Under the pieces are notes generated by a model. That model worked only from the letters and a program-made list of their open reading frames with translations. It was not told where the DNA came from and ran no database searches. The translations under genes were made by a program, and so were the position numbers. DNA of 64,000 nucleotides from Pseudomonadota bacterium (GTDB lineage Bacteria > Pseudomonadota > Gammaproteobacteria > Burkholderiales > Burkholderiaceae_C): contig JAIUPH010000006.1 in NCBI GenBank assembly GCA_020161065.1, forward strand, positions 62,001-126,000, read 5' to 3'. Below, in pieces: positions 1 through 64,000 of this stretch (its first letter is position 1; every line of letters begins with the position of its first letter).

Positions 1-537
1 CTGCACATCGGTCAGCACGATCGAGAACGTTCCGCCGAAGTCGCCGATGTCGGTGCCAAAGAAGCCGAAGGCATGAACGGCCGAATCGAATGTCACCACG
101 ATGGCACCGGTGTCTGCCGTGCTCGAATCGCCCTTCATGTTCTGGTTGTTCACCAGATACGCACCAACGGCCGTGCCGGTGGTGTCGTAGCGGCCACTGC
201 TGGCACCGCTGGCCAGCTGGCACGTGGCCAAGTCAGGGACCACATCACCATCGCCCTTGCGCAGGCAGCCGATCGTCGCGCCAAGGCCGGCAGACGTGAA
301 CGGTTGAGTGCCGGTGAGGCTGGAAAAGGACTCGGTGCCCGCAACGTCGATCAGGCTCAGGAAAGCGGTGTGAGCCTTGGACACATCGCCACTGGGCCCA
401 TTGATTGAGCCGTCGTTGCGATCACCATAGAACGTGGTCATGGTTCCATTCGTCGTCGTCACGTAGTTTGCATGGGCTGATGCCCAGCATCCCAGTACGG
501 CACTGATGACGGCAACTTTGCGAAGCGTGGAAGTCAT
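1..537 (-). CDS. Secreted protein, probable PEP-CTERM-type, 3' end outside window
   Basis: The first 179 codons are visible. The gene starts with ATG at 537-535 and is still open at base 1. A signal peptide is clear: positive N-terminus (MTSTLRKV), hydrophobic stretch and an Ala-x-Ala site ending WASAHA near residue 23. The mature part is rich in Thr, Ser, Gly and Asp, with few Cys. The stretch AFGFFGTDIGDFGGTFS near the visible end resembles the beta-sandwich region of many exosortase (PEP-CTERM) substrates. The C-terminal sorting signal would lie outside the window, so the assignment is an inference. No enzymatic motif is visible. A 187-bp gap separates it from ribD. An extracellular or surface role is likely. 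Confidence 0.6.
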   Translation of the reverse strand, partial: MTSTLRKVAVISAVLGCWASAHANYVTTTNGTMTTFYGDRNDGSINGPSGDVSKAHTAFLSLIDVAGTESFSSLTGTQPFTSAGLGATIGCLRKGDGDVVPDLATCQLASGASSGRYDTTGTAVGAYLVNNQNMKGDSSTADTGAIVVTFDSAVHAFGFFGTDIGDFGGTFSIVLTDVQ

Positions 538-703
538 TCTTGATCCTCGTCGTTGGAGTGACCATGCGCTACCGGCAGATCCCTCGATGGATAAAGCGGT
601 GACAGCAAGTCGTGTGCCTTGTGAGAAATTCCTATGATCGACAGGAACTTGGGGGGTGCCGACGCAAATCGAACGAAGGCCGTGTCAAAGGAGCCGACAG
701 GTG

Positions 704-721
704 TTGCCGGCATGCCGGCAA
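704..721. repeat. 18-bp perfect palindrome beside the ribD stop codon
   Basis: TTGCCGGCATGCCGGCAA is a perfect dyad just downstream of the ribD stop. There is no loop and no T-run, so it is a poor intrinsic terminator. It may be a protein site, a weak terminator or chance in GC-rich DNA. Confidence 0.3.
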
Positions 722-724
722 GCG

Positions 725-1837
725 TCAGGGCTGCCGAAACCGCAGTCGCAGGTCGCCCGCGACCACCACGGCCTCTTGCAAACGCCAGGCCACGGCCTGC
801 TCCAACTGCTCGATAGGTCCGAACTGAGCGATGGCCGGCCCTGACCCCAGCACCTTCGGGGCCAGGTAGACGATCAACTCGTCCACCAGGCCGGCAGCCA
901 TCCAGGCCCCGTTGAGCACGGCGCCCGCCTCCACGTGCACTTCGTTGACCTGCCGCCGTGCCAGGGTTTTCACCAGTTCGTGCAGGTCGACCCGCTGACC
1001 GGGAAGACCGCTGACCAGTACCTCGGCTCCCGCCGCCCGCAAGGCGTCGGCGCGCGCGCGGTCGACGCTGGTCGTGGCGATCAGGCATTTTCCGGGTGGC
1101 GCCAGAATGGGTGCGTCCGTCGGTGTTCGAAGTGCCGAGTCGACGATCACCCGCAGCGGTTGCAGCGCCGTCTCGACCAGCCGAACATCGAGGCGCGGCC
1201 GGTCGGCCAGCACCGTGCCAATGCCGGTCAGCACGGCCGATGCGCGTCGGCGCCAGGCATGGGTGTCGTGTCGCGCGGCTGGGCCGGTGATCCATTGGCT
1301 GCGGCCATTGGGCAGCGCGGTGCGGCCATCGATCGACATGGCCACTTTCAGGCGCACCCAGGGGCGGCCGCGCTCCACGTGGGACAGAAAGCCGATGTTG
1401 ATCTCGCGCGCTTGCGTCGCCAGCGGGTGATCGGCAGGTAGCAAATCCACCTGCAGGCCGGCCGCCGCCAGCCGCCGCAATCCTTCGCCCGCCACCTGCG
1501 GAAAGGGGTCGCGGATCGCCACGACCACCCGCGACAGCCCGGCCCGTGTCAGCGCGTCGCAGCACGGCGGCGTGCGACCGTGGTGGGCACAGGGTTCGAG
1601 CGTGACCCAGGCAGTGCCGCCGCGGAGATCGGCGCCGGCTTGTTCGGCCAGGTGCAAGGCATGCGCTTCGGCATGCGGCCCGCCCGCATGTTGAGTCCAG
1701 CCTTCGGCGCGTACCACTCCCTCGCGGTCGGCCAACACGCAGCCGACTCGCGGATTGGGATCGGACAGGCCGATCGACTTCTCGGCCAGTGCAAGTGCCA
1801 GTTGCAAACGGCTTTCGTCGATGCCACTGAGATTCAT
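725..1837 (-). CDS. ribD: Bifunctional riboflavin biosynthesis deaminase/reductase RibD
   Basis: Cytosolic enzyme of riboflavin synthesis: it deaminates the pyrimidine intermediate made from GTP and then reduces its ribose side chain with NADPH. The 370 residues are the usual length. The N-terminal cytidine-deaminase-type domain (about 1-145) carries the zinc site: H55-A-E57 and C83/C92 in the PCAHHGRTPPC motif. The C-terminal reductase domain (about 150-368) contains VRLKVAMSIDGRTALPNG, typical of RibD/RibG. It lies 34 bp downstream of pilV on the same strand and could be read through from the pilin operon. A ribD neighbour of minor-pilin operons is common in Burkholderiales. Confidence 0.96.
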   Translation of the reverse strand: MNLSGIDESRLQLALALAEKSIGLSDPNPRVGCVLADREGVVRAEGWTQHAGGPHAEAHALHLAEQAGADLRGGTAWVTLEPCAHHGRTPPCCDALTRAGLSRVVVAIRDPFPQVAGEGLRRLAAAGLQVDLLPADHPLATQAREINIGFLSHVERGRPWVRLKVAMSIDGRTALPNGRSQWITGPAARHDTHAWRRRASAVLTGIGTVLADRPRLDVRLVETALQPLRVIVDSALRTPTDAPILAPPGKCLIATTSVDRARADALRAAGAEVLVSGLPGQRVDLHELVKTLARRQVNEVHVEAGAVLNGAWMAAGLVDELIVYLAPKVLGSGPAIAQFGPIEQLEQAVAWRLQEAVVVAGDLRLRFRQP

Positions 1838-1871
1838 TGCAGCGCGGTCGCGCCGATCGGACCAGGCAACG

Positions 1872-3062
1872 TCAGGGCTGATGGTTCCAGGTGGTGCTCT
1901 GGATCAGTGGCGTTGACGTGTCGTCGTCGGGGCACGAAAAGTCCGCTCGGATAATCAGGAAATTCTGACTGACCAGCGATTCGGTGACGTTGGCATACAG
2001 CTTCGGATGCTCGGCGTTGGTCATCTTGCGCTGCGGTGTCGGTGAAGCGCCAGTGCAACTGGCAGTGCTGCCTTCCGCGCCCCAAATGGTGTCGCCGACC
2101 AGAGGATCGCAGTCACGTACCGGGGTGTAGCGGCAAACGCGATAGTGGTCCGCGTCCATTTGCTCGGAATTGGCTGCAAGACCGGTAAAGCCGAGGGTCG
2201 ACATGCCGCTCCATTTGGCCCCCGTCAGCGGGTCGACCGGCACCGCGCAGTAATAGGCGTAGTAGGTCGAAAATGGTTCCTGGAAACACGTGGCGCCAGA
2301 GACATCGACGGAAACCGAGACTGGAAACGCCGCGCTCGATGGGTTCTCGCCTTGCGCCGGCGTCGGTTGCGGCGCACTGGTCTGGAAATCGACGAAGCCG
2401 GCGAGCAGGCGCCAGTAAACCGTCGCGCAAACGTCGCTGCTGTTGCAGTTCTTCTCGATGTAGCCCGTGGTGTTGTTGAAAACCCAGTAGCCGGTGCTGC
2501 CTGGCGGCGTGAACTTGCTCGTGCCGTCGCTCTGGTCGATGGCCGTTGGCGGAATCGACGCATGCCGGCCGCGGGGAGGCCGGGTTTTGCTGCCGCCCAG
2601 TGGCGGTATGCCCACCGTCGCGGCCAGCTCGGTCAGGTTGCCGGTGATGGCCGACACCAGCCGCACCGACTGGACATTCCCGGCGCGATCGGTCCATTGG
2701 ACATCGACGACGAAGTTCTTGCTGCGCCCGCTGCCCAGGTCGGGAATGGTCACGGTACGCAGGTAGGTGGCGTTGGTGCCGGCGATCGTTTCCGGGGCTG
2801 GGCTCACCAAGTCGGTCCACGCGATCTTGCCGGCCGTCGTGGTCATCGCGCTGACGGCGCGCCGCGACTCGATCGCCGTCTGCGCCAGCCGGGTGGCCTC
2901 GGTCCGCTGCTTGGCGATGTCGGAGTTCTGCCGCAGCGCCGACTGCATGGCGACCACGCCCAGCATGCCGAAGCCCATCACGGCCATCGCGACCAGGGCT
3001 TCGATCAGTGAAACGCCGCGTTGCCGCCGGCGGTGCCATGTCCTTTGGAGCAGGGCAGACAT
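1872..3062 (-). CDS. pilV: Type IV pilus minor pilin PilV, long form
   Basis: Minor pilin of type IV pilus assembly, inserted in the inner membrane and processed by prepilin peptidase. The N-terminus has the class III signal (RQRGVSLIEALVAMAVMGF): a cleavage Gly, Glu at mature position 5 and a hydrophobic helix. The 396 residues are about twice the usual PilV length. The extra C-terminal part (about 170-396) has several Cys and aromatic clusters and looks like a folded extracellular domain. The ATG at 3062-3060 overlaps the pilX stop (TGATG), which fixes the start. In-frame sequence continues upstream but belongs to pilX in another frame. The unusual size matters because pilY1 is absent here. 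Confidence 0.88.
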   Translation of the reverse strand: MSALLQRTWHRRRQRGVSLIEALVAMAVMGFGMLGVVAMQSALRQNSDIAKQRTEATRLAQTAIESRRAVSAMTTTAGKIAWTDLVSPAPETIAGTNATYLRTVTIPDLGSGRSKNFVVDVQWTDRAGNVQSVRLVSAITGNLTELAATVGIPPLGGSKTRPPRGRHASIPPTAIDQSDGTSKFTPPGSTGYWVFNNTTGYIEKNCNSSDVCATVYWRLLAGFVDFQTSAPQPTPAQGENPSSAAFPVSVSVDVSGATCFQEPFSTYYAYYCAVPVDPLTGAKWSGMSTLGFTGLAANSEQMDADHYRVCRYTPVRDCDPLVGDTIWGAEGSTASCTGASPTPQRKMTNAEHPKLYANVTESLVSQNFLIIRADFSCPDDDTSTPLIQSTTWNHQP

Positions 3063-4372
3063 CAGAAGTCCTTCCAGGTGCCAGGCACGATGACGAAAGA
3101 GCCGGTCCTGTAGCGCAGGAGATCGAGGATGCCGAGGTCGTAGGCGACGGTCGTCGTCGCATTGCCGGCGATGTCGCCTTCGCCGATGACCGCCCCCAGC
3201 ACGCTGCCGTTGCCTGCCGTCACCCAGCTTGCGGCCTGCGAGTAGATGAGGCCGTAGAACTGCGTGGCCGCGCCGGAGAACTGCACGTTGCCGGTTGCGA
3301 CCAGCGCGACAGGTTCGGTGGCGCTGCCGACGTCGCCGCCGGCGTCGAACAGGACCGATCCGTTGGCCCAAAGGATGCGCCCTGGGTTCGCGGTGGCGGC
3401 GGATTGGATTTCCGACGTCGTGCAAGTGGCGCTGCAATCGATCTGCAAGGCCCCGGGCTGGTCGCGATAAGTGGTCCTGGCCATGCCGAAGGTCGACACG
3501 AACATGGAATCGGGTCGCTCCGCAAGCGGGAACCCGCCGAACGTCAGCGCGTTGTCATTGTCGACAACGGACCCTGCGGCCGGACTGCCTGCAATCGTGT
3601 GCAGCGACAAGCCCACCAGCGTCGTGGCGCCCCCGGTGTGGACCGTGATGCCCGATGCCTTGGCATTGGTGTTGTAGAAGGCTGCCGCCGCGCCGCCGAG
3701 GTTCAGATTGCCGCGAGCGGTGACCGCTGCAACCGGCGTGGACGTCACCGCACCCTTCAGCGTCAGGTAGGCCGCCGCGTAGGCGCGGCCTTCGTTGTCG
3801 GTGCCGGCACCATCGTCGAACTTCAGGCAGGTCTCGGAGTAGACCGTACAGCCGTTGACCTCGATCCTGACCAGCATCCGTCTTGCCGGAGCCGGATGCG
3901 TCGTGAACCGCACGCGATAAGCCGGCAGCACGGCCGATGCGGCAGGCAGTGCCGGCGCGGGGTCGCCATTGACGGGGCAACTGCAATTCCACGAGGCACC
4001 GTTGAAGACGCAACTCGGCGTCAGCGCCTGGCCGCTGGGCATCTTGGTCGTCGGCGTGATGTGGCCGGTGGTGCCGTCGATGCTCAGATAGCGCTGGCGA
4101 AACGTCGTGTCGGCCACGTTGGCGCTGGGCAGGCAACTGGCGCTGATGCGGCCGCTGTTCAGCAGGCCCAGCGCCCATTGAAGTCCGGCCTCGGCTGCCT
4201 CGGAAGCCATCGTCGAGCGCAACTGATTGGCCGAGGTCTTCTGTTCGAAAATCAGGTTGCGACTGGTGTAGGCGGCCACCATCGAGATCAGGAAGAACAA
4301 CACCATCACCACGATCAACGTGGCTGCACCGTGTTCGCGCGGGCGCTGCAAGCGCAGGGAGCCGTTCTTCAT
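3062..4372 (-). CDS. pilX: Type IV pilus assembly protein PilX, long form
   Basis: PilX-type minor pseudopilin. The N-terminus HGAATLIVVMVLFFLISMVAA has the small-residue cleavage region and membrane helix of PilX proteins, without the Glu5 of canonical pilins, as is usual in this family. RNLIFEQKTSANQLRSTMASEAAEAGLQWA follows, the region typical of the PilX N-terminal domain. At 436 residues it is more than twice the usual length; the remainder (about 100-436) is a Ser/Thr/Ala-rich extracellular domain. It overlaps pilW by 4 bp and pilV by 1 bp, so translation is coupled. It probably belongs to the tip or priming complex of the pilus. Confidence 0.85.
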   Translation of the reverse strand: MKNGSLRLQRPREHGAATLIVVMVLFFLISMVAAYTSRNLIFEQKTSANQLRSTMASEAAEAGLQWALGLLNSGRISASCLPSANVADTTFRQRYLSIDGTTGHITPTTKMPSGQALTPSCVFNGASWNCSCPVNGDPAPALPAASAVLPAYRVRFTTHPAPARRMLVRIEVNGCTVYSETCLKFDDGAGTDNEGRAYAAAYLTLKGAVTSTPVAAVTARGNLNLGGAAAAFYNTNAKASGITVHTGGATTLVGLSLHTIAGSPAAGSVVDNDNALTFGGFPLAERPDSMFVSTFGMARTTYRDQPGALQIDCSATCTTSEIQSAATANPGRILWANGSVLFDAGGDVGSATEPVALVATGNVQFSGAATQFYGLIYSQAASWVTAGNGSVLGAVIGEGDIAGNATTTVAYDLGILDLLRYRTGSFVIVPGTWKDF

Positions 4373-5055
4373 TTCGGGCAGATCAGGTTGGGGTTCAGGG
4401 GATCCTTGTACTCAACGTAATCGTTGCGGATGCGAACGTTGGTCGACAGGCTGCGTTGCACGTTGCTGTCGCTGACGGCCTCTCCGGCGATATCCACCCG
4501 GTAGTCGCGCACGCGATAGACGGGCCAGCAGGCCTTCGTGCCATCGGCACACAGCTTGGGGCACGGGAGTTGGGTCGGCGCCGTTCCAAGATCGGTGATG
4601 GTGAAGGCGGTGATCTTCAGCGAGCGCCTGTCGGTGAGTTCCTGCCAGCCGGCGTCGGCCAACTGGGACTTGATCGTGTTCGTTGCCGCATCGAACTTGA
4701 AACCGTAGGGGCCTGTTTCGCCGGGGGCGCGGTTGTAGACGAAGCGCACTTCGCTTGTCGACGGCGTCAAGATGCCCTGATTGGCATTGGGCGCCTCCGT
4801 GCCGTCCGGCCAGACCCAGGCATCCATCGCCAGGCTGTAGCCCGCACGGCGCAATTCGCGCGTGACGATGTCGGCCGTGCTGCGCAAATCCTGCTGGATC
4901 TGCGTCTCGAGCAGCAAGCGACGGTTGCTGGACAACTGGTTGGCCACCAGCATCGCCGCGGCGGCGGCCACGAACAGGCCGACCGTGATGCCGACCATCA
5001 ACTCGACCAGCGACAGGCCCTTTTGCCGATACGGGCCGCGGCGCGCGCCTAGCAT
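4369..5055 (-). CDS. pilW: Type IV pilus assembly protein PilW
   Basis: Minor pilin of the PilW family (prepilin-type, inner membrane then pilus tip). The class III signal is KGLSLVELMVGITVGLFVAAAAA, with Glu at mature position 5. It is followed by NRRLLLETQIQQDLRSTADIVTRELRRAGY, the long amphipathic helix and RRAGY motif characteristic of PilW. Cys pairs near the C-terminus (LPCPKLCADG and ACWPVY) suggest disulfides. The 228 residues are somewhat shorter than many PilW proteins. The start overlaps the upstream fimT stop by 7 bp and the end overlaps pilX by 4 bp. Confidence 0.88.
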   Translation of the reverse strand: MLGARRGPYRQKGLSLVELMVGITVGLFVAAAAAMLVANQLSSNRRLLLETQIQQDLRSTADIVTRELRRAGYSLAMDAWVWPDGTEAPNANQGILTPSTSEVRFVYNRAPGETGPYGFKFDAATNTIKSQLADAGWQELTDRRSLKITAFTITDLGTAPTQLPCPKLCADGTKACWPVYRVRDYRVDIAGEAVSDSNVQRSLSTNVRIRNDYVEYKDPLNPNLICPK

Positions 5056-5669
5056 GCCGCTTCCTTGATCTTCGACGACGCGGGCGCGCAGAGGGTCGGG
5101 CGGCCGCTCTGGCCGATCACGATATCGACTTCGAGATCCGTACCAGCCCAGGTCCGGATCTTGAACATGTCGAGCGGCTCCCAGGCAAAGTCGAGCGGAA
5201 TCGTGTACAGACCGCCGGCCAACGGTTCAAACGCAAACTCGCTGGCGTTGTTCTTGTTGACCGCGACGTCCGGATAGACCCGCAGTTTGGTCCCGTCCTT
5301 CGGAATCCTGACCGTCTTGATCTCGGTGTAGCCGGCGGGCAGCCCGTTGCAGGGACTGGCCAGCAGGCAGTTGCACTGCAGGCCATCGTTCGAGTAGGTG
5401 AAGATCGAATAGCAGGTCATCGTTGCATCGTTCTGGAAAGCGACGCGAATCTTGGTCCTGCGGGTGGCGGCCTCGCTGCGGGCGAACTGCATGTCGGTCA
5501 CCACCTGAGCGTTCAGGTTGACGACACGCTGTTTGTCGATCATCTGTCGGAACGATGGGGCCGTGACCGCAATGATGATGACGAGCAACGCTACGACGAC
5601 CAACAGCTCCACGAGGGTGACGCCGGCAGGCCCGGGCCGCAGGCGAGGCTTCACTAGCGGACCCAGCAT
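5049..5669 (-). CDS. GspH/FimT family minor pseudopilin
   Basis: Prepilin-like protein of 206 residues with the signal PAGVTLVELLVVVALLVIIIAV, followed by SFRQMIDKQRVVNLNAQVVTDMQFARSEA. That helix and the QFARSEA motif are diagnostic of GspH/FimT pseudopilins. The ATG at 5669-5667 was chosen because it places the signal at the usual 15 residues from the start; it overlaps the pilE 3' end by 16 bp. A longer in-frame start would add 30 residues that duplicate the pilE coding region. Likely a minor pilin of the same tip complex as PilV, PilW and PilX. It is one of two FimT-like genes in the cluster. Confidence 0.85.
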   Translation of the reverse strand: MLGPLVKPRLRPGPAGVTLVELLVVVALLVIIIAVTAPSFRQMIDKQRVVNLNAQVVTDMQFARSEAATRRTKIRVAFQNDATMTCYSIFTYSNDGLQCNCLLASPCNGLPAGYTEIKTVRIPKDGTKLRVYPDVAVNKNNASEFAFEPLAGGLYTIPLDFAWEPLDMFKIRTWAGTDLEVDIVIGQSGRPTLCAPASSKIKEAAC

Positions 5670-6127
5670 TTGTCGATCGCCACGTAGTTCAACGGATCGC
5701 CATTGCTCGACGCATAGGTGAGGTTGCCTCCCGACAATCGCACGCCGAGCTTGGCGCAATCCCCGTCGGCGGCTTGGCTCGTGCCGCTGACCGCCGTGGC
5801 GATGGCGTCGTAGCTCTTCTCCGTGACGTTGTCGAGCGACAGCGTGTAGTAGCCGCCGGTCGTGGGCGACACAATGCCCAGGCCCGTTGGCAATGCGGCA
5901 GTCAGATTGGTGGCGTATGCCGCGTTGTTGGATCGCCAGCGCTCCTGCGCCTGCTGGATGGCCGCCAGCGCCGTGAAAGCCTCCGAGCGACGGCTCTTGC
6001 GGATCGAGCCCATGAAGCTCGGGAATGCGATCGCGGCCAGGATGCCGATGACGACGACGGCGATCAGCAACTCGATGAGCGTGAAGCCACGGGCTTTTCG
6101 GGTAACGGTCGAAGAACGCTGGCGCAT
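5654..6127 (-). CDS. pilE: Type IV pilin PilE (minor pilin)
   Basis: 157-residue type IVa pilin-like protein. The signal is KARGFTLIELLIAVVVIGILAAIAFPSF, the canonical G^FTLIE cleavage site followed by the pilin helix. It is followed by RRSEAFTALAAIQQAQERWRSNN, typical of PilE/ComE minor pilins of betaproteobacteria. The C-terminal Cys pair (DGDCAKLGV and DKCWVR) is the expected D-region disulfide. In this genomic setting PilE usually acts as a minor pilin rather than the major pilus subunit. Upstream lie 101 bp that include a small GC-rich hairpin, then another fimT-like gene on the same strand. Confidence 0.9.
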   Translation of the reverse strand: MRQRSSTVTRKARGFTLIELLIAVVVIGILAAIAFPSFMGSIRKSRRSEAFTALAAIQQAQERWRSNNAAYATNLTAALPTGLGIVSPTTGGYYTLSLDNVTEKSYDAIATAVSGTSQAADGDCAKLGVRLSGGNLTYASSNGDPLNYVAIDKCWVR

Positions 6128-6228
6128 GCCGGCATTGTCGGCGTGCTGCCCTTGGAACGGCGCCTCTGCACCCGCCCGCTCGTCGCCTGCCGCTGACCGG
6201 CCGTCGCCAGGACCCCGTTGTTAGGGGG

Positions 6229-6765
6229 TCAGCAGGCCGGATAGCCGCTGATCGAACCTGCGGCCCGGCAGGTGTGCGCGCGCCCCATCACATTGACGAC
6301 CACCTTGAGTTGCTGGCCACCGGCGGCAGCCAGGGTCAGCGTGCCGGTCGGCGTCACGGTGCCCAGCTTGCCGTCGAAGATCATGTTCGAGACATTGGCG
6401 GACACGGTGACCGGATGGCTGGTGCCCAAGTGCGCCGCGTGCAGCAGGCGGCCTTGCGCGGAGCAGGTGGCGGCGGCGCCGGCGCATTGGCAGGAGCCGG
6501 AGGGGCCGGCATGGATCACATAGCAACTGCCGCCCGTGTCGGTGGCCGTGGCCAGACGAACGGTTTGCCCCAGCGCCACCGCGCTGGCACGAGCGAACTG
6601 GACGTCCGTGCGCAACTGGGCAACGGCCTGATGGAGCGACTGGTTGGCGCGCATCCGCGACAGGTCGGGCAGCGCGGAGCCCAGCAAGACGCTGGTGATG
6701 CCCAGCACGGCAGTCATCTCGACCAGCGTCACGCCGGCTTGGCGGCGGATAGAGGGCTTGTGCAT
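6229..6765 (-). CDS. fimT: GspH/FimT family minor pseudopilin, first gene of pilin cluster
   Basis: 178 residues with the class III signal RRQAGVTLVEMTAVLGITSVLLGSALP and the QLRTDVQFARASAVALGQ motif that places it in the GspH/FimT family. Glu5 is present. Two C-terminal Cys (HTCRA and YPAC) and an internal CQCAG suggest disulfides. A good ribosome binding site (AGGAGA) sits 6 bp before the ATG at 6765-6763, so this is probably the first gene of the minor-pilin transcription unit. A short dyad (6211-6230) covers its stop codon and could partly attenuate transcription into pilE. Confidence 0.86.
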   Translation of the reverse strand: MHKPSIRRQAGVTLVEMTAVLGITSVLLGSALPDLSRMRANQSLHQAVAQLRTDVQFARASAVALGQTVRLATATDTGGSCYVIHAGPSGSCQCAGAAATCSAQGRLLHAAHLGTSHPVTVSANVSNMIFDGKLGTVTPTGTLTLAAAGGQQLKVVVNVMGRAHTCRAAGSISGYPAC

Positions 6766-6850
6766 GACGTTCTCCTGTGTTGAACCGTGCGGTCACTGTA
6801 GGAAAACGCCCTCGCCGCCGCGCCCCCAGCGCGGGGGCTTCGGCCTTCGG

Positions 6851-6874
6851 AAAAGGTGGGCCCCCGGGCCCACC
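6851..6874 (-). terminator. Rho-independent terminator after glyA-nrdR
   Basis: On the minus strand a 9-bp GC stem (GGTGGGCCC paired with GGGCCCACC, 2-base loop) is followed directly by TTTTCC. It lies 28 bp past the nrdR stop and separates the glyA-nrdR unit from the pilin cluster. Confidence 0.75.
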
Positions 6875-6886
6875 CCCGGATGGGGG

Positions 6887-6914
6887 ATCAGATGTCGCGG
6901 ATCAGATGTCGCGG
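6887..6914. repeat. 14-bp tandem duplication at the nrdR stop codon
   Basis: ATCAGATGTCGCGG occurs twice in direct succession, and the first five bases follow again. The downstream copy re-creates the last codons and stop of nrdR outside the gene. It is a recent-looking slippage duplication that leaves NrdR unchanged. Confidence 0.7.
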
Positions 6915-7345
6915 ATCAGCTGCCGGAACTCGTCGACGTCTTCGAAGCTGCGGTACACCGACGCAAAGCGCACGTAGGCCACCTTGTCGATGCGCTTGAG
7001 CTCGCGCATCACCAGTTCGCCCAGGCGGGTGCTGGGCACCTCGCGGGCGCCGCTGGACAGCAGCTTGTCGCGGATGCGCTCCAGCGCCGCGTCGATCTGC
7101 TCCACGCTGACCGGGCGCTTGCGCAGCGCCAGCATCATCGACGCGCGCAGCTTGGCGGCGTCGAACTCGACGCGCGCGCCGTCCTTCTTCACCACCGCCG
7201 GCATCACGATGTCGGCGCGCTCGTAAGTGGTGAAGCGCTTCTCGCAGTGCAGGCAGCGCCGGCGGCGGCGCACCACGTCACCTTCGTCGGACTCGCGCGT
7301 CTCGACGACCTGGGTCTCGTCGTGGTTGCAGAACGGGCAGTGCAT
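6902..7345 (-). CDS. nrdR: Transcriptional repressor NrdR
   Basis: Zinc-finger and ATP-cone repressor of ribonucleotide reductase genes; it senses dATP/ATP and binds NrdR boxes. The N-terminal zinc ribbon has C3-P-F-C6 and C31-L-H-C34. The ATP-cone domain spans about 49-139 and opens with [22 protein letters not shown]. The 147 residues match the family. It lies 33 bp downstream of glyA on the same strand, the usual glyA-nrdR arrangement of Burkholderiales, and is followed by a terminator. Confidence 0.97.
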
Positions 7346-7378
7346 CGGCCGCCAACTCGTGCCCGGCGCCCGCGCGGC

Positions 7379-8629
7379 TCAGCGGTAGACCGGGAAGTCG
7401 CGCGCCAGCGCCGCCACCTTGGCACGCACGGCGGCGATGTTGGCTTCGTCGTGCGGCTGGTCCAGCACGTCGGCGATCAGGTGCGCGGTCTGGCGCGCCT
7501 GGTCTTCCTTGAAGCCGCGCGTCGTCATCGCCGGGCTGCCCAGGCGGATGCCGCTGGTCACCATCGGCTTTTGTGGGTCGTTGGGGATGCCGTTCTTGTT
7601 GCAGGTCATGTGGGCCTTGCCGAGGATGCTTTCCGCTTCCTTGCCGGTCAGGCCCTTGGGGCGCAGGTCGACCAGCATCACGTGGCTTTCGGTGCGGCCG
7701 CTGACGATGCGCAGGCCGCGCTCGGTCAGCGTGTCGGCCAGCACGCGGGCGTTCAACGCCACCTGCTGCTGGTAGACCTTGAACTCGGGCGCCAGCGCTT
7801 CCTTGAAGGCCACGGCCTTGGCCGCGATGACGTGCATCAGCGGGCCGCCCTGGATGCCGGGGAAGATGGCGCTGTTGATCTTCTTGGCAATGTCTTCGTG
7901 GTTGGTGACGACGATGCCGCCGCGCGGGCCGCGCAGGCTTTTGTGCGTGGTGCTGGTCACCACGTCGGCGTGCGGCACCGGGTTGGGGTAGACGCCGGCG
8001 GCGATCAGCCCGGCGTAGTGCGCCATGTCGACCATGAAGTACGCGCCGACCGCCTTGGCCACCTTGGCGAAGCGCTCGAAGTCGATGCGCAGGCTGTAGG
8101 CGCTGGCGCCGGCGATGATGAGCTTGGGCTTTTGCTCGTGGGCCAAGCGTTCCATCGCGTCGTAGTCGATGGTCTCGTGGGCGTCCAGCCCGTAGCTGAC
8201 CACCTTGAACCACTTGCCGCTCATGTTGAGCGCCATGCCGTGGGTCAGGTGGCCGCCTTCGGCCAGGCTCATGCCCATCACGGTGTCGCCGGGCTGCAGC
8301 AGGCCGAAGAAGACCGCCTGGTTGGCCTGGCTGCCGGAGTTGGCCTGCACGTTGGCGAAGTTGGCGCCGTAGAGCTGCTTGAGGCGGTCGATGGCGAGTT
8401 GCTCGACCACGTCGACGTATTCGCAGCCGCCGTAGTAGCGCTTGCCCGGGTAGCCTTCGGCGTACTTGTTGGTGAGCTGGCTGCCCTGGGCGGCCATCAC
8501 CGCGGGGCTGGTGTAGTTCTCCGAGGCGATCAGCTCGATGTGCTCTTCCTGGCGGCGGTTCTCGGCCTGGATCGCGGCCCAGATCTCGGGGTCGACGTTG
8601 GCGATGGTGGACGTGTGGCGGTCGAACAT
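7379..8629 (-). CDS. glyA: Serine hydroxymethyltransferase
   Basis: PLP enzyme that interconverts serine plus tetrahydrofolate and glycine plus methylene-tetrahydrofolate in the cytosol; it feeds one-carbon units to purines, thymidylate and methionine. The 416 residues match the family. Visible motifs are [11 protein letters not shown] near the N-terminus, [15 protein letters not shown], and the PLP-lysine motif [14 protein letters not shown] with Lys230. The ATG at 8629-8627 is preceded by AGAGGA with good spacing. In an autotroph it also links to glycine made from phosphoglycolate. Confidence 0.98.
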
Positions 8630-8840
8630 GTTGGCAGTCCTCTTCGGGTGGAAGGGCCTTCGAGCGCCGGCACCGAGAAAACACCGGCCGGTGCGCGGTC
8701 GAGGGCTGCCCAGGCGAACGGCTGAAGGCGCGGCACGCCAGGCGGCCGCACTCGCGCTTCCCGGTGGTCGTCCACCTCGGCGGGGGCTTGGCTCGGCCCC
8801 GCCTATCGCCAGTCGCGCGAGCCGCGAGTGTAGCGCCGGG

Positions 8841-9752
8841 TCAGTGCAGCAGCGCCACCTGCGCCGGCAGGGCCGACAGGGTCGGCGCGGCCGCATCCGG
8901 CGGCGGCAGCGGGGCCGAGGCGGGGCCGGCGGCAGCGGCGCTGGCCGGCGTCTTGTCCACCACCTGCAGCAGCATCGGCGCGTTGGTCGGCACGGTGCGG
9001 CCGTCGGCCACCGCGCGCAGGTGCACCTGCTCGGACAGCACGCGCTGCACGTAGCCGCCGTCGGCCGCCGGCTGGGTGGCGCCCACGTAGAAGCGCAGCG
9101 CCTCGTTCAGGTCGCCGGCGCCGCGGCTGATGCAGTCCTTCAGCACCTGTACGCCCACGCGCAGGTTGCTCACCGGGTCGAAGGCGGCGTGGGTGCCGCC
9201 GAAGGCCTCGTACTTCTCGTCGTGCACCCGCGTCATCACCTGCATGAGCCCCTGCGCGCCCACCGAGCTTTGCGCAAAGGGGTTGAAGCTGGATTCGATG
9301 GCCATGATCGCCAGGATCAGCGTCGGGTCGATCGTCGCCCGCCGGCCGATGGTCCAGGCCTCCTGCACCAGCCGGGCGATGGGCTCGGGCGCCACGCGGT
9401 AGCGGCGCGCGATCCACTGCGTCACCGCCGCCTGCTGGCGGCTGAGCTGGCGCGGGTCGGTCGCGGTGGCGCGGTCGACGCCGGTCTGGTCGGCCACCAC
9501 GGCCAGCAAGTCGCCGCTTTCCAGCGCGCGCGCCTCGTGGCGGCCTTGCAGCCATTCCAACGCCCGCGCTTCCACCTGCTGGCGCACGTCGGCGCGGCCG
9601 GCGACCAGCGCCAGCGCCACCACGGCCAGGCCCAGCAGCGCCAGCGTGTTGTGGCTGATCTCCAGCAGCGCGTGGCCGACGCCGCGCAGCAACCCGCCCA
9701 GCGATCGGGCCGTGCTGCGCTGCAGACGCTGCAGCGTTTCGATGGCCTTCAT
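8841..9752 (-). CDS. Membrane-anchored lytic transglycosylase (SLT domain)
   Basis: Predicted cell-wall enzyme that cleaves the MurNAc-GlcNAc bond of peptidoglycan to leave anhydro ends. A single membrane segment lies at about 36-52 ([16 protein letters not shown]). The SLT domain follows: [20 protein letters not shown] with catalytic Glu153, then GLMQVM and the NLRVGVQVL region. The C-terminal tail is rich in Ala and Pro. The ATG at 9752-9750 was chosen because AAAGGA lies 8 bp upstream; an in-frame extension of 49 residues has no such site. It stands alone between glyA and the divergent ubiD. Confidence 0.86.
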
Positions 9753-9942
9753 GCAGTCCTTTCTCAGCTCGCCGTCGAGGACCGACGGTGATAATGAATC
9801 GCAGACCGGCGCCGCGTGGGGCGCCGGCGGGCTGGCGGCGCCGGCCCTCGATCCAGGGGTTAACCCTGTGAAGCGGCGCGATTCTAGAAATCGCTTCATA
9901 CCAGGTCAAGAATAAGAAACGTCTCTAACATTTCCAATTTGT

Positions 9943-11502
9943 ATGAAATACCGGGATCTGCGGGACTTCCTCGCCCAGCTCCGGCAACGCGGGCAGTTGC
10001 GCGAAGTGGCCGATCCGGTGTCTCCGAAGCTGGAGATGACGGCCGTTGGCGACCGCTTGCTGCGCGCCGGCGGCCCGGCCGTGCTGTTCACCCAGCCCAC
10101 CGGGTACCGCGTGCCGGTGCTGATCAACCTCTTCGGCACCCCTGAACGCGTGGCCTTCGGATTGGGGGCGTCGTCCCAGGACGACTTGCGCGACGTCGGC
10201 CGCTTGCTGGCTGCGCTGAAGGAGCCCGACCCGCCGCGCCGCCTGCAAGACGCCGGCAAGCTGCTGACGCTGGCTAAGGCGGTGTGGGACATGAAGCCCG
10301 CGGTGCTGCGCAAGGCGCCGTGCCAGGCCGAGGTGCAGACCGGCGACGGGATCGACCTCGCCCAATGGCCGGTGCAGACCTGCTGGCCGGGCGACGCCGG
10401 GCCGCTGATCACCTGGGGCCTGGTCGTCACCCGCGGCCCGCAGGGCGTGGCGCGGCCGCGGCTGCGCCAGAACCTGGGCATCTACCGCCAGCAGGTGATC
10501 GGCCCGCGGCAGGTGATCATGCGTTGGCTGGCGCATCGCGGCGGGGCGCTGGATTTCCGCGACTTCGCGCGCGCCAACCCGGGGCGGCCGTTCCCGATCG
10601 CGGTGGCGCTGGGCGCTGACCCGGCCACCATCCTGGGCGCAGTGACGCCGGTGCCCGACAGCCTGTCCGAATACCAGTTCGCCGGCCTGCTGCGCGGCAG
10701 CCGCAGCGAAGTGGTGGAGACCACGGTGGGCGAGGGCGACTTGCGCCTGCAGGTGCCGGCCAGCGCCGAGATCGTGCTGGAAGGCCACATCCCGCCGGCG
10801 CCCGCCGGCTTCGAAGGCCGCTCGGCGCACGGCGTGCCGCTGGCCGAGCGCGGCGGCTACCTGCATGCGCTGGAAGGCCCGTTCGGCGACCACACCGGCT
10901 ACTACAACGAGCAGGACTGGTTCCCTGTCTTCCAGATCGACCGCCTGACGCACCGCCAGGACCCGATCTACCACTCCACCTACACCGGCAAGCCGCCCGA
11001 CGAGCCTTCGGTGCTGGGCGTGGCGCTGAACGAGGTGTTCGTGCCCATCCTGCAAAAGCAGTTTCCCGAGATCGCCGACTTCTACCTGCCGCCCGAAGGC
11101 TGCAGCTACCGGCTGGCGGTGATCAGCATCCGCAAGGCCTACCCCGGCCACGCCAAGCGGCTGATGTTCGGGCTGTGGAGCTTTCTGCGCCAGTTCATGT
11201 ACACCAAGTTCATCGTCGTCACCGACGACGACGTGAACATCCGCGACTGGAAGGAAGTGGTGTGGGCGCTGACCACGCGCATGGACCCGGTGCGCGATAC
11301 CACGCTGGTGGAGCACACGCCGATCGACTACCTGGACTTCGCCTCGCCGGTCAGCGGCCTGGGCGGCAAGATGGGGCTGGACGCCACCAACAAGTGGCCC
11401 GGCGAGACCAGCCGCGAATGGGGCCGCGCGATCCACATGGACGCTGCCGTCGAGCACCGCGTGGATGCGCTGGTGGCGGCGCTGCTCAAGCCCGCGGCTT
11501 GA
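9943..11502 (+). CDS. ubiD: 4-hydroxy-3-polyprenylbenzoate decarboxylase UbiD
   Basis: Decarboxylase of ubiquinone biosynthesis that uses prenylated FMN supplied by UbiX. The 519 residues fit the family (about 490-520). Recognisable segments are [19 protein letters not shown] at the N-terminus, [11 protein letters not shown], the [10 protein letters not shown] region, [10 protein letters not shown] and the [11 protein letters not shown] metal/cofactor loop. The 40 bp upstream are AT-rich for this DNA and probably hold the promoter. It is monocistronic, with a strong terminator downstream. Confidence 0.96.
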
Positions 11503-11681
11503 ATGGCCGAATGCTCTCGGCGGCGCGCCAGGCATAGGCAGTTCCGATTGCCACCGCGGCGGCGCCGGCGTTAACCTGCGGCTGCCTGCTTCGAGCAGGT
11601 TTAACTGATGGCGCAGTCCCTGCGCATCAGGGGCCCCGGACCTCAATCCTCCGGATCCCCACTGGTGGCCTTGGTCACCCG

Positions 11682-11717
11682 CCCCTCTGAGCTTCGGCTT
11701 GGAGGGGTTTCGCTTTT
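11682..11717 (+). terminator. Rho-independent terminator of ubiD
   Basis: The stem begins with CCCCTC paired with GAGGGG and continues with five more pairs to a TTCG tetraloop (11693-11696). TTTCGCTTTT follows at 11708-11717. It lies 180 bp after the ubiD stop, immediately before the end of the convergent oxidoreductase gene. Confidence 0.85.
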
Positions 11718-12743
11718 CTAGGGCCCGCTACTTGCGATGTCGAACTCGCGCGCCAGCAGCGCGTACGACTGCCGGCGCGCCGCCGGGTCGTGCGCCCAGG
11801 TGTTGACGACGATCTCGTCCAGCGCCAGTTCGACCGCCAGCGCGCGGATGCGTTCGGCCACTTCGTCGGCGCGGCCGACGAAGGCGCGCCGGCGCATGCC
11901 TTGCAGCCGCGCGTCTTCGTCCGGCGTGAAGCGGATGTCTTCGGGGCGCTGCAGCGGGCCCAGCACGCCGCGCTCGCGGTCGATGCGCCAGCGCTCGCGC
12001 GAGCGGGCGTGCAGCAGCGCTTCGTCGGCGCTGTCGGCCACCAGCGCCCAGATGCAGATCGTGGCCTGCGGCCGCGGGTGGCGGTCGCTGGGCTTGTAGA
12101 GCTGGTGGTACAGGCTCAGGGCCTGCTCGACGCCCTGGCCGTCCATGAAGAAATAGGCGAAGGCATAAGGCAGCCCGAAATGCGCCGCCAACTGCGCGCC
12201 GTAGTCGGAACTGCCCAGCACCCAGACCTCGGGCGCGCGCTCGAAGCCGGCGGCATCGGCCGGCGCCCGCGGGTGCGCCACCGCGCCTTGGTGGCGCAGG
12301 CTGCGCGTCCAGGCGATCAGGTCGGCCACCTGCTGCGGGAAGGCTTCCGCCGCATGGGAGGCGTTGGGGTTCAGCAGCACGGCGGTGCGCATGTCGGTGC
12401 CCGGCGCGCGGCCGACGCCGAGGTCCACGCGGCCCGGTGCCAGCGCGTCCAGCACGCGGAACTGCTCGGCCACCTTGAAGGCCGAGTAGTGCGGCAGCAT
12501 CACGCCGGCGCTGCCGATGCGGATGCGCTGCGTGCGCGCGGCGATGGCGGCCAGCAGGATCTCGGGCGCGCTGCCCACGATGGTGGGCAGGCCGTGGTGC
12601 TCGCTCACCCAGAAGCGGTGGTAGCCGAGCGCCTCGCAGTGCGCCGCCAGGTCGAGCGTGTCGCGCAGCGCGTGGTCTTCGCCGCGGCCGGCGCAGGCGA
12701 TGGACTGGTCGAGGACGGAGAGGGTCAGTGCCTTGGCGGTCAT
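11718..12743 (-). CDS. LLM class flavin-dependent oxidoreductase (luciferase-like)
   Basis: TIM-barrel monooxygenase-type protein of the bacterial luciferase-like superfamily, probably using FMNH2. The 341 residues match the single-component LLM subgroup. Diagnostic stretches are LGYHRFWVSEHHGLP near residue 45, RIRIGSAGVMLPHYSAFKVAEQF and GRVDLGVGRAPG. The substrate cannot be told from sequence. Its start overlaps the end of the upstream GMC oxidoreductase by 4 bp, so the two are translated together and may act on the same compound. Confidence 0.88.
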   Translation of the reverse strand: MTAKALTLSVLDQSIACAGRGEDHALRDTLDLAAHCEALGYHRFWVSEHHGLPTIVGSAPEILLAAIAARTQRIRIGSAGVMLPHYSAFKVAEQFRVLDALAPGRVDLGVGRAPGTDMRTAVLLNPNASHAAEAFPQQVADLIAWTRSLRHQGAVAHPRAPADAAGFERAPEVWVLGSSDYGAQLAAHFGLPYAFAYFFMDGQGVEQALSLYHQLYKPSDRHPRPQATICIWALVADSADEALLHARSRERWRIDRERGVLGPLQRPEDIRFTPDEDARLQGMRRRAFVGRADEVAERIRALAVELALDEIVVNTWAHDPAARRQSYALLAREFDIASSGP

Positions 12744-14347
12744 GCGGCCGAGTGTGCCGCATCGGCCTGGATCATCGCGGCCGCCTTCTCGGCGATCATG
12801 ATCACCGGCGCATTGGTGTTGCCCGAGGTGATGCGCGGCATGACGGACGCATCCACCACGCGCAGCCCCTCGATGCCGTGCACGCGCAGTCGCGCGTCGA
12901 CCACGTCGTCAGGCCCCGGTCCCATGCGGCAGCTGCCCACCGGGTGGTAGATGGTGTCGGCGTGGTTGCGGATGAACTGCTCGATCTGCTCGTCGCTCTG
13001 CGCCGCGGCCGAGGCCGGCAGCTCCTGCCCGCCGAAGGCGGCCAGCGCCGGCTGGCGCAGCACGCGCCGCATCAGCTTGACGCCGCGCACCATGCGCTCG
13101 GTGTCGTCGGGGTCGGACAGGAAGCCAGGGTCGATGCTTGGCGGCGCCAGCGGGTCGGCGCTGGCCAGGCTCACGCTGCCGCGGCTGCGCGGCCGCAGCA
13201 CGCACAGATGGCACGACACGCCGTGGCCCAGCACCGTCTTGCGGCCATGCTCCACCAGCTTGGCGATCACGAAGTGCAACTGCAGGTCGGGCGCCGCTTC
13301 TTCGGGCCGGCTGCGCACGAAGCCGCCGGCCTCGGCGAAGTTGGTGGTCAGGATGCCGCTGCGCTGGCCGCGCCATTCGAAGACGCCGCTCAAGATGCGC
13401 GCCAGGCCGCCGGGCGACACGCCGAACGATTCGCGCATGCGCGGGGCGTGCAGCACGATGATGCTGTCGAGGTGGTCGTGCAACTGCCGGCCCACGCCGG
13501 GCAGGTGGTGCAGCAGCGGCACGCCGCGCGCCTGCAGGTGTGCGCGGTCGCCGATGCCCGACAGCAGCAGCAACTGCGGCGACTGCAGCGCGCCGGCGCA
13601 CAGCAGCACCTCGCGGCGGGCGCGCAGCTCGCGCCGGGCGCCGCCTTGCTGCAGCTCCACGCCGACGGCGCGGCGGCCCTCGAACAGCAAGCGCGTGGCC
13701 TGCGCGCCGGTCACCACCTGCAGGTTGGCGCGCTGGCCCAGGTGCGGCGTCAGGTAGGCCTTGGCGGCGCTGTAGCGCTCGCCGTTCTTCTGCGTCACCT
13801 GGTACATGCCGACGCCTTCCTGGCCGGCGCCGTTGAAGTCGTCGTTGAGCGGCAGGCCGGCCTGCTGCGCGGCCTGCAGGAACAGCGCCGACAGCCGGTT
13901 CGGGCTGCGCAGGTCGGCCACGTTCAGCGGGCCGCCGCTGGCATGCCAGTCGTCGGCGCCGCGTTCGTTGTGCTCGGCCTTCAGGAACCAGGGCTTGACC
14001 TCGTCCCAGCTCCAGCCGGCGTTGCCCTGCGCCGCCCAGAAGTCGTAGTCGGCGTGCTGGCCGCGCAGGTAGATCATCGCGTTGATCGAGCTCGACCCGC
14101 CCAGCACCTTGCCGCGCGGCTGGTAGCCGCGGCGGCCGTTCAGTCCGGGCTGCGGCACGGTCTCGAAGGCCCAGTTGAGGTTGGGCTGCTTGGCCATCAC
14201 CGCCAGCCCCGCGGGGCAGTGGATCAGCACGCTGCGGTCGGCCTGGCCGGCCTCGATCAGGCAGACGCTGACGGCGGGGTCTTCGCTCAGGCGCGAGGCC
14301 AGCACCGAACCGGCCGAGCCGCCGCCGACGACGAGGTAGTCGAACAT
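12740..14347 (-). CDS. GMC family FAD oxidoreductase (choline dehydrogenase-like)
   Basis: FAD-dependent alcohol dehydrogenase or oxidase of the glucose-methanol-choline family. The N-terminal dinucleotide fold is DYLVVGGGSAGSVLASRL. The GMC signature follows (RGKVLGGSSSINAMIYLRG, about 78-96), with the second signature GALQSPQLLLLSGIG. The C-terminal active-site region has HPVGSCRMG and SGNTNAPVIMIAEKAA. The 535 residues are typical of BetA/AlkJ-like members. There is no signal peptide, and the substrate is unknown; aliphatic alcohols are common for this group. It overlaps the downstream LLM gene by 4 bp. Confidence 0.92.
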   Translation of the reverse strand: MFDYLVVGGGSAGSVLASRLSEDPAVSVCLIEAGQADRSVLIHCPAGLAVMAKQPNLNWAFETVPQPGLNGRRGYQPRGKVLGGSSSINAMIYLRGQHADYDFWAAQGNAGWSWDEVKPWFLKAEHNERGADDWHASGGPLNVADLRSPNRLSALFLQAAQQAGLPLNDDFNGAGQEGVGMYQVTQKNGERYSAAKAYLTPHLGQRANLQVVTGAQATRLLFEGRRAVGVELQQGGARRELRARREVLLCAGALQSPQLLLLSGIGDRAHLQARGVPLLHHLPGVGRQLHDHLDSIIVLHAPRMRESFGVSPGGLARILSGVFEWRGQRSGILTTNFAEAGGFVRSRPEEAAPDLQLHFVIAKLVEHGRKTVLGHGVSCHLCVLRPRSRGSVSLASADPLAPPSIDPGFLSDPDDTERMVRGVKLMRRVLRQPALAAFGGQELPASAAAQSDEQIEQFIRNHADTIYHPVGSCRMGPGPDDVVDARLRVHGIEGLRVVDASVMPRITSGNTNAPVIMIAEKAAAMIQADAAHSAA

Positions 14348-14549
14348 CTTGCTGCTTGTCCCTTCGGGGCCCCGTGGCCCGCAAAGTCATCGTAGCCAGC
14401 GGCCGCGGGCAAAAACCGGGGGTGCGCCTCTAATCGGCGGGATCGCCACGAGCGGCGCCGCCTCGCTATGATGCGCGCCCCGCCGGCCCACCCGGCCGTG
14501 CTGCGGGCCGCTGCCCGTGCCCACCCGGCACCTCCGAGGGAGACTCTTC

Positions 14550-16427
14550 TTGCTGTTCAAGCGCTTCGAGGCGCTCGTGCCCACGTATCCCGAGGCCGAG
14601 CCGCCCGCCCTGCCCAAGACCTTCTTCGCCTTCCTGTGGGAGAACACCCGCGGGCTGCGGCCTTACCTGCTGCTGCTGACGCTGCTGACCGCGGCCATCG
14701 GCTCGTTCGAGGCGCTGCTGTTCGCGATGATGGCGCACATCGTCGACCTGCTGGCGCAGGTCAAGCCGTCCGAGCTGTGGCCGCTGCACGGCCGCACGCT
14801 CGCGTTGCTGGCCGTCGCGCTGGCGGCCAGCGTGCTGCTGTCGGGCCTGTGGGCGCTGGTCAAGTACCAGGCGGTGTTCAGCAACTTCCCGATGCGGCTG
14901 CGCTGGAACTTCCACCGCCTGATGCTGGGCCAGAGCATGGCCTTCTACCAGGACGAGTTCGCCGGCCGCATCGCCACCAAGGTGATGCAGACGGCGCTGG
15001 CGGTGCGCGAAAGCTGGCTCGTGTTCGCCGACATCCTGACCTACGTGCTGATCTACTTCGGCACCATGCTCGCGGTGGTGGGCGCTTTCGACCGGCGCGT
15101 GCTGCTGCCCTTCCTGGGCTGGCTGGCGCTGTACGTGCTGGCGCTGCGGTACTTCGTGCCGCGGCTGGGCAAGGTGGCGCAGGCGCAGGCCGACGCGCGC
15201 TCGCTGATGACCGGCCGCGTGACCGACGCCTACACCAACATCGCCACCGTCAAGCTGTTCTCGCATTCGCAGCGCGAGGCGGCTTTCGCGCGCGGCGCGA
15301 TGCAGGAGTTCATGGTCACCGCCTACGGCCAGATGCGGCTGGTGACCGGCTTCGAGCTGGTCAACCAGGCCTTGAGCATGATGCTGATCGGCAGCACCGC
15401 CGGCGTCACGCTGTGGCTGTGGACGCAGGGCGCGGTGGGCGTCGGCGCGGTGGCCGCGGCCACGGCGATGGCGCTGCGCCTGAACGGCATCTCGCACTGG
15501 GTGATGTGGGAGCTGGCCTCGCTGTTCGAGCATGTCGGCACCGTGCAGGACGGGCTGCAGACGCTGTCCCGCCCCAACGCCGTGGTCGACCGGCCGGCCG
15601 CCGCCGCGCTGCAGGTGCCGCGCGGCGAGATCCGCTTCGAGCACGTGGACTTCCACTACGGCGGCGGCAAGAAGGTGATCGACCACCTCGACCTCGTGAT
15701 CCGCCCCGGCGAGAAGATCGGCCTCGTCGGCCGCTCGGGCGCCGGCAAGAGCACGGTGGTCAACCTGCTGCTGCGCCTGTACGACGTGCAGGGCGGGCGC
15801 ATCCTGATCGACGGCCAGGACATCGCCGGCGTCAGCCAGGAGTCCTTGCGCCGCCAGGTGGGCATGGTGACGCAGGACACCAGCCTGCTGCACCGCTCGG
15901 TGCGCGACAACATCGTCTACGGCCGCCCCGACGCCACCGAGGCCGAGATGCTGCGCGCCGCCGAACGGGCGGAGGCGCACGACTTCATCGTCGGCCTGAG
16001 CGACCCGAAAAACCGCAAGGGCTACGACGCCCACGTCGGCGAGCGCGGCGTCAAGTTGAGCGGCGGCCAGCGCCAGCGCGTGGCGATCGCCCGCGTGATG
16101 CTGAAGGACGCGCCCATCCTGCTGCTCGACGAGGCCACCAGCGCGCTCGACAGCGAGGTCGAGGCCGCCATCCAGCGCAGCCTGTACAAGCTGATGGAGG
16201 GCAAGACCGTGGTCGCCATCGCGCACCGGCTGTCGACCATCATGGCGATGGACCGCCTGGTGGTGATGGAGCACGGCCGCATCGTCGAGATGGGCGACCA
16301 CAAGAGCCTGTTGGCCGCCGGCGGCATCTATGCCCGGCTGTGGGCGCACCAGAGCGGCGGCTTCCTCGGCGACGAGCCCGACGATGAGCCGGCCGCGCCG
16401 AGGCCGGCCGAGCCGCAGCCGGTGTAG
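14550..16427 (+). CDS. ABC exporter, fused membrane and ATPase domains
   Basis: Half-transporter of the MsbA/multidrug exporter type that would work as a homodimer in the inner membrane. The membrane domain (about 1-320) has several hydrophobic spans, starting YLLLLTLLTAAIGSFEALLF. The ATPase domain has Walker A GRSGAGKST, signature LSGGQRQRVAIA, Walker B ILLLDEATSALDS and an H-loop in AHRLST. The TTG at 14550 was chosen because GAGGGAGA sits 6 bp before it; an in-frame GTG at 14517 without a good site would add 11 residues. Substrate unknown; lipids or drugs are possible. It converges on the VapBC pair with a 7-bp gap. Confidence 0.9.
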   Translation: MLFKRFEALVPTYPEAEPPALPKTFFAFLWENTRGLRPYLLLLTLLTAAIGSFEALLFAMMAHIVDLLAQVKPSELWPLHGRTLALLAVALAASVLLSGLWALVKYQAVFSNFPMRLRWNFHRLMLGQSMAFYQDEFAGRIATKVMQTALAVRESWLVFADILTYVLIYFGTMLAVVGAFDRRVLLPFLGWLALYVLALRYFVPRLGKVAQAQADARSLMTGRVTDAYTNIATVKLFSHSQREAAFARGAMQEFMVTAYGQMRLVTGFELVNQALSMMLIGSTAGVTLWLWTQGAVGVGAVAAATAMALRLNGISHWVMWELASLFEHVGTVQDGLQTLSRPNAVVDRPAAAALQVPRGEIRFEHVDFHYGGGKKVIDHLDLVIRPGEKIGLVGRSGAGKSTVVNLLLRLYDVQGGRILIDGQDIAGVSQESLRRQVGMVTQDTSLLHRSVRDNIVYGRPDATEAEMLRAAERAEAHDFIVGLSDPKNRKGYDAHVGERGVKLSGGQRQRVAIARVMLKDAPILLLDEATSALDSEVEAAIQRSLYKLMEGKTVVAIAHRLSTIMAMDRLVVMEHGRIVEMGDHKSLLAAGGIYARLWAHQSGGFLGDEPDDEPAAPRPAEPQPV

Positions 16428-16434
16428 CGGGCCT

Positions 16435-16887
16435 TCAGCGCCGGCCGGCGGCAACGCCGGCCGGCGGCCCTGCCCAATCCTTCAGCAGGCAGATGCAGCC
16501 TGCCGACCGAACCTTGTCGTAGTAGCGCTGGTCGGCCGTCACCAGTTGCGCCCGGTCCGCGTTCAGCGCGATCGCGTGGTAGAGCGTGTCGAACACATGC
16601 TGCCCGTGGCGCACGGCAAGATCCAGCGCCGTGGCGTAGACATCCATGCTCTCCACGATCCGGTGTTCGATCTCCAGCAGATCCTGCAAGTCTCTTTCGG
16701 CCTGATCGGGCTTGAGCCGGGCCAGCACCGCGGCCACCTCCGCCGCGAAGTGCGGCGGCTGCCGCAAATCGACTTCACCGTTCGCGGCCTGGGCCAGCAA
16801 GGCCATGGCCTGTTCGACGTCCGCCTCGTCGTCGCGCTGTTTCAGAAACCACTTGAGCGCGACGCTGGCATCGGCCACGACGATCAC
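16435..16887 (-). CDS. vapC: VapC-type PIN domain toxin
   Basis: Predicted ribonuclease toxin of a type II toxin-antitoxin pair. The 150 residues have the PIN acidic positions: Asp in VVADASVALKWF, Glu in FAAEVAAVLARL, and Asp residues in FDTLYHAIAL and LVTADQRYY. These would bind Mg and cut RNA. The start is the GTG at 16887-16885, which overlaps the antitoxin stop as GTGA and so is translationally coupled. The C-terminal tail is short and Gly/Ala-rich. Confidence 0.88.
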   Translation of the reverse strand: MIVVADASVALKWFLKQRDDEADVEQAMALLAQAANGEVDLRQPPHFAAEVAAVLARLKPDQAERDLQDLLEIEHRIVESMDVYATALDLAVRHGQHVFDTLYHAIALNADRAQLVTADQRYYDKVRSAGCICLLKDWAGPPAGVAAGRR

Positions 16888-17117
16888 GGGCGGCCTTGCT
16901 CGCGCGCCGTGCGCAGCTGCTGCGTCGTTGCCACGGGCGCTTGTGCGCGGCGCTTGGCAATGCGCTTGGAGGCCGCCACGCTGCGCCGGCGCAGTTCGGC
17001 ACGCTCCACCGCTTCGCGCATCAGCGCGGCGATGATGGCGCTCTTGTTCTGCCCCTCGAACGCGGCGTTGAAAGCGTCCCGCACGTCCTCGGGAACGCTG
17101 AAGTTGACGGTTGGCAC
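16884..17117 (-). CDS. vapB: Ribbon-helix-helix antitoxin of the VapBC pair
   Basis: 77 residues. The N-terminal beta strand MPTVNFSVPEDVRDAFNAAF and the following helices (NKSAIIAALMREAVERAE) fit a ribbon-helix-helix DNA-binding dimer. The Arg/Lys-rich C-terminal half would wrap around the toxin. The GTG start lies only 12 bp from a 19-bp near-palindrome, the likely autoregulatory operator. It precedes vapC by a 4-bp overlap. Confidence 0.83.
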   Translation of the reverse strand: MPTVNFSVPEDVRDAFNAAFEGQNKSAIIAALMREAVERAELRRRSVAASKRIAKRRAQAPVATTQQLRTAREQGRP

Positions 17118-17128
17118 GGCCGGCTGCT

Positions 17129-17147
17129 TTGTTGAAAATTTCTACAA
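17129..17147. promoter_or_regulatory. Candidate VapB operator, 19-bp near-palindrome
   Basis: TTGTTGAAAATTTCTACAA has 9-bp arms around one central base with a single mismatch. It is an AT-rich patch directly upstream of vapB in otherwise GC-rich DNA, and would overlap the vapBC promoter. Autorepression by RHH antitoxins at such sites is well established for the family; binding here is an inference. Confidence 0.55.
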
Positions 17148-17305
17148 TGCTAGCCGCGCTGCAGCGGCGGTGCAAGGCGCAAGGCGGTGGCGGATGGCGG
17201 AGGACGGCGGCGGACGCAGGCCGTGCTGCGCCCGGCTTCAAAACCCGCCAGCCGGCAGCCTGACGGCGTGCAGCGGACAATCGCCACTTTTCGCCTGCCG
17301 CTGCC

Positions 17306-19570
<2,265 letters not shown>

Positions 19571-19576
19571 GCGTCG

Positions 19577-19605
19577 ACCCACCCCCGATCTTGAGGGGTG
19601 GGTTT
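19577..19605 (+). terminator. Rho-independent terminator of ygiQ
   Basis: 9-bp stem ACCCACCCC paired with GGGGTGGGT and a 9-base loop, ending in TTT. It starts 6 bp after the ygiQ stop. The T-run is short. Confidence 0.6.
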
Positions 19606-19677
19606 GCACCAGATCACGCGCTGCAGCGGCTGACGGAACGCGGCGCGGGTGCTACGTTTCGTGAACTCCAACACTCG

Positions 19678-20661
19678 ATGAAACCCATCATGAAGCAGTC
19701 TTTGCGCGCGCTGGCCGCGCTGTGCCTGGCAGCCGGCTCGGTCTTCGCTTCCCTGCCGGCCGTGGCCGGGCCCTACAGCTCGCTCACCGTGTTCGGCGAC
19801 AGCTTGTCGGACGTGGGCAACATCAAGATCGCCACCAACGGCGCCGTGCCGGCGGCACCGTATTTCAACGGCCGCTTTTCGGACGGGTTGAACTGGATCG
19901 ACACGCTGGCCGCCGGGCTGGGCCTGCCGTCGGCCAGCGTGGCCTCGCTGGCCGGCGGCACCAACTACGCCTTTGGCGGCGCGCGCACGGGCATCTCGGG
20001 CAGCCCGCCCGGCGTGCTGGCCCAGGTGGTCGGGCTGTGGGGGCCGTCGCACGCGACGGCCGACCCCAACGGCTTGTACGTGGTGGTGGGCGGCGGCAAC
20101 GACATGCGCGATGCGCGCAGCGCCGCCGGCGGCACCGACGCCACGCGCCAGGCGGCGGCCGAGGCCGCGGCGACCAACATCTTCAACAGCGTCGCCGCGC
20201 TGGCCGCCAAGGGCGCCCAGCACGTGCTGATTTCCACGCTGCCCAACCTGGGCAACACGCCCGAGGCGGTGCTGTTGGGCAAGGTCGCCGAGTCGATCGA
20301 CGCCACCAATCGCTACAACGCCGCCATCGCCGGGCTGGAAGGCATGCTCGAAGCGCTGTTCAGCGACCTCGACGTGATGGTGCTGGATATGGCCGCCGTC
20401 GGGCAAGGCGTCATCGACGACGCGCTGAACAACAACGGCGCCACCTACGGCATCACCAACGTCACCGCGGGCTGCTTCTTCGTCGGCAACTGCGGCGCCG
20501 CGCTGTTCTCCGACAACCTGCACCCGTCGGCCGCCGCCTACGCCTTGATCGGCAACGCCGCGCTGGCGCTGGTGGTGCCGCTGCCGGCCACCGCGGCGCT
20601 GCTGGGCGCCGGGCTGCTGGTGCTGGGCTTCACGCGCCGCCGCCGTTCGGAGCGCGCATGA
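19678..20661 (+). CDS. Secreted SGNH/GDSL-type hydrolase with PEP-CTERM-like anchor
   Basis: Exported esterase or lipase-like protein of 327 residues. A signal peptide covers about 1-35 (LRALAALCLAAGSVFASLPAVAG). SGNH block I is TVFGDSLSDVGN, with the nucleophile Ser in GDSL. VVVGGGNDM holds the block III Asn, and DNLHPSAAAYALIG carries the catalytic Asp/His pair. The C-terminus VPLPATAALLGAGLLVLG followed by FTRRRRSERA is a VPLPA-type sorting signal: motif, membrane helix, basic tail. It would be processed by an exosortase, none of which is in the window. Start is ATG 19678; a second ATG lies 12 bp downstream. It overlaps the next gene by 4 bp. Confidence 0.9.
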   Translation: MKPIMKQSLRALAALCLAAGSVFASLPAVAGPYSSLTVFGDSLSDVGNIKIATNGAVPAAPYFNGRFSDGLNWIDTLAAGLGLPSASVASLAGGTNYAFGGARTGISGSPPGVLAQVVGLWGPSHATADPNGLYVVVGGGNDMRDARSAAGGTDATRQAAAEAAATNIFNSVAALAAKGAQHVLISTLPNLGNTPEAVLLGKVAESIDATNRYNAAIAGLEGMLEALFSDLDVMVLDMAAVGQGVIDDALNNNGATYGITNVTAGCFFVGNCGAALFSDNLHPSAAAYALIGNAALALVVPLPATAALLGAGLLVLGFTRRRRSERA

Positions 20662-21074
20662 CGCTGGGCCGCCGGCTGGCGCTGGCCGTGCTGCTGTGCG
20701 CGGCCAGCGGCGCCGCGCTGGCCGAAGACCGGGTCGTCTACCACATCGACGACGCGGCGGCGCAGGCCGTGAAAGGCCTGCGCAACCTGCGCAACCACCT
20801 GGACACCGACCCCACGGCGAAGATCACCGTCGTCACGCACGCGGCCGGCGTCGATTTCCTGATCGAAGGCGCAAAAGACCCGCAAGGCGGGCTGTTCGCC
20901 GGCCCGGTGGCCGCGCTGGTGGCGCGCGGCGTCAAGTTCGAGGTCTGCGAGATCACGCTGAAGAACCGCAACCTGAAGAAGGAGCAGTTCATCCAGGAGG
21001 CCGAGTTCACGCCCTCGGGCGTGGTGCGGCTGGCGCGGCTGCAGACCCAGGGCTACGCCTACATCAAGCCCTGA
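20658..21074 (+). CDS. Periplasmic DsrE family protein
   Basis: 138 residues with a signal peptide (RRLALAVLLCAASGAALA, cut before EDRVVYHIDD). The mature part has the DsrE/F-like alpha/beta fold pattern: VVYHIDDAAAQAVKGLRNLRNHL, then KITVVTHAAGVDFL, then ALVARGVKFEVCEITL with one conserved-position Cys. Related periplasmic proteins occur beside sulfur-oxidation genes and may handle sulfane sulfur, but the function of the secreted subgroup is not settled. It overlaps the SGNH gene by 4 bp and converges on fccB, 36 bp away, which supports a sulfur link. Confidence 0.78.
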   Translation: MTLGRRLALAVLLCAASGAALAEDRVVYHIDDAAAQAVKGLRNLRNHLDTDPTAKITVVTHAAGVDFLIEGAKDPQGGLFAGPVAALVARGVKFEVCEITLKNRNLKKEQFIQEAEFTPSGVVRLARLQTQGYAYIKP

Positions 21075-21110
21075 ATCAAGCCCTGAAACAAGCCCTGAGA
21101 AGGGCGCGGC

Positions 21111-22400
21111 TCAGCGCGGCAGCGGGCCGCCCAGCGTGTCGGCCCAGATGTTCTCGGCCCAGGCCTGCGCGAAGCGGCCTTCGGCCCGGCTCGGCGCGGC
21201 CGACAGCCCGCCGGCATCGTGCACTGGCTTGAACGTGCGCTCGGCATCGTCGTAAGCATGGACCGAGGCGATGTGCATCGCCTCGTCGTCGCTGACGAAG
21301 CTGTAGCAGGTGTTCATGACCAGCGGCGCCGGGTTCACCGCCTCGCCCTTGAGCAACTGGATGAGTGCCGCCGCGCACACCTTGGCCAGCTGGTTGGCCA
21401 TGTGGCCCGACTTGGGCATCGCCGGCGCCGGGAACAGCGTGTCGCCCAGCACGTGCACGCCGGCCGCCGCGGTCGATTCCAGCGTCAGCCAGTGCACGCC
21501 GGCCCAGCGCCCAGCCACGTTGACGAGGCCGGCCTCGCGCGCGATGTCGGCCGCGCGCTGCGGCGGCACCACGTTCAGCACGTCGGCCTTGAGGTCCTCG
21601 AACTCGAACTTCAGCACGCCGGCGGCGGCGTCCACCTCCTTCAGCTCGGTGCTCGGGTGGTAGGCCAGGATGCCCGCATAACGTTCTTTGAACGCGCGCT
21701 CGAACAAGGCCTTCTTGCTCTGGATCTCGGGGTTGGCGTCCAGCAGCAGCAACTTGGCGCGCGGCTTGTGGACCTTCAGCCAGGCGGCCACGGTGCAGGC
21801 GCGTTCGTAAGGCGCCGGCGGGCAGCGGTAAGGCGACGGCGGGATCGTGATGGCGACCACGCCGCCGTCGGGCAGCGCCTCGATCTGCCGGCGCAAGGCC
21901 AGCGTTTGCGGGCCGGCCTGCCAGGCGTGCAGCACGCGCTGGCGCGCCGCCGGGGTGTCCAGCCCCGCGATCGCGCCGGGGATGAAGCCGATGCCCGGCG
22001 AGACAATCAGCCGCTCGTAGCCCAGCGTCTCGCCGCCGGCCAGGCGCACGCGGCGCGCCGCGGCGTCGATGGCCACCGCGCGGTCGCGCCGCACGGCCAC
22101 GCCGCCAGCGCGCAAGCCGTCGTAGCCGTGCGTGATGTCGGCCATGCGGCGCTGGCCGCCGAGCACGAGGTTGGACATCGGGCACGAGACGAAGGCCTCG
22201 TCGGGGTCGACCAGCGTCACCGCCACCGCCGCGCCGCCCCACAGCTTGAGGTAACGCGCCGCGGTGCAGCCGCCGTAGCCGCCGCCGATGACCAGCACGC
22301 GGCCGAGCGACGGCGTCGCGGCCGGGCGCACCGCGCAGGCGGCCAGCGCCGCCGTCGACGCCAGCGCGCCGGCGCTGCCCAGCAGGCGGCGGCGCTTCAT
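21111..22400 (-). CDS. fccB: Flavocytochrome c sulfide dehydrogenase, flavoprotein subunit
   Basis: Periplasmic FAD enzyme that oxidises sulfide to sulfur and passes electrons to its cytochrome partner. The 429 residues begin with a Tat-type signal (MKRRRLLGSAGALASTAALA). The FAD fold is VLVIGGGYGGCTAARYLK. FVSCPMSNLVLGG, with a conserved redox Cys, and CYSFVSDDEAMHIASV near the end are hallmarks of FccB/SoxF. The second half of the active disulfide may be the Cys in PPSPYRCPPAPYERAC. Start ATG 22400-22398 overlaps fccA by 4 bp. A SoxF name would be equally defensible. Confidence 0.92.
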   Translation of the reverse strand: MKRRRLLGSAGALASTAALAACAVRPAATPSLGRVLVIGGGYGGCTAARYLKLWGGAAVAVTLVDPDEAFVSCPMSNLVLGGQRRMADITHGYDGLRAGGVAVRRDRAVAIDAAARRVRLAGGETLGYERLIVSPGIGFIPGAIAGLDTPAARQRVLHAWQAGPQTLALRRQIEALPDGGVVAITIPPSPYRCPPAPYERACTVAAWLKVHKPRAKLLLLDANPEIQSKKALFERAFKERYAGILAYHPSTELKEVDAAAGVLKFEFEDLKADVLNVVPPQRAADIAREAGLVNVAGRWAGVHWLTLESTAAAGVHVLGDTLFPAPAMPKSGHMANQLAKVCAAALIQLLKGEAVNPAPLVMNTCYSFVSDDEAMHIASVHAYDDAERTFKPVHDAGGLSAAPSRAEGRFAQAWAENIWADTLGGPLPR

Positions 22401-22729
22401 CGCGGCGGCGCCGGCGGCACGGCGGCGAAGTAGGCGGCGATCAGCCGCAACTGCGCATCGCTGTAGCCGCGGGCGATCTGCTGCATCACGGTGGAGGGTT
22501 CGCTGCCGCGCTGGTAACCCGCCATCAGCGTCAACAGCCGCTCGGCCGGCATGCCGGCCAGCGGCTTCATCACGGCGCCGCGGGCGTGGCCGTCGGTGCC
22601 GTGGCAGTTGGCGCAGGTGGCCGCCAGGCTGCGCGCGGCCAGGTCTTGCTGCGCCGCTGCTGGCGCGGCGGCCAACAGCGCGCACGGCAGCGCAGCGGCG
22701 GTGATGGAGGCGAAGGCGAGGGCTTTCAT
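22397..22729 (-). CDS. fccA: Monoheme cytochrome c, sulfide dehydrogenase subunit
   Basis: 110 residues: signal peptide to about residue 27 ([11 protein letters not shown]), one heme-binding CANCH motif, and an axial Met probably in MKPLAGMPAERLL. The size and single heme match the short FccA/SoxE-type partner of FccB rather than the diheme form of purple sulfur bacteria. It lies between cbbR and fccB with 4-bp ATGA overlaps on both sides, so all three are translated from one message. It would pass electrons from sulfide to the respiratory or photosynthetic chain. Confidence 0.9.
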   Translation of the reverse strand: MKALAFASITAAALPCALLAAAPAAAQQDLAARSLAATCANCHGTDGHARGAVMKPLAGMPAERLLTLMAGYQRGSEPSTVMQQIARGYSDAQLRLIAAYFAAVPPAPPR

Positions 22730-23748
22730 CGCGGAACGGTCTTGGCGGGAGGACGGCGACGGCGCACGCTGCGCGGTTTGCGTGGGCTGCCGGATTCGGC
22801 GCCGATTGTGCGGGCGCCGCCGGCCGCCAGCAGCGGCGCGTCGTGCGCCAGCAGATGCTGCTCGCCATGCTCGATCAGGAAGTAGCGAAAGGCCTCGGCC
22901 AGCGGCGACAGCGTGCGCGACTGCAGGTGCACCACGTTCCAGGTGCGCACGACGGGCGTGCCTTCGATGTCCAGCAGCGCCAGCTGCCCGGCGCGCAGCT
23001 CGGTGCCCAGCGTGTGCAGCGACAAGAAGGCCAGCCCGAGGCCGGCGATCACTGCCTGCTTGATGGTTTCGTTGCTGGAGATCTCCATCGCGATCGCCGG
23101 CTGCAGCTGGTGGTCGGCGAAGAACTGCTGCATGGTCGCGCGCGTGCCGCTGCCTTGCTCGCGCACGATGAAGGGGTAGGCCGCCAGCGCCGCCGCCGGC
23201 ACGTGGCCGCGGCGCTGCAGCGGGTGGCCCGGCGGCGCCACCACCACCATCGGGTGCGCGGCGAAGGCCTCGCTGCGCGTGGCCAGCTCGCGCGGCGGCC
23301 GGCCCATCACCGCCAGGTCGACCTCGGCGCGCTGCAGCATGGTCACCAGCTGCCCGCGGTTGCCGGCCACCTGCAACTGCAGCTCCACGCCCGGGTGCTC
23401 GGCGCAGAAGCGGCCCAGCATCTGCGGCACGAAGTACTTGGCGGTGCTGACGATGCCGATCGACAGCCGCCCGCGCTCCAGCCGCTTGAAGCGCGCCATC
23501 GCGTTGTCGGCGTCCTGCAGCGCCGACAGCAGCCGCCGCGCGTGGACCAGGAAGTACTCGCCCGCGGTCGACAGGCTGATGCGCCGGCCCTCGCGGTCGA
23601 GCAGCGGCAGGCCGACCTGGCCTTCGAGTTCCTTCACCTGCATCGACACCGCCGGCGGCGTCAGGTGCAGCGCCTCGGCGGCGGCCGTGATGCTGCCCTT
23701 GGCGGCGACCTCGGCGAACACCTTCAGCTGGCGGAACGTGACGTTCAT
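22726..23748 (-). CDS. cbbR: LysR-type regulator CbbR of the Calvin-cycle operon
   Basis: 340 residues. The N-terminal winged helix (TFRQLKVFAEVAAKGSITAAAEALHLTPPAVSMQVKELE) and the effector domain from about 90 on (RLSIGIVSTAKYFVPQMLGRF) match CbbR. Members of this group activate cbb genes in response to metabolites such as RuBP, PEP or NADPH, depending on species. It is transcribed divergently from cbbL across 99 bp. The C-terminus carries an unusual Arg/Pro-rich tail (about 315-340). Its stop overlaps the fccA start, an atypical operon partner. Confidence 0.96.
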   Translation of the reverse strand: MNVTFRQLKVFAEVAAKGSITAAAEALHLTPPAVSMQVKELEGQVGLPLLDREGRRISLSTAGEYFLVHARRLLSALQDADNAMARFKRLERGRLSIGIVSTAKYFVPQMLGRFCAEHPGVELQLQVAGNRGQLVTMLQRAEVDLAVMGRPPRELATRSEAFAAHPMVVVAPPGHPLQRRGHVPAAALAAYPFIVREQGSGTRATMQQFFADHQLQPAIAMEISSNETIKQAVIAGLGLAFLSLHTLGTELRAGQLALLDIEGTPVVRTWNVVHLQSRTLSPLAEAFRYFLIEHGEQHLLAHDAPLLAAGGARTIGAESGSPRKPRSVRRRRPPAKTVPR

Positions 23749-25311
<1,563 letters not shown>

Positions 25312-25325
25312 AGGAGGATCGAACC

Positions 25326-25790
25326 ATGATGACCAACCCCGTCGGCCGCATCACCCAAGGCCAGTTCAGCTTCCTGCCCGATCTCAGCGACGAAGAGATC
25401 GCGCAGCAGATCCAGTACGGCTTGAACAAGGGTTATGCCTGGAGCGTCGAATACACCGACGATCCGCACCCGCGCAACACCTACTGGGAGATGTTCGGCC
25501 TGCCGATGTTCGACCTGCGCGACGCCGCCGGCGTGCTGGCCGAGGTGAACGCCTGCCGCCAGACCTTCCCGCAGCACTACGTGCGGCTGATGGCCTTCGA
25601 CGCCACGCGCGGCGTCGAGAGCATCGCGATGAGCTTCATCGTCAACCGGCCCGACGCCGAGCCCGGCTTCGGCCTGCAGCGCCAGGAAGTGCAAGGCCGC
25701 ACGCAGCGCTACACGGTGCGCGGCTACGCCGCCGAGGCGCCGGAGTCGCAGCGTTATCACGCGCCGGGTGGCGCACGGGGAGCGCAATGA
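25326..25790 (+). CDS. cbbS: RuBisCO small subunit, red type
   Basis: 154-residue small subunit that caps the L8 core and is needed for full activity. It begins with [16 protein letters not shown], typical of red-type small subunits, continues with [28 protein letters not shown], and has the long C-terminal extension that forms the central beta-barrel in red-type enzymes. AAGGAGG precedes the ATG at 25326; a second ATG follows directly. It starts 14 bp after cbbL and overlaps cbbE by 4 bp. Confidence 0.98.
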
Positions 25791-26476
25791 TGGACCGCCG
25801 CTTTCGCATCACGCCGTCGATCCTGTCGGCCGATTTCGCGCGCCTGGGCGACGAGGTGCAGCGCGTGGTGGCCGCCGGCGCCGACGGCGTGCACTTCGAC
25901 GTGATGGACAACCACTACGTGCCCAACCTGAGCGTCGGCCACATGGTCTGCCAGGCGCTGCGCCAGCATTGCCGCGTGCCGATCGACGTGCACCTGATGG
26001 TGCAGCCGGTCGATGCGCTGGCCGAGCGCTTCGCCGAGGCCGGCGCCGACCTCATCAGCTTCCACCCCGACGCCAGCACGCACGTCGACCGCACCGTCAA
26101 GCTGATCCGCGGCCACGGCTGTCAGGTCGGCCTGGCCTTCAACCCGGCCGAGCCGCTGGGCGTGCTGGAGTGGATGATCGACCAGATCGACCTCGTGCTG
26201 GTGATGAGCGTCAACCCGGGCTTCGGCGGCCAGGGCTTCATCGACGGCGCCTTGCGCAAGATCGAGCGCGTGCGCCGGCTCATCGACGACAGCGGGCGCG
26301 ACGTGCGCTTGCAGGTCGACGGCGGCATCAAGGTCGACAACATCGCGCGCGTGGCCGCCGCCGGCGCCGACACCTTCGTCGCCGGAAGCGCGATCTTCGG
26401 CCAGCGCGACTATGCGGCCGTGATCGACGCGATGCGCGCCGAACTGGCGCCGTACGCGGAGGCGGTCGCGGCATGA
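25787..26476 (+). CDS. cbbE: Ribulose-phosphate 3-epimerase
   Basis: Interconverts ribulose 5-phosphate and xylulose 5-phosphate in the regenerative phase of the Calvin cycle. 229 residues as a TIM barrel. It opens with [34 protein letters not shown] carries the catalytic Asp and metal ligands; [10 protein letters not shown] and [13 protein letters not shown] are family hallmarks, and the phosphate loop is [11 protein letters not shown]. It overlaps cbbS (ATGA) and cbbX (4 bp). A housekeeping rpe may exist elsewhere. Confidence 0.97.
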
Positions 26477-27438
26477 ACCGCCCGCTGTACGCCATTCCCG
26501 GCAGCAGCGCCGCGGCGCCGGTTTCGACGCCGGCGCCGGCATCCGCCGCAGCGCCGCCTAACGTGCCACCAGGGCGCACCGTGGCCGAGGTGCTGGCGCA
26601 AAGCCAGGTCGAAGCCGTGCTCGACGAACTGGAGCGCGACCTCGTCGGCCTGGCGCCGGTGAAGCAGCGCGTGCGCGACATCGCCGCGCTGCTGGTGGTC
26701 GACCGGCTGCGCACGGCGCAAGGCTTGCCCACCGCCAACCCCAGCCTGCACATGTGCTTCACCGGCAACCCCGGCACCGGCAAGACCACGGTGGCCTTGC
26801 GCATGGCGCAGATCCTGCACCGCCTGGGCTACGTGCGCCAGGGCCAGATGGTGGCGGTGACGCGCGACGACCTCGTCGGCTCGTACATCGGCCACACCGG
26901 CCCGAAGACCAAGGAAGTGCTGAAGAAGGCGATGGGCGGCGTGCTCTTCATCGACGAGGCCTACACGCTGTACCGCCCCGAGAACGAGCGCGACTACGGG
27001 CAGGAGGCGATCGAGATCCTGCTGCAGGTGATGGAGAACCAGCGCGACGACCTGGTCGTCATCCTGGCCGGCTATGCCGACCGCATGGACAGCTTCTTCC
27101 GCTGCAACCCGGGCTTGAGCTCGCGCATCGCGCACCACCTGGGCTTTCCCGACTATTCGCAGGCCGAGTTGCTGCAGATCGCCGAGCGCATGCTGGCGCA
27201 GCTGCAGTACGGCTTCGGCCCCGGCGCGCGCGAGGCGCTGGCGCAGTACCTGGAATTGCGCGTGCAGCAGCCGCATTTCGCCAACGCGCGCAGTGTGCGC
27301 AACGCGCTCGACCGCGCGCGGCTGCGCCAGGCCAGCCGCTTGTTCGGCGAGCGCGACCGCGCGCTGTCGCGCGACGACCTGTCCACCATCACGCAAGCCG
27401 ACATCCGCGCCAGCCGCGTCTTCGCGGCCAACGCCTGA
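26473..27438 (+). CDS. cbbX: Red-type RuBisCO activase CbbX
   Basis: AAA+ ATPase that releases inhibitory sugar phosphates from red-type RuBisCO by pulling on the large-subunit C-terminus; it is allosterically activated by RuBP. 321 residues: an Ala/Pro-rich N-terminal segment to about 35, then Walker [19 protein letters not shown], the pore-loop region [19 protein letters not shown], Walker [14 protein letters not shown], and sensor/arginine-finger regions to the end. Its presence next to cbbLS confirms the red-type assignment. Confidence 0.98.
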
Positions 27439-27466
27439 CTTCACTTTTCGAGGCGGAGACCTTGCC

Positions 27467-28570
27467 ATGCCCTTGTCGCAACGCTGGACGCTGACGCGCT
27501 ACCTGATCGAAGAGCGGCGCCGCTTTCCGCAGGCCGAAGGCAGCCTGAACGCGCTGATCCTCGACGTCGCGCTGGCCTGCAAGGCCATCGCCCGCATCGT
27601 CGCCCTCGGCGCGCTGTCCGACGCGCCGGGCGCCGCGCCGGCGGGCGGCGCCATCAACGTGCAGGGCGAGGTGCAGAAGCCGCTGGACCTGCTGTCCAAC
27701 GAGATCTTCATCCGCATGAACGAGTGGAACGGCCACCTCGCAGGCCTGGCCTCGGAAGAGCTGGAAGCGCCGCAGCAGATTCCCGCCGCCCACCAGCGCG
27801 GCCGCTACCTGCTGGTGTTCGACCCGCTCGACGGCTCCAGCAACATCGACGTCAACGTCTCGGTGGGCAGCATCTTCTCGATCCTGCGCGCGCCCGACGA
27901 GCTGGCGCCCGCCGGCGACGGCCAGCCCCAGCGCGACGTGACCGAGGCCGACTTCCTGCAGCCCGGCGCCGCGCAGGTGGCCGCCGGCTACGCCATCTAC
28001 GGCCCGACCACGATGCTGGTGCTGACGGTGGGCAACGGCGTGGCCGGCTTCACGCTCGACCGCAACCTCGGCGAGTTCGTGCTGACGCACCCCAACCTGC
28101 AGGTGCCGGCCGACAGCCAGGAGTTCGCCATCAACACCAGCAACAGCCGCTTCTGGGAGCCGCCGGTCAAGCGTTATGTCGACGAGTGCCTGGCCGGCCG
28201 CAGCGGGCCGCGCGGCAAGGACTTCAACATGCGCTGGATCGCCAGCCTGGTGGCCGAGGCGCACCGCATCCTGATGCGCGGCGGCGTCTTCATGTACCCG
28301 CGCGACACCAAGGACCCGGCCAAGCCCGGCCGCTTGCGCCTGCTGTACGAGGCCAACCCGATCGGCTTCGTGATGGAGCAGGCCGGCGGCCGTGCCAGCA
28401 CCGGCCGCCAGACCATGCTGGGCGTCAAGCCGAGCGCACTGCACCAGCGCATCGGCTTCGTGTTCGGCTCGCGCCACGAGGTCGAGCGCATCGAGCGCTA
28501 CCACCACGAGCCGGCGCCGCGCGACAGCGGCACGCCGCTGTTCGCCGAGCGCAGCCTTTTCCGGAGCTGA
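27467..28570 (+). CDS. cbbF: Fructose-1,6-bisphosphatase class 1
   Basis: Hydrolyses fructose 1,6-bisphosphate (and probably sedoheptulose 1,7-bisphosphate) in the Calvin cycle. 367 residues. Motifs are [20 protein letters not shown] for metal and substrate, [16 protein letters not shown], and [10 protein letters not shown] followed by [21 protein letters not shown] near the C-terminus. The ATG at 27467 is preceded by a GGAG site; the gap from cbbX is 28 bp. The operon position favours the cbb-specific isozyme. Confidence 0.97.
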
Positions 28571-28575
28571 CCCCC

Positions 28576-29460
28576 ATGTCCGAACGCCACCCCATCATCG
28601 CGATCACCGGCTCCTCGGGCGCCGGCACCACTTCGGTCACGCGCACCTTCGAGAACATCTTCCGCCGCGAAGGCGTCAGCGCCGCGGTGATCGAAGGCGA
28701 CAGTTTCCACCGTTATGACCGCCAGGAGATGCGCGAGCGCCAGGCCGCCGCCGAGCGCGCCGGCGACAAGCACTTCAGCCACTTCGGCCCCGAGAACAAC
28801 CTGTTCCCCGAACTGGAGCAGCTGTTCCGCGCCTACGCCGAAAGCGGCAGCGGCCGGCGCCGCAAGTACCTGCACGACGCCGGCGAGGCCGCGCCCTACC
28901 AGCAGCCGCCCGGCACCTTCACGCCCTGGGAAGACTTGCCCGCCGGCACCGACTTGCTGTTCTACGAAGGCCTGCACGGCGCGGTGGTCACGCCCGAGGT
29001 CGACGTCGCGCGCTACCCCGATCTGCTGATCGGCGTGGTGCCGGTCATCAACCTGGAGTGGATCCAGAAGCTCTACCGCGACAAGAACGTGCGCGGCTAC
29101 AGCGCCGAGGCGGTGACCGACACCATCCTGCGCCGCATGCCCGACTACGTGCACTACATCTGCCCCCAGTTCACGCACACGCACGTCAACTTCCAGCGCG
29201 TGCCGGTGGTCGACACCAGCAACCCCTTCATCGCGCGCGACATCCCCAGCGCCGACGAAAGCCTGTGCGTGATCCGCTTCGCCAACCCCAAGGGCATCGA
29301 CTTCCCCTACCTGCTGAACATGATCAACGATTCGTGGATGAGCCGCGCCAACACCGTGGTGATGCCCGGCGGCAAGATGGAGCTGGCGATGCAGCTCATC
29401 TTCACGCCCTTCATCTGGCGCATGATGGAGCGCGCCCGCCGCGCGCGCGGAGCGCTGTGA
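28576..29460 (+). CDS. cbbP: Phosphoribulokinase
   Basis: Makes ribulose 1,5-bisphosphate from ribulose 5-phosphate and ATP, the second enzyme unique to the Calvin cycle. 294 residues, typical of the bacterial octameric class I enzyme. The P-loop is AITGSSGAGTTSVT; the catalytic region includes EGDSFHRYDRQEM; LLFYEGLHGAVV and NLEWIQKLYRDKNVRGYSAE follow. The bacterial enzyme is usually activated by NADH. It lies 5 bp after cbbF and overlaps cbbT by 1 bp (TGATG). Confidence 0.98.
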   Translation: MSERHPIIAITGSSGAGTTSVTRTFENIFRREGVSAAVIEGDSFHRYDRQEMRERQAAAERAGDKHFSHFGPENNLFPELEQLFRAYAESGSGRRRKYLHDAGEAAPYQQPPGTFTPWEDLPAGTDLLFYEGLHGAVVTPEVDVARYPDLLIGVVPVINLEWIQKLYRDKNVRGYSAEAVTDTILRRMPDYVHYICPQFTHTHVNFQRVPVVDTSNPFIARDIPSADESLCVIRFANPKGIDFPYLLNMINDSWMSRANTVVMPGGKMELAMQLIFTPFIWRMMERARRARGAL

Positions 29461-31481
29461 TGGCCAGCGAATCGACCGAGCGCGTGCGGCGCGGCAGCGC
29501 CGCGTCGACCGACCCGCGCGCCAGTGCCTTGCGCGCGCTGGCGATGGACAGCGTGCAGCAGGCGCGCTCCGGCCACCCCGGCGCGCCGCTGGGCATGGCC
29601 GAGATGGCGCTGGCACTGTGGAGCGGCCACCTGCGCCACGACCCCGCCGACCCGCAATGGCCCGACCGCGACCGCTTCGTGCTCAGCAACGGCCACGCCT
29701 CGATGCTGCTGTACGCGCTGCTGCACCTGAGCGGCTACGCGCTGCCGCTGGCCGAGCTGCAACGCTTCAGGCAACTGGGCAGCCTGACGCCGGGCCACCC
29801 CGAGGCCGGCCACACGCCGGGCGTGGAGACCACCACCGGCCCGCTGGGCCAGGGCCTGGCCAACGCGGTGGGCATGGCGCTGGCCGAAGCGCGGCTGGCG
29901 GCCGAGTTCAACCGCCCGGGGCATGCGCTGGTCGACCACCGCACCTGGGTCTTCGCCGGCGACGGCTGCCTGATGGAAGGCATCAGCCACGAGGCCTGCG
30001 CGCTGGCCGCCGTGTGGGGCCTGCACAAGCTGGTGCTGCTGTACGACGACAACGGCATCAGCATCGACGGCCCGGTGCAAGGCTGGTTCCGCGACGACAC
30101 CGCCGCGCGCTTCAAGGCCTACGGCTGGCACGTGCTGGGCCCCGTCGACGGCCACGACCTCGCGGCGCTGGACCAGGCGATGACGCTGGCGCGCACGCAC
30201 ACCGGCGCGCCGACGATCATCATCTGCCGCACCACCATCGGCCAGGGCGCGCCCAACCGCGCCGGCACCGCGCGCGCCCACGGCGAGCCGCTGGGCGCCG
30301 ACGAAGTGGCCGCCACGCGCGAAGCCATCGCCTGGCCGCACGCGCCGTTCGAGATTCCGCCCGACGTGTACGCGGCCTGGGACGCGCGGCCGCGTGGCGA
30401 GCTGCGGCGCAGCGAATGGCTGTCGCGCTGGACCTCGTACCGCGCGGCGCATCCGGCGCTGGCCGCCGAGTTCGAGCGCCGCGTCAACGGGGAGTTGCCG
30501 GCCGACTGGCCCGCGCTGCGCGCCACGCTGCTGGCCGAGGCCGAGGCGTCGGACAAGCCGCTGGCCACGCGCAAGGCCAGCCAGCGCGCGCTGGCCTTGC
30601 TGGGCCCGCGCCTGCCCGAGCTGCTGGGCGGCAGCGCCGACCTCACGGGCAGCAACCTGACCGACTTTCCCGGCTGCGGCGCGCGCCACATCAGCCACGG
30701 CGTGCGCGAGTTCGGCATGGCCGCCATCCTCAACGGCGTGGCGCTGCACGGCGGCTTCATCCCCTACGGCGGCACCTTCCTCGCATTCAGCGACTACAGC
30801 CGCAACGCCATCCGCATGGCGGCGCTGATGAAGCTGCGCGTCGTCCACGTCTTCACGCACGACAGCATCGGCCTCGGCGAAGACGGCCCCACGCACCAGC
30901 CGGTGGAGCATGCCGAGAGCCTGCGGCTCATTCCTAACCTCGATGTCTGGCGGCCCGGCGACGCCTTCGAAACCGCCGCCGCCTGGGCCGCCGCGCTGCA
31001 GCGGCAGGATGGCCCCAGCGCGCTGCTGCTGTCGCGGCAAGACCTGCCGCCGCAGCCGCGCGGCGAAGCGCAGCGTGCCGGCGTGCCACGCGGCGGCTAC
31101 GTGCTCGCCGACCGCGCCGGCGCGCGCGCCGTGCTGATCGCCAGCGGCTCGGAACTGGCGCTGGCGATGGCCGCGCAAGCGCTGCTGGACGCGCGCGGCC
31201 TGCCGGTGCGCGTGGTCTCGCTGCCCAGCAGCAGCGTGTTCGACCGCCAGGACCGCGCCTGGCGCGACGCCGTGCTGGGCCGCGGCTTGCCGCGCATCGG
31301 CGTCGAGGCCGGCGTGACGCGCGGCTGGGGCGCCTATGGCTGCGCCGCCACGCTGGGGCTGGACCGCTTCGGCGAATCGGCGCCGGCGGGCGAGCTGTTC
31401 AAGCATTTCGGGTTCACCGCGGAGAAGCTGGCGCAGCTCGTCGAGCAGGCGTGCCGCGAGGTCGCCGAGACAGCGCCATGA
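29460..31481 (+). CDS. cbbT: Transketolase
   Basis: Thiamin-diphosphate enzyme that moves two-carbon units between sugar phosphates in the Calvin and pentose phosphate cycles. 673 residues. Domain 1 contains RSGHPGAPLGMAEMALALW, ETTTGPLGQGLANAVGMALA and the ThDP motif FAGDGCLMEGISHEA ending in LLYDDN. The pyrimidine-domain Glu lies in SHGVREFGMAAILNG, and HVFTHDSIGLGEDGPTHQP is the transketolase signature. The C-terminal domain ends EVAETAP. Its stop is part of an ATGA that begins a chain of two micro-ORFs leading to cbbY. Confidence 0.97.
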   Translation: MASESTERVRRGSAASTDPRASALRALAMDSVQQARSGHPGAPLGMAEMALALWSGHLRHDPADPQWPDRDRFVLSNGHASMLLYALLHLSGYALPLAELQRFRQLGSLTPGHPEAGHTPGVETTTGPLGQGLANAVGMALAEARLAAEFNRPGHALVDHRTWVFAGDGCLMEGISHEACALAAVWGLHKLVLLYDDNGISIDGPVQGWFRDDTAARFKAYGWHVLGPVDGHDLAALDQAMTLARTHTGAPTIIICRTTIGQGAPNRAGTARAHGEPLGADEVAATREAIAWPHAPFEIPPDVYAAWDARPRGELRRSEWLSRWTSYRAAHPALAAEFERRVNGELPADWPALRATLLAEAEASDKPLATRKASQRALALLGPRLPELLGGSADLTGSNLTDFPGCGARHISHGVREFGMAAILNGVALHGGFIPYGGTFLAFSDYSRNAIRMAALMKLRVVHVFTHDSIGLGEDGPTHQPVEHAESLRLIPNLDVWRPGDAFETAAAWAAALQRQDGPSALLLSRQDLPPQPRGEAQRAGVPRGGYVLADRAGARAVLIASGSELALAMAAQALLDARGLPVRVVSLPSSSVFDRQDRAWRDAVLGRGLPRIGVEAGVTRGWGAYGCAATLGLDRFGESAPAGELFKHFGFTAEKLAQLVEQACREVAETAP

Positions 31482-31513
31482 AAGCCCTGAGAACCTGGGA
31501 AGCAGCGCCATGA
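31478..31513 (+). CDS. 11-codon micro-ORF 1 between cbbT and cbbY
   Basis: Would encode MKALRTWEAAP. Its ATG overlaps the cbbT stop as ATGA (31478-31481), and its own stop overlaps the ATG of the next micro-ORF in the same way. It arose from the 32-bp tandem repeat: the first residues copy the CbbY N-terminus (MKAL) and the last copy the CbbT C-terminus (AP). It probably matters as a reinitiation step rather than as a peptide. Translation is an inference. Confidence 0.45.
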   Translation: MKALRTWEAAP

Positions 31514-31545
31514 AAGCCCTGCGAATCACGAAGGCAGCGCCATGA
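31510..31545 (+). CDS. 11-codon micro-ORF 2 between cbbT and cbbY
   Basis: Would encode [11 protein letters not shown]. It starts inside the stop of micro-ORF 1 and ends inside the cbbY start, again as ATGA (31542-31545). A ribosome leaving cbbT would have to terminate and restart three times to reach cbbY. No function of the peptide is suggested by its sequence. Confidence 0.45.
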   Translation: MKALRITKAAP

Positions 31546-32321
31546 AGGCCCTGCTCTGGGACGTCGACGGCACCCTCGCCGAGACCGAGCGCGATGGCCA
31601 CCGCGTCGCCTTCAACGAGGCTTTCGAAGCGCTGGGCCTGCCCTGGCGCTGGGACGAGGCGCACTACGGCCGGCTGCTGACCGTCAGCGGCGGTCGTGAG
31701 CGCCTGCTGCACGACATGGCCGCGCGCACCGATGCGCCGCCGCTGGCGCAGCAGCGCGAGGCGCTGGCCGCCGAATTGCACGCGCTGAAGAACCGGCGCT
31801 ACGCCGACCGCGTGGCCGCCGGCGCGGTGGCGCTGCGGCCGGCCGTCGCGGCGCTGATCGCCGAGGCGCGGCGCCAAGGCCTGCGCCAGGCCATCGCCAC
31901 CACCACCAGCCGCGCCAACCTGCGCGCGCTGCTCGCGGCGGCGCCGGCGCTGGGCGGCATCGACGGCTTCGACGCCGTGGTCTGCGGCGAGGACGTGCAG
32001 CGCAAGAAGCCCGACCCCGAGGTCTTCCAGCGCGCGCTGGCGCTGCTGCAACTGCCGTCGCTGCAGGCGTTGGCGATCGAGGATTCGCCCGGCGGCGCCG
32101 CCGCCGCGCGCGCCGCCGGCGTGCCGGTGGTCGTGACGCGCAGCCACTACTTCGCGCAGGCCACGATCGAAGGCGCCGTCGCCATCGGCCCCGGGCTGGA
32201 CCGCCGCGACGGCTGGCGCCCGGCCTTGACCGAGCGCGGCGGCGGCGGCGAAGGCCGCGTCACGCTCGCCGACCTGCAGCACTGGTGCGCGCTCGGCGAC
32301 TGCGTGTCCCAGTTCACCTGA
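31542..32321 (+). CDS. cbbY: HAD-family sugar bisphosphate phosphatase CbbY
   Basis: 259-residue HAD phosphatase. Characterised CbbY proteins remove xylulose 1,5-bisphosphate, a misfire product that inhibits RuBisCO, and so work with CbbX. Motif I is [13 protein letters not shown] (Asp7, Asp9), the cap region includes [13 protein letters not shown], motif II is IATTTSR, and motifs III/IV are KKPDPEVFQ with LAIEDSPGG. The TVSGGRERL stretch separates it from phosphoglycolate phosphatase (CbbZ). The start is fixed by [10 protein letters not shown] after the repeated junction. A 28-bp gap separates it from cbbA. Confidence 0.92.
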
Positions 32322-32349
32322 CCCATCGAACCGAAAGACCCACCCCACC

Positions 32350-33393
32350 ATGGCCTTCATCGCCTTGCGACAACTGCTGGACCACGCCGCCGAGCACGGC
32401 TACGGCGTGCCGGCCTTCAACGTCAACAACCTGGAGCAGATCCACGCCATCCTGCAGGCGGCCGAGGAGACGCAGTCGCCGGTCATCCTGCAGGCCAGCG
32501 CCGGCGCGCGGAGCTACGCCGGCGAGCCCTACCTGCGCCACCTGGCGCTGGCCGCGGTGGAAGCGCACCCCGACCTCCCGCTGTGCCTGCACCAGGACCA
32601 CGGCGCCACGCCCGCAGCGTGCCAGCAAAGCATCCGCTCGGGCTTCACCAGCGTGATGATGGACGGCTCGCTGCGCGCCGACGGCAAGACGCCGGCCGAC
32701 TACGACTACAACGTCGAAGTAACGCGCCAGGTCTGCGGCATGGCGCATGCCGTCGGCGTCTCGGTGGAAGGCGAGCTGGGCTGCCTGGGCTCGCTGGAGA
32801 CCGGTACCGCGGGCGAGGAAGACGGCGTCGGCGCCGAAGGCGTGCTGGGCCGCGAGCAACTGCTGACCGACCCGGCGCAGGCGCGCGACTTCGTCGAGCG
32901 CACCGGCGTCGACGCGCTGGCGATTGCCATCGGCACCAGCCACGGCGCCTACAAGTTCAGCCGCCCGCCCAGCGGCGAGACGCTGGCCATCGAGCGCATC
33001 GCCGCCATCCACGCCGCGGTGCCCGACACGCACCTGGTGATGCACGGCTCGTCGTCGGTGCCGCAGGAGTGGCTGGAGATCATCCGCCGCCACGGCGGCG
33101 ACATCAAGGAAACCTACGGCGTGCCGGTCGACGAGATCCGCCGCGGCATCGCCAGCGGCGTACGCAAGGTCAACATCGACACCGACATCCGCCTGGCGAT
33201 GACCGGCGCGATGCGGCGCTGCTTCGCCGAGCGGCCCGCCGAGTTCGACCCGCGACAGGCGCTGAAGGCGGCGACGCAGGCCGCGCGCGGCGTCTGCAAG
33301 GCGCGCTTCGAGGCCTTCGGCTGCGCCGGCATGGCGCCGCGCATCAAGCCGCTGCCGCTGGAGGCGATGAGCCGACGCTACGCCGCGGCGTGA
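32350..33393 (+). CDS. cbbA: Fructose-bisphosphate aldolase class II
   Basis: Zinc-dependent aldolase that joins dihydroxyacetone phosphate with glyceraldehyde 3-phosphate (or erythrose 4-phosphate) in the Calvin cycle; also glycolytic in reverse. 347 residues. Zinc and catalytic motifs are [44 protein letters not shown] and [28 protein letters not shown] closes the barrel. Last gene of the operon; no pgk or gap gene follows. Confidence 0.97.
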
Positions 33394-33406
33394 CGCGGCG
33401 GCCCTG

Positions 33407-33440
33407 AAAAGCCAAAGGCCACCCGGTCAGAGGTGGCCTT
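33407..33440 (-). terminator. Rho-independent terminator between cbbA and purU
   Basis: 9-bp stem AAGGCCACC paired with GGTGGCCTT around an 8-base loop. On the minus strand it is followed by TGGCTTTT, so it works best for transcripts coming from the purU side, about 170 nt past the purU stop. On the plus strand, ending cbbA, the T-run is poor. Confidence 0.65.
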
Positions 33441-33561
33441 GAAGCTACCGAGCAGGCAGCGAAGCCTGACGGGCACTGGCGCCGGGTACGGGTTCCGGGG
33501 GTCCGCCCATTGTTGCGGCCGGTTGTTGCCAGAGACGCTGCGCATCGTACGCTCGGCACGA

Positions 33562-33577
33562 TGACACGATCGTGTCA
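33562..33577. promoter_or_regulatory. 16-bp perfect palindrome between convergent cbbA and purU
   Basis: TGACACGATCGTGTCA is a perfect dyad with no loop. Read on the minus strand it is preceded by TT, giving a perfect TTGACA -35 box. TACGAT lies 23 bp further, too far for a standard promoter. It may be a regulator site or part of the promoter of a small RNA ending at 33407. Confidence 0.35.
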
Positions 33578-33611
33578 AAAGCGCCGGAAAAGCAGGGCTG
33601 TTCGCGGCGCC

Positions 33612-34460
33612 TCAGCGAAACACCACCGACTTGTGCCCGTTGACCAGCACGCGGTGCTGCGCGTGCCAGGTGACGGCGCGGGCCAGCACGGCGCATTCGA
33701 TGTCGCGGCCGATGTGGGTCAGCTGCTCGGGCGTGCAGGCGTGGTCGACGCGGGCGATGTCCTGCTCGATGATGGGCCCTTCGTCCAGCGTCGCCGTCAC
33801 GTAGTGCGCGGTGGCGCCGATGATCTTGACGCCGCGCTCGTGCGCCTGGTGGTAGGGCTTGGCGCCCTTGAAGCTGGGCAGGAAGCTGTGGTGGATGTTG
33901 ATGGCCCGCCCTTCCAACGCGCGACACAAGTCGTCGGACAGCACCTGCATGTAGCGCGCCAGCACCACCAGCTCGGCCTGCTCCTGCTGCACGATGTCGA
34001 GCAGCCGCGCCTCGGCCTGCGCCTTGGTGGCCGCCGTCACCGGGATGTGGTGGAACGGGATGTCGTAGCTGGCCGCCAGCTGGTAGTAGTCGCGGTGGTT
34101 GGAGACCACGGCGCGGATGTCCAGCGGCAGCAGCTGGCTCTTGTAGCGGAACAGCAGGTCGTTCAGGCAATGCCCCAGCTTGCTGACCATCAGCACCGTG
34201 CGCATGCGCGCCTGGGCCTCGTGCAGCTGCCACTTCATCTGCATGGCGTCGGCCAGGCGTGCCACGTCGGCGCGGATGGCTTCGTGCTGGTCGGCCGCCA
34301 GCGAGAACTGCACGCGCATGAAGAACTGGCCGGTGCTCTGGTCGTTGAACTGCGCGGCATCGGTGATGTTGCCGCCGCGCCCGGCCAGCGCGCCGGTGAT
34401 GGCGTGGACGATGCCGGTGCGGTCGGGACCGGCGAGGGTGAGGATCAGCGAGTCGGGCAT
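33612..34460 (-). CDS. purU: Formyltetrahydrofolate deformylase PurU
   Basis: Hydrolyses 10-formyl-tetrahydrofolate to formate and tetrahydrofolate, balancing one-carbon pools. 282 residues from the ATG at 34460-34458. The N-terminal ACT domain starts SLILTLAGPDRTGIVHAITG; the formyl-hydrolase domain has VSNHRDYYQLAASYDIPFHH, VVLARYMQVLS and the catalytic INIHHSFLPSFKGAKPYHQA followed by GATAHYVT. A longer in-frame start at 34505 falls in a short tandem repeat and is unlikely. Confidence 0.95.
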   Translation of the reverse strand: MPDSLILTLAGPDRTGIVHAITGALAGRGGNITDAAQFNDQSTGQFFMRVQFSLAADQHEAIRADVARLADAMQMKWQLHEAQARMRTVLMVSKLGHCLNDLLFRYKSQLLPLDIRAVVSNHRDYYQLAASYDIPFHHIPVTAATKAQAEARLLDIVQQEQAELVVLARYMQVLSDDLCRALEGRAINIHHSFLPSFKGAKPYHQAHERGVKIIGATAHYVTATLDEGPIIEQDIARVDHACTPEQLTHIGRDIECAVLARAVTWHAQHRVLVNGHKSVVFR

Positions 34461-34488
34461 GGCGTGGGAGCGAAGGCAGGGCAGGGCA

Positions 34489-34532
34489 GCGCAAGAGCGG
34501 CGCAAGAGCGGCGCAACAGCGGCGCAAGAGCG
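34489..34532. repeat. Four 11-bp tandem repeats upstream of purU
   Basis: The unit GCGCAAGAGCG is repeated four times head to tail with one base change in the third copy. It lies 28 bp before the purU start and occupies the likely promoter or leader region. Confidence 0.7.
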
Positions 34533-34563
34533 GCGCGCATTGTCGCCGAGCGCCGCGGCGACA

Positions 34564-35709
34564 TCAGCCTTCGGCCGCGGCGACGATCTCGGCCACCTGC
34601 TCGCCGATGGCCAGCGAGGCGGTGAGCCCGGGTGATTCGATGCCGAAGAGCTGCACCACGCCGGCCGCGCCGTGCTGCGCCGGGCCGGCGATGTGGAAGT
34701 CGGCCGCCGGCGCGCCGGGGCCGCTCAGCTTGGGGCGGATGCCGCTGTACGCCGGCTGCAGGCTGCCGGCCGGCAGCGCGGGCCAGTAGCGGCGGATCTC
34801 GGCTTCGAAGGCCGGCAGCCGCGCGGGGTCGACGGCGTAGTCCAGCGCGGCGTCGTCATCGTCGGTAGTGTCCGGCAGCCATTCCACGTCCGGCCCGAAG
34901 CGCGCCTGTCCGCCGAGGTCCAGCGTCAGGTGCACGCCCAGGCCGCCGTCCACCGGCATCGGGTAGATCAGGTGGCGAAAGGGCGCGCGGCCGCTGAAGC
35001 CGAAGTAGTGGCCCTTGGCCAGATGCCGGCGCGGGATGGCGGCGGCCGCAAAGCCCTGCATGCGCGCCGCTACGGCCTGCGCCTGCAGCCCGGCGCTGTT
35101 GACCAGCCAGCGGGCGGCCAGCTCGAAGGGTTCGCTGTCGTTGTGGTTGCCGGTCCGCACGATCCAGCGGCCGCCCTCGCGCCGCGCGCCGGCGAAAGGG
35201 CTGGCCACCGCGAACAGCGCGCCGGCCTGCTCGGCGTCGCCCAGCAGCGCGGCCATCAGGCCGTGGCTGTCGACGATGCCGCTGCTCGGCGACCACAGCG
35301 CGGCCACGGCCTGCAGCTCGGGCTCCAGCGCGCGCAGCGCGGCGCCGTCCAGCGGCTGCAGGTCGTGCACGCCGCAGGCGGCGGCGCGGCGGCGGATCGG
35401 CTCCAGCTGCGCCACGTCGGCCGCGCGCGTGGCCACCAGCAGCTTGCCGCAGCGCTGCGCGGCCACGCCGCGCGCGGCGCAGTAGTCGTACAGCATCTCG
35501 CGGCCGCGCACGCACAGGCGCGCCTTCAAGCTGCCGGGCTCGTAGTACAGCCCGGCGTGCACGACCTCGGAATTGCGGCTGCTGGTGCCGCTGCCGAACT
35601 GCCCCGCCGCTTCGACGATGACGACCGCGCGCCCCTGCAGCGCCAGCGCGCGCGCGCAGGCCAGGCCGACCACGCCGGCGCCGATCACCAGCACGTCGAC
35701 TTCATCCAT
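34564..35709 (-). CDS. FAD-dependent oxidoreductase, L-2-hydroxyglutarate dehydrogenase-like
   Basis: 381-residue DAO-type flavoprotein. The N-terminal Rossmann motif is [21 protein letters not shown]. The next segment, [29 protein letters not shown], is typical of L-2-hydroxyglutarate oxidases (LhgO/YgaF). The C-terminal part includes [12 protein letters not shown] and [16 protein letters not shown]. It probably oxidises a 2-hydroxyacid and passes electrons to quinone; the exact substrate is uncertain. It overlaps the upstream aminotransferase-like gene by 8 bp. Confidence 0.88.
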
Positions 35710-36862
35710 GCGCGAACGCTGCGTGCAGCGCCTGGGCCAGCGCCTCCAGCTCGGCGCGCGTGTTGTAGCCCTGCACCGAGACGCGCACGAAGCTGCGGCC
35801 TTCGTGCTGCGTCACCGGCACCTCGATGTGGTGCTGCTCGAAGAGCCTGCGGCGCAGCGCCTCGGCGTCGCAGGGCGGCACCGGCACCGGCACCATCTGC
35901 GCGAAGTGCGGGTCGCTGCCGATCACCGGCAGCGCGAAATGCGCGGCCAGCTCGTGCATCAGCGCCAGCGCCAGGCGGCGGCAATGCGCGCGCACCTCGG
36001 GGCCCAGGTGCTGGCGGTGGAAGTCGATCGCCGCGCCCACCGCCAGCCAGCCGCAGATATCGCGCGTGCCCTGCCATTGCAGCCGGCGCTCGAACAGCGT
36101 GCGCCCGGTGTAGGCGTCGAAGCCGGTGTGGCCGCCGCTGCCGGCGAGGTAGCCCCAGCTCACCACGCTGGCTTGCAGCCGCGCCTGCTGCTCGGGCCGC
36201 GCGTGCAGGAAGCCGCTGCCCTTGGGCGCGCACAGCCACTTGTGGCAGTTGCCGGTGTAGAAGTCGGCGCCCAGCGCGTCGAGCGACAGGTCCAGCTGCC
36301 CCGGCGCGTGCGCGCCGTCCACCAGCACCGGCAGCCCGCGCTCGTGCGCCGCGGCGACGACGGCGGCCACCGGCAGGATCAGCGCCGTGGTCGACGCCAG
36401 GTGGCTGATGAAGACCAGCCGCGTGCGTGGCGTCACGCCGGCCATGATCTGCCGCACGCAGGCCTCGTCGTCGAGCGGCAGCGCGATGGGGGTGCGCACG
36501 TAACGCGCTTGTTGCTGCGCGCAGATGAAGTCCCAGGCGGCGTCGCAGGCGCCGTATTCCAGCGTGGTGCCCAGCACCTCGTCGCCGGGCTGCAGGTCCA
36601 GCGAGCGGGCGACGCAGTTGACGCCGGTGGTGGCGTTGGGCACGAACACCAGGTCGTCGGCCTGCGCGCCGACGAAGCCGGCCAGTTGCTCGCGCGCCGC
36701 GCGCAGCAGCGTGGCCGAGCGCCGGCCGAGAAACTCCACCGGGTTGCGCTCCATCTGCGTGTGCCAGTCGTGCAGTGCCTGGCGCACCGGCTGCGGGCAG
36801 GCGCCGTAGGAGCCGTGGTTGAGGAAGACCAGGGCGGGGTCGAGGTCGAACAGCTCGCGCAT
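35702..36862 (-). CDS. Class V aminotransferase-like PLP enzyme
   Basis: 386 residues with the fold type I pattern of the class V aminotransferase / isopenicillin N epimerase group. It begins [36 protein letters not shown] is the cofactor phosphate region, [14 protein letters not shown] holds the PLP-ring Asp, and [18 protein letters not shown] carries the Schiff-base Lys. The reaction cannot be assigned; epimerase or desulfurase-like roles occur in this group. The ATG at 36862 was preferred over a GTG 18 bp upstream. Confidence 0.85.
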
Positions 36863-37008
36863 GCGGCCGATTATCGGCACCGGCTTTGCGCTTGATGGCG
36901 ATCAACGCGCGCGCCGCCGGCCGGCCTACAGTGATCGCCAGCGCGGTGCCATGTCCGGCGTCGCGGTCGAGCCCGGCGATCGAGACCGGAATGGAAGGAC
37001 ACCGTCGT

Positions 37009-37452
37009 ATGTACACCCACCTCCTCGTGCCCGTGGACGGCAGCGAACTCTCCGAGCGCGCCGCGCAGGCCGGCCTGGAACTGGCGCGCAAGCTGGGCGC
37101 CAGCGTCACCGGCTTCGTCGCCGAGCCGATGCCGCCCATGCCCACCATGGCCGCCAACGTCACCGCCTACCAGCGCGACAGCGAAGCCCACCAGGTGCGC
37201 ACCGAAGCGCACGCCAACGAGGTGCTGGCCAGGTTCGCGGCCAAGGCGGCCGAGGCCGGCGTGCCCTTCAACGGCAAGTACCAGCGCACCGACGCGGTCG
37301 ACGACGCCATCGTCAAGGCCGCCGAGGAGTTCGGCTGCGACCTGATCGTGATGGTCACCCACGGCCGCGGCGCCTTCGGCGAACTGCTGTTCGGCTCGCA
37401 CACCAAGAACGTGATGTCGCGCAGCAAGCTGCCGCTGCTGGTGCTGCGCTAG
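37009..37452 (+). CDS. Universal stress protein UspA family
   Basis: 147-residue UspA-fold protein. It begins MYTHLLVPVDGSELSERAAQAGLELA. The C-terminal ATP-binding motif is complete (THGRGAFGELLFGSHT followed by LPLLVLR), so nucleotide binding is likely. Members of the family respond to stress, starvation or oxygen change. GGAAGGA precedes the ATG. The gene stands alone, with about 100 bp on either side. Confidence 0.92.
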   Translation: MYTHLLVPVDGSELSERAAQAGLELARKLGASVTGFVAEPMPPMPTMAANVTAYQRDSEAHQVRTEAHANEVLARFAAKAAEAGVPFNGKYQRTDAVDDAIVKAAEEFGCDLIVMVTHGRGAFGELLFGSHTKNVMSRSKLPLLVLR

Positions 37453-37550
37453 TCGCTCTCCGGGGCGCGCCGGCTTGCCCGGCCGCCGCTTCGATGCGAG
37501 CATGCGGGGCCCCTTCTTTCACACCCGCATCCACACCGAGGAGAGCCCCG

Positions 37551-38243
37551 ATGGTCACGAAGTCCCTGATCGATGCCGACACGCTGGTGGCGCAGTTCCA
37601 AAGCGCCACCGCCCAGCAGGGCGAGCAGCTCCGCAAGGCGGTGGCCGTCGCCACGCTGCAGGCCTTGCAGGGGCGTGAGCTGACGCTGAAGAACATCCGC
37701 AGCGCGCTGAAGAGCGTGACCGACGCCGTCGGCAGCGGCATGGCGCGCAACCCGCTGGCCGGCGCCGACGCCGAAGGCCTGCTCGACAAAGCCGTGGCCG
37801 GCATGGACGACGCGCTGCTCAAGGCCGTGGAAGCCAACCGCGTGGCGCTGGGCCAGTTGATGGCGCAGGGCGCCGACCTGCGCGAGAAGCACCTGAGCAA
37901 GGCGCTGGCCGACCTCGACAAGTTCGAGGACACGCTGATCAGCACCGTGCGCAAGGCCGCCGGCGGCGCCGGCGAGCAGATGGCCGCCGCCTGGGGCCCC
38001 GTGCTGGAGAAGATGCAGGCCGGCGGCACCGTGTCGGGCAGCCGCGCCAGCGAAACGGCCGAGAAGCTGATGGACGACATGCAGGCCGCTGTGCGCCAGT
38101 CGCGCGCCGCCGGGCTGAAGGCTGCGCAGGCCATGGCCGAGAGCTACGCGGCGATGGTGGGCGGCGTGTTGCTGGGCATGTCCGAGGCGCTGCAGCAAGG
38201 CGGCAGCGGCAGCAAGTCGGCGGCGGCGCGCAAGAAGGGTTGA
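37551..38243 (+). CDS. Helical phasin-like protein of uncertain family
   Basis: 230 residues, almost entirely predicted amphipathic helix rich in Ala, Leu, Lys and Glu with no Cys. Repeated helical segments such as LVAQFQSATAQQGEQLRKAV and LREKHLSKALADLDKFEDTL, and the Ser/Lys-rich tail (GGSGSKSAAARKKG), resemble phasins or related granule-associated proteins of Burkholderiales. No catalytic motif. GAGGAG lies upstream of the ATG. The phasin idea rests on composition alone. Confidence 0.7.
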   Translation: MVTKSLIDADTLVAQFQSATAQQGEQLRKAVAVATLQALQGRELTLKNIRSALKSVTDAVGSGMARNPLAGADAEGLLDKAVAGMDDALLKAVEANRVALGQLMAQGADLREKHLSKALADLDKFEDTLISTVRKAAGGAGEQMAAAWGPVLEKMQAGGTVSGSRASETAEKLMDDMQAAVRQSRAAGLKAAQAMAESYAAMVGGVLLGMSEALQQGGSGSKSAAARKKG

Positions 38244-38280
38244 CGACGCGCGAGGTGTCGGCGGCGGGTATCGTTGCACG

Positions 38281-39708
38281 ATGCCCGCCGACACCTTCTT
38301 CTGGCACGACTACGAAACCTTCGGCCGCGTGCCGCGCCGCGACCGCCCGGCGCAGTTCGCGGGGCTGCGCACCGACGCCGCGCTGAACGTCATCGGCGAG
38401 CCGGTGATGCACTACTGCAAGCCGGCGCCCGATGCGCTGCCCGACCCCGAAAGCTGCCTGCTCACCGGCATCCTGCCGCAGCATTGCCTGCAGCACGGCG
38501 TGGCCGAGCACGCCTTCGCCGCCGCCATCGAGGCCGAGCTGGCGGCGCCGGGCACCATCGGCGTCGGCTACAACAGCATCCGCTTCGACGACGAGGTCAC
38601 GCGCCACCTGTTCTGGCGCAGCCTGATCGACCCCTACGGCCGCGAGTGGCAGAACGGCTGCAGCCGCTGGGACCTGATGGACGCCGTGCGCTGCACCTGG
38701 TCGCTGCGGCCCGAAGGCATCGAATGGCCGCGCCACGACGACGGCCGGCCCTCGTTCAAGCTGGAGCAGCTGACGGCGGCCAACGGCCTGGCGCACGAGG
38801 CGGCGCACGACGCGCTGTCCGACGTGCGCGCCACCCTCGCGCTGGCGCGGCTGGTCAAGGCGCGCCAGCCGCGGCTGTGGGACTTCTGCCTGAAGCTGCG
38901 CGACAAGAACGCCGTGCGCGCCGAGATCGGCGTCGGCCGGCCTTTCGTTCACCTGTCGGGCCGCTACCCGGCCGAGCGCGGCTGCCTGGCCGTGGTGTGG
39001 CCGCTGGCCGCGCACCCGACCAACAAGAACGAGCTGATCGTCTGGGACCTCGCGCACGACCCCGCCGAGCTGGCCGCGCTGGACGCCGAGCAGGTGCGCC
39101 AGCGCCTCTTCGTGCGCCAGGACGAGCTGCCCGCCGGCGTGCAGCGGCTGCCGATCAAGACCATCCACGTCAACAAGAGCCCGGTGGTGATCGGCAACCT
39201 CAAGACCCTGGGCGCCGCGGCCGAGCGCTGGGGCATCGACCTCGGCGCCGCCGCGCGCCACGCGCAGCAGGCCGCCGCGGTGGCGGCGGCGTCGGCGGCG
39301 CTGTGGCCGCAGGTCTTCGCGCGGCCGGCGCCGGCGCAGCCCGTGGACGTCGACGAAGACCTGTACGGCGGCTTCGTCGGCAACGAAGACCGGCGCACGC
39401 TGCAGCGGCTGCGCACGCTGTCGCCTTCCGCGCTGGCCGAACGCCACCCTGCCTTCGCCGACGAGCGGCTCGACGAGCTGCTGTTCCGCTACCGCGCGCG
39501 CAACTTCGCCGACACGCTGAGCGACGACGAGCGCGCGCGCTGGCGCGCCCATTGCGCCGCGCGGCTGCACGACGGCGCCGGCGGCGCCACCACGCTGACG
39601 CAGTATTTCCAACGCATCGACGAACTCGCCGAAGGCGCCGACGAGCGCCAGCAGGCCCTTCTCGAAGCGCTGTACGACTACGGCACCGAGATCGCGCCGG
39701 AACGCTGA
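38281..39708 (+). CDS. sbcB: Exodeoxyribonuclease I
   Basis: 3'-5' single-strand DNA exonuclease of the DEDD superfamily, active in mismatch repair and recombination. 475 residues match SbcB. Motif ExoI is FFWHDYETFG with Asp10 and Glu12; ExoII lies in GVGYNSIRFDDEVTRHLFWRSLIDPY; ExoIII is AHDALSDVRATLALARLV. The C-terminal exoI_C region follows, with NKSPVVIGNLKTL and the helical tail. It starts 37 bp after the phasin-like gene. Confidence 0.96.
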   Translation: MPADTFFWHDYETFGRVPRRDRPAQFAGLRTDAALNVIGEPVMHYCKPAPDALPDPESCLLTGILPQHCLQHGVAEHAFAAAIEAELAAPGTIGVGYNSIRFDDEVTRHLFWRSLIDPYGREWQNGCSRWDLMDAVRCTWSLRPEGIEWPRHDDGRPSFKLEQLTAANGLAHEAAHDALSDVRATLALARLVKARQPRLWDFCLKLRDKNAVRAEIGVGRPFVHLSGRYPAERGCLAVVWPLAAHPTNKNELIVWDLAHDPAELAALDAEQVRQRLFVRQDELPAGVQRLPIKTIHVNKSPVVIGNLKTLGAAAERWGIDLGAAARHAQQAAAVAAASAALWPQVFARPAPAQPVDVDEDLYGGFVGNEDRRTLQRLRTLSPSALAERHPAFADERLDELLFRYRARNFADTLSDDERARWRAHCAARLHDGAGGATTLTQYFQRIDELAEGADERQQALLEALYDYGTEIAPER

Positions 39709-39759
39709 GGGGCTACAGCTGCTGGGGTATCGTCGGGGCATCGTCCTTGCCGGAGCCCG

Positions 39760-39933
39760 ATGCCCGTGGCAAAACCCAACTACGCATTCGAGAAGCGCCA
39801 GCGCGAGCTGGAGAAGAAGCGCAAGAAGGAAGAGAAGGCGCAGCGCAAGGCCGCCGGCCACGTGCCGGCGCCGGGCGAGCCCGGCGACGCGCCGGCCGAC
39901 GACACGCCGCCGCCGCCCGCGCCGCAACCCTGA
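39760..39933 (+). CDS. Small highly charged protein, 57 residues
   Basis: Begins MPVAKPNYAFEKRQRELEKK and continues as a Lys/Glu/Arg helix to about residue 30, then turns into a Pro/Ala/Asp tail ending PPPPAPQP. Short proteins of this form (AKPNYxFEKRQRELxKK) recur in betaproteobacteria, but no function is known to me. It lies 51 bp after sbcB and converges on the PBP gene. The reading frame, ATG and charged helix argue for a real gene. Confidence 0.7.
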   Translation: MPVAKPNYAFEKRQRELEKKRKKEEKAQRKAAGHVPAPGEPGDAPADDTPPPPAPQP

Positions 39934-39964
39934 CGGCCGGCCGCGGCCGCCGCCGCCGCCGCGA

Positions 39965-42462
39965 TCAGCGCGAGGCGGCGTTGGCGGGCGGTACCGGCGG
40001 TACCGGCGTTACGGGCGAGACGGGCGGCACCGGCGTCACCGGCGTCACCGGCGGCGCTTGCGTAACCGGTATTCCCGGCGGCATCGCCGGCGACCCCGGC
40101 GTCATCCCCGGCACGCCCGATGCCGCTTCGGGCAGCAGCCCCGGCGGCGCGCTGGCGGCGCCTTCGGGCAAGGTCGGCAGCGTCGGCTGCGGTGCCGCGA
40201 TGCGCGCCACGAAGGGCTGCGCATCGTCGCCGGCCAGGCGCCAGTCGCCGCCCTCGACGTGCACCACGCCGGGCGGCGGCACCAGCGGCTGCACCGGCAC
40301 CCCTTTCAGCGCCACGCGCATGAACTCGATCCACGGCGGCAGCGCCAGGCCGCCGCCGCTTTCGCGCTCGCCCAGGCTTTGCGGCTCGTCGTAGCCGATC
40401 CAGCCGACCGCCACCACGCTGGGCTGGAAGCCGGCGAACCAGGCGTCCACCGCGTCGTTGGTGGTGCCGGTCTTGCCGTACAGGTCGGGCCGGCGCAGCG
40501 CGGCCTGCGCCGCCGCCGCGGTGCCGCGCCGCGTGACGTCGGCTAGCAGGCTGCGCAGCAGGAAGACGTTGGTGGCGGGCACGGCGCGCGTGTCTTCGCT
40601 GAAGGCGGCTGCCGGCGGCGCCTCGAACAGCAGCTGGCCGCGGGCGTCGACGATCTTCTCGATCACCACCGGCGGCACGCGCCAGCCGCCGTTGGCGAAC
40701 ACCGCGTAGGCGCCGGCCAGCTGCAGCGGCGTGACGCTGCCGGCGCCCAAGGCGAAGGTCAGGTTGTCGGGCTGGCGCGCGGGGTCGATGCCGAAGCGCG
40801 CCACCCAGTCGCGCGCCGCCGGCAGGCCGATCTGCCGCAGCAGCCGGATGCTGACCAGGTTCTTCGATCGCACCAGCGCTTCGCGCACGGTGATCGGGCC
40901 GTCGAATTGGCCGTCGGAGTTCTTCGGGTTCCAGTCGTCGGTGGCGCCTTCGGCCACCGTCAGCGGCAGGTCGTCGACCACGGTCTCGGGCCGCACGCCG
41001 TGCGCGAAGGCGGCCGAGTACAGCAAGGGCTTGAAGCTCGATCCCGGCTGCCGCCAGGCCTGCGTGGCATGGTTGAACTGGCGCTGGCGGAAGTCGAAGC
41101 CGCCGACCAGCGCGCGCACGCGGCCGGTGTCGGGGTCGAGCGCGACGAAGGCGCCTTCGGCCTCGGGCCATTGCACGATGCTCCAGCTCGTCGTGCCGTC
41201 GCGGTTGCCGTCGGCCAGCACGCGGATGACGGCGCCGCGCGTGATGGCCAGCGTCGCCGGCGCCTTGGGCGCCAGCCCCGGCTGCGCCTGGCGCAGCCCG
41301 CCGCTGCCGATGCGCACCGCCTCGCCGCTGGCCAGTTGCGCCAGCACCTCGCGCGGGCCGGCCTCCAGCACGATGGCCACGCGCAGGTCGTCGTCGTCGG
41401 CATGGTCCTTCAAGGCCTGCGCGGCGGCGCGCTCCAACTCGGCGCCGCTCGCTTTGGCCGGCAGGTCTTCGTGGTCTTCGGGGCCGCGCCAGCGCTGCTT
41501 GCGCTCGTGGGCCAGCAGCGCGCGGCGCAGCGCAGCGTGGGCGGCCTGCTGCTCGGCGGCGCGGATCGAGGTGACGACGCGCAGGCCCTGGGTGTAGGCC
41601 TGCTCGCCGAAGCGCTCCACCACCGCCAGCCGCGCCATCTCGGCCACGTACTCGGCGTGCAGCGCCGCGCCGCGGGCGTTGCGCAGCACCAGCTTCTCGG
41701 CCACCGCCTGGTCGTATTGCGCGGCGCTGATGCGGCCGAGCTTGCGCATGCGGTCGAGCACCAGCAGCTGGCGGCGCCGCGCGCGTTCGGCGTTGACCAC
41801 CGGGTTGGCCCAGATCGGGTTCTGCGGCAGGCCGGCGAGCATGGCCGATTCGGCCAGCGTCAGCGCCGCCAGCGGCTTGCCGAAGTAGACCTGCGCCGCG
41901 GCGCCGAAGCCGTAGGCGCGCTGGCCGAGGTAGATCTGGTTGAGGTAGAGCTCGAGGATGCGGTCCTTGTCCAGCTCGTGCTCGATCTGCAGCGCCAGCA
42001 GCGCTTCCTTGATCTTGCGCTCGGGCGTGCGCCGCGTCGACAGGAAGAAGGTGCGCGCCACCTGCTGCGTGATGGTGGAGGCGCCCTGCGGCATGCCGCC
42101 GCCGAGGTTGGCGATGAAGGCGCGCAGCAGGCCCTTGGGGCTGATGCCGAAGTGCTCGTAGAAGCCGGTGTCCTCGATCGCCAGCACGGCGTCCTTCAAG
42201 GCCGGCGGGATCTGCTCGATCGGCACGAAGATGCGCCGCTCGCTGCCGAAGGTGGCGATCTCGCTGCCCTCGGCCGTCAGCACCTGCAGGTGCTGGCGCG
42301 GCTGGTAGTCGGTGACCTTGGTCAGCGGCGGCAGGTCGCGCCAGTACCAGGCGGCGGCCAGCGCCAGCGCCAGCAGCGCCAGCGCCGCCGCGCCGGCCAG
42401 CAGCAACAGCAGCGTGGTGATGACGAACCCGCGCGGGCGCGCCGCGCGGCCGGGCCGCAGAC

Positions 42463-42466
<4 letters not shown>
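39965..42466 (-). CDS. Class A penicillin-binding protein (PBP1A type)
   Basis: Bifunctional peptidoglycan synthase, 833 residues, anchored by one N-terminal membrane segment (TTLLLLLAGAAALALLALAL). The glycosyltransferase domain has AIEDTGFYEHFGISPKGLLRA and QGASTITQQVARTFFLS. The transpeptidase domain has the Ser in SSFKPLLYSAAF, RSKNLVS and KTGTTND. An OB-like insert lies between them. The tail is a Pro/Val/Thr repeat of about 35 residues. Start is the GTG at 42466-42464, which overlaps the nucleotidase stop as GTGA. Confidence 0.94.
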
Positions 42467-44430
<1,964 letters not shown>

Positions 44431-44446
44431 GGCAGGCTCCCGGCGA

Positions 44447-47400
44447 TCAGGGCGCGGCCGGCGCCAGCGCGCGCACGGTGTCCAGCAGCGTGTGCAGGTC
44501 CACCGGCTTGGTCAGGTAGGCATCGAAGCCGGCGGCCTTGCCGGCGGCCAGGTCGGCCGGCATCGCGTTGGCGCTGACGGCCACCACGGGGATGCGGCGC
44601 GTGCGCGCGTCGGCGCGCAGCCGGCGCAGCACCTCGTAGCCGTCGATGCCGGGCAGCTGGATGTCCAGCAGGATCAGGTCGGGCGGCGCCGCATAGGCGT
44701 CTTCCAGGCCTTGCAGCGGCTCGGCGGCGGTCGCCAGGTCGAGCTCGTCTTCCAGCAGCGCGGCCATCAGCATCAGGTTGACCGGGTTGTCTTCGATGTA
44801 CAGCGCGCGCCGGCGGCGGCCGGCCGGCGCGGCGGGGATGGGCGCGGCCAGCGCCGGCGCCGCCTCGGCCAGCGGCAGGCGGAACCAGAAGGTGCTGCCC
44901 TGGCCGGGCTGGCTGACGACGCCGATGCGCCCGCCCATCGCCTCCACCAGGTGGCGGCTGAGCGCCAGGCCGATGCCGGTGCCGTCGGTGCCGTGGCGCG
45001 CGGCGTCGAGCCGCTCGAAAGGCTTGAACAACCGCGCCTGCTGCTCGGCGCTGAGGCCGGGGCCGTTGTCGCTGACGCGGAATTCGATCTGCCCTTCGAC
45101 GGGCTCCACCGTCACGCCGACACGGCCGCCGCGGTGGTTGTACTTGACGGCGTTGGACAGCAGGTTCAGCAGCACCTGGCGCAGCCGCTTGGGGTCGGCC
45201 CAGGCGTGCAGGCTGCCGTCGCCCACCGCCGGCTGCAGGTCGACCGCGAATTCGGCGGCCTGCGTCTGCATCAGCGCGATGCATTCGTCGACCAGCGCCG
45301 TCGCGGCCACCGAGCTGGGCAGCACCTCCAGCTCGCCGGCCTCGATGCGGCCGAGGTCGAGCAGATCGCCGATCAGCGCCAGCAGGTGGTGGCCGCCGCG
45401 CAGGATCTCGCCCACCTGGCGCTGCTGGCCGGGGTTGAGGTTCTGCTGCTGCGCCAGCAACTGGCCGAAGCCCAGCACCGCGTTGAGCGGCGTGCGCAAC
45501 TCGTGCGACATGCTGGACAGGAACTGCGACTTGGCCTTGTTGGCGCGTTCGGCCTCGGAGAAGGCGTCGATCAGCGCGGCCTGCGCGCGCTTGCGCTCGG
45601 TGACGTCGATGCCGAAGGCGTAGACCATGCGCGTGCCGTCGGCCTGCGGCCGGCCGGCGACGTGGGTGATCTCCAGGTCCACCGTGCCCTGGCCGTCGAC
45701 GCCGGGGTACTGCGTGCTCGCCGTGGCCTGGCCGTGGCGCGCGGTCTGCTCCAGCGTGACGCGCAGCTTGCGCCAGCGCAGCGGGCCCAGCACCTCCTCC
45801 ACCGGGCGGCCGATGACGTGCTCGATCGGCAGGCCCAGCAGCCGCGCCATGCGCTCGTTGAGGTACTGGTAGCGCTGGCGGCCGTCGAGCACGGCGATGT
45901 AGCCGGGAAAGTTGTCCAGCAGCGCGCGCTGCTCGGCGGCGGCGGACTCGCGCACCGCCTCGGCGGCGGCCTCGGCGGTGATGTCGCGCGTGCTCCACAC
46001 GCGCAGCTTGCGGCCGTTCACCGTCGAGCAGGCGAAGCGCAGCGTCAGCACGCGGCCGTCGCGCAGGTGCAGCCGCTCGGCCACCGGCACGCCGGCGGCG
46101 ACGATGGCCTCCATGCGCGCGATCTCGGCCTCGGCGTCGATCAGCAAATGGCGCGTGCGGTCGAGCAGCTGCCGCGTCGTCAGGCCGGCGCGCAGCGAAT
46201 CGTCCAGCCCCCACAGGCGGAACAACTGATCGTTGGCGAAGCGGGCGGGCTCGTCGTCGTGGTCGGCGTCGGTCGCGAAGATGCCTTCGCTGGTGGCCTC
46301 CAGCGTGCCGCGCAGGTACTCGGTGGCCGCCACCGCGGCGAGGTGCTGCTCCTCCTGCTGGGTGACGTCGCGCGTGACGATCGTGGCCATGCGCGGGCGG
46401 TCGCCGTCGGCCGCGATCGGGTAGTACGCGGTCTGCAGCACGCGCGGCGGCAGCCCGGGCAGCAGCAGCTGGTCGCGCACGTGGGTGATGCGGCCTTCGT
46501 GCAGGCAATGCGCCAGCGCTTCCACGCGCGCCAGCGTCAGCACGCCGGGCGCCAGCTCGTGCAGCCGGCGGCCGATGACCTGCTCGCGTCCCAGGCCCAT
46601 GTAGCTGCACCAGGCGTCGTTGACGCTGTGGTAGATCTCCAGCTCGTCGATCACGCTGATCAGTTCGGTGCTGGAATTGATCGCGAACTGCGCGACGCGC
46701 AGCGCCTCCTCGGCCTGGTGGCGGCGGCTGACGTCGGTCCAGGTGGCGATCGAGCCGATCATCTGCTCGCGGCCGTCGAACAGCGGCGAGGCCTGCACCA
46801 GGCAGCGGCGCAGGCTGCCGTCGGGGCGGCGCACGGTGAGCGCGGTGCCGTCGTCGCCGGGCTGTTGCTGCTGGCAGCTCTGCAGTTCGGCGGCGAGCAG
46901 CGCGCGGTCGTCGCCGTCCAGCCAGTCCACCGCGCGGCGGCCCAGCAGTTGCTCGCAGGGGCGGCCCAGCAGCTCGGCCATCGCCGGGTTGAGGTCGCTG
47001 CAGCGGCCGTCGCTGTCGAGGAACACGAAGCCCTGGCGCGCCGTGCGCAGCAACTGCAGCAGCAGCAGCCGCTCGTCGGCCAGCAGGCGGTCGGCGTCGT
47101 GGCCGTGCGTCACGTCCTGCACCGCGCCGTCGAGGCCGACGATGGCGCCGCCGGCGTTGCGCCGCACGTCGCCGCTGGCGCGCAGCACGATGTCGCGGCC
47201 CTTGGCGGTGCGCACGCGGCCGACGGCGGTGAAGGGCTGGCCGTCGCGCAGCGCGCCCTCCATCGCGGCGCGCGCGCCGTCGCGGTCGGGCGGGTGGAAC
47301 ATGTCCAGGCAGGCGTCCATCGCGATCGGCGCCGCGGACGGCAAATCCAGCAGGCGCAGCGTGTGCGGCGACAGCGTGAGCTGGCGCGTCGCCGCGTCGA

Positions 47401-48073
47401 GCGACCAGCCGCCGACGCCGGCGATGGCGCCGGTGCGGTCGAGCTGCTCGGCCACGCGGCGCAACTCGGCCGTCTGCTGCGCCTGCTGGCTGCGCAGCGC
47501 GACGGCTTCGACGAACAGGCGGTGGCCGCGCCGCATCAGCAAGCCGCTGATGACCAGCAGCGCCGCCATCAGCGGCAGGCACGGCGGCAGCGGCCGCGCC
47601 AGCGCATAGGCCAGCACCACCAGCACGCTGGGCAGCGCGTACAGCGCGGCGGCGGTGCGGTCGAAGGCCAGCGAGATCAGCGCGCCGGCGGCCGCGCCGA
47701 GCAGCGCCACCACCAGCAGGTCGAGCTGCCAGTCTTGTTGCAGGCGAAACAGCAGCAGCCCGCCCAAACCCCAGGCCAGGCCCTGCGCGCCCAGCGCCCA
47801 GCGGTAGCGGTCGCGCCAGCGCGGGTTGGCAGGGTCGGCCGCCAGCGGCACACGCAGGCCGCGGCGCACCGCCAGCCGCAGCACACTGGCCGCGGCCAGC
47901 GCCGCCAGCCACAGCGCCAGCTCGTTGCCGCGCAGCGCGTCGCGCAGTTCGGCGCAGACGATCAGCCCCAGGCTCCAGACGACCAGCAGCGACAGCGGCA
48001 ACGCCCGGCCGTGCAGGCGGTTCTGCTCCGCGCACAGTGCGTGCTCGGGAGGGGCGGCGATGGCCTGGGACAC
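44447..48073 (-). CDS. Hybrid histidine kinase with multiple PAS domains
   Basis: 1208 residues. An N-terminal membrane region (about 25-190) of several hydrophobic spans is followed by about five PAS/PAC-type sensor modules (roughly 205-815; PAC endings such as IATWTDVSRR, ATIVTRDVTQQ and YAFGIDVTERK). HisKA has SHELRTPLNAVLGF with His857. The ATPase domain has NLLSNAVKYN, SDNGPGLS and GTGIGLALS. A C-terminal receiver has Asp1137 in LILLDIQLPG and Lys in YLTKPVD. No cognate regulator is nearby. The ligand is unknown. The start ATG at 48073 lies 59 bp from repeat A. Confidence 0.93.
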   Translation of the reverse strand: MSQAIAAPPEHALCAEQNRLHGRALPLSLLVVWSLGLIVCAELRDALRGNELALWLAALAAASVLRLAVRRGLRVPLAADPANPRWRDRYRWALGAQGLAWGLGGLLLFRLQQDWQLDLLVVALLGAAAGALISLAFDRTAAALYALPSVLVVLAYALARPLPPCLPLMAALLVISGLLMRRGHRLFVEAVALRSQQAQQTAELRRVAEQLDRTGAIAGVGGWSLDAATRQLTLSPHTLRLLDLPSAAPIAMDACLDMFHPPDRDGARAAMEGALRDGQPFTAVGRVRTAKGRDIVLRASGDVRRNAGGAIVGLDGAVQDVTHGHDADRLLADERLLLLQLLRTARQGFVFLDSDGRCSDLNPAMAELLGRPCEQLLGRRAVDWLDGDDRALLAAELQSCQQQQPGDDGTALTVRRPDGSLRRCLVQASPLFDGREQMIGSIATWTDVSRRHQAEEALRVAQFAINSSTELISVIDELEIYHSVNDAWCSYMGLGREQVIGRRLHELAPGVLTLARVEALAHCLHEGRITHVRDQLLLPGLPPRVLQTAYYPIAADGDRPRMATIVTRDVTQQEEQHLAAVAATEYLRGTLEATSEGIFATDADHDDEPARFANDQLFRLWGLDDSLRAGLTTRQLLDRTRHLLIDAEAEIARMEAIVAAGVPVAERLHLRDGRVLTLRFACSTVNGRKLRVWSTRDITAEAAAEAVRESAAAEQRALLDNFPGYIAVLDGRQRYQYLNERMARLLGLPIEHVIGRPVEEVLGPLRWRKLRVTLEQTARHGQATASTQYPGVDGQGTVDLEITHVAGRPQADGTRMVYAFGIDVTERKRAQAALIDAFSEAERANKAKSQFLSSMSHELRTPLNAVLGFGQLLAQQQNLNPGQQRQVGEILRGGHHLLALIGDLLDLGRIEAGELEVLPSSVAATALVDECIALMQTQAAEFAVDLQPAVGDGSLHAWADPKRLRQVLLNLLSNAVKYNHRGGRVGVTVEPVEGQIEFRVSDNGPGLSAEQQARLFKPFERLDAARHGTDGTGIGLALSRHLVEAMGGRIGVVSQPGQGSTFWFRLPLAEAAPALAAPIPAAPAGRRRRALYIEDNPVNLMLMAALLEDELDLATAAEPLQGLEDAYAAPPDLILLDIQLPGIDGYEVLRRLRADARTRRIPVVAVSANAMPADLAAGKAAGFDAYLTKPVDLHTLLDTVRALAPAAP

Positions 48074-48131
48074 AGTGGGGCGGGCGAAGGTCGGAGCCGG
48101 AAACGGCGGCCACGATACCCCAGCCGACCGT

Positions 48132-48200
48132 GCCCCGACCGCCGGGCTTGCCCGGGATCAAGCCTGACAAACGACAAGGCCCGCCGAAGCGGGCCTTGTC
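48132..48200. repeat. Direct repeat A, left boundary of accessory island
   Basis: This 69-bp unit recurs at 53491-53559 in the same orientation with one mismatch (48164/53523). It contains a small dyad CCGGGC-TT-GCCCGG and one arm of a larger hairpin. In this copy the hairpin is complete: 19-bp perfect arms at 48166-48184 and 48189-48207 around a CGAA loop. It lies between the kinase gene and the truncated MFS fragment. Confidence 0.9.
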
Positions 48201-48207
48201 GTTTGTC

Positions 48208-48369
48208 ATAGTTGTGCTGCCAAGGCAAATGGAGGGCGACGAGCGCCCCGCCCGGGGTCAGGCCGGCGATGGCACCCAGCTGGCAGGCGTCCGACCCGCA
48301 TCCTGGCGCGGTCTTGCGGACTTCCGGCGGATACATGTCCACGGCGAAGGTCGCCATGACGATCGGCAT
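48208..48369 (-). pseudogene. Remnant of an MFS transporter C-terminus
   Basis: In one frame the stretch reads MPIVMATFAVDMYPPEVRKT, then LGAIAGLTPGGALVALHLPW, which resembles the last transmembrane region of aromatic-acid MFS symporters (a YPxxVRATG loop then LGAILGPxxGG). There is no start-to-stop gene; the fragment runs into repeat A without a proper end, and the rest of the transporter is missing. The assignment rests on motif likeness only. Confidence 0.4.
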
Positions 48370-48395
48370 CGCGCGAGTGCCGGATCCGTTGCCGC

Positions 48396-49316
48396 TCAGT
48401 GCCCCGAGCTGAGCGGGTGCCGCGGCAGCGGTCCGGATACCGTCACATCCATGCGGCCGACCACGTCCACCTCGAATGTGACGACCTCGCCCTCTCGCAG
48501 CCAGCCGCGAAAGTTGTCGGGGTCGAGTGCGCGCTGCTCGAAGAGGCACCCCTTGCCGACGGTTCCGAAGCCGATGACGTCGCCGGTTTGCAGATGCGTC
48601 CCCCTGGAGGTGTAGGCGACGACATCGTCAGCTCCCCAGTTGATGGTCGACCAGTTCCCGGTGCTGATCGGGACGCCGTCGATCGCGACACGCATGTTCA
48701 CGTCGAATCCCTTGCCTGAGCGCAGCGGCTCGAACTCGTCTGCCGACACCAGCACGGGGCCGAGGGTGGTGGCCCCGTCCTTACCCTTGGCCGGGCCGAG
48801 CCGCACGGTCATCTCTTCCCACTGGAGATCGCGTGCGCTCCAGTCGATGTACATCGTGTAGCCGATGATGTGGTCGAGCGCGTCCTCCGGCCTGATGTTG
48901 GATCCGGGCCGGCCGATCACCGCGGCTACCTCGAGCTCGTAGTCGAACTGGTTGCAGCCGGGCGAGATCGGCACCGCCTCGGCAGGTCCCAGTACCGCCG
49001 CGGGGTTTGACAAGTAGAAGGCCGGGAACTTCTTGTGCAGGGGGTCGACGGCCCCCATGCAGTTGACGATGTGCTCATGGAAGCACATCGAGTCTCGCAT
49101 CGATGGCGGCCGCAGCGGCGCCTCCAGCCGGACCTTATCCAGAGGCACCGGGGTCGCCGAGCCCAGTGCACGTTGCCCGGTCGCAAGCAGGCTCTGCAGG
49201 CCGTCACCGATGATGTCGAGGACGCTCTTGGCACCGACGATCGGGTAGAGCAGGCCGTCCTGCAACACGGCCGCGCCCATCGTGCCGGTGGCGTCCGAAT
49301 AGGTGGCGAATTTCAT
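48396..49316 (-). CDS. Fumarylacetoacetate hydrolase family protein
   Basis: 306 residues of the FAH / 2-oxo-hepta-3-ene-dioate hydratase-isomerase superfamily, typically acting on beta-diketo or acylpyruvate products of aromatic ring cleavage. It begins MKFATYSDATGTMGAAVLQD. Metal-binding acidic residues appear in NQFDYELEVAAVIG and the loop GYTMYIDWSARDLQ. TGDVIGFGTVGKG and WLREGEVVTFEVDVVG close the fold. ATG 49316 was chosen because the family N-terminus begins there; longer in-frame starts add unrelated residues. Substrate unknown. Confidence 0.87.
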   Translation of the reverse strand: MKFATYSDATGTMGAAVLQDGLLYPIVGAKSVLDIIGDGLQSLLATGQRALGSATPVPLDKVRLEAPLRPPSMRDSMCFHEHIVNCMGAVDPLHKKFPAFYLSNPAAVLGPAEAVPISPGCNQFDYELEVAAVIGRPGSNIRPEDALDHIIGYTMYIDWSARDLQWEEMTVRLGPAKGKDGATTLGPVLVSADEFEPLRSGKGFDVNMRVAIDGVPISTGNWSTINWGADDVVAYTSRGTHLQTGDVIGFGTVGKGCLFEQRALDPDNFRGWLREGEVVTFEVDVVGRMDVTVSGPLPRHPLSSGH

Positions 49317-49426
49317 GATCGGTCTCCAATGGCGCAGGCCTCGCGCGTTCAGCACCCGCGAACTGGCCGCGCGCATTCGGGGCCTGTCGGGAAGCCACCT
49401 AGCCTGCGGCGTACCCTGGCCGGAGT

Positions 49427-49957
49427 TCAAGGGTGCGGCACGGCTCCCACGAGGATCGCCGCCACCACGCAAGGCTCGGTGCCGCGCACGCTCCACGAGT
49501 GCACGGTGCCGCGCTGCACCAGCACGTCGCTGGTCTTGAGCAGGGTTTCACCGGTATCGAGGATGGCGTATATCTTGCCCTTCATCACGATGATGTAGTC
49601 AACCGTGCTGGTCTTGTGGCGCATCGGATCGTCGGAGTGCGCGTCGGGCGCGTGGCCTGCGCCGATGGAGGCGAAGGCCTTGGCCGCATCGGCGCCCTTC
49701 CACTGCTGGTCGGGGGGGAACTCCACGATGCGCAGGATGCTGCCAACCGAAGGCGGCTCCAGCCGTACCGGACGCGTCACGGCATCGGCGCGGCCGGTGT
49801 TGTCGGCCGGCGCCGTAGCGGTCTCCCACAGGTCGGTCAGGGCCACGCCGGGCATCGACTCCATTTCCTTGATGTTGGGAGCCAGCCCGTCCATGATGAA
49901 GGTGGAACGGTTCTGTGCGTCATGTCCCGTGACGACGCGGCGGATTTTCCAGACCAT
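49427..49957 (-). CDS. Cupin domain protein
   Basis: 176 residues ending in a single cupin barrel. The region from about 115 (HKTSTVDYIIVMKGKIYAIL, then TLLKTSDVLVQRGTVHSW) carries the two cupin motifs, with His and Glu/Gln-type positions for a metal. The N-terminal half (VWKIRRVVTGHDAQNRSTFI) is shared with small cupins found in aromatic or lactone degradation clusters. Dioxygenase or isomerase activity is possible but not shown. AAGGAG sits 7 bp before the ATG. It lies 110 bp upstream of the FAH gene on the same strand. Confidence 0.82.
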   Translation of the reverse strand: MVWKIRRVVTGHDAQNRSTFIMDGLAPNIKEMESMPGVALTDLWETATAPADNTGRADAVTRPVRLEPPSVGSILRIVEFPPDQQWKGADAAKAFASIGAGHAPDAHSDDPMRHKTSTVDYIIVMKGKIYAILDTGETLLKTSDVLVQRGTVHSWSVRGTEPCVVAAILVGAVPHP

Positions 49958-49984
49958 GTGCTTTCTCCTTGGGCTGTACTGATG

Positions 49985-50613
49985 GAAAGTTCGCGCGATC
50001 AACCGATCGTTCGCGAGATCGGGCGCCGGCAGCCCCAGAACCGCTTCCGGCATTGAGGGCGTGCTGCGCGGTCTTGAGCAGCTTGCCGCAGTGGGTCTTG
50101 GGCAGGTGGTCCACCAAGCCGACCAAGGCGCGGCCGCTAGAAGCACGCGATCCGCTGCACGCACGCACAACTGGTTGAGCTCGGCCGTGTCTTGAGGGCG
50201 ACGAAGCCAACGGCATCGGGCTGGCCCACGTCGCCGGTGAGCAGCCGGCAGCCCTGCGGCGCTTCGCCGCTGGCCTCGGGATTGCGCCAGGAGCCCGGCA
50301 TGATCGAGTCGCCGCGCAGCATGCGCGCCAGCGCGAGGATCTCATCGGGGTCGACGTCCGCGAAGTCGCGCAGCGTCATCGACATCAGGCTGTGCTGCGT
50401 CTGCATCAAGCCATTGGGCCGCATGGTTGTGCCCGAGGTGTCGAACAGCCATGCATTGAAGTGGCCGAGGAATACGGCGTCGGTGTCGGCCGGCGCGATC
50501 CCGGCCGACATGATGGCCTCTCGCGAGGCGGCCAGCATCATGCTTGCGAGGCCCTGCCCATTCAGGCGGCCGAACGGCGCACGTGCCCATTCGACGATGC
50601 TTGCGTCCCTCAT
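49985..50613 (-). pseudogene. Chimeric remnant: thiolase N-terminus fused to acyl-CoA ligase fragments
   Basis: From the ATG at 50613 the first 60 codons read like a thiolase N-terminus (SIVEWARAPFGRLNGQGLAS, then GIAPADTDAVFLGHFNAW). The same frame then changes to acyl-CoA ligase sequence: RGDSIMPGSWRNPEASGEA and LLTGDVGQPDAVGFVALKTR. In another frame further on, the ligase C-terminus appears as LVDHLPKTHCGKLLKTAQHA (about 50040-50120). The catalytic Cys of the thiolase and most of the ligase are missing. It looks like collapse of two adjacent genes by deletion plus a frameshift. Confidence 0.6.
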
Positions 50614-50670
50614 ATGCGGCCGTATCGCCCCGGATTGTTGAGGCGATGACTTGGTCGATGCGCCATGGAA

Positions 50671-51639
50671 TCAGCTCGCGATCTCGATGCCGAGCGGGGG
50701 CAGGATGGTGCTGTAGCGGCGGATCTCGGCGTTCGCGTAGTCGCGGAAGGCGGCCGGCCCGAGCAGGGCCAGCTCCGATCCGTCGAATTGCAAGAGCGCA
50801 TCGAAGACGGGATGCTTCGCGGCGACGGCGAACTCCTCGAACAGCCGGTTGGCCACGTCGGCGCTCATGCCCTTGGGCCCCCACAAGCCACTCCAGCCGG
50901 GCACGTCGGCGACCGACAGGCCCAACTCCGCATAGGTGGGCATGTCGGGCAGCTTCGCATAGCGCTTCGTGTCGGAGATCCCCAAGCCGCGCATGGCGCC
51001 GGAACGGAGATGGTCAAGCGTGACGTTGGGCGGGACGAAGGTGCAGTCGATGATCCCGCTGATCAGGTCGACGAACACCGAGCCCTTGTACGGGACGTAC
51101 AGGAGCTCGATGCCGGCCGCCTTGGCGAACAGGGCGGCCGCCACGTGTGTCGTGCTTCCGACCCCGGCCGTGCCGCAGCTCACCTTGCCGGGGTTGGCCT
51201 TGGCATGATCGATGAGCTGTGCGAGCGACTTGTACGGTGTCTTGCCACCGACCAGGAGTGCGAACCCGGGGCTGCGCGAGATCCGAGCCACCGGCACCAG
51301 ATCCCGCTCGACGACGAAGGGTGCATTCTTCATCAACGCCGGGTAGGTGGTGACGCTGCCCGTGAAGTAGAGCAAGGTGCTCCCGTCGGGCTTGGAACGC
51401 ACTGTCTCCATGATGGCGATCGTGCCGCTGGCGCCAGGCCGATTGTCGATGATGCAGGTCCGCGCCGAGGTCTTGTGATATCCCTCCGCCAAGGGTCGCG
51501 CGCTGACATCCAGCGGGCCGCCGCCAGGCGACGGCACCACCAGCCTGACCGTGCCCGCGCTCTGCGCCTGCGCCAGGCTCGAAACCGCGGCCGCGGTAGC
51601 GGCGGCCGACGCAACGAAGCTTCTGCGTGAAAGTGGCAT
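50671..51639 (-). CDS. Bug-family periplasmic solute receptor (TctC-like)
   Basis: 322-residue extracytoplasmic receptor of the tripartite tricarboxylate transporter family, very numerous in Burkholderiales. The signal peptide is MPLSRRSFVASAAATAAAVS with a cut near LAQAQ. The mature protein has RLVVPSPGGGPLDVSARPLA, IDNRPGASGTIAIMETV, GTAGVGSTTHVAAALFAKAA, ELLYVPYKGS and AELGLSVADVPGWSGLWGP, all typical of Bug proteins. No tctA/tctB membrane genes are nearby, as is common for orphan Bugs. AGGAGA precedes the ATG. Confidence 0.93.
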   Translation of the reverse strand: MPLSRRSFVASAAATAAAVSSLAQAQSAGTVRLVVPSPGGGPLDVSARPLAEGYHKTSARTCIIDNRPGASGTIAIMETVRSKPDGSTLLYFTGSVTTYPALMKNAPFVVERDLVPVARISRSPGFALLVGGKTPYKSLAQLIDHAKANPGKVSCGTAGVGSTTHVAAALFAKAAGIELLYVPYKGSVFVDLISGIIDCTFVPPNVTLDHLRSGAMRGLGISDTKRYAKLPDMPTYAELGLSVADVPGWSGLWGPKGMSADVANRLFEEFAVAAKHPVFDALLQFDGSELALLGPAAFRDYANAEIRRYSTILPPLGIEIAS

Positions 51640-51663
51640 TTCAAATCTCCTGTATCGACCGCA

Positions 51664-52653
51664 TCACAACCTGACCGTGCGGGCCATAGCCTGGCGCTTC
51701 TTTTCTGGATAGACCGACGCGATGTCCACGCGCCCTTCCATTTGCCGCAGGCATTCCAGCACCCCCGGCTGGAACGGCTTCCAGCCGAGCGCCTGCCGCG
51801 CCTTCACGCTCGACGCCAGGAGGTTGACCTTGAAATCGCCGGGCGAGAACGGTCCGTCGACCGCTGCAAGCTGCTGCTCGGACAGGCAGTCCACCCGCCC
51901 GCTGAAGCCGCAGACACGGCTGACGGCTTGCGCCAGTTCGAACGAGGGCACCGTGTCGGTGGTGCCGAAGTAAATCTCGCCGGCCTTGCCGTGATCCAGC
52001 GTCAGAAGAACGAGGTCAGCCAAATCGTCCACATGCACATACGCGATGGCGCCGCATTGGCCTGGCGGCAGCGCGTAGATCGCGCCGTGCTTGCGCGCGC
52101 AGTCGAAGCGCCGAGCCACCGGGCCGATGTAGCCGCCGTCGCGTCCGTAGACCTGACCCGGCGCCACGATGAGGCTGCGCACACCGCGATGTGCCGACTT
52201 GAGCATTGCATCGTGGGGCGCCAGAAGGCCCGCGTAGAAGTAGGGAGGCTGCGGCGGAATGTCCTCGGTCAGCACCAGCCCGGGGCTGGCCCAGGCATTG
52301 CCGAACCAGAACCCGGTGCCACTGATCTGCATGTACGGCTTGCCCGAGCCTTCCAGCGCATCGAGGATGCAGGACACGGTGCTGCCATAGCGGTCTGCAG
52401 CACCTGGGGCCATGGCGCTGGTGAGAAAGCCGCCCGTGGAGAAGCCGAGGACCGCGTCGGCGGTGCGCGCTGCGTTCCCGATGGCTTGCACGTCGCCCAG
52501 CGTGCCGCGAATGGGTTCCACGCCGACCGCGGTCAGTTCCTGGGCGGCGGTCTCGCTGCGCGCCAGGCCGCAAACCGAGTGCCCGGCCGCATGCAGCTTC
52601 TCGACCACGACGGAACCGATGTAGCCCGTCAAACCAATACCGAAGACCTTCAT
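51664..52653 (-). CDS. NAD-dependent epimerase/dehydratase family protein
   Basis: 329-residue extended SDR-type protein. The nucleotide motif is VFGIGLTGYIGSVVVEKLHAAGH, a variant of GxxGxxG. Later motifs include LIVAPGQVYGRDGGYIGP, a PGxVYG stretch near the usual YxxxK region, and VHVDDLADLVLLTLDHG. The classic YxxxK is not obvious, so catalysis is uncertain. Its start lies 13 bp from a TetR-type operator, divergent from the TetR gene, so it is the most likely direct target of that regulator. First gene of the minus-strand island cluster. Confidence 0.82.
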   Translation of the reverse strand: MKVFGIGLTGYIGSVVVEKLHAAGHSVCGLARSETAAQELTAVGVEPIRGTLGDVQAIGNAARTADAVLGFSTGGFLTSAMAPGAADRYGSTVSCILDALEGSGKPYMQISGTGFWFGNAWASPGLVLTEDIPPQPPYFYAGLLAPHDAMLKSAHRGVRSLIVAPGQVYGRDGGYIGPVARRFDCARKHGAIYALPPGQCGAIAYVHVDDLADLVLLTLDHGKAGEIYFGTTDTVPSFELAQAVSRVCGFSGRVDCLSEQQLAAVDGPFSPGDFKVNLLASSVKARQALGWKPFQPGVLECLRQMEGRVDIASVYPEKKRQAMARTVRL

Positions 52654-52665
52654 AAGAACCTTAAT

Positions 52666-52681
52666 TAGGTCAAATGACCTA
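52666..52681. promoter_or_regulatory. TetR-type operator 1, at the epimerase promoter
   Basis: TAGGTCAAATGACCTA: 7-bp perfect arms around AA. It lies 13 bp upstream of the epimerase start in an AT-rich intergenic region. The same palindrome occurs 141 bp away beside the TetR gene. Confidence 0.75.
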
Positions 52682-52806
52682 TAAAAATCAGCATTCTGCT
52701 ATAGGAAGAGATTGAAGAGATCAAAGAATATTAGGTCTGTAGACATATGAGTGTCACAGCAAATACCCTGATGTGGCTCGCTGCCCTGGACATGTTTCGA
52801 ATAAAA

Positions 52807-52822
52807 TAGGTCATTTGACCTA
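52807..52822. promoter_or_regulatory. TetR-type operator 2, at the regulator's own promoter
   Basis: TAGGTCATTTGACCTA is the reverse complement of operator 1. It lies 27 bp before the TetR start, consistent with autoregulation. Together the two sites place both divergent promoters under one regulator. Confidence 0.75.
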
Positions 52823-52848
52823 AGCATTGAACTCAATGGAGCGCCACC

Positions 52849-53526
52849 ATGGCCAGATCCAGCGCGGACGACACTCGTCAGCGAATACTTGACGCCGCCG
52901 AGGCGCTGTTCGCCGAGCGCGGCTACCACGGCGCTGCGCTGCGGCAGATTGCCGAGGGCGCGGGCGTCGCAGTTTCGGTCGCGCAGTACCACTACGACAG
53001 CAAGGAGACGCTCTACTGCGACGTGGTCGAAAGGCGCATCGCGGTGCTCAACCACGAGCGCCTGGGCCTGCTGGACAAGGCCGAGCGGGCCAGCCCCGAC
53101 GGCGCGCCCCCCCAGCTGTCAGCCGTGCTGCAGGCCCTGATCGAGCCCATCGTGCGCTTTTGCCGCAGCAAGCGTCCGGGCGCCAAGGAATTCGCCCAGA
53201 TCCTGGGTCAGGTCAGCAACGACCCGGGGCCCCATGCCCGCCGTGTCGCGGACACTCATTTCGACCCGATCGGGCGCTACATGATGAAGGCCCTGGCGGC
53301 GGCCTTGCCCGGCCTGCCTCAGGACACGCTGGCGCTGGGCTACATCTTCGTGATCGGCAGCATCGCCGCCGTCGTCTCGCCCACAGGGCGGCTGGCCGGC
53401 CTGGCCAACGGCGCTGCCGGCGTGGAGACGGCCGATGCGATCCTGCAGCGCCTGCTGCCCTTTGCGACGGCGGGATTCCTGGCGATCGCCGCCCCGACCG
53501 CCGGGCTTGCCCGGGATCAAGCATGA
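52849..53526 (+). CDS. TetR/AcrR family transcriptional regulator
   Basis: 225 residues. The N-terminal helix-turn-helix is complete: DDTRQRILDAAEALFAERGYHGAALRQIAEGAGVAVSVAQYHYDSKETL. The ligand domain (about 70-210) is of the CecR/DUF1956-like type, with the EPIVRFCRSKRPGAKEFAQIL region. It probably represses the divergent epimerase-to-FAH cluster through the two AGGTCA palindromes. The last codons (PTAGLARDQA) fall inside direct repeat B, so the original C-terminus may have been replaced. Confidence 0.9.
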   Translation: MARSSADDTRQRILDAAEALFAERGYHGAALRQIAEGAGVAVSVAQYHYDSKETLYCDVVERRIAVLNHERLGLLDKAERASPDGAPPQLSAVLQALIEPIVRFCRSKRPGAKEFAQILGQVSNDPGPHARRVADTHFDPIGRYMMKALAAALPGLPQDTLALGYIFVIGSIAAVVSPTGRLAGLANGAAGVETADAILQRLLPFATAGFLAIAAPTAGLARDQA

Positions 53527-53559
53527 CAAACGACAAGGCCCGCCGAAGCGGGCCTTGTC
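53491..53559. repeat. Direct repeat B, right boundary of island; includes acnB terminator
   Basis: Second copy of the 69-bp repeat. It encodes the TetR C-terminal tail and then a 12-bp GC stem (53532-53543 with 53548-53559) and tetraloop, which on the minus strand serves as a terminator 45 bp past the acnB stop. Here the hairpin right arm stops at CTTGTC; the extra 7 bp present in copy A are absent. Confidence 0.9.
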
Positions 53560-53604
53560 TTTACGCGGCGCGCGAATGCGCCGGCGCGCTGTCGCGTGCG
53601 TGGG

Positions 53605-56196
53605 TCAGACCGCCACGCTCTTGGCCGTGTGCGCGTATTCCTCGATCTGGTCGAAGTTCATGTACTTGTAGATGCTGGCGGCGTCCTTGTTCACGATGCC
53701 CATGGCCTCGTGGTACTCGGCCACGGTCGGGATCTTGCCCAGCTTGCTGGCGATGGCCGCCAGCTCGGCCGAGGCCAGGAACACGTTGCTGTTCTTGCCC
53801 AGGCGGTTGGGGAAGTTGCGCGTGCTGGTGCTGATCACCGTGGCGCCTTCGCGCACCTGCGCCTGGTTGCCCATGCACAGGCTGCAGCCGGGCATCTCGG
53901 TGCGCGCGCCGGCGGTGCCGAAGGCGGCGTAGTGGCCTTCCTTGATCAGCTCGCTCTGGTCCATCTTGGTCGGCGGCGCCACCCACAGCTTGACCGGGAT
54001 GTCGCGCTGCCCGCCCAGCAGCTTGGCCGCAGCGCGGAAGTGGCCGATGTTGGTCATGCAGCTGCCGATGAAGGCCTCGTCGATCTTGGTGCCGGCCACG
54101 TCCGACAGCAGCTTGGCGTCGTCGGGGTCGTTGGGGCAGCACAGCACCGGCTCCTTCAGCTCGTTCAGGTCGATCTCGATCACCGCGGCGTATTCGGCGT
54201 CCTTGTCGGCTTCCAGCAGTTGCGGGTTGGCCAGCCAGGCCTCGACCTTCTCGATGCGGCGCTTGAGCGTCTTGGCGTCCTGGTAGCCCTCGGCGATCAT
54301 GTTCTTCATCAGCACGACGTTGCTCTTCAGGTACTCGACGATGGGCGCCGGGTTGAGCTTGATCGTGCAGCCGGCGGCCGAGCGCTCGGCCGAGGCGTCG
54401 CTCAGTTCGAAGGCCTGTTCGGCCTTCAGGTCGGGCAGGCCCTCGATTTCGAGGATGCGGCCGCTGAAGACGTTCTTCTTGCCGGCCTTGGCCACCGTCA
54501 GCAGGCCTTGCTTGATGGCGTAGTACGGAATCGCGTGCACCAGGTCGCGCAGCGTCACGCCGGGCTGCATCTTGCCCTTGTAGCGCACCAGCACGCTCTC
54601 GGGCATGTCCAGCGGCATCACGCCGGTGGCGGCGCCGAAGGCCACCAGGCCCGAGCCGGCGGGGAAGCTGATGCCGATCGGAAAGCGCGTGTGGCTGTCG
54701 CCGCCGGTGCCCACGGTGTCGGGCAGCAGCAGGCGGTTGAGCCAGCTGTGGATGATGCCGTCGCCCGGGCGCAGGCTGACGCCGCCGCGGTTGCTCATGA
54801 AGGTGGGCAGCTCGCGGTGCGTCTTCACGTCCACCGGCTTGGGGTAGGCGGCGGTGTGGCAGAAGCTTTGCATCACCATGTCGGCGGAAAAGCCCAGGCA
54901 GGCCAGGTCTTTCAGCTCGTCGCGCGTCATCGGGCCGGTGGTGTCTTGTGAACCCACCGTGGTCATCTTCGGCTCGCAGTAGGTGCCGGGGCGGATGCCT
55001 TGCCCTTCGGGCAGGCCGCAGGCGCGGCCGACCATCTTCTGCGCCAGGGTGAAGCCCTTGCCCGTGTCCTTGGGCGCCACCGGCAGGCGGAACGCGGTGG
55101 AGGCCGGCAGGCCCAGCGCTTCGCGCGCCTTGGCGGTGAGGCTGCGGCCGATGATCAGGTTGATGCGGCCGCCGGCGCGCACCTCGTCGAGCAGCACGTC
55201 GCTCTTGAGCTTGAACTCGGCGATGGTCGCGCCGCCCTTGGTGATCTTGCCGGCGTAGGGGTGGATCTCGATCACGTCGCCCATCTCCAGGCGCGAGACG
55301 TCCACCTCGATCGGCAGGCTGCCCGAGTCTTCCTGCGTGTTGAAGAAGATCGGCGCGATCTTGCCGCCCAGCGTGACGCCGCCGAAGCGCTTGTTGGGCA
55401 CGAAGGGGATGTCCTGCCCGGTGGCCCAGATCACGCTGTTGGTGGCGCTCTTGCGGCTGGAGCCGGTGCCCACCACGTCGCCGACGTAGGCGACGACGTG
55501 GCCCTTCTTCTTGAGGTCTTCGATGAACTGGATCGGCCCGCGCTTGCCGTCCTCTTCGGGCTTGAAGGCGGCGTCGGGGCGCGTGTTCTTCAGCATCGCC
55601 AGGTAGTGCAGCGGGATGTCGGGGCGGCTCCAGGCGTCGGGCGCGGGCGAGAGGTCGTCGGTGTTGGTCTCGCCGGGCACCTTGAAGACGGTGGCGGTGA
55701 TGGTCTGGGGCACCTCGGGCCGGCTGGTGAACCACTCGGCGTCGGCCCAGCTCTGCATCACCTCCTTGGCGCGCGCGTTGCCGGCCTTGGCCTTGTCGGC
55801 CACGTCGTTGAAGTAGTCGAACATCAGCAGCGTCTTCTTCAGCGCGGCGGCGGCAACGGGGGCGACCTCGGCATCGTCGAGCAGTTCGATCAGCGGGTGC
55901 ACGTTGTAGCCGCCGACCATGGTGCCCAGCAGCTCGGTGGCCTTGGCGCGGCTGATCAGGCCGACCTTGAGGTCGCCATGCGCCACGGCGGCCAGGAAGC
56001 TGGCCTTGACCTTGGCGGCGTCGTCCACGCCCGGCGGCACGCGGTAGGTCAGCAGCTCCAGCAGGAAGGCGTCCTCGCCAGCGGGCGGGTTCTTGATCAG
56101 CTCGATCAGTTCGGCCACCTGCTTGGCATCGAGCGGCAGCGCGGGAATGCCGAGCGCGGCGCGTTCGGCGGCTTGTTGGCGGTAGGCGGCAAGCAT
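53605..56196 (-). CDS. acnB: Aconitate hydratase B
   Basis: Main TCA-cycle aconitase, also usable for 2-methylisocitrate; converts citrate to isocitrate with a [4Fe-4S] cluster. 863 residues as in other AcnB. The N-terminal HEAT-like domain (about 1-160) is followed by the swivel domain ([28 protein letters not shown]) and core domains. Cluster Cys are in [19 protein letters not shown] and [35 protein letters not shown] and [22 protein letters not shown] are typical active-site stretches. A GGAG site precedes the ATG. Confidence 0.98.
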
Positions 56197-56250
56197 GGTG
56201 GCTCCTTGGGGGGTCGGAAAGGGGAAACGTCGTCGGTCGAGTGTGAGGGC

Positions 56251-56670
56251 TCAGGCTTTCGGTACGATGACCTTGAGGCCTTTGAAGTAGTCGCGGAAAA
56301 AACCCGCGTCACGGGTGATCAGGCCCTGGCATTGCAGCAGCGCGTGGGCGCCGATCAGGAAGTCGGGCACGCTGCGCCGCGCCGGCGGCGCCTCGCCGCT
56401 GCGGCGCAGCCGGTCTTTGTAGCGGCGCTGCATCTCGCCGGCGCGCACGGCCGAGCGCAGCTCCAGCGGCGAGAAGGCGATGCCCACGGCGTCCAGCGTG
56501 TCCATCACGATGTCGCTGTGGCCGAGGCCGGCCACCACCTCGCTGACCACCACCGCGCAGGCGACCACCGGGCCCGCCGACAGCGCCGTGCGCAGCGCGT
56601 CCTCGGCGTGCTCGGCGGCCGGCCCGTCGCCGATGTAGTCGACGAGCACCGAGGTGTCGACGGCGATCAC
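56251..56670 (-). CDS. vapC: PIN domain toxin of a second VapBC pair
   Basis: 139-residue PIN-domain ribonuclease. Acidic residues are at IAVDTSVLVDYIG (Asp near residue 4), VVVSEVVAG (Glu), and SVPDFLIGAHALLQ with GLITRDAGFFRDYF (Asp). The start is GTG 56670-56668, overlapping the antitoxin stop as GTGA. Not closely similar to the toxin at 16435-16887, so the two pairs are independent. It lies 54 bp upstream of the acnB start on the same strand. Confidence 0.87.
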   Translation of the reverse strand: MIAVDTSVLVDYIGDGPAAEHAEDALRTALSAGPVVACAVVVSEVVAGLGHSDIVMDTLDAVGIAFSPLELRSAVRAGEMQRRYKDRLRRSGEAPPARRSVPDFLIGAHALLQCQGLITRDAGFFRDYFKGLKVIVPKA

Positions 56671-56927
56671 CGTTCGTCGCCCGGCGGCGGGTAGGGGTCG
56701 CCGGGGGCGCGGCCGCGCAGCTCGCGCATGATGTCGTCGGTGGTCACGCCGGGCGGCAGCTTGATGCGGCCGCGCAGCTTCGACAGCGCATCGCCCACGT
56801 CCTTGCGCAGCACGATGCGGCCGTTGTCCAGCTCGACCTTGAGCTTGGTGCCCTTGGTCAGGCCCAAGGCGTCGCGCACGGCCTTGGGCAGCGTGATCTG
56901 GCCTCGTTCGGCGACGGTGGCTTCCAT
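56667..56927 (-). CDS. vapB: AbrB/MazE-type antitoxin (SpoVT-AbrB fold)
   Basis: 86 residues. The N-terminal swapped-hairpin DNA-binding fold is visible: MEATVAERGQITLPKAVRDA followed by LGLTKGTKLKVELDNGRIVLRK. The C-terminal half (KLPPGVTTDDIMRELRGRAP) would bind the toxin. Start ATG 56927 has a GGAGG-like stretch just upstream. A 35-bp inverted repeat 50 bp upstream is the probable operator. Confidence 0.87.
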   Translation of the reverse strand: MEATVAERGQITLPKAVRDALGLTKGTKLKVELDNGRIVLRKDVGDALSKLRGRIKLPPGVTTDDIMRELRGRAPGDPYPPPGDER

Positions 56928-56976
56928 CGGCGGCCTCCTGGGTTCTGGGACGATGGGGGCGAGGGCCGAATCTGAA

Positions 56977-57011
56977 CGATTCGGTATGCATGGATTCTAC
57001 ATACCGATTCG
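56977..57011. promoter_or_regulatory. Candidate AbrB-antitoxin operator, 12-bp inverted repeat
   Basis: CGATTCGGTATG (56977-56988) and CATACCGATTCG (57000-57011) form an inverted repeat with one mismatch and an 11-bp spacer. It lies in an AT-rich patch 50 bp upstream of the antitoxin start, where an autoregulatory site is expected. Confidence 0.6.
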
Positions 57012-57030
57012 ATCGGAATCAAGGTTAACC

Positions 57031-57621
57031 CTAGGAGCCTGGCTGCGACGCCGCTGACGCGGCGGCGGCGGCCGGTGCGGCAGCCGGTGCGGAGGCCGAC
57101 GCGGCGGCGGCCGGTGTCGCCGCCTTGCTCGGGTCGATGCCGATCGACTCGCCCGGCGGCCGGTTGCGCATCGCCTCGCGCTGCATCTCGTGGACGCAGT
57201 TGTCGACCAGGCGCTGGCCGATCTTCACGTCCATCAGCATCGACTTGTTGGCGATCTGCAGCATCAGCGTGCGGCCCTTGACGTCTTCCAGCCGCAGCGC
57301 GCCGGTCTTGGACAGCACCGGCTTCATGGTCCACAGGTTCTTGCGGTGCTTGACGTCGAGGTAGCCCTCGAAGCGCGGGTTCTTGGCGATCACCACCTTC
57401 TCGTCGAACTCGCACTCGTAGTCGCCCAGGTGGGCCAGCGCGGCGGCCACCTTTTGTTCGTCGTCGGCGGCGGGCAGCGGGGCCGCCGGGGCCGGCGGCG
57501 GCGGCGCCGGCGCGCGCCGCTGCTGGCGCGAGGGCGAGGTCTGCGCGGCGCAGGTGCCGGCGGCGGCAACGAGCAACAACAGCAGCAGGCGATGGCTGGC
57601 AGGCTTGGCGGCAGGCGTCAT
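57031..57621 (-). CDS. Secreted protein of unknown function
   Basis: 196 residues. A signal peptide covers about 1-26 (RLLLLLLVAAAGTCAAQ). Next comes a Pro/Ala linker (APAPPPPAPAAPLPAADDEQ), then a compact domain of about 95 residues with two Cys that could pair (LGDYECEFDEKVVIAKN and LVDNCVHEMQREA), and an Ala-rich tail. It resembles small conserved periplasmic proteins of Burkholderiales; I do not recognise a function. It overlaps the GNAT remnant by 4 bp and is the last gene of that minus-strand unit. Confidence 0.75.
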   Translation of the reverse strand: MTPAAKPASHRLLLLLLVAAAGTCAAQTSPSRQQRRAPAPPPPAPAAPLPAADDEQKVAAALAHLGDYECEFDEKVVIAKNPRFEGYLDVKHRKNLWTMKPVLSKTGALRLEDVKGRTLMLQIANKSMLMDVKIGQRLVDNCVHEMQREAMRNRPPGESIGIDPSKAATPAAAASASAPAAAPAAAAASAASQPGS

Positions 57622-58028
57622 CGGGTGGTCGCGGGGGGTTCGGAAGCCGGTGATTGTGAGCCTGGCATGGCGCCTGCCGTCCCCGCCCCGCGCCGCAGCC
57701 GGTACAGCACATGCCGGCTCATCGGATGCTCGGGCGCCAGCCGCGGGTGGGCGAACGGCAGCGCGCCGGGGATCTCCAGCGCCCAGGCGCCCCAGCCGCG
57801 GCGCTGCAGCGTGGCGCGGATGCGCGCCGCCTCGGCCAGCGCTTCGTCGCGCGTCAGCAGGCCCGGGAAATGGCGCCGCACCGCGAGGTCGGCGTTCATC
57901 GCCACCCAGGGCTCGAGGTCGCTGTCCATCCAGCCGCGCAGCAGCGTGCGCGCGGTGCGCAGCTCGCGCACGCCGTCGAAGGTGGGCAGCACCAGCGCGC
58001 CGCCATGCGCCGTGGCCAGCCGCGTCAT
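57618..58028 (-). pseudogene. GNAT acetyltransferase with internal in-frame deletion
   Basis: 136 codons. The first part is a normal RimJ/RimL-type GNAT start: LRTARTLLRGWMDSDLEPWVAMNADLAVRRHFPGLLTRDEALA, then RRGWGAWALEIPGALPF. The sequence then jumps to HPRLAPEHPMSRHVLYRLRR, which is the usual C-terminus. The 70-80 residues between them, which carry the acetyl-CoA binding motif and core strands, are missing. The frame is intact, so a short product could be made, but acetyltransferase activity is unlikely. It is coupled to its neighbours by 4-bp overlaps on both sides. Confidence 0.75.
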
Positions 58029-59020
58029 GCGCCGTCCGCGAACCACGCCGCGCGCACTTCGGCGGGCAGTTGCGCGCCGTCGCTGAACGAGGTGCGGTGC
58101 GCGCGCTCCAGCAACTGCCAGAAGTAACGGTAGCTGGCGCGGTCGTGCAGCACGTCGTGGTGGCGGATCGGCGCCCAGTGCGCGGCCTGCGCGGCCTGCA
58201 GGATCTCGATGGCCTGGTCGATCTCGGCGACGGTGGGCGTGAAGGCGTCGACGATGGGGCGGATCTGCGCCGGGTGGATGCTCCACATGCGCGTGTAGCC
58301 GAAGCGGCGCGCGGCGATGCCGGCGGCCTCCTGCAGCGCCGCGGTGTGCTTGAACTCGGTGACCACGCAGTGCGACGGCACCTTGCCTTCGGCGTGGCAG
58401 GCGGCGGCGATCTCCAGCTTGGCGCGCACGATCAGCGGGTGCTCGAACTGCCCCGGCACGCCCATCGCGCTTTGCGGGATGGCGCCGCGGTGCGCCGAGA
58501 CGAAGTCCATCAGCCCGAAGCTCAGCGACTCGATGCGCGGATGCGCCGCCAGCGCGCGCACGTCCTGCAGCGCGCCGTGCGTCTCGACCAGCGCGTGCAG
58601 CGGGATGTCGGCGCCGCCGCCGGCGTCGATGGCGGCCGCGGCGCGGTGCAGCTCGGCCGCGTTGCGCGGCTTGGGCAGCATGATGTAGGCCGGGCGCCGG
58701 CGCGCGGCCAGCACGATGGCCGCCACGTCGGCGAAGCGCGGGTGGTCCACCGGCAGCACGCGCACGCCCACGCGGCCGAAGCGGTTCAGCGGCCCGGCCA
58801 GCAGCTCGGCGATGAGGTGCGCGTGCTCGACCTCGGCGCCGATGGGCGCGCCGTCTTCGTTGTCGAGCGTGACGTCGAACACCGGGCCCAGCTCGGCCTG
58901 CAGCTCCAGGCTCTTGCGCATGCGCGCCTCGACGCCGCTGTAGTGGTCGCAGACCGGCAGCGCCGGCACGGTGCGTTCGTCGGGGTCGAACAGGGCTTGG
59001 CGGGGGTGCGGGGCGTTCAT
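58025..59020 (-). CDS. HpcH/HpaI aldolase, citrate lyase beta (CitE)-like protein
   Basis: 331-residue TIM-barrel protein of the CitE-like / malyl-CoA lyase superfamily. The barrel has RVLPVDHPRFADVAAIVLAA, YIMLPKPRNAAELHRAA, DIPLHALVETHGALQDV with the metal-binding Glu, and SLSFGLMDFVSAHRG with the metal-binding Asp region. WSIHPAQIRPIVDAFTP is also typical. It probably cleaves or hydrolyses a CoA thioester of malate or citramalate type; the substrate is open. Such genes often sit near mdh and acn in Burkholderiales, as here. The ATG at 59020 is preferred to in-frame upstream codons. Confidence 0.86.
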   Translation of the reverse strand: MNAPHPRQALFDPDERTVPALPVCDHYSGVEARMRKSLELQAELGPVFDVTLDNEDGAPIGAEVEHAHLIAELLAGPLNRFGRVGVRVLPVDHPRFADVAAIVLAARRRPAYIMLPKPRNAAELHRAAAAIDAGGGADIPLHALVETHGALQDVRALAAHPRIESLSFGLMDFVSAHRGAIPQSAMGVPGQFEHPLIVRAKLEIAAACHAEGKVPSHCVVTEFKHTAALQEAAGIAARRFGYTRMWSIHPAQIRPIVDAFTPTVAEIDQAIEILQAAQAAHWAPIRHHDVLHDRASYRYFWQLLERAHRTSFSDGAQLPAEVRAAWFADGA

Positions 59021-59091
59021 GGCGCCATTGTCGGTCGGCGCCGGATCGTATGATGATTGCCGACCAAGGGCACTTGAAGACGGCGGCACGC

Positions 59092-60519
59092 ATGGCGGTG
59101 AAGGAAGACAGCGACTTCGGCCTGATCGGCCTGGCGGTGATGGGCCAGAACCTGGTGTTGAACGTCGAGAGCCGCGGCTTTCGCGTCAGCGTCTACAACC
59201 GCACGGCGCAGGTCACGCGCGACTTCGTGGCCGCGCACCCGGGGCTGCGGCTGGCGGGCTTCGACTCGCTGGCCGACTTCGTGGCCAGCCTGAAGCGGCC
59301 GCGCAAGATCCAGCTGATGGTGCAGGCCGGCGCGGCGGTGGACGCGGTGATCGAGCAGCTGTTGCCGCTGCTGGCGCCGGGCGACATCGTGATCGATGGC
59401 GGCAACAGCCTGTACACCGATACCGAACGGCGCGACGCCTGGCTGGCGGCCAAGGGCCTGCGCTTCGTCGGCGCCGGCATCAGCGGCGGCGAGGAAGGCG
59501 CGCGCAAGGGCCCGAGCATCATGCCCGGCGGCCCGGCCAGCACCTGGGACGAGATCCGGCCGATCTACGAGGCCATCGCCGCGCGCGTCGACGGCCAGCC
59601 CTGCGTCATCCACATCGGCCCCGGCGGCGCCGGGCACTACGTGAAGATGGTGCACAACGGCATCGAGTACGGCGACATGCAGCTGATCTGCGAGGCCTAC
59701 GCGCTGCTGCAGGCCGCCGGGCTGGACGCGCCGCAGATGGCTGCCGTGTTCGACGAGTGGAACCGCGGCGAGCTGCAGAGCTACCTGATCGAGATCACCG
59801 CGCGCGCGCTGGAGCAGGTCGACCCCGAGACCGGGCGGCCGCTGGTCGACCTCATCCTCGACAAGGCCGGCCAGAAGGGCACCGGCCGCTGGACGCTGAT
59901 CAACGCCGCCGAGCAGGCGGTGGTGGTGAGCACCATCAACGCCGCGGTGGAGGCGCGCGTGCTGTCGTCGCAGCGCGCCTTGCGGCTGCAGGCGTCCCAG
60001 GTGCTGCAAGGCCCGCCGCAGCGGCTGGCGGTGGATGCGCAGGCGCTGCAGGGCATGGTGCGCGAGGCGTTGTATGCCTCCAAGATCATCAGTTATGCGC
60101 AAGGCCTGGACCTGATGCGCAGCATGAGCGAGAAGAAGGGCTGGAACCTCGACCTCGGCGGCATCGCGTCCATCTGGCGCGGCGGCTGCATCATCCGCGC
60201 GCGCTTCCTCGGCCGCATCACCGAGGTCTGGCGCGCCGACCCGCAGCTGCCCAACCTGGTGCTGGCGCCGTATTTCAGCGGCCTGCTCAACCGCGCGCAG
60301 CAGCCCTGGCGCGAGGTGGTGGCGCTGGCGGTGCGCGCCGGCATCCCGGTGCCGGCGTTCAGCGCCTCGCTGGCCTACTACGACAGCCTGCGCAGCGCGC
60401 GGCTGCCGGCCAACCTGCTGCAGGCGCAGCGCGACTTCTTCGGCGCCCACACCTACGAGCGCATCGACCGGCCCGAGGGCGAGTTCTTCCACACCCAGTG
60501 GCCCGAGGTCATCGGCTGA
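59092..60519 (+). CDS. gnd: 6-phosphogluconate dehydrogenase
   Basis: Oxidatively decarboxylates 6-phosphogluconate to ribulose 5-phosphate with NADP+. 475 residues, the usual decameric/dimeric form. The cofactor fold is GLIGLAVMGQNLVLNVESRG. Catalytic motifs are VIDGGNSLYTDTERRDAW, GAGISGGEEGARKGPSIMPG, VKMVHNGIEYGDMQLICEAY and TGRWTLINAAEQAV; the C-terminal helical domain includes GGCIIRARFLGRI. The ATG at 59092 gives the family N-terminus; one at 59050 would add 14 residues. In this autotroph the product also feeds RuBP regeneration. Confidence 0.96.
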   Translation: MAVKEDSDFGLIGLAVMGQNLVLNVESRGFRVSVYNRTAQVTRDFVAAHPGLRLAGFDSLADFVASLKRPRKIQLMVQAGAAVDAVIEQLLPLLAPGDIVIDGGNSLYTDTERRDAWLAAKGLRFVGAGISGGEEGARKGPSIMPGGPASTWDEIRPIYEAIAARVDGQPCVIHIGPGGAGHYVKMVHNGIEYGDMQLICEAYALLQAAGLDAPQMAAVFDEWNRGELQSYLIEITARALEQVDPETGRPLVDLILDKAGQKGTGRWTLINAAEQAVVVSTINAAVEARVLSSQRALRLQASQVLQGPPQRLAVDAQALQGMVREALYASKIISYAQGLDLMRSMSEKKGWNLDLGGIASIWRGGCIIRARFLGRITEVWRADPQLPNLVLAPYFSGLLNRAQQPWREVVALAVRAGIPVPAFSASLAYYDSLRSARLPANLLQAQRDFFGAHTYERIDRPEGEFFHTQWPEVIG

Positions 60520-60521
60520 GC

Positions 60522-61001
60522 ATGGCCTTGCCCCACGTCGCCACCGCCGACGTCGCGCATGCGATCCAGCTCTCGCTGGCGCCGGTGTTCCTGCTGACCG
60601 GCATCGCCGGCATGCTCAACGTGATGGCCGGCCGGCTGGGCCGCATCATCGACCGCGGCCGCCGCCTGCGCGAGCCGCCGCTCGACGAGCTGGTGGCCGG
60701 CGACCCGCTGCTCGAACTGGAGCTGCAAAGCCTGGAGTACCGCCGCCGCCTGGCCAGCACCGCGATCACGGCGTGCACGCTGTCGGCGCTGCTGGTGTGC
60801 CTGGTGATCGCGGCGCTGTTCGTCGAGGAGCTGTTCGACCTGCCGCTGCGCTGGCTGGAAGGCGTGCTGTTCACGGTGGCGACGCTGGCGCTGACCGTCG
60901 GGCTGGCCTATTTCCTGCGCGAGGTGCACCTGGCGACGCAGACCGTGCGCACGCACCCGCTGGCGTCGTCGGCGCGGCCGCCGATGGGGCCCGACGCCTG
61001 A
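60522..61001 (+). CDS. DUF2721 membrane protein
   Basis: 159 residues with three hydrophobic segments: LAPVFLLTGIAGMLNVMAGRL near the N-terminus, ITACTLSALLVCLVIAALFV and LFTVATLALTVGLAYFL. Between the first two is a charged stretch, RLGRIIDRGRRLREPPLDEL, that with the first helix is typical of DUF2721. Function is unknown. It starts 2 bp after gnd and is probably co-transcribed. Confidence 0.88.
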   Translation: MALPHVATADVAHAIQLSLAPVFLLTGIAGMLNVMAGRLGRIIDRGRRLREPPLDELVAGDPLLELELQSLEYRRRLASTAITACTLSALLVCLVIAALFVEELFDLPLRWLEGVLFTVATLALTVGLAYFLREVHLATQTVRTHPLASSARPPMGPDA

Positions 61002-61178
61002 TTGGCGAGGCTTCGGCGGCCGGCGCGGCGCCGGGCGCCGTGGCGCGGGGCTGCGGTGCTGCGGTTCACGCCGGCCCGCCGCCGCTTCGCGCCCGCCAGC
61101 CGCCAGCCGTCGCACGGCGCGCGCGGCGGCGACGGTGGCGGCCGACACTGGCCGCACTGTCCACCACCGAAGCCGATC

Positions 61179-61688
61179 ATGCTGTCTCAAGTGCCGCTCT
61201 GGGTTCCCGCCGTCTTGCTGCTGCTGGTCGGCCTGGGCGTGCGCCAATCGCGGCCGCGGCTGATGGCGCCGGCCACGGCGCTGGGCATCGGCGCGCTGAT
61301 GGTGGCGCTGTCGCTGGTCGGCCTGTGGTCGACCTTCGGCGCCGACCCGGCCACGCTGCTGTGCTGGGCGCTGGGCTTGGGCCTCGCGCTGGCGGCCGGC
61401 GGCCGCTGGCTGGCACCGCGCGGCATGACGCTGGCCGCCGGCGCGCCAGCCGGCGTGCGGGTGCGGGTGCGGGTGCCCGGCAGCTGGCTGCCGCTGGCGC
61501 TGATGCTGGGCATCTTCGCGCTCAAGTTCGTGCTCGGGTACGAGGCGGCCACCGGGCATCCCGTGACGGCGCATTCGCTGGCTGGCGCGGCGGTGGCGGG
61601 CTTGCTGGGCGGCTTCAGCGGCAGCTTCCTCGCGCGTGCCCTGGCGGTTCGCCGCTTCGCGCGGCGCGTGCCGGTCACTGCACCGTGA
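61179..61688 (+). CDS. Membrane protein of unknown function, DUF6622-like
   Basis: 169 residues with five or so hydrophobic segments: LWVPAVLLLLVGLGVRQSRPR, ALGIGALMVALSLVGLW, LLCWALGLGLALAAGG, SWLPLALMLGIFALKFVLGY and a Gly/Ala-rich last one. The QSRPR and FALKFVLGYEAA motifs recur in a small integral membrane family of Burkholderiales; the DUF number is a tentative call. A (GTGCGG)3 run encodes VRVRVRV near residue 90. It overlaps the convergent secreted-protein gene by 14 bp. Confidence 0.75.
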   Translation: MLSQVPLWVPAVLLLLVGLGVRQSRPRLMAPATALGIGALMVALSLVGLWSTFGADPATLLCWALGLGLALAAGGRWLAPRGMTLAAGAPAGVRVRVRVPGSWLPLALMLGIFALKFVLGYEAATGHPVTAHSLAGAAVAGLLGGFSGSFLARALAVRRFARRVPVTAP

Positions 61689-62670
61689 CGGTCTGGTCCA
61701 GCGCCTGCCAGGGCAGCAGCTGGATCGCCTGCGCCGCGCCGTCCACCAGGTAGGCCGGCAGGTCGCTGGCGTCGGCGGCGGCGCGCAGGCGCAGCGTGCC
61801 GGTGGGAAAGTTCTGCATCAGCTCGAACTGGAAGCGCACCGTGCCGGGCTGGCCTTGCACGCTGCGCTGCAGGCCGCGCAGGATGACGCCGCCGGCCGCC
61901 ACCAGCCCGGGCTCGCCCAGGCAGTGGGTGCTGGCGCCGGCCTGCACGCAGGCGCCCCCGTCGGGGCGCACGAACAGGCTGGCCACGGTGCCGAACAGCC
62001 CCGGGATCAGCGCCGACGGCCGCTGCAGGTCCAACCGCTGGCCTTGCACCGTGCCCAGGCTGGCGCCGAAGTTGGCGTCCAGCGTGTGCACCATGCTGCG
62101 CGCCAGCGCGCCGCCATTGACCGCGGTGAAGCTGTTGGTCTTGGCCGCCAGCGCGGCGTTGACGGCCACGCCGGCGGGCGACTGCAGCGTCTGCGCGACG
62201 AAGCCGCTGAGCTTGGCGGCCTGGCCGCCGGCGTTGAAGCCCTGCACCTGGATGCCGAACTGGAACAGGTCGTCGGCCATGCCCAGCGTGGAGCAGCGGC
62301 GCTCGAAGGCGATGGGGCTGGACGCCGGCGTCACCGGCGTATCGAAGCTGGCCGTGTAGCGAGTGACGAGGCGCGAGCGGAAGATGGTCTGGCCGAGCGG
62401 CGTGGTGACGCGCTCGATCACGGTCTGGCTGGTCTCGCTGAGCGCCTGCGGCGCGTTGTCGATCCAGCCCATGCCGTCGGGGCAGACGTTGCGCTTGACG
62501 GTCAGCGTGGCCGCCAGCCCCGGCGGCAGGCCGCTGATGGCGACCGTCACCGGCACGGCCTGCGCGCCGCTGGCGGCGAGCAGGGCGAGGGCGGCGGCCG
62601 CGGTCAGGCGGCGAATGTGGTGACGAGCGAGGTGACGAGCAAGCGGGCGGTTCACGAAGCGGGTGTTCAT
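61675..62670 (-). CDS. Secreted protein of unknown function
   Basis: 331 residues from the ATG at 62670, which has AGGAG 7 bp upstream. The signal peptide is LTAAAALALLAASGAQAV. The mature protein starts PVTVAISGLPPGLAATLTVK and is Val/Thr/Ala-rich, with two Cys pairs (NVCPDG and RRCSTLG; GGACVQAG and THCLGE). There is no enzyme motif, and it has the look of an extracellular beta-rich protein. Monocistronic, convergent with the membrane-protein gene. Confidence 0.75.
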   Translation of the reverse strand: MNTRFVNRPLARHLARHHIRRLTAAAALALLAASGAQAVPVTVAISGLPPGLAATLTVKRNVCPDGMGWIDNAPQALSETSQTVIERVTTPLGQTIFRSRLVTRYTASFDTPVTPASSPIAFERRCSTLGMADDLFQFGIQVQGFNAGGQAAKLSGFVAQTLQSPAGVAVNAALAAKTNSFTAVNGGALARSMVHTLDANFGASLGTVQGQRLDLQRPSALIPGLFGTVASLFVRPDGGACVQAGASTHCLGEPGLVAAGGVILRGLQRSVQGQPGTVRFQFELMQNFPTGTLRLRAAADASDLPAYLVDGAAQAIQLLPWQALDQTVTVQ

Positions 62671-62772
62671 CGGGCATCTCCTGTGCGGGTGGGGCGGCAA
62701 CGGCGCCGCGCATCGCCCTGACGGGCCCGACCCCGCGCCGGATGCAGCACGTGAAAATTCACGTCGCGCCAG

Positions 62773-62809
62773 AAAAAAGGCCGGCCGCCCTCAACGGGCG
62801 GCCGGCCTT
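62773..62809 (-). terminator. Rho-independent terminator of mdh
   Basis: On the minus strand a 14-bp perfect stem of GGCCGGCCGCCC type with a 5-base loop is followed by TTTTTT. It lies 24 bp after the mdh stop. The strongest terminator in the window. Confidence 0.92.
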
Positions 62810-62833
62810 GCGGTGAAGCTTGCAGCGCCGCGC

Positions 62834-63820
62834 TTACAGCAGGTGCTTGACGCCGTCCTGCTCGCCCTGCAGCTCGGCCAGCGTCTTGTTGATGCACTCC
62901 TGGCTGAAGGCGTCGATCGGCAGGCCTTCGACGATCTTGTACTTGCCGCCCTCGGTGGTGACCGGGAAGCCGAAGATCACGTCCTTGGGGATGCCGTACT
63001 CGCCGTTGCTGGGCACGCCCATCGTGACCCATTCACCCTTGGTGCCCAGCGCCCAGTCGCGCATGTGGTCGATGGCGGCGTTGGCAGCGCTGGCCGCCGA
63101 CGACAGGCCGCGCGCCTCGATGATCGCGGCGCCGCGCTTGCCCACGGTGGGCAGGAAGACGTCCTTGTTCCAGACCTGGTCGTTGATCAGGTCCTTGACG
63201 CTGGCGCCGTCGATGGTGGCGAAGCGGTAGTCGGCATACATCGTGGGCGAGTGGTTGCCCCACACGCAGAGCTTCTTGATGCTGGCCACCGGCTTGCCGG
63301 TCTTGGCGGCGATCTGGCTGGCCGCGCGGTTGTGGTCCAGGCGCAGCATGGCGGTGAAGTTCTCGCGCGGCAGGCTGGGCGCGCTCTTCATCGCGATGTA
63401 GGCGTTGGTGTTGGCCGGGTTGCCGACCACCAGCACCTTGACGTTGCGGCTGGCCACCTTGTCCAGCGCCTTGCCCTGGGCGGTGAAGATCTGCGCGTTG
63501 GCGGCCAGCAGGTCGGCGCGCTCCATGCCGGGGCCGCGCGGGCGGGCGCCGACCAGCAGCGCGTAGTCGGCGTCCTTGAAGCCGGTCTCCGGGCTGCCAT
63601 GCGCCTCCATGCCGGCGAGCAGCGGGAAGGCGCAGTCTTCCAGCTCCATCATCACGCCCTTCAGCGCCTTCTGCGCCTTCTCGTCGGGGATCTCGATCAG
63701 CTGCAGGATCACCGGCTGGTCCTTGCCCAGCATCTCGCCGCTGGCGATGCGGAACAGCAGGGCATAACCGATCTGGCCGGCGGCGCCGGTGACGGCCACG
63801 CGGACGGGTTTCTTGCTCAT
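62834..63820 (-). CDS. mdh: Malate dehydrogenase
   Basis: NAD-dependent TCA-cycle enzyme, 328 residues, of the cytosolic-type MDH common in betaproteobacteria. The NAD fold is [24 protein letters not shown]. Further motifs are [18 protein letters not shown] with the substrate Arg residues, [20 protein letters not shown], and the catalytic His in [14 protein letters not shown]. The ATG at 63820 is preceded by a GGAG site. It is divergent from a GntR-type regulator gene with a palindromic site between them, and ends in a strong terminator. Confidence 0.98.
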
Positions 63821-63913
63821 GGAAGGCTCCTGAAGGAAGGGGGGAGTGGGCTGGGCTCGGCAGGCGCCGCAGACGGCCGAAATTCTAGTCGCCCCCACCT
63901 GACTCGACTCTTA

Positions 63914-63929
63914 TGTCTTATGTAAGACA
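63914..63929. promoter_or_regulatory. 16-bp palindromic operator between mdh and gntR-type gene
   Basis: TGTCTTA-TG-TAAGACA has perfect 7-bp arms. It lies 8 bp before the regulator start and 94 bp before mdh. The symmetry and AT-rich half-sites fit a GntR-family operator, so autoregulation and control of mdh are likely. Confidence 0.7.
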
Positions 63930-63937
63930 ATGGTCGG

Positions 63938-64000
63938 ATGCCCGTGCTCGACGCCGTCGCGGCCGCCCCTTCGGCCCCTGCCTTCAGCCCGCTGTACCAG
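63938..64000 (+). CDS. GntR family transcriptional regulator, 5' end only
   Basis: Only 21 codons are in the window (MPVLDAVAAAPSAPAFSPLY and one more residue). The end of this segment, FSPLYQ, matches the usual beginning of the winged-helix domain in HutC-subfamily GntR proteins (PLYxQI). A GntR gene divergent from mdh is the common arrangement in Burkholderiales, where such regulators control TCA genes. Identity is therefore inferred from position and six residues. Confidence 0.6.
   Translation, partial: MPVLDAVAAAPSAPAFSPLYQ

Follow-up and report, generated by a model that had tools for sequence, protein, structure and literature searches.

The window analysed here, a stretch of DNA of 64,000 nucleotides, includes part of a cbb (Calvin cycle) cluster, the relevant features of which are collected in Table 1. 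The cluster includes the Rubisco genes, a transketolase gene (cbbT), a gene of the HAD-family phosphatases (cbbY) and, next to it, an aldolase gene (cbbA). The start of cbbT is unsettled, either the gene caller's 29460 or 29487, and its stop codon is the TGA at 31479-31481. The closest PDB matches to the product of cbbY are the solved CbbY proteins 4uar (E 1.6e-44) and 4uat (E 7e-44). According to the cited account, CbbY removes xylulose-1,5-bisphosphate, an inhibitor of Rubisco (PMC10212915), and the amount of CbbY in proportion to the other cluster products might therefore influence carbon fixation. Two further observations concern the arrangement of these genes. The gene-caller coordinates place a 4-nt overlap also between the genes of the Rubisco small subunit and the epimerase (25787-25790), and on the minus strand an open frame 1,017 codons long (29307-32360) lies antisense to both cbbT and cbbY and, as is expected in high-GC DNA, fooled a gene caller trained on long ORFs.

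Table 1. Features of the cbb cluster around the cbbT-cbbY junction (positions in the window).
Feature	Position	Strand	Basis or remark
Rubisco large subunit	at 23848		
Rubisco small subunit	at 25326		
Ribulose-phosphate epimerase	at 25787		
AAA protein, presumably CbbX	at 26581		name assumed
Fructose-bisphosphatase	at 27467		
Phosphoribulokinase	ends 29460		
cbbT, transketolase	29460..31481	+	TIGR00232, 847.8 bits (cut-off 682.25; residues from 29487); gene call
32-bp tandem array, 2.6 copies, cbbT-cbbY junction	31471..31554	+	TRF score 119; unit comparison
Micro-ORF 1, MKALRTWEAAP	31478..31513	+	ATG overlaps cbbT stop; TGA overlaps next ATG
Micro-ORF 2, 11 codons	31510..31545	+	stop overlaps cbbY ATG
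AAGG, which we take to be Shine-Dalgarno-like	31531..31534	+	7 nt before cbbY ATG; read from sequence
cbbY, HAD-family phosphatase	31542..32321	+	PDB relatives 4uar, 4uat; Pfam Hydrolase/HAD_2
cbbA, class II fructose-bisphosphate aldolase, next in cluster	32350..33393	+	TIGR01521, 598.4 bits (cut-off 496.35); Pfam F_bP_aldolase

The original prediction, made from the sequence alone, held that a repeated 32-bp unit links cbbT to cbbY through a series of stop-start overlaps, and this is confirmed here. The array is real and unusual: its TRF score is the highest of 41 TRF rows in the window and exceeds the best score of every one of 20 windows generated by an order-4 Markov model (46 to 94), which rules out a chance repeat. 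Its core consists of the end of cbbT and the start of cbbY. ATGA joints lie at 31478-31481, 31510-31513 and 31542-31545, with a stop/start overlap of 4 nt at each, so that cbbT, micro-ORF 1, micro-ORF 2 and cbbY form a continuous chain; the three -1 frame shifts return cbbY to the frame of cbbT, 63 bases downstream. The frame arithmetic of the original prediction is likewise borne out. A read-through product of cbbT into cbbY would nevertheless stop, owing to a second in-frame TGA at 31488. Since the unit carries ATGA and its period of 32 is of the form 3n+2, each copy becomes a stop-start joint. Any duplication of an ATGA junction keeps the relay frame one time in three, and the intact frame is thus not separate evidence of design.

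Units 1 and 2 are identical at 26 of their 32 bases. All six differences fall in the last 13 bases, and there are none in the first 19, which are those shared with cbbY (hypergeometric P of 0.0019 with a 19-base core, rising to about 0.02 if the core is drawn as 20 bases, since position 20 differs). This agrees with the earlier proposal that the second halves of the units had diverged around an intact core and stop/start frame, and the divergence of the spacers indicates that the array is neither fresh nor a recent sequencing artefact. At the codon level these changes amount to R/R, T/I, W/T and E/K, and the middle of the micro-ORF peptide is therefore not conserved. That the joint was kept while the spacer diverged hints at selection on the joint, or at homogenisation between copies. 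We regard the kept core as the best evidence in the sequence for a possible constraint on the joint, although homogenisation would look identical.

Among the three ATGs, the clearest ribosome site is the AAGG before that of cbbY. Pairing of the 20 nt before the three ATGs with the anti-Shine-Dalgarno sequence was estimated at -6.3, -4.2 and -4.2 kcal/mol (cbbY, -4.2), a score that is not limited by position, the value of -6.3 stemming from a GAGGT too far upstream. The corresponding medians were -3.9 for 58 genes of the window and -3.0 for 500 positions chosen at random. The three starts had accessibilities ordinary for the window (0.439, 0.519 and, for cbbY, 0.437), the other starts sampled ranging from 0.088 to 0.582. 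An RNA element in the array region was considered and dropped, as the fold of 31440-31600 was ordinary (z of -1.04, with 26 of 200 shuffles folding at least as well) and no Rfam match was found at 29000-33500. Likewise, a consensus scan of 31000-31700 yielded no sigma-70-like promoter, which speaks in favour of the original prediction, although the scan is weak in that shuffled sequences are also expected to give none. Altogether, the layout makes the proposed chain of termination and reinitiation plausible, but cbbY, with an AAGG of its own 7 nt before the ATG, need not depend on it.

We then compared the cbbT-cbbY junctions of related bacteria. CbbY matches were obtained in 37 of 81 genomes of the genus and 29 of 399 of the family (both at 1e-60), and in 4 of 399 of the order (at 1e-75), the own genome being counted in each, as well as in 8 of 13, 2 of 6 and 3 of 5 genomes of further genera; 8 of the 38 CbbY places in the genus search were without a locus. 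After that of the own genome, the best CbbY among the 81 genus genomes was 70% identical. One locus of Rubrivivax albus (L006) turned out to be the same place as a locus of the genus set (L030, genome G001), and the GTDB-like genus of the window thus includes this species. Junctions were retained if CbbY was at least 45% identical, cbbT shared its strand and the gap between the two measured -60 to 300, which left 17 distinct junctions, that of the window included; those outside the gap limits, several with cbbY about 650 to 800 nt past the cbbT stop, or with no cbbT match were left out. Six of the 17 overlapped by 4 and two by 1, seven had gaps of 9-58 nt and no array, and two carried arrays. 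The comparison supports the view that direct overlap, found without an array at 8 of the 17 junctions, is the older state. The original prediction had called for counting the units in relatives: an array was indeed present at 2 of the 17 junctions, but of the 16 other than the window 15 had none and the remaining one was of different sequence. A DNA search of the 81 genus genomes with the window array returned, among the matches listed, only cbbY coding sequence and no second copy. In a plasmid collection the best match, Eleftheria terrae, lacked an array and had a gap of 10 nt. The order-wide search added three new CbbY loci, none of which had a cbbT next to it under the junction filter. One of the seven gapped array-free junctions (L040, genome G047) displayed a one-step relay, an 18-codon micro-ORF, MSTARTHRVAPPRTDPRR, that is ATGA-joined to both genes, a kind of chain that chance alone produces at about 6% of junctions with a gap.

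The second array was found in genome G017, of the same genus as the window genome (locus L041, on the minus strand of contig C18, near 182,900). It is also a 32-bp repeat at the cbbT-cbbY junction (4.1 copies, TRF score 192), but its sequence is different. TTGA stands at each stop, and there are TTG-started 11-codon micro-ORFs, two alike and one diverged; the chain ends at a CTGA 23 nt before the cbbY ATG and does not reach cbbY, before which G017 carries GGAGAAGGA. In the search with the window array, the match listed for G017 covered only positions 119-171 of the query, that is, the cbbY coding part. In the CbbY tree G017 groups with three array-free junctions with gaps of 17, 19 and 27 nt (99/95 support) and the window falls outside this group, its own place being poorly supported. 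The absence of a DNA match and the separate position in the tree suggest that both arrays are best read as independent, in which case their shared period of 32 bp would be a coincidence or have another reason. About 0.04 arrays would be expected by chance in the 16 other junctions, an estimate based on 1,466 pairs, in which four other arrays had a neighbouring gene of the same direction no more than 150 nt away.

To place these arrays in context, stop-crossing repeats and relays were surveyed in three genomes of the genus, 2.464 Mb in all (the window and two further contigs of G000, two of G017 and one of G004; L106-L225), with a gene caller seeded with nine genes of the window. The caller returned 2,096 genes; neighbours ran in the same direction in 1,468 pairs, and 209 of these overlapped by 4. 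Stop codons were crossed by 13 tandem repeats with a period of 15-100 and a score of 60 or more, the periods being 0, 1 and 2 modulo 3 in six, three and four cases, respectively. Periods of the form 3n+2 were therefore not preferred (4 of 13), as expected in the absence of selection on the frame. A chain repeated in successive units occurred only in the two cbbT-cbbY arrays, both known beforehand. One-step relays between genes are at chance level, as they were found in 55 of 929 gapped pairs (about 6%) against 52.9 in dinucleotide shuffles and 45.4 under a Markov-3 null. Two-step relays, defined by any start codon, -4 joints (NTGA) and micro-ORFs of at least two codons, numbered 13 of 929, the window included, against 4.0 in shuffles (maximum of 8 in 100) and 3.6 under the Markov-3 null. 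This excess depends on the settings, was noticed post hoc in one data set and counts the array of the window throughout: it became 8 against 2.6 with micro-ORFs of at least five codons (the maximum of 100 shuffles being also 8), 2 against about 0.4 with ATG only (shuffle maximum of 2) and 20 against 8.4 under looser rules, for which one-step relays were 73 against 72.3. Some of the two-step relays consisted of short joint repeats such as GTGACGTGA.

A literature search at the level of titles and abstract openings revealed no array of this kind at a cbb junction. The closest precedent is found in the senX3-regX3 arrays of mycobacterial MIRUs. A 2025 review presents MIRUs as a natural example in which a small ORF is coupled, at a spacing of -4, to the gene that follows (PMC12548453, citing Supply 1997), and the sources cited here report 41 places in H37Rv with units of 40-100 bp, 12 of them polymorphic (PMC2734929), and 77-bp and 53-bp units in varying number at senX3-regX3 in the tuberculosis complex (PMC2453075, PMC4213456); differential translation within an operon is among the roles proposed (PMC2734929). 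In the cbbT-cbbY array, too, units follow one another in tandem between two operon genes and their small ORFs are linked stop to start, and by our own arithmetic 77 and 53 are both 3n+2, as is 32. However, MIRUs, as described there, are a dispersed and apparently mobile family with known variation in copy number, while the unit described here measures only 32 bp, is local and is made of the flanking genes' own ends, and no variation in its copy number was seen (one genome per species). A dispersed or mobile element is rejected, since a search allowing up to two mismatches in the 6.29-Mb assembly found the core three times within the array and, outside it, only at three dispersed sites, each with two mismatches. 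The array is thus MIRU-like in layout but not a MIRU.

Termination-reinitiation at single ATGA overlaps provides a second comparison. Coupling at such overlaps has been measured for natural gene pairs of E. coli and Haloferax volcanii (PMC6728339, PMC10666635). In these reports natural pairs lose most coupling at gaps of about 20 to 38 nt (PMC10666635, PMC6728339), as little as the final 15 nt of the first gene can be sufficient (PMC10666635), and the majority of pairs, though not every one, depend on a Shine-Dalgarno site (PMC10666635, PMC6728339). The 4-nt joint is the same as here, but those couplings, as described, are single joints between full genes, and at cbbT-cbbY there are three in series with micro-ORFs between them. 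Synthetic short upstream ORFs have also been reported to deliver ribosomes to a target gene (PMC13255528). There, as at cbbT-cbbY, a nonsense peptide precedes the gene, and it is the position of its stop rather than its product that would be useful, although the synthetic ORF stands at the transcript start with a strong internal ribosome site and the arrangement described here is natural, tandem, placed between genes and provided with weak sites.

On balance, we lean towards an old tandem duplication of an overlapping cbbT-cbbY junction, tolerated because coupling can survive it, rather than an evolved tuner. An ancestral junction with a 4-nt ATGA overlap would have been duplicated as a 32-bp unit, probably by replication slippage, and each stretch from one joint to the following one thereby turned into a micro-ORF of 11 codons. 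After finishing CbbT, ribosomes would stop at 31481; a fraction might then resume at the overlapping ATG, read the 11 codons of micro-ORF 1, stop and resume again at 31513, and finally stop at 31545 and reinitiate on cbbY, this last step being aided by AAGG; other ribosomes would start on cbbY de novo. As a net result, CbbY would still be made, partly coupled to CbbT and probably less tightly than with one overlap. If the last 15 nt can suffice for coupling, an 11-codon ORF could pass ribosomes on, which a plain 60-nt gap would do poorly; such a gap would be expected to uncouple cbbY and two translated micro-ORFs may not, so that the relay itself may have made the duplication tolerable. The array-free overlaps at 8 of 17 junctions, the rare but recurrent stop-crossing repeats, the unconserved middle of the peptide and the ordinary RNA fold all argue for this explanation; the kept core (P of about 0.002-0.02), an array in G017 that would be unlikely by rare slippage and the excess of two-step relays argue against it.

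The main alternative, which we consider less probable but by no means negligible, is that the array is idle, cbbY being translated de novo from its own AAGG and ATG and the micro-ORFs hardly or not at all. The position of AAGG and the ordinary accessibility of the cbbY start would fit, as would G017, in which GGAGAAGGA precedes cbbY and the relay is broken upstream; moreover, one-step relays arise by chance, and formal relays need not be used. Yet the frequent overlaps in relatives suggest that coupling matters at this junction, the core was kept while the spacer diverged, and pairing with the anti-Shine-Dalgarno sequence over the 20 nt ahead of cbbY does not surpass that of a typical gene of the window. 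More doubtful is the proposal of the original prediction that serial termination-reinitiation sets the CbbY:CbbT ratio, with the number of units tuned under selection. The kept core and diverged spacers, the same period at the same junction in G017, the two-step excess and the reported variation in copy number of the comparable mycobacterial array (PMC2453075) are consistent with it, but 15 of the 17 junctions manage without an array, 3n+2 periods are not in excess, the chain of G017 stops short of cbbY, and no intermediate copy numbers were seen among the junctions (one genome per species, the next CbbY being 70% identical). The claims that the array is there to set the ratio and that copy number tunes it are not supported beyond plausibility. 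A function of the micro-ORF peptides themselves, or a mobile, MIRU-type nature of the repeat unit, is very improbable; MIRUs prove that such elements exist (PMC12548453), but the middle of the peptide differs at three of four residues (RTWE/RITK), and the core, simply the end of cbbT and the start of cbbY, is not dispersed in the genome. We give hardly any credit to a sequencing or assembly artefact: there is a single assembly of the species (41 contigs), but 6 of the 32 bases are not the same in the copies, and at 84 bp in total the array is shorter than ordinary sequencing reads.

Should ribosomes run the chain, it would offer a natural and minimal setting in which to measure how much translation survives each step of termination and reinitiation, and it would bear on the choice between local reinitiation and scanning, presented as an open dispute in the cited work (PMC10666635). 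The array also illustrates that operon joints can lengthen unbroken through tandem duplication with a 3n+2 period. If it is idle, it calls for caution, as chance accounts for formal one-step relays at about 6% of the gapped junctions of such high-GC genomes. A bolder generalization, which strikes us as improbable, would be that Rubrivivax-type cbbT-cbbY junctions repeatedly grow 32-nt-spaced arrays that act as translational dividers, each joint passing on a fixed fraction of ribosomes, and, more broadly, that two-step relays are unannotated operon joints over-represented in these genomes. A length of 32 nt is about that of one ribosome footprint. Two other loci of the survey may be mentioned. 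At 586605-587469 of the joined stretch of contig C18 in G017 (+20000 for the contig), an ATGA chain built of GGCCATGA-like repeats reaches the next gene in two steps, the first being MSGHERP and the second an ORF of 34 codons, and at G000:C37:187026-187139 a 35-bp repeat of 3.3 copies lies across the stop of a gene whose next neighbour is on the opposite strand.
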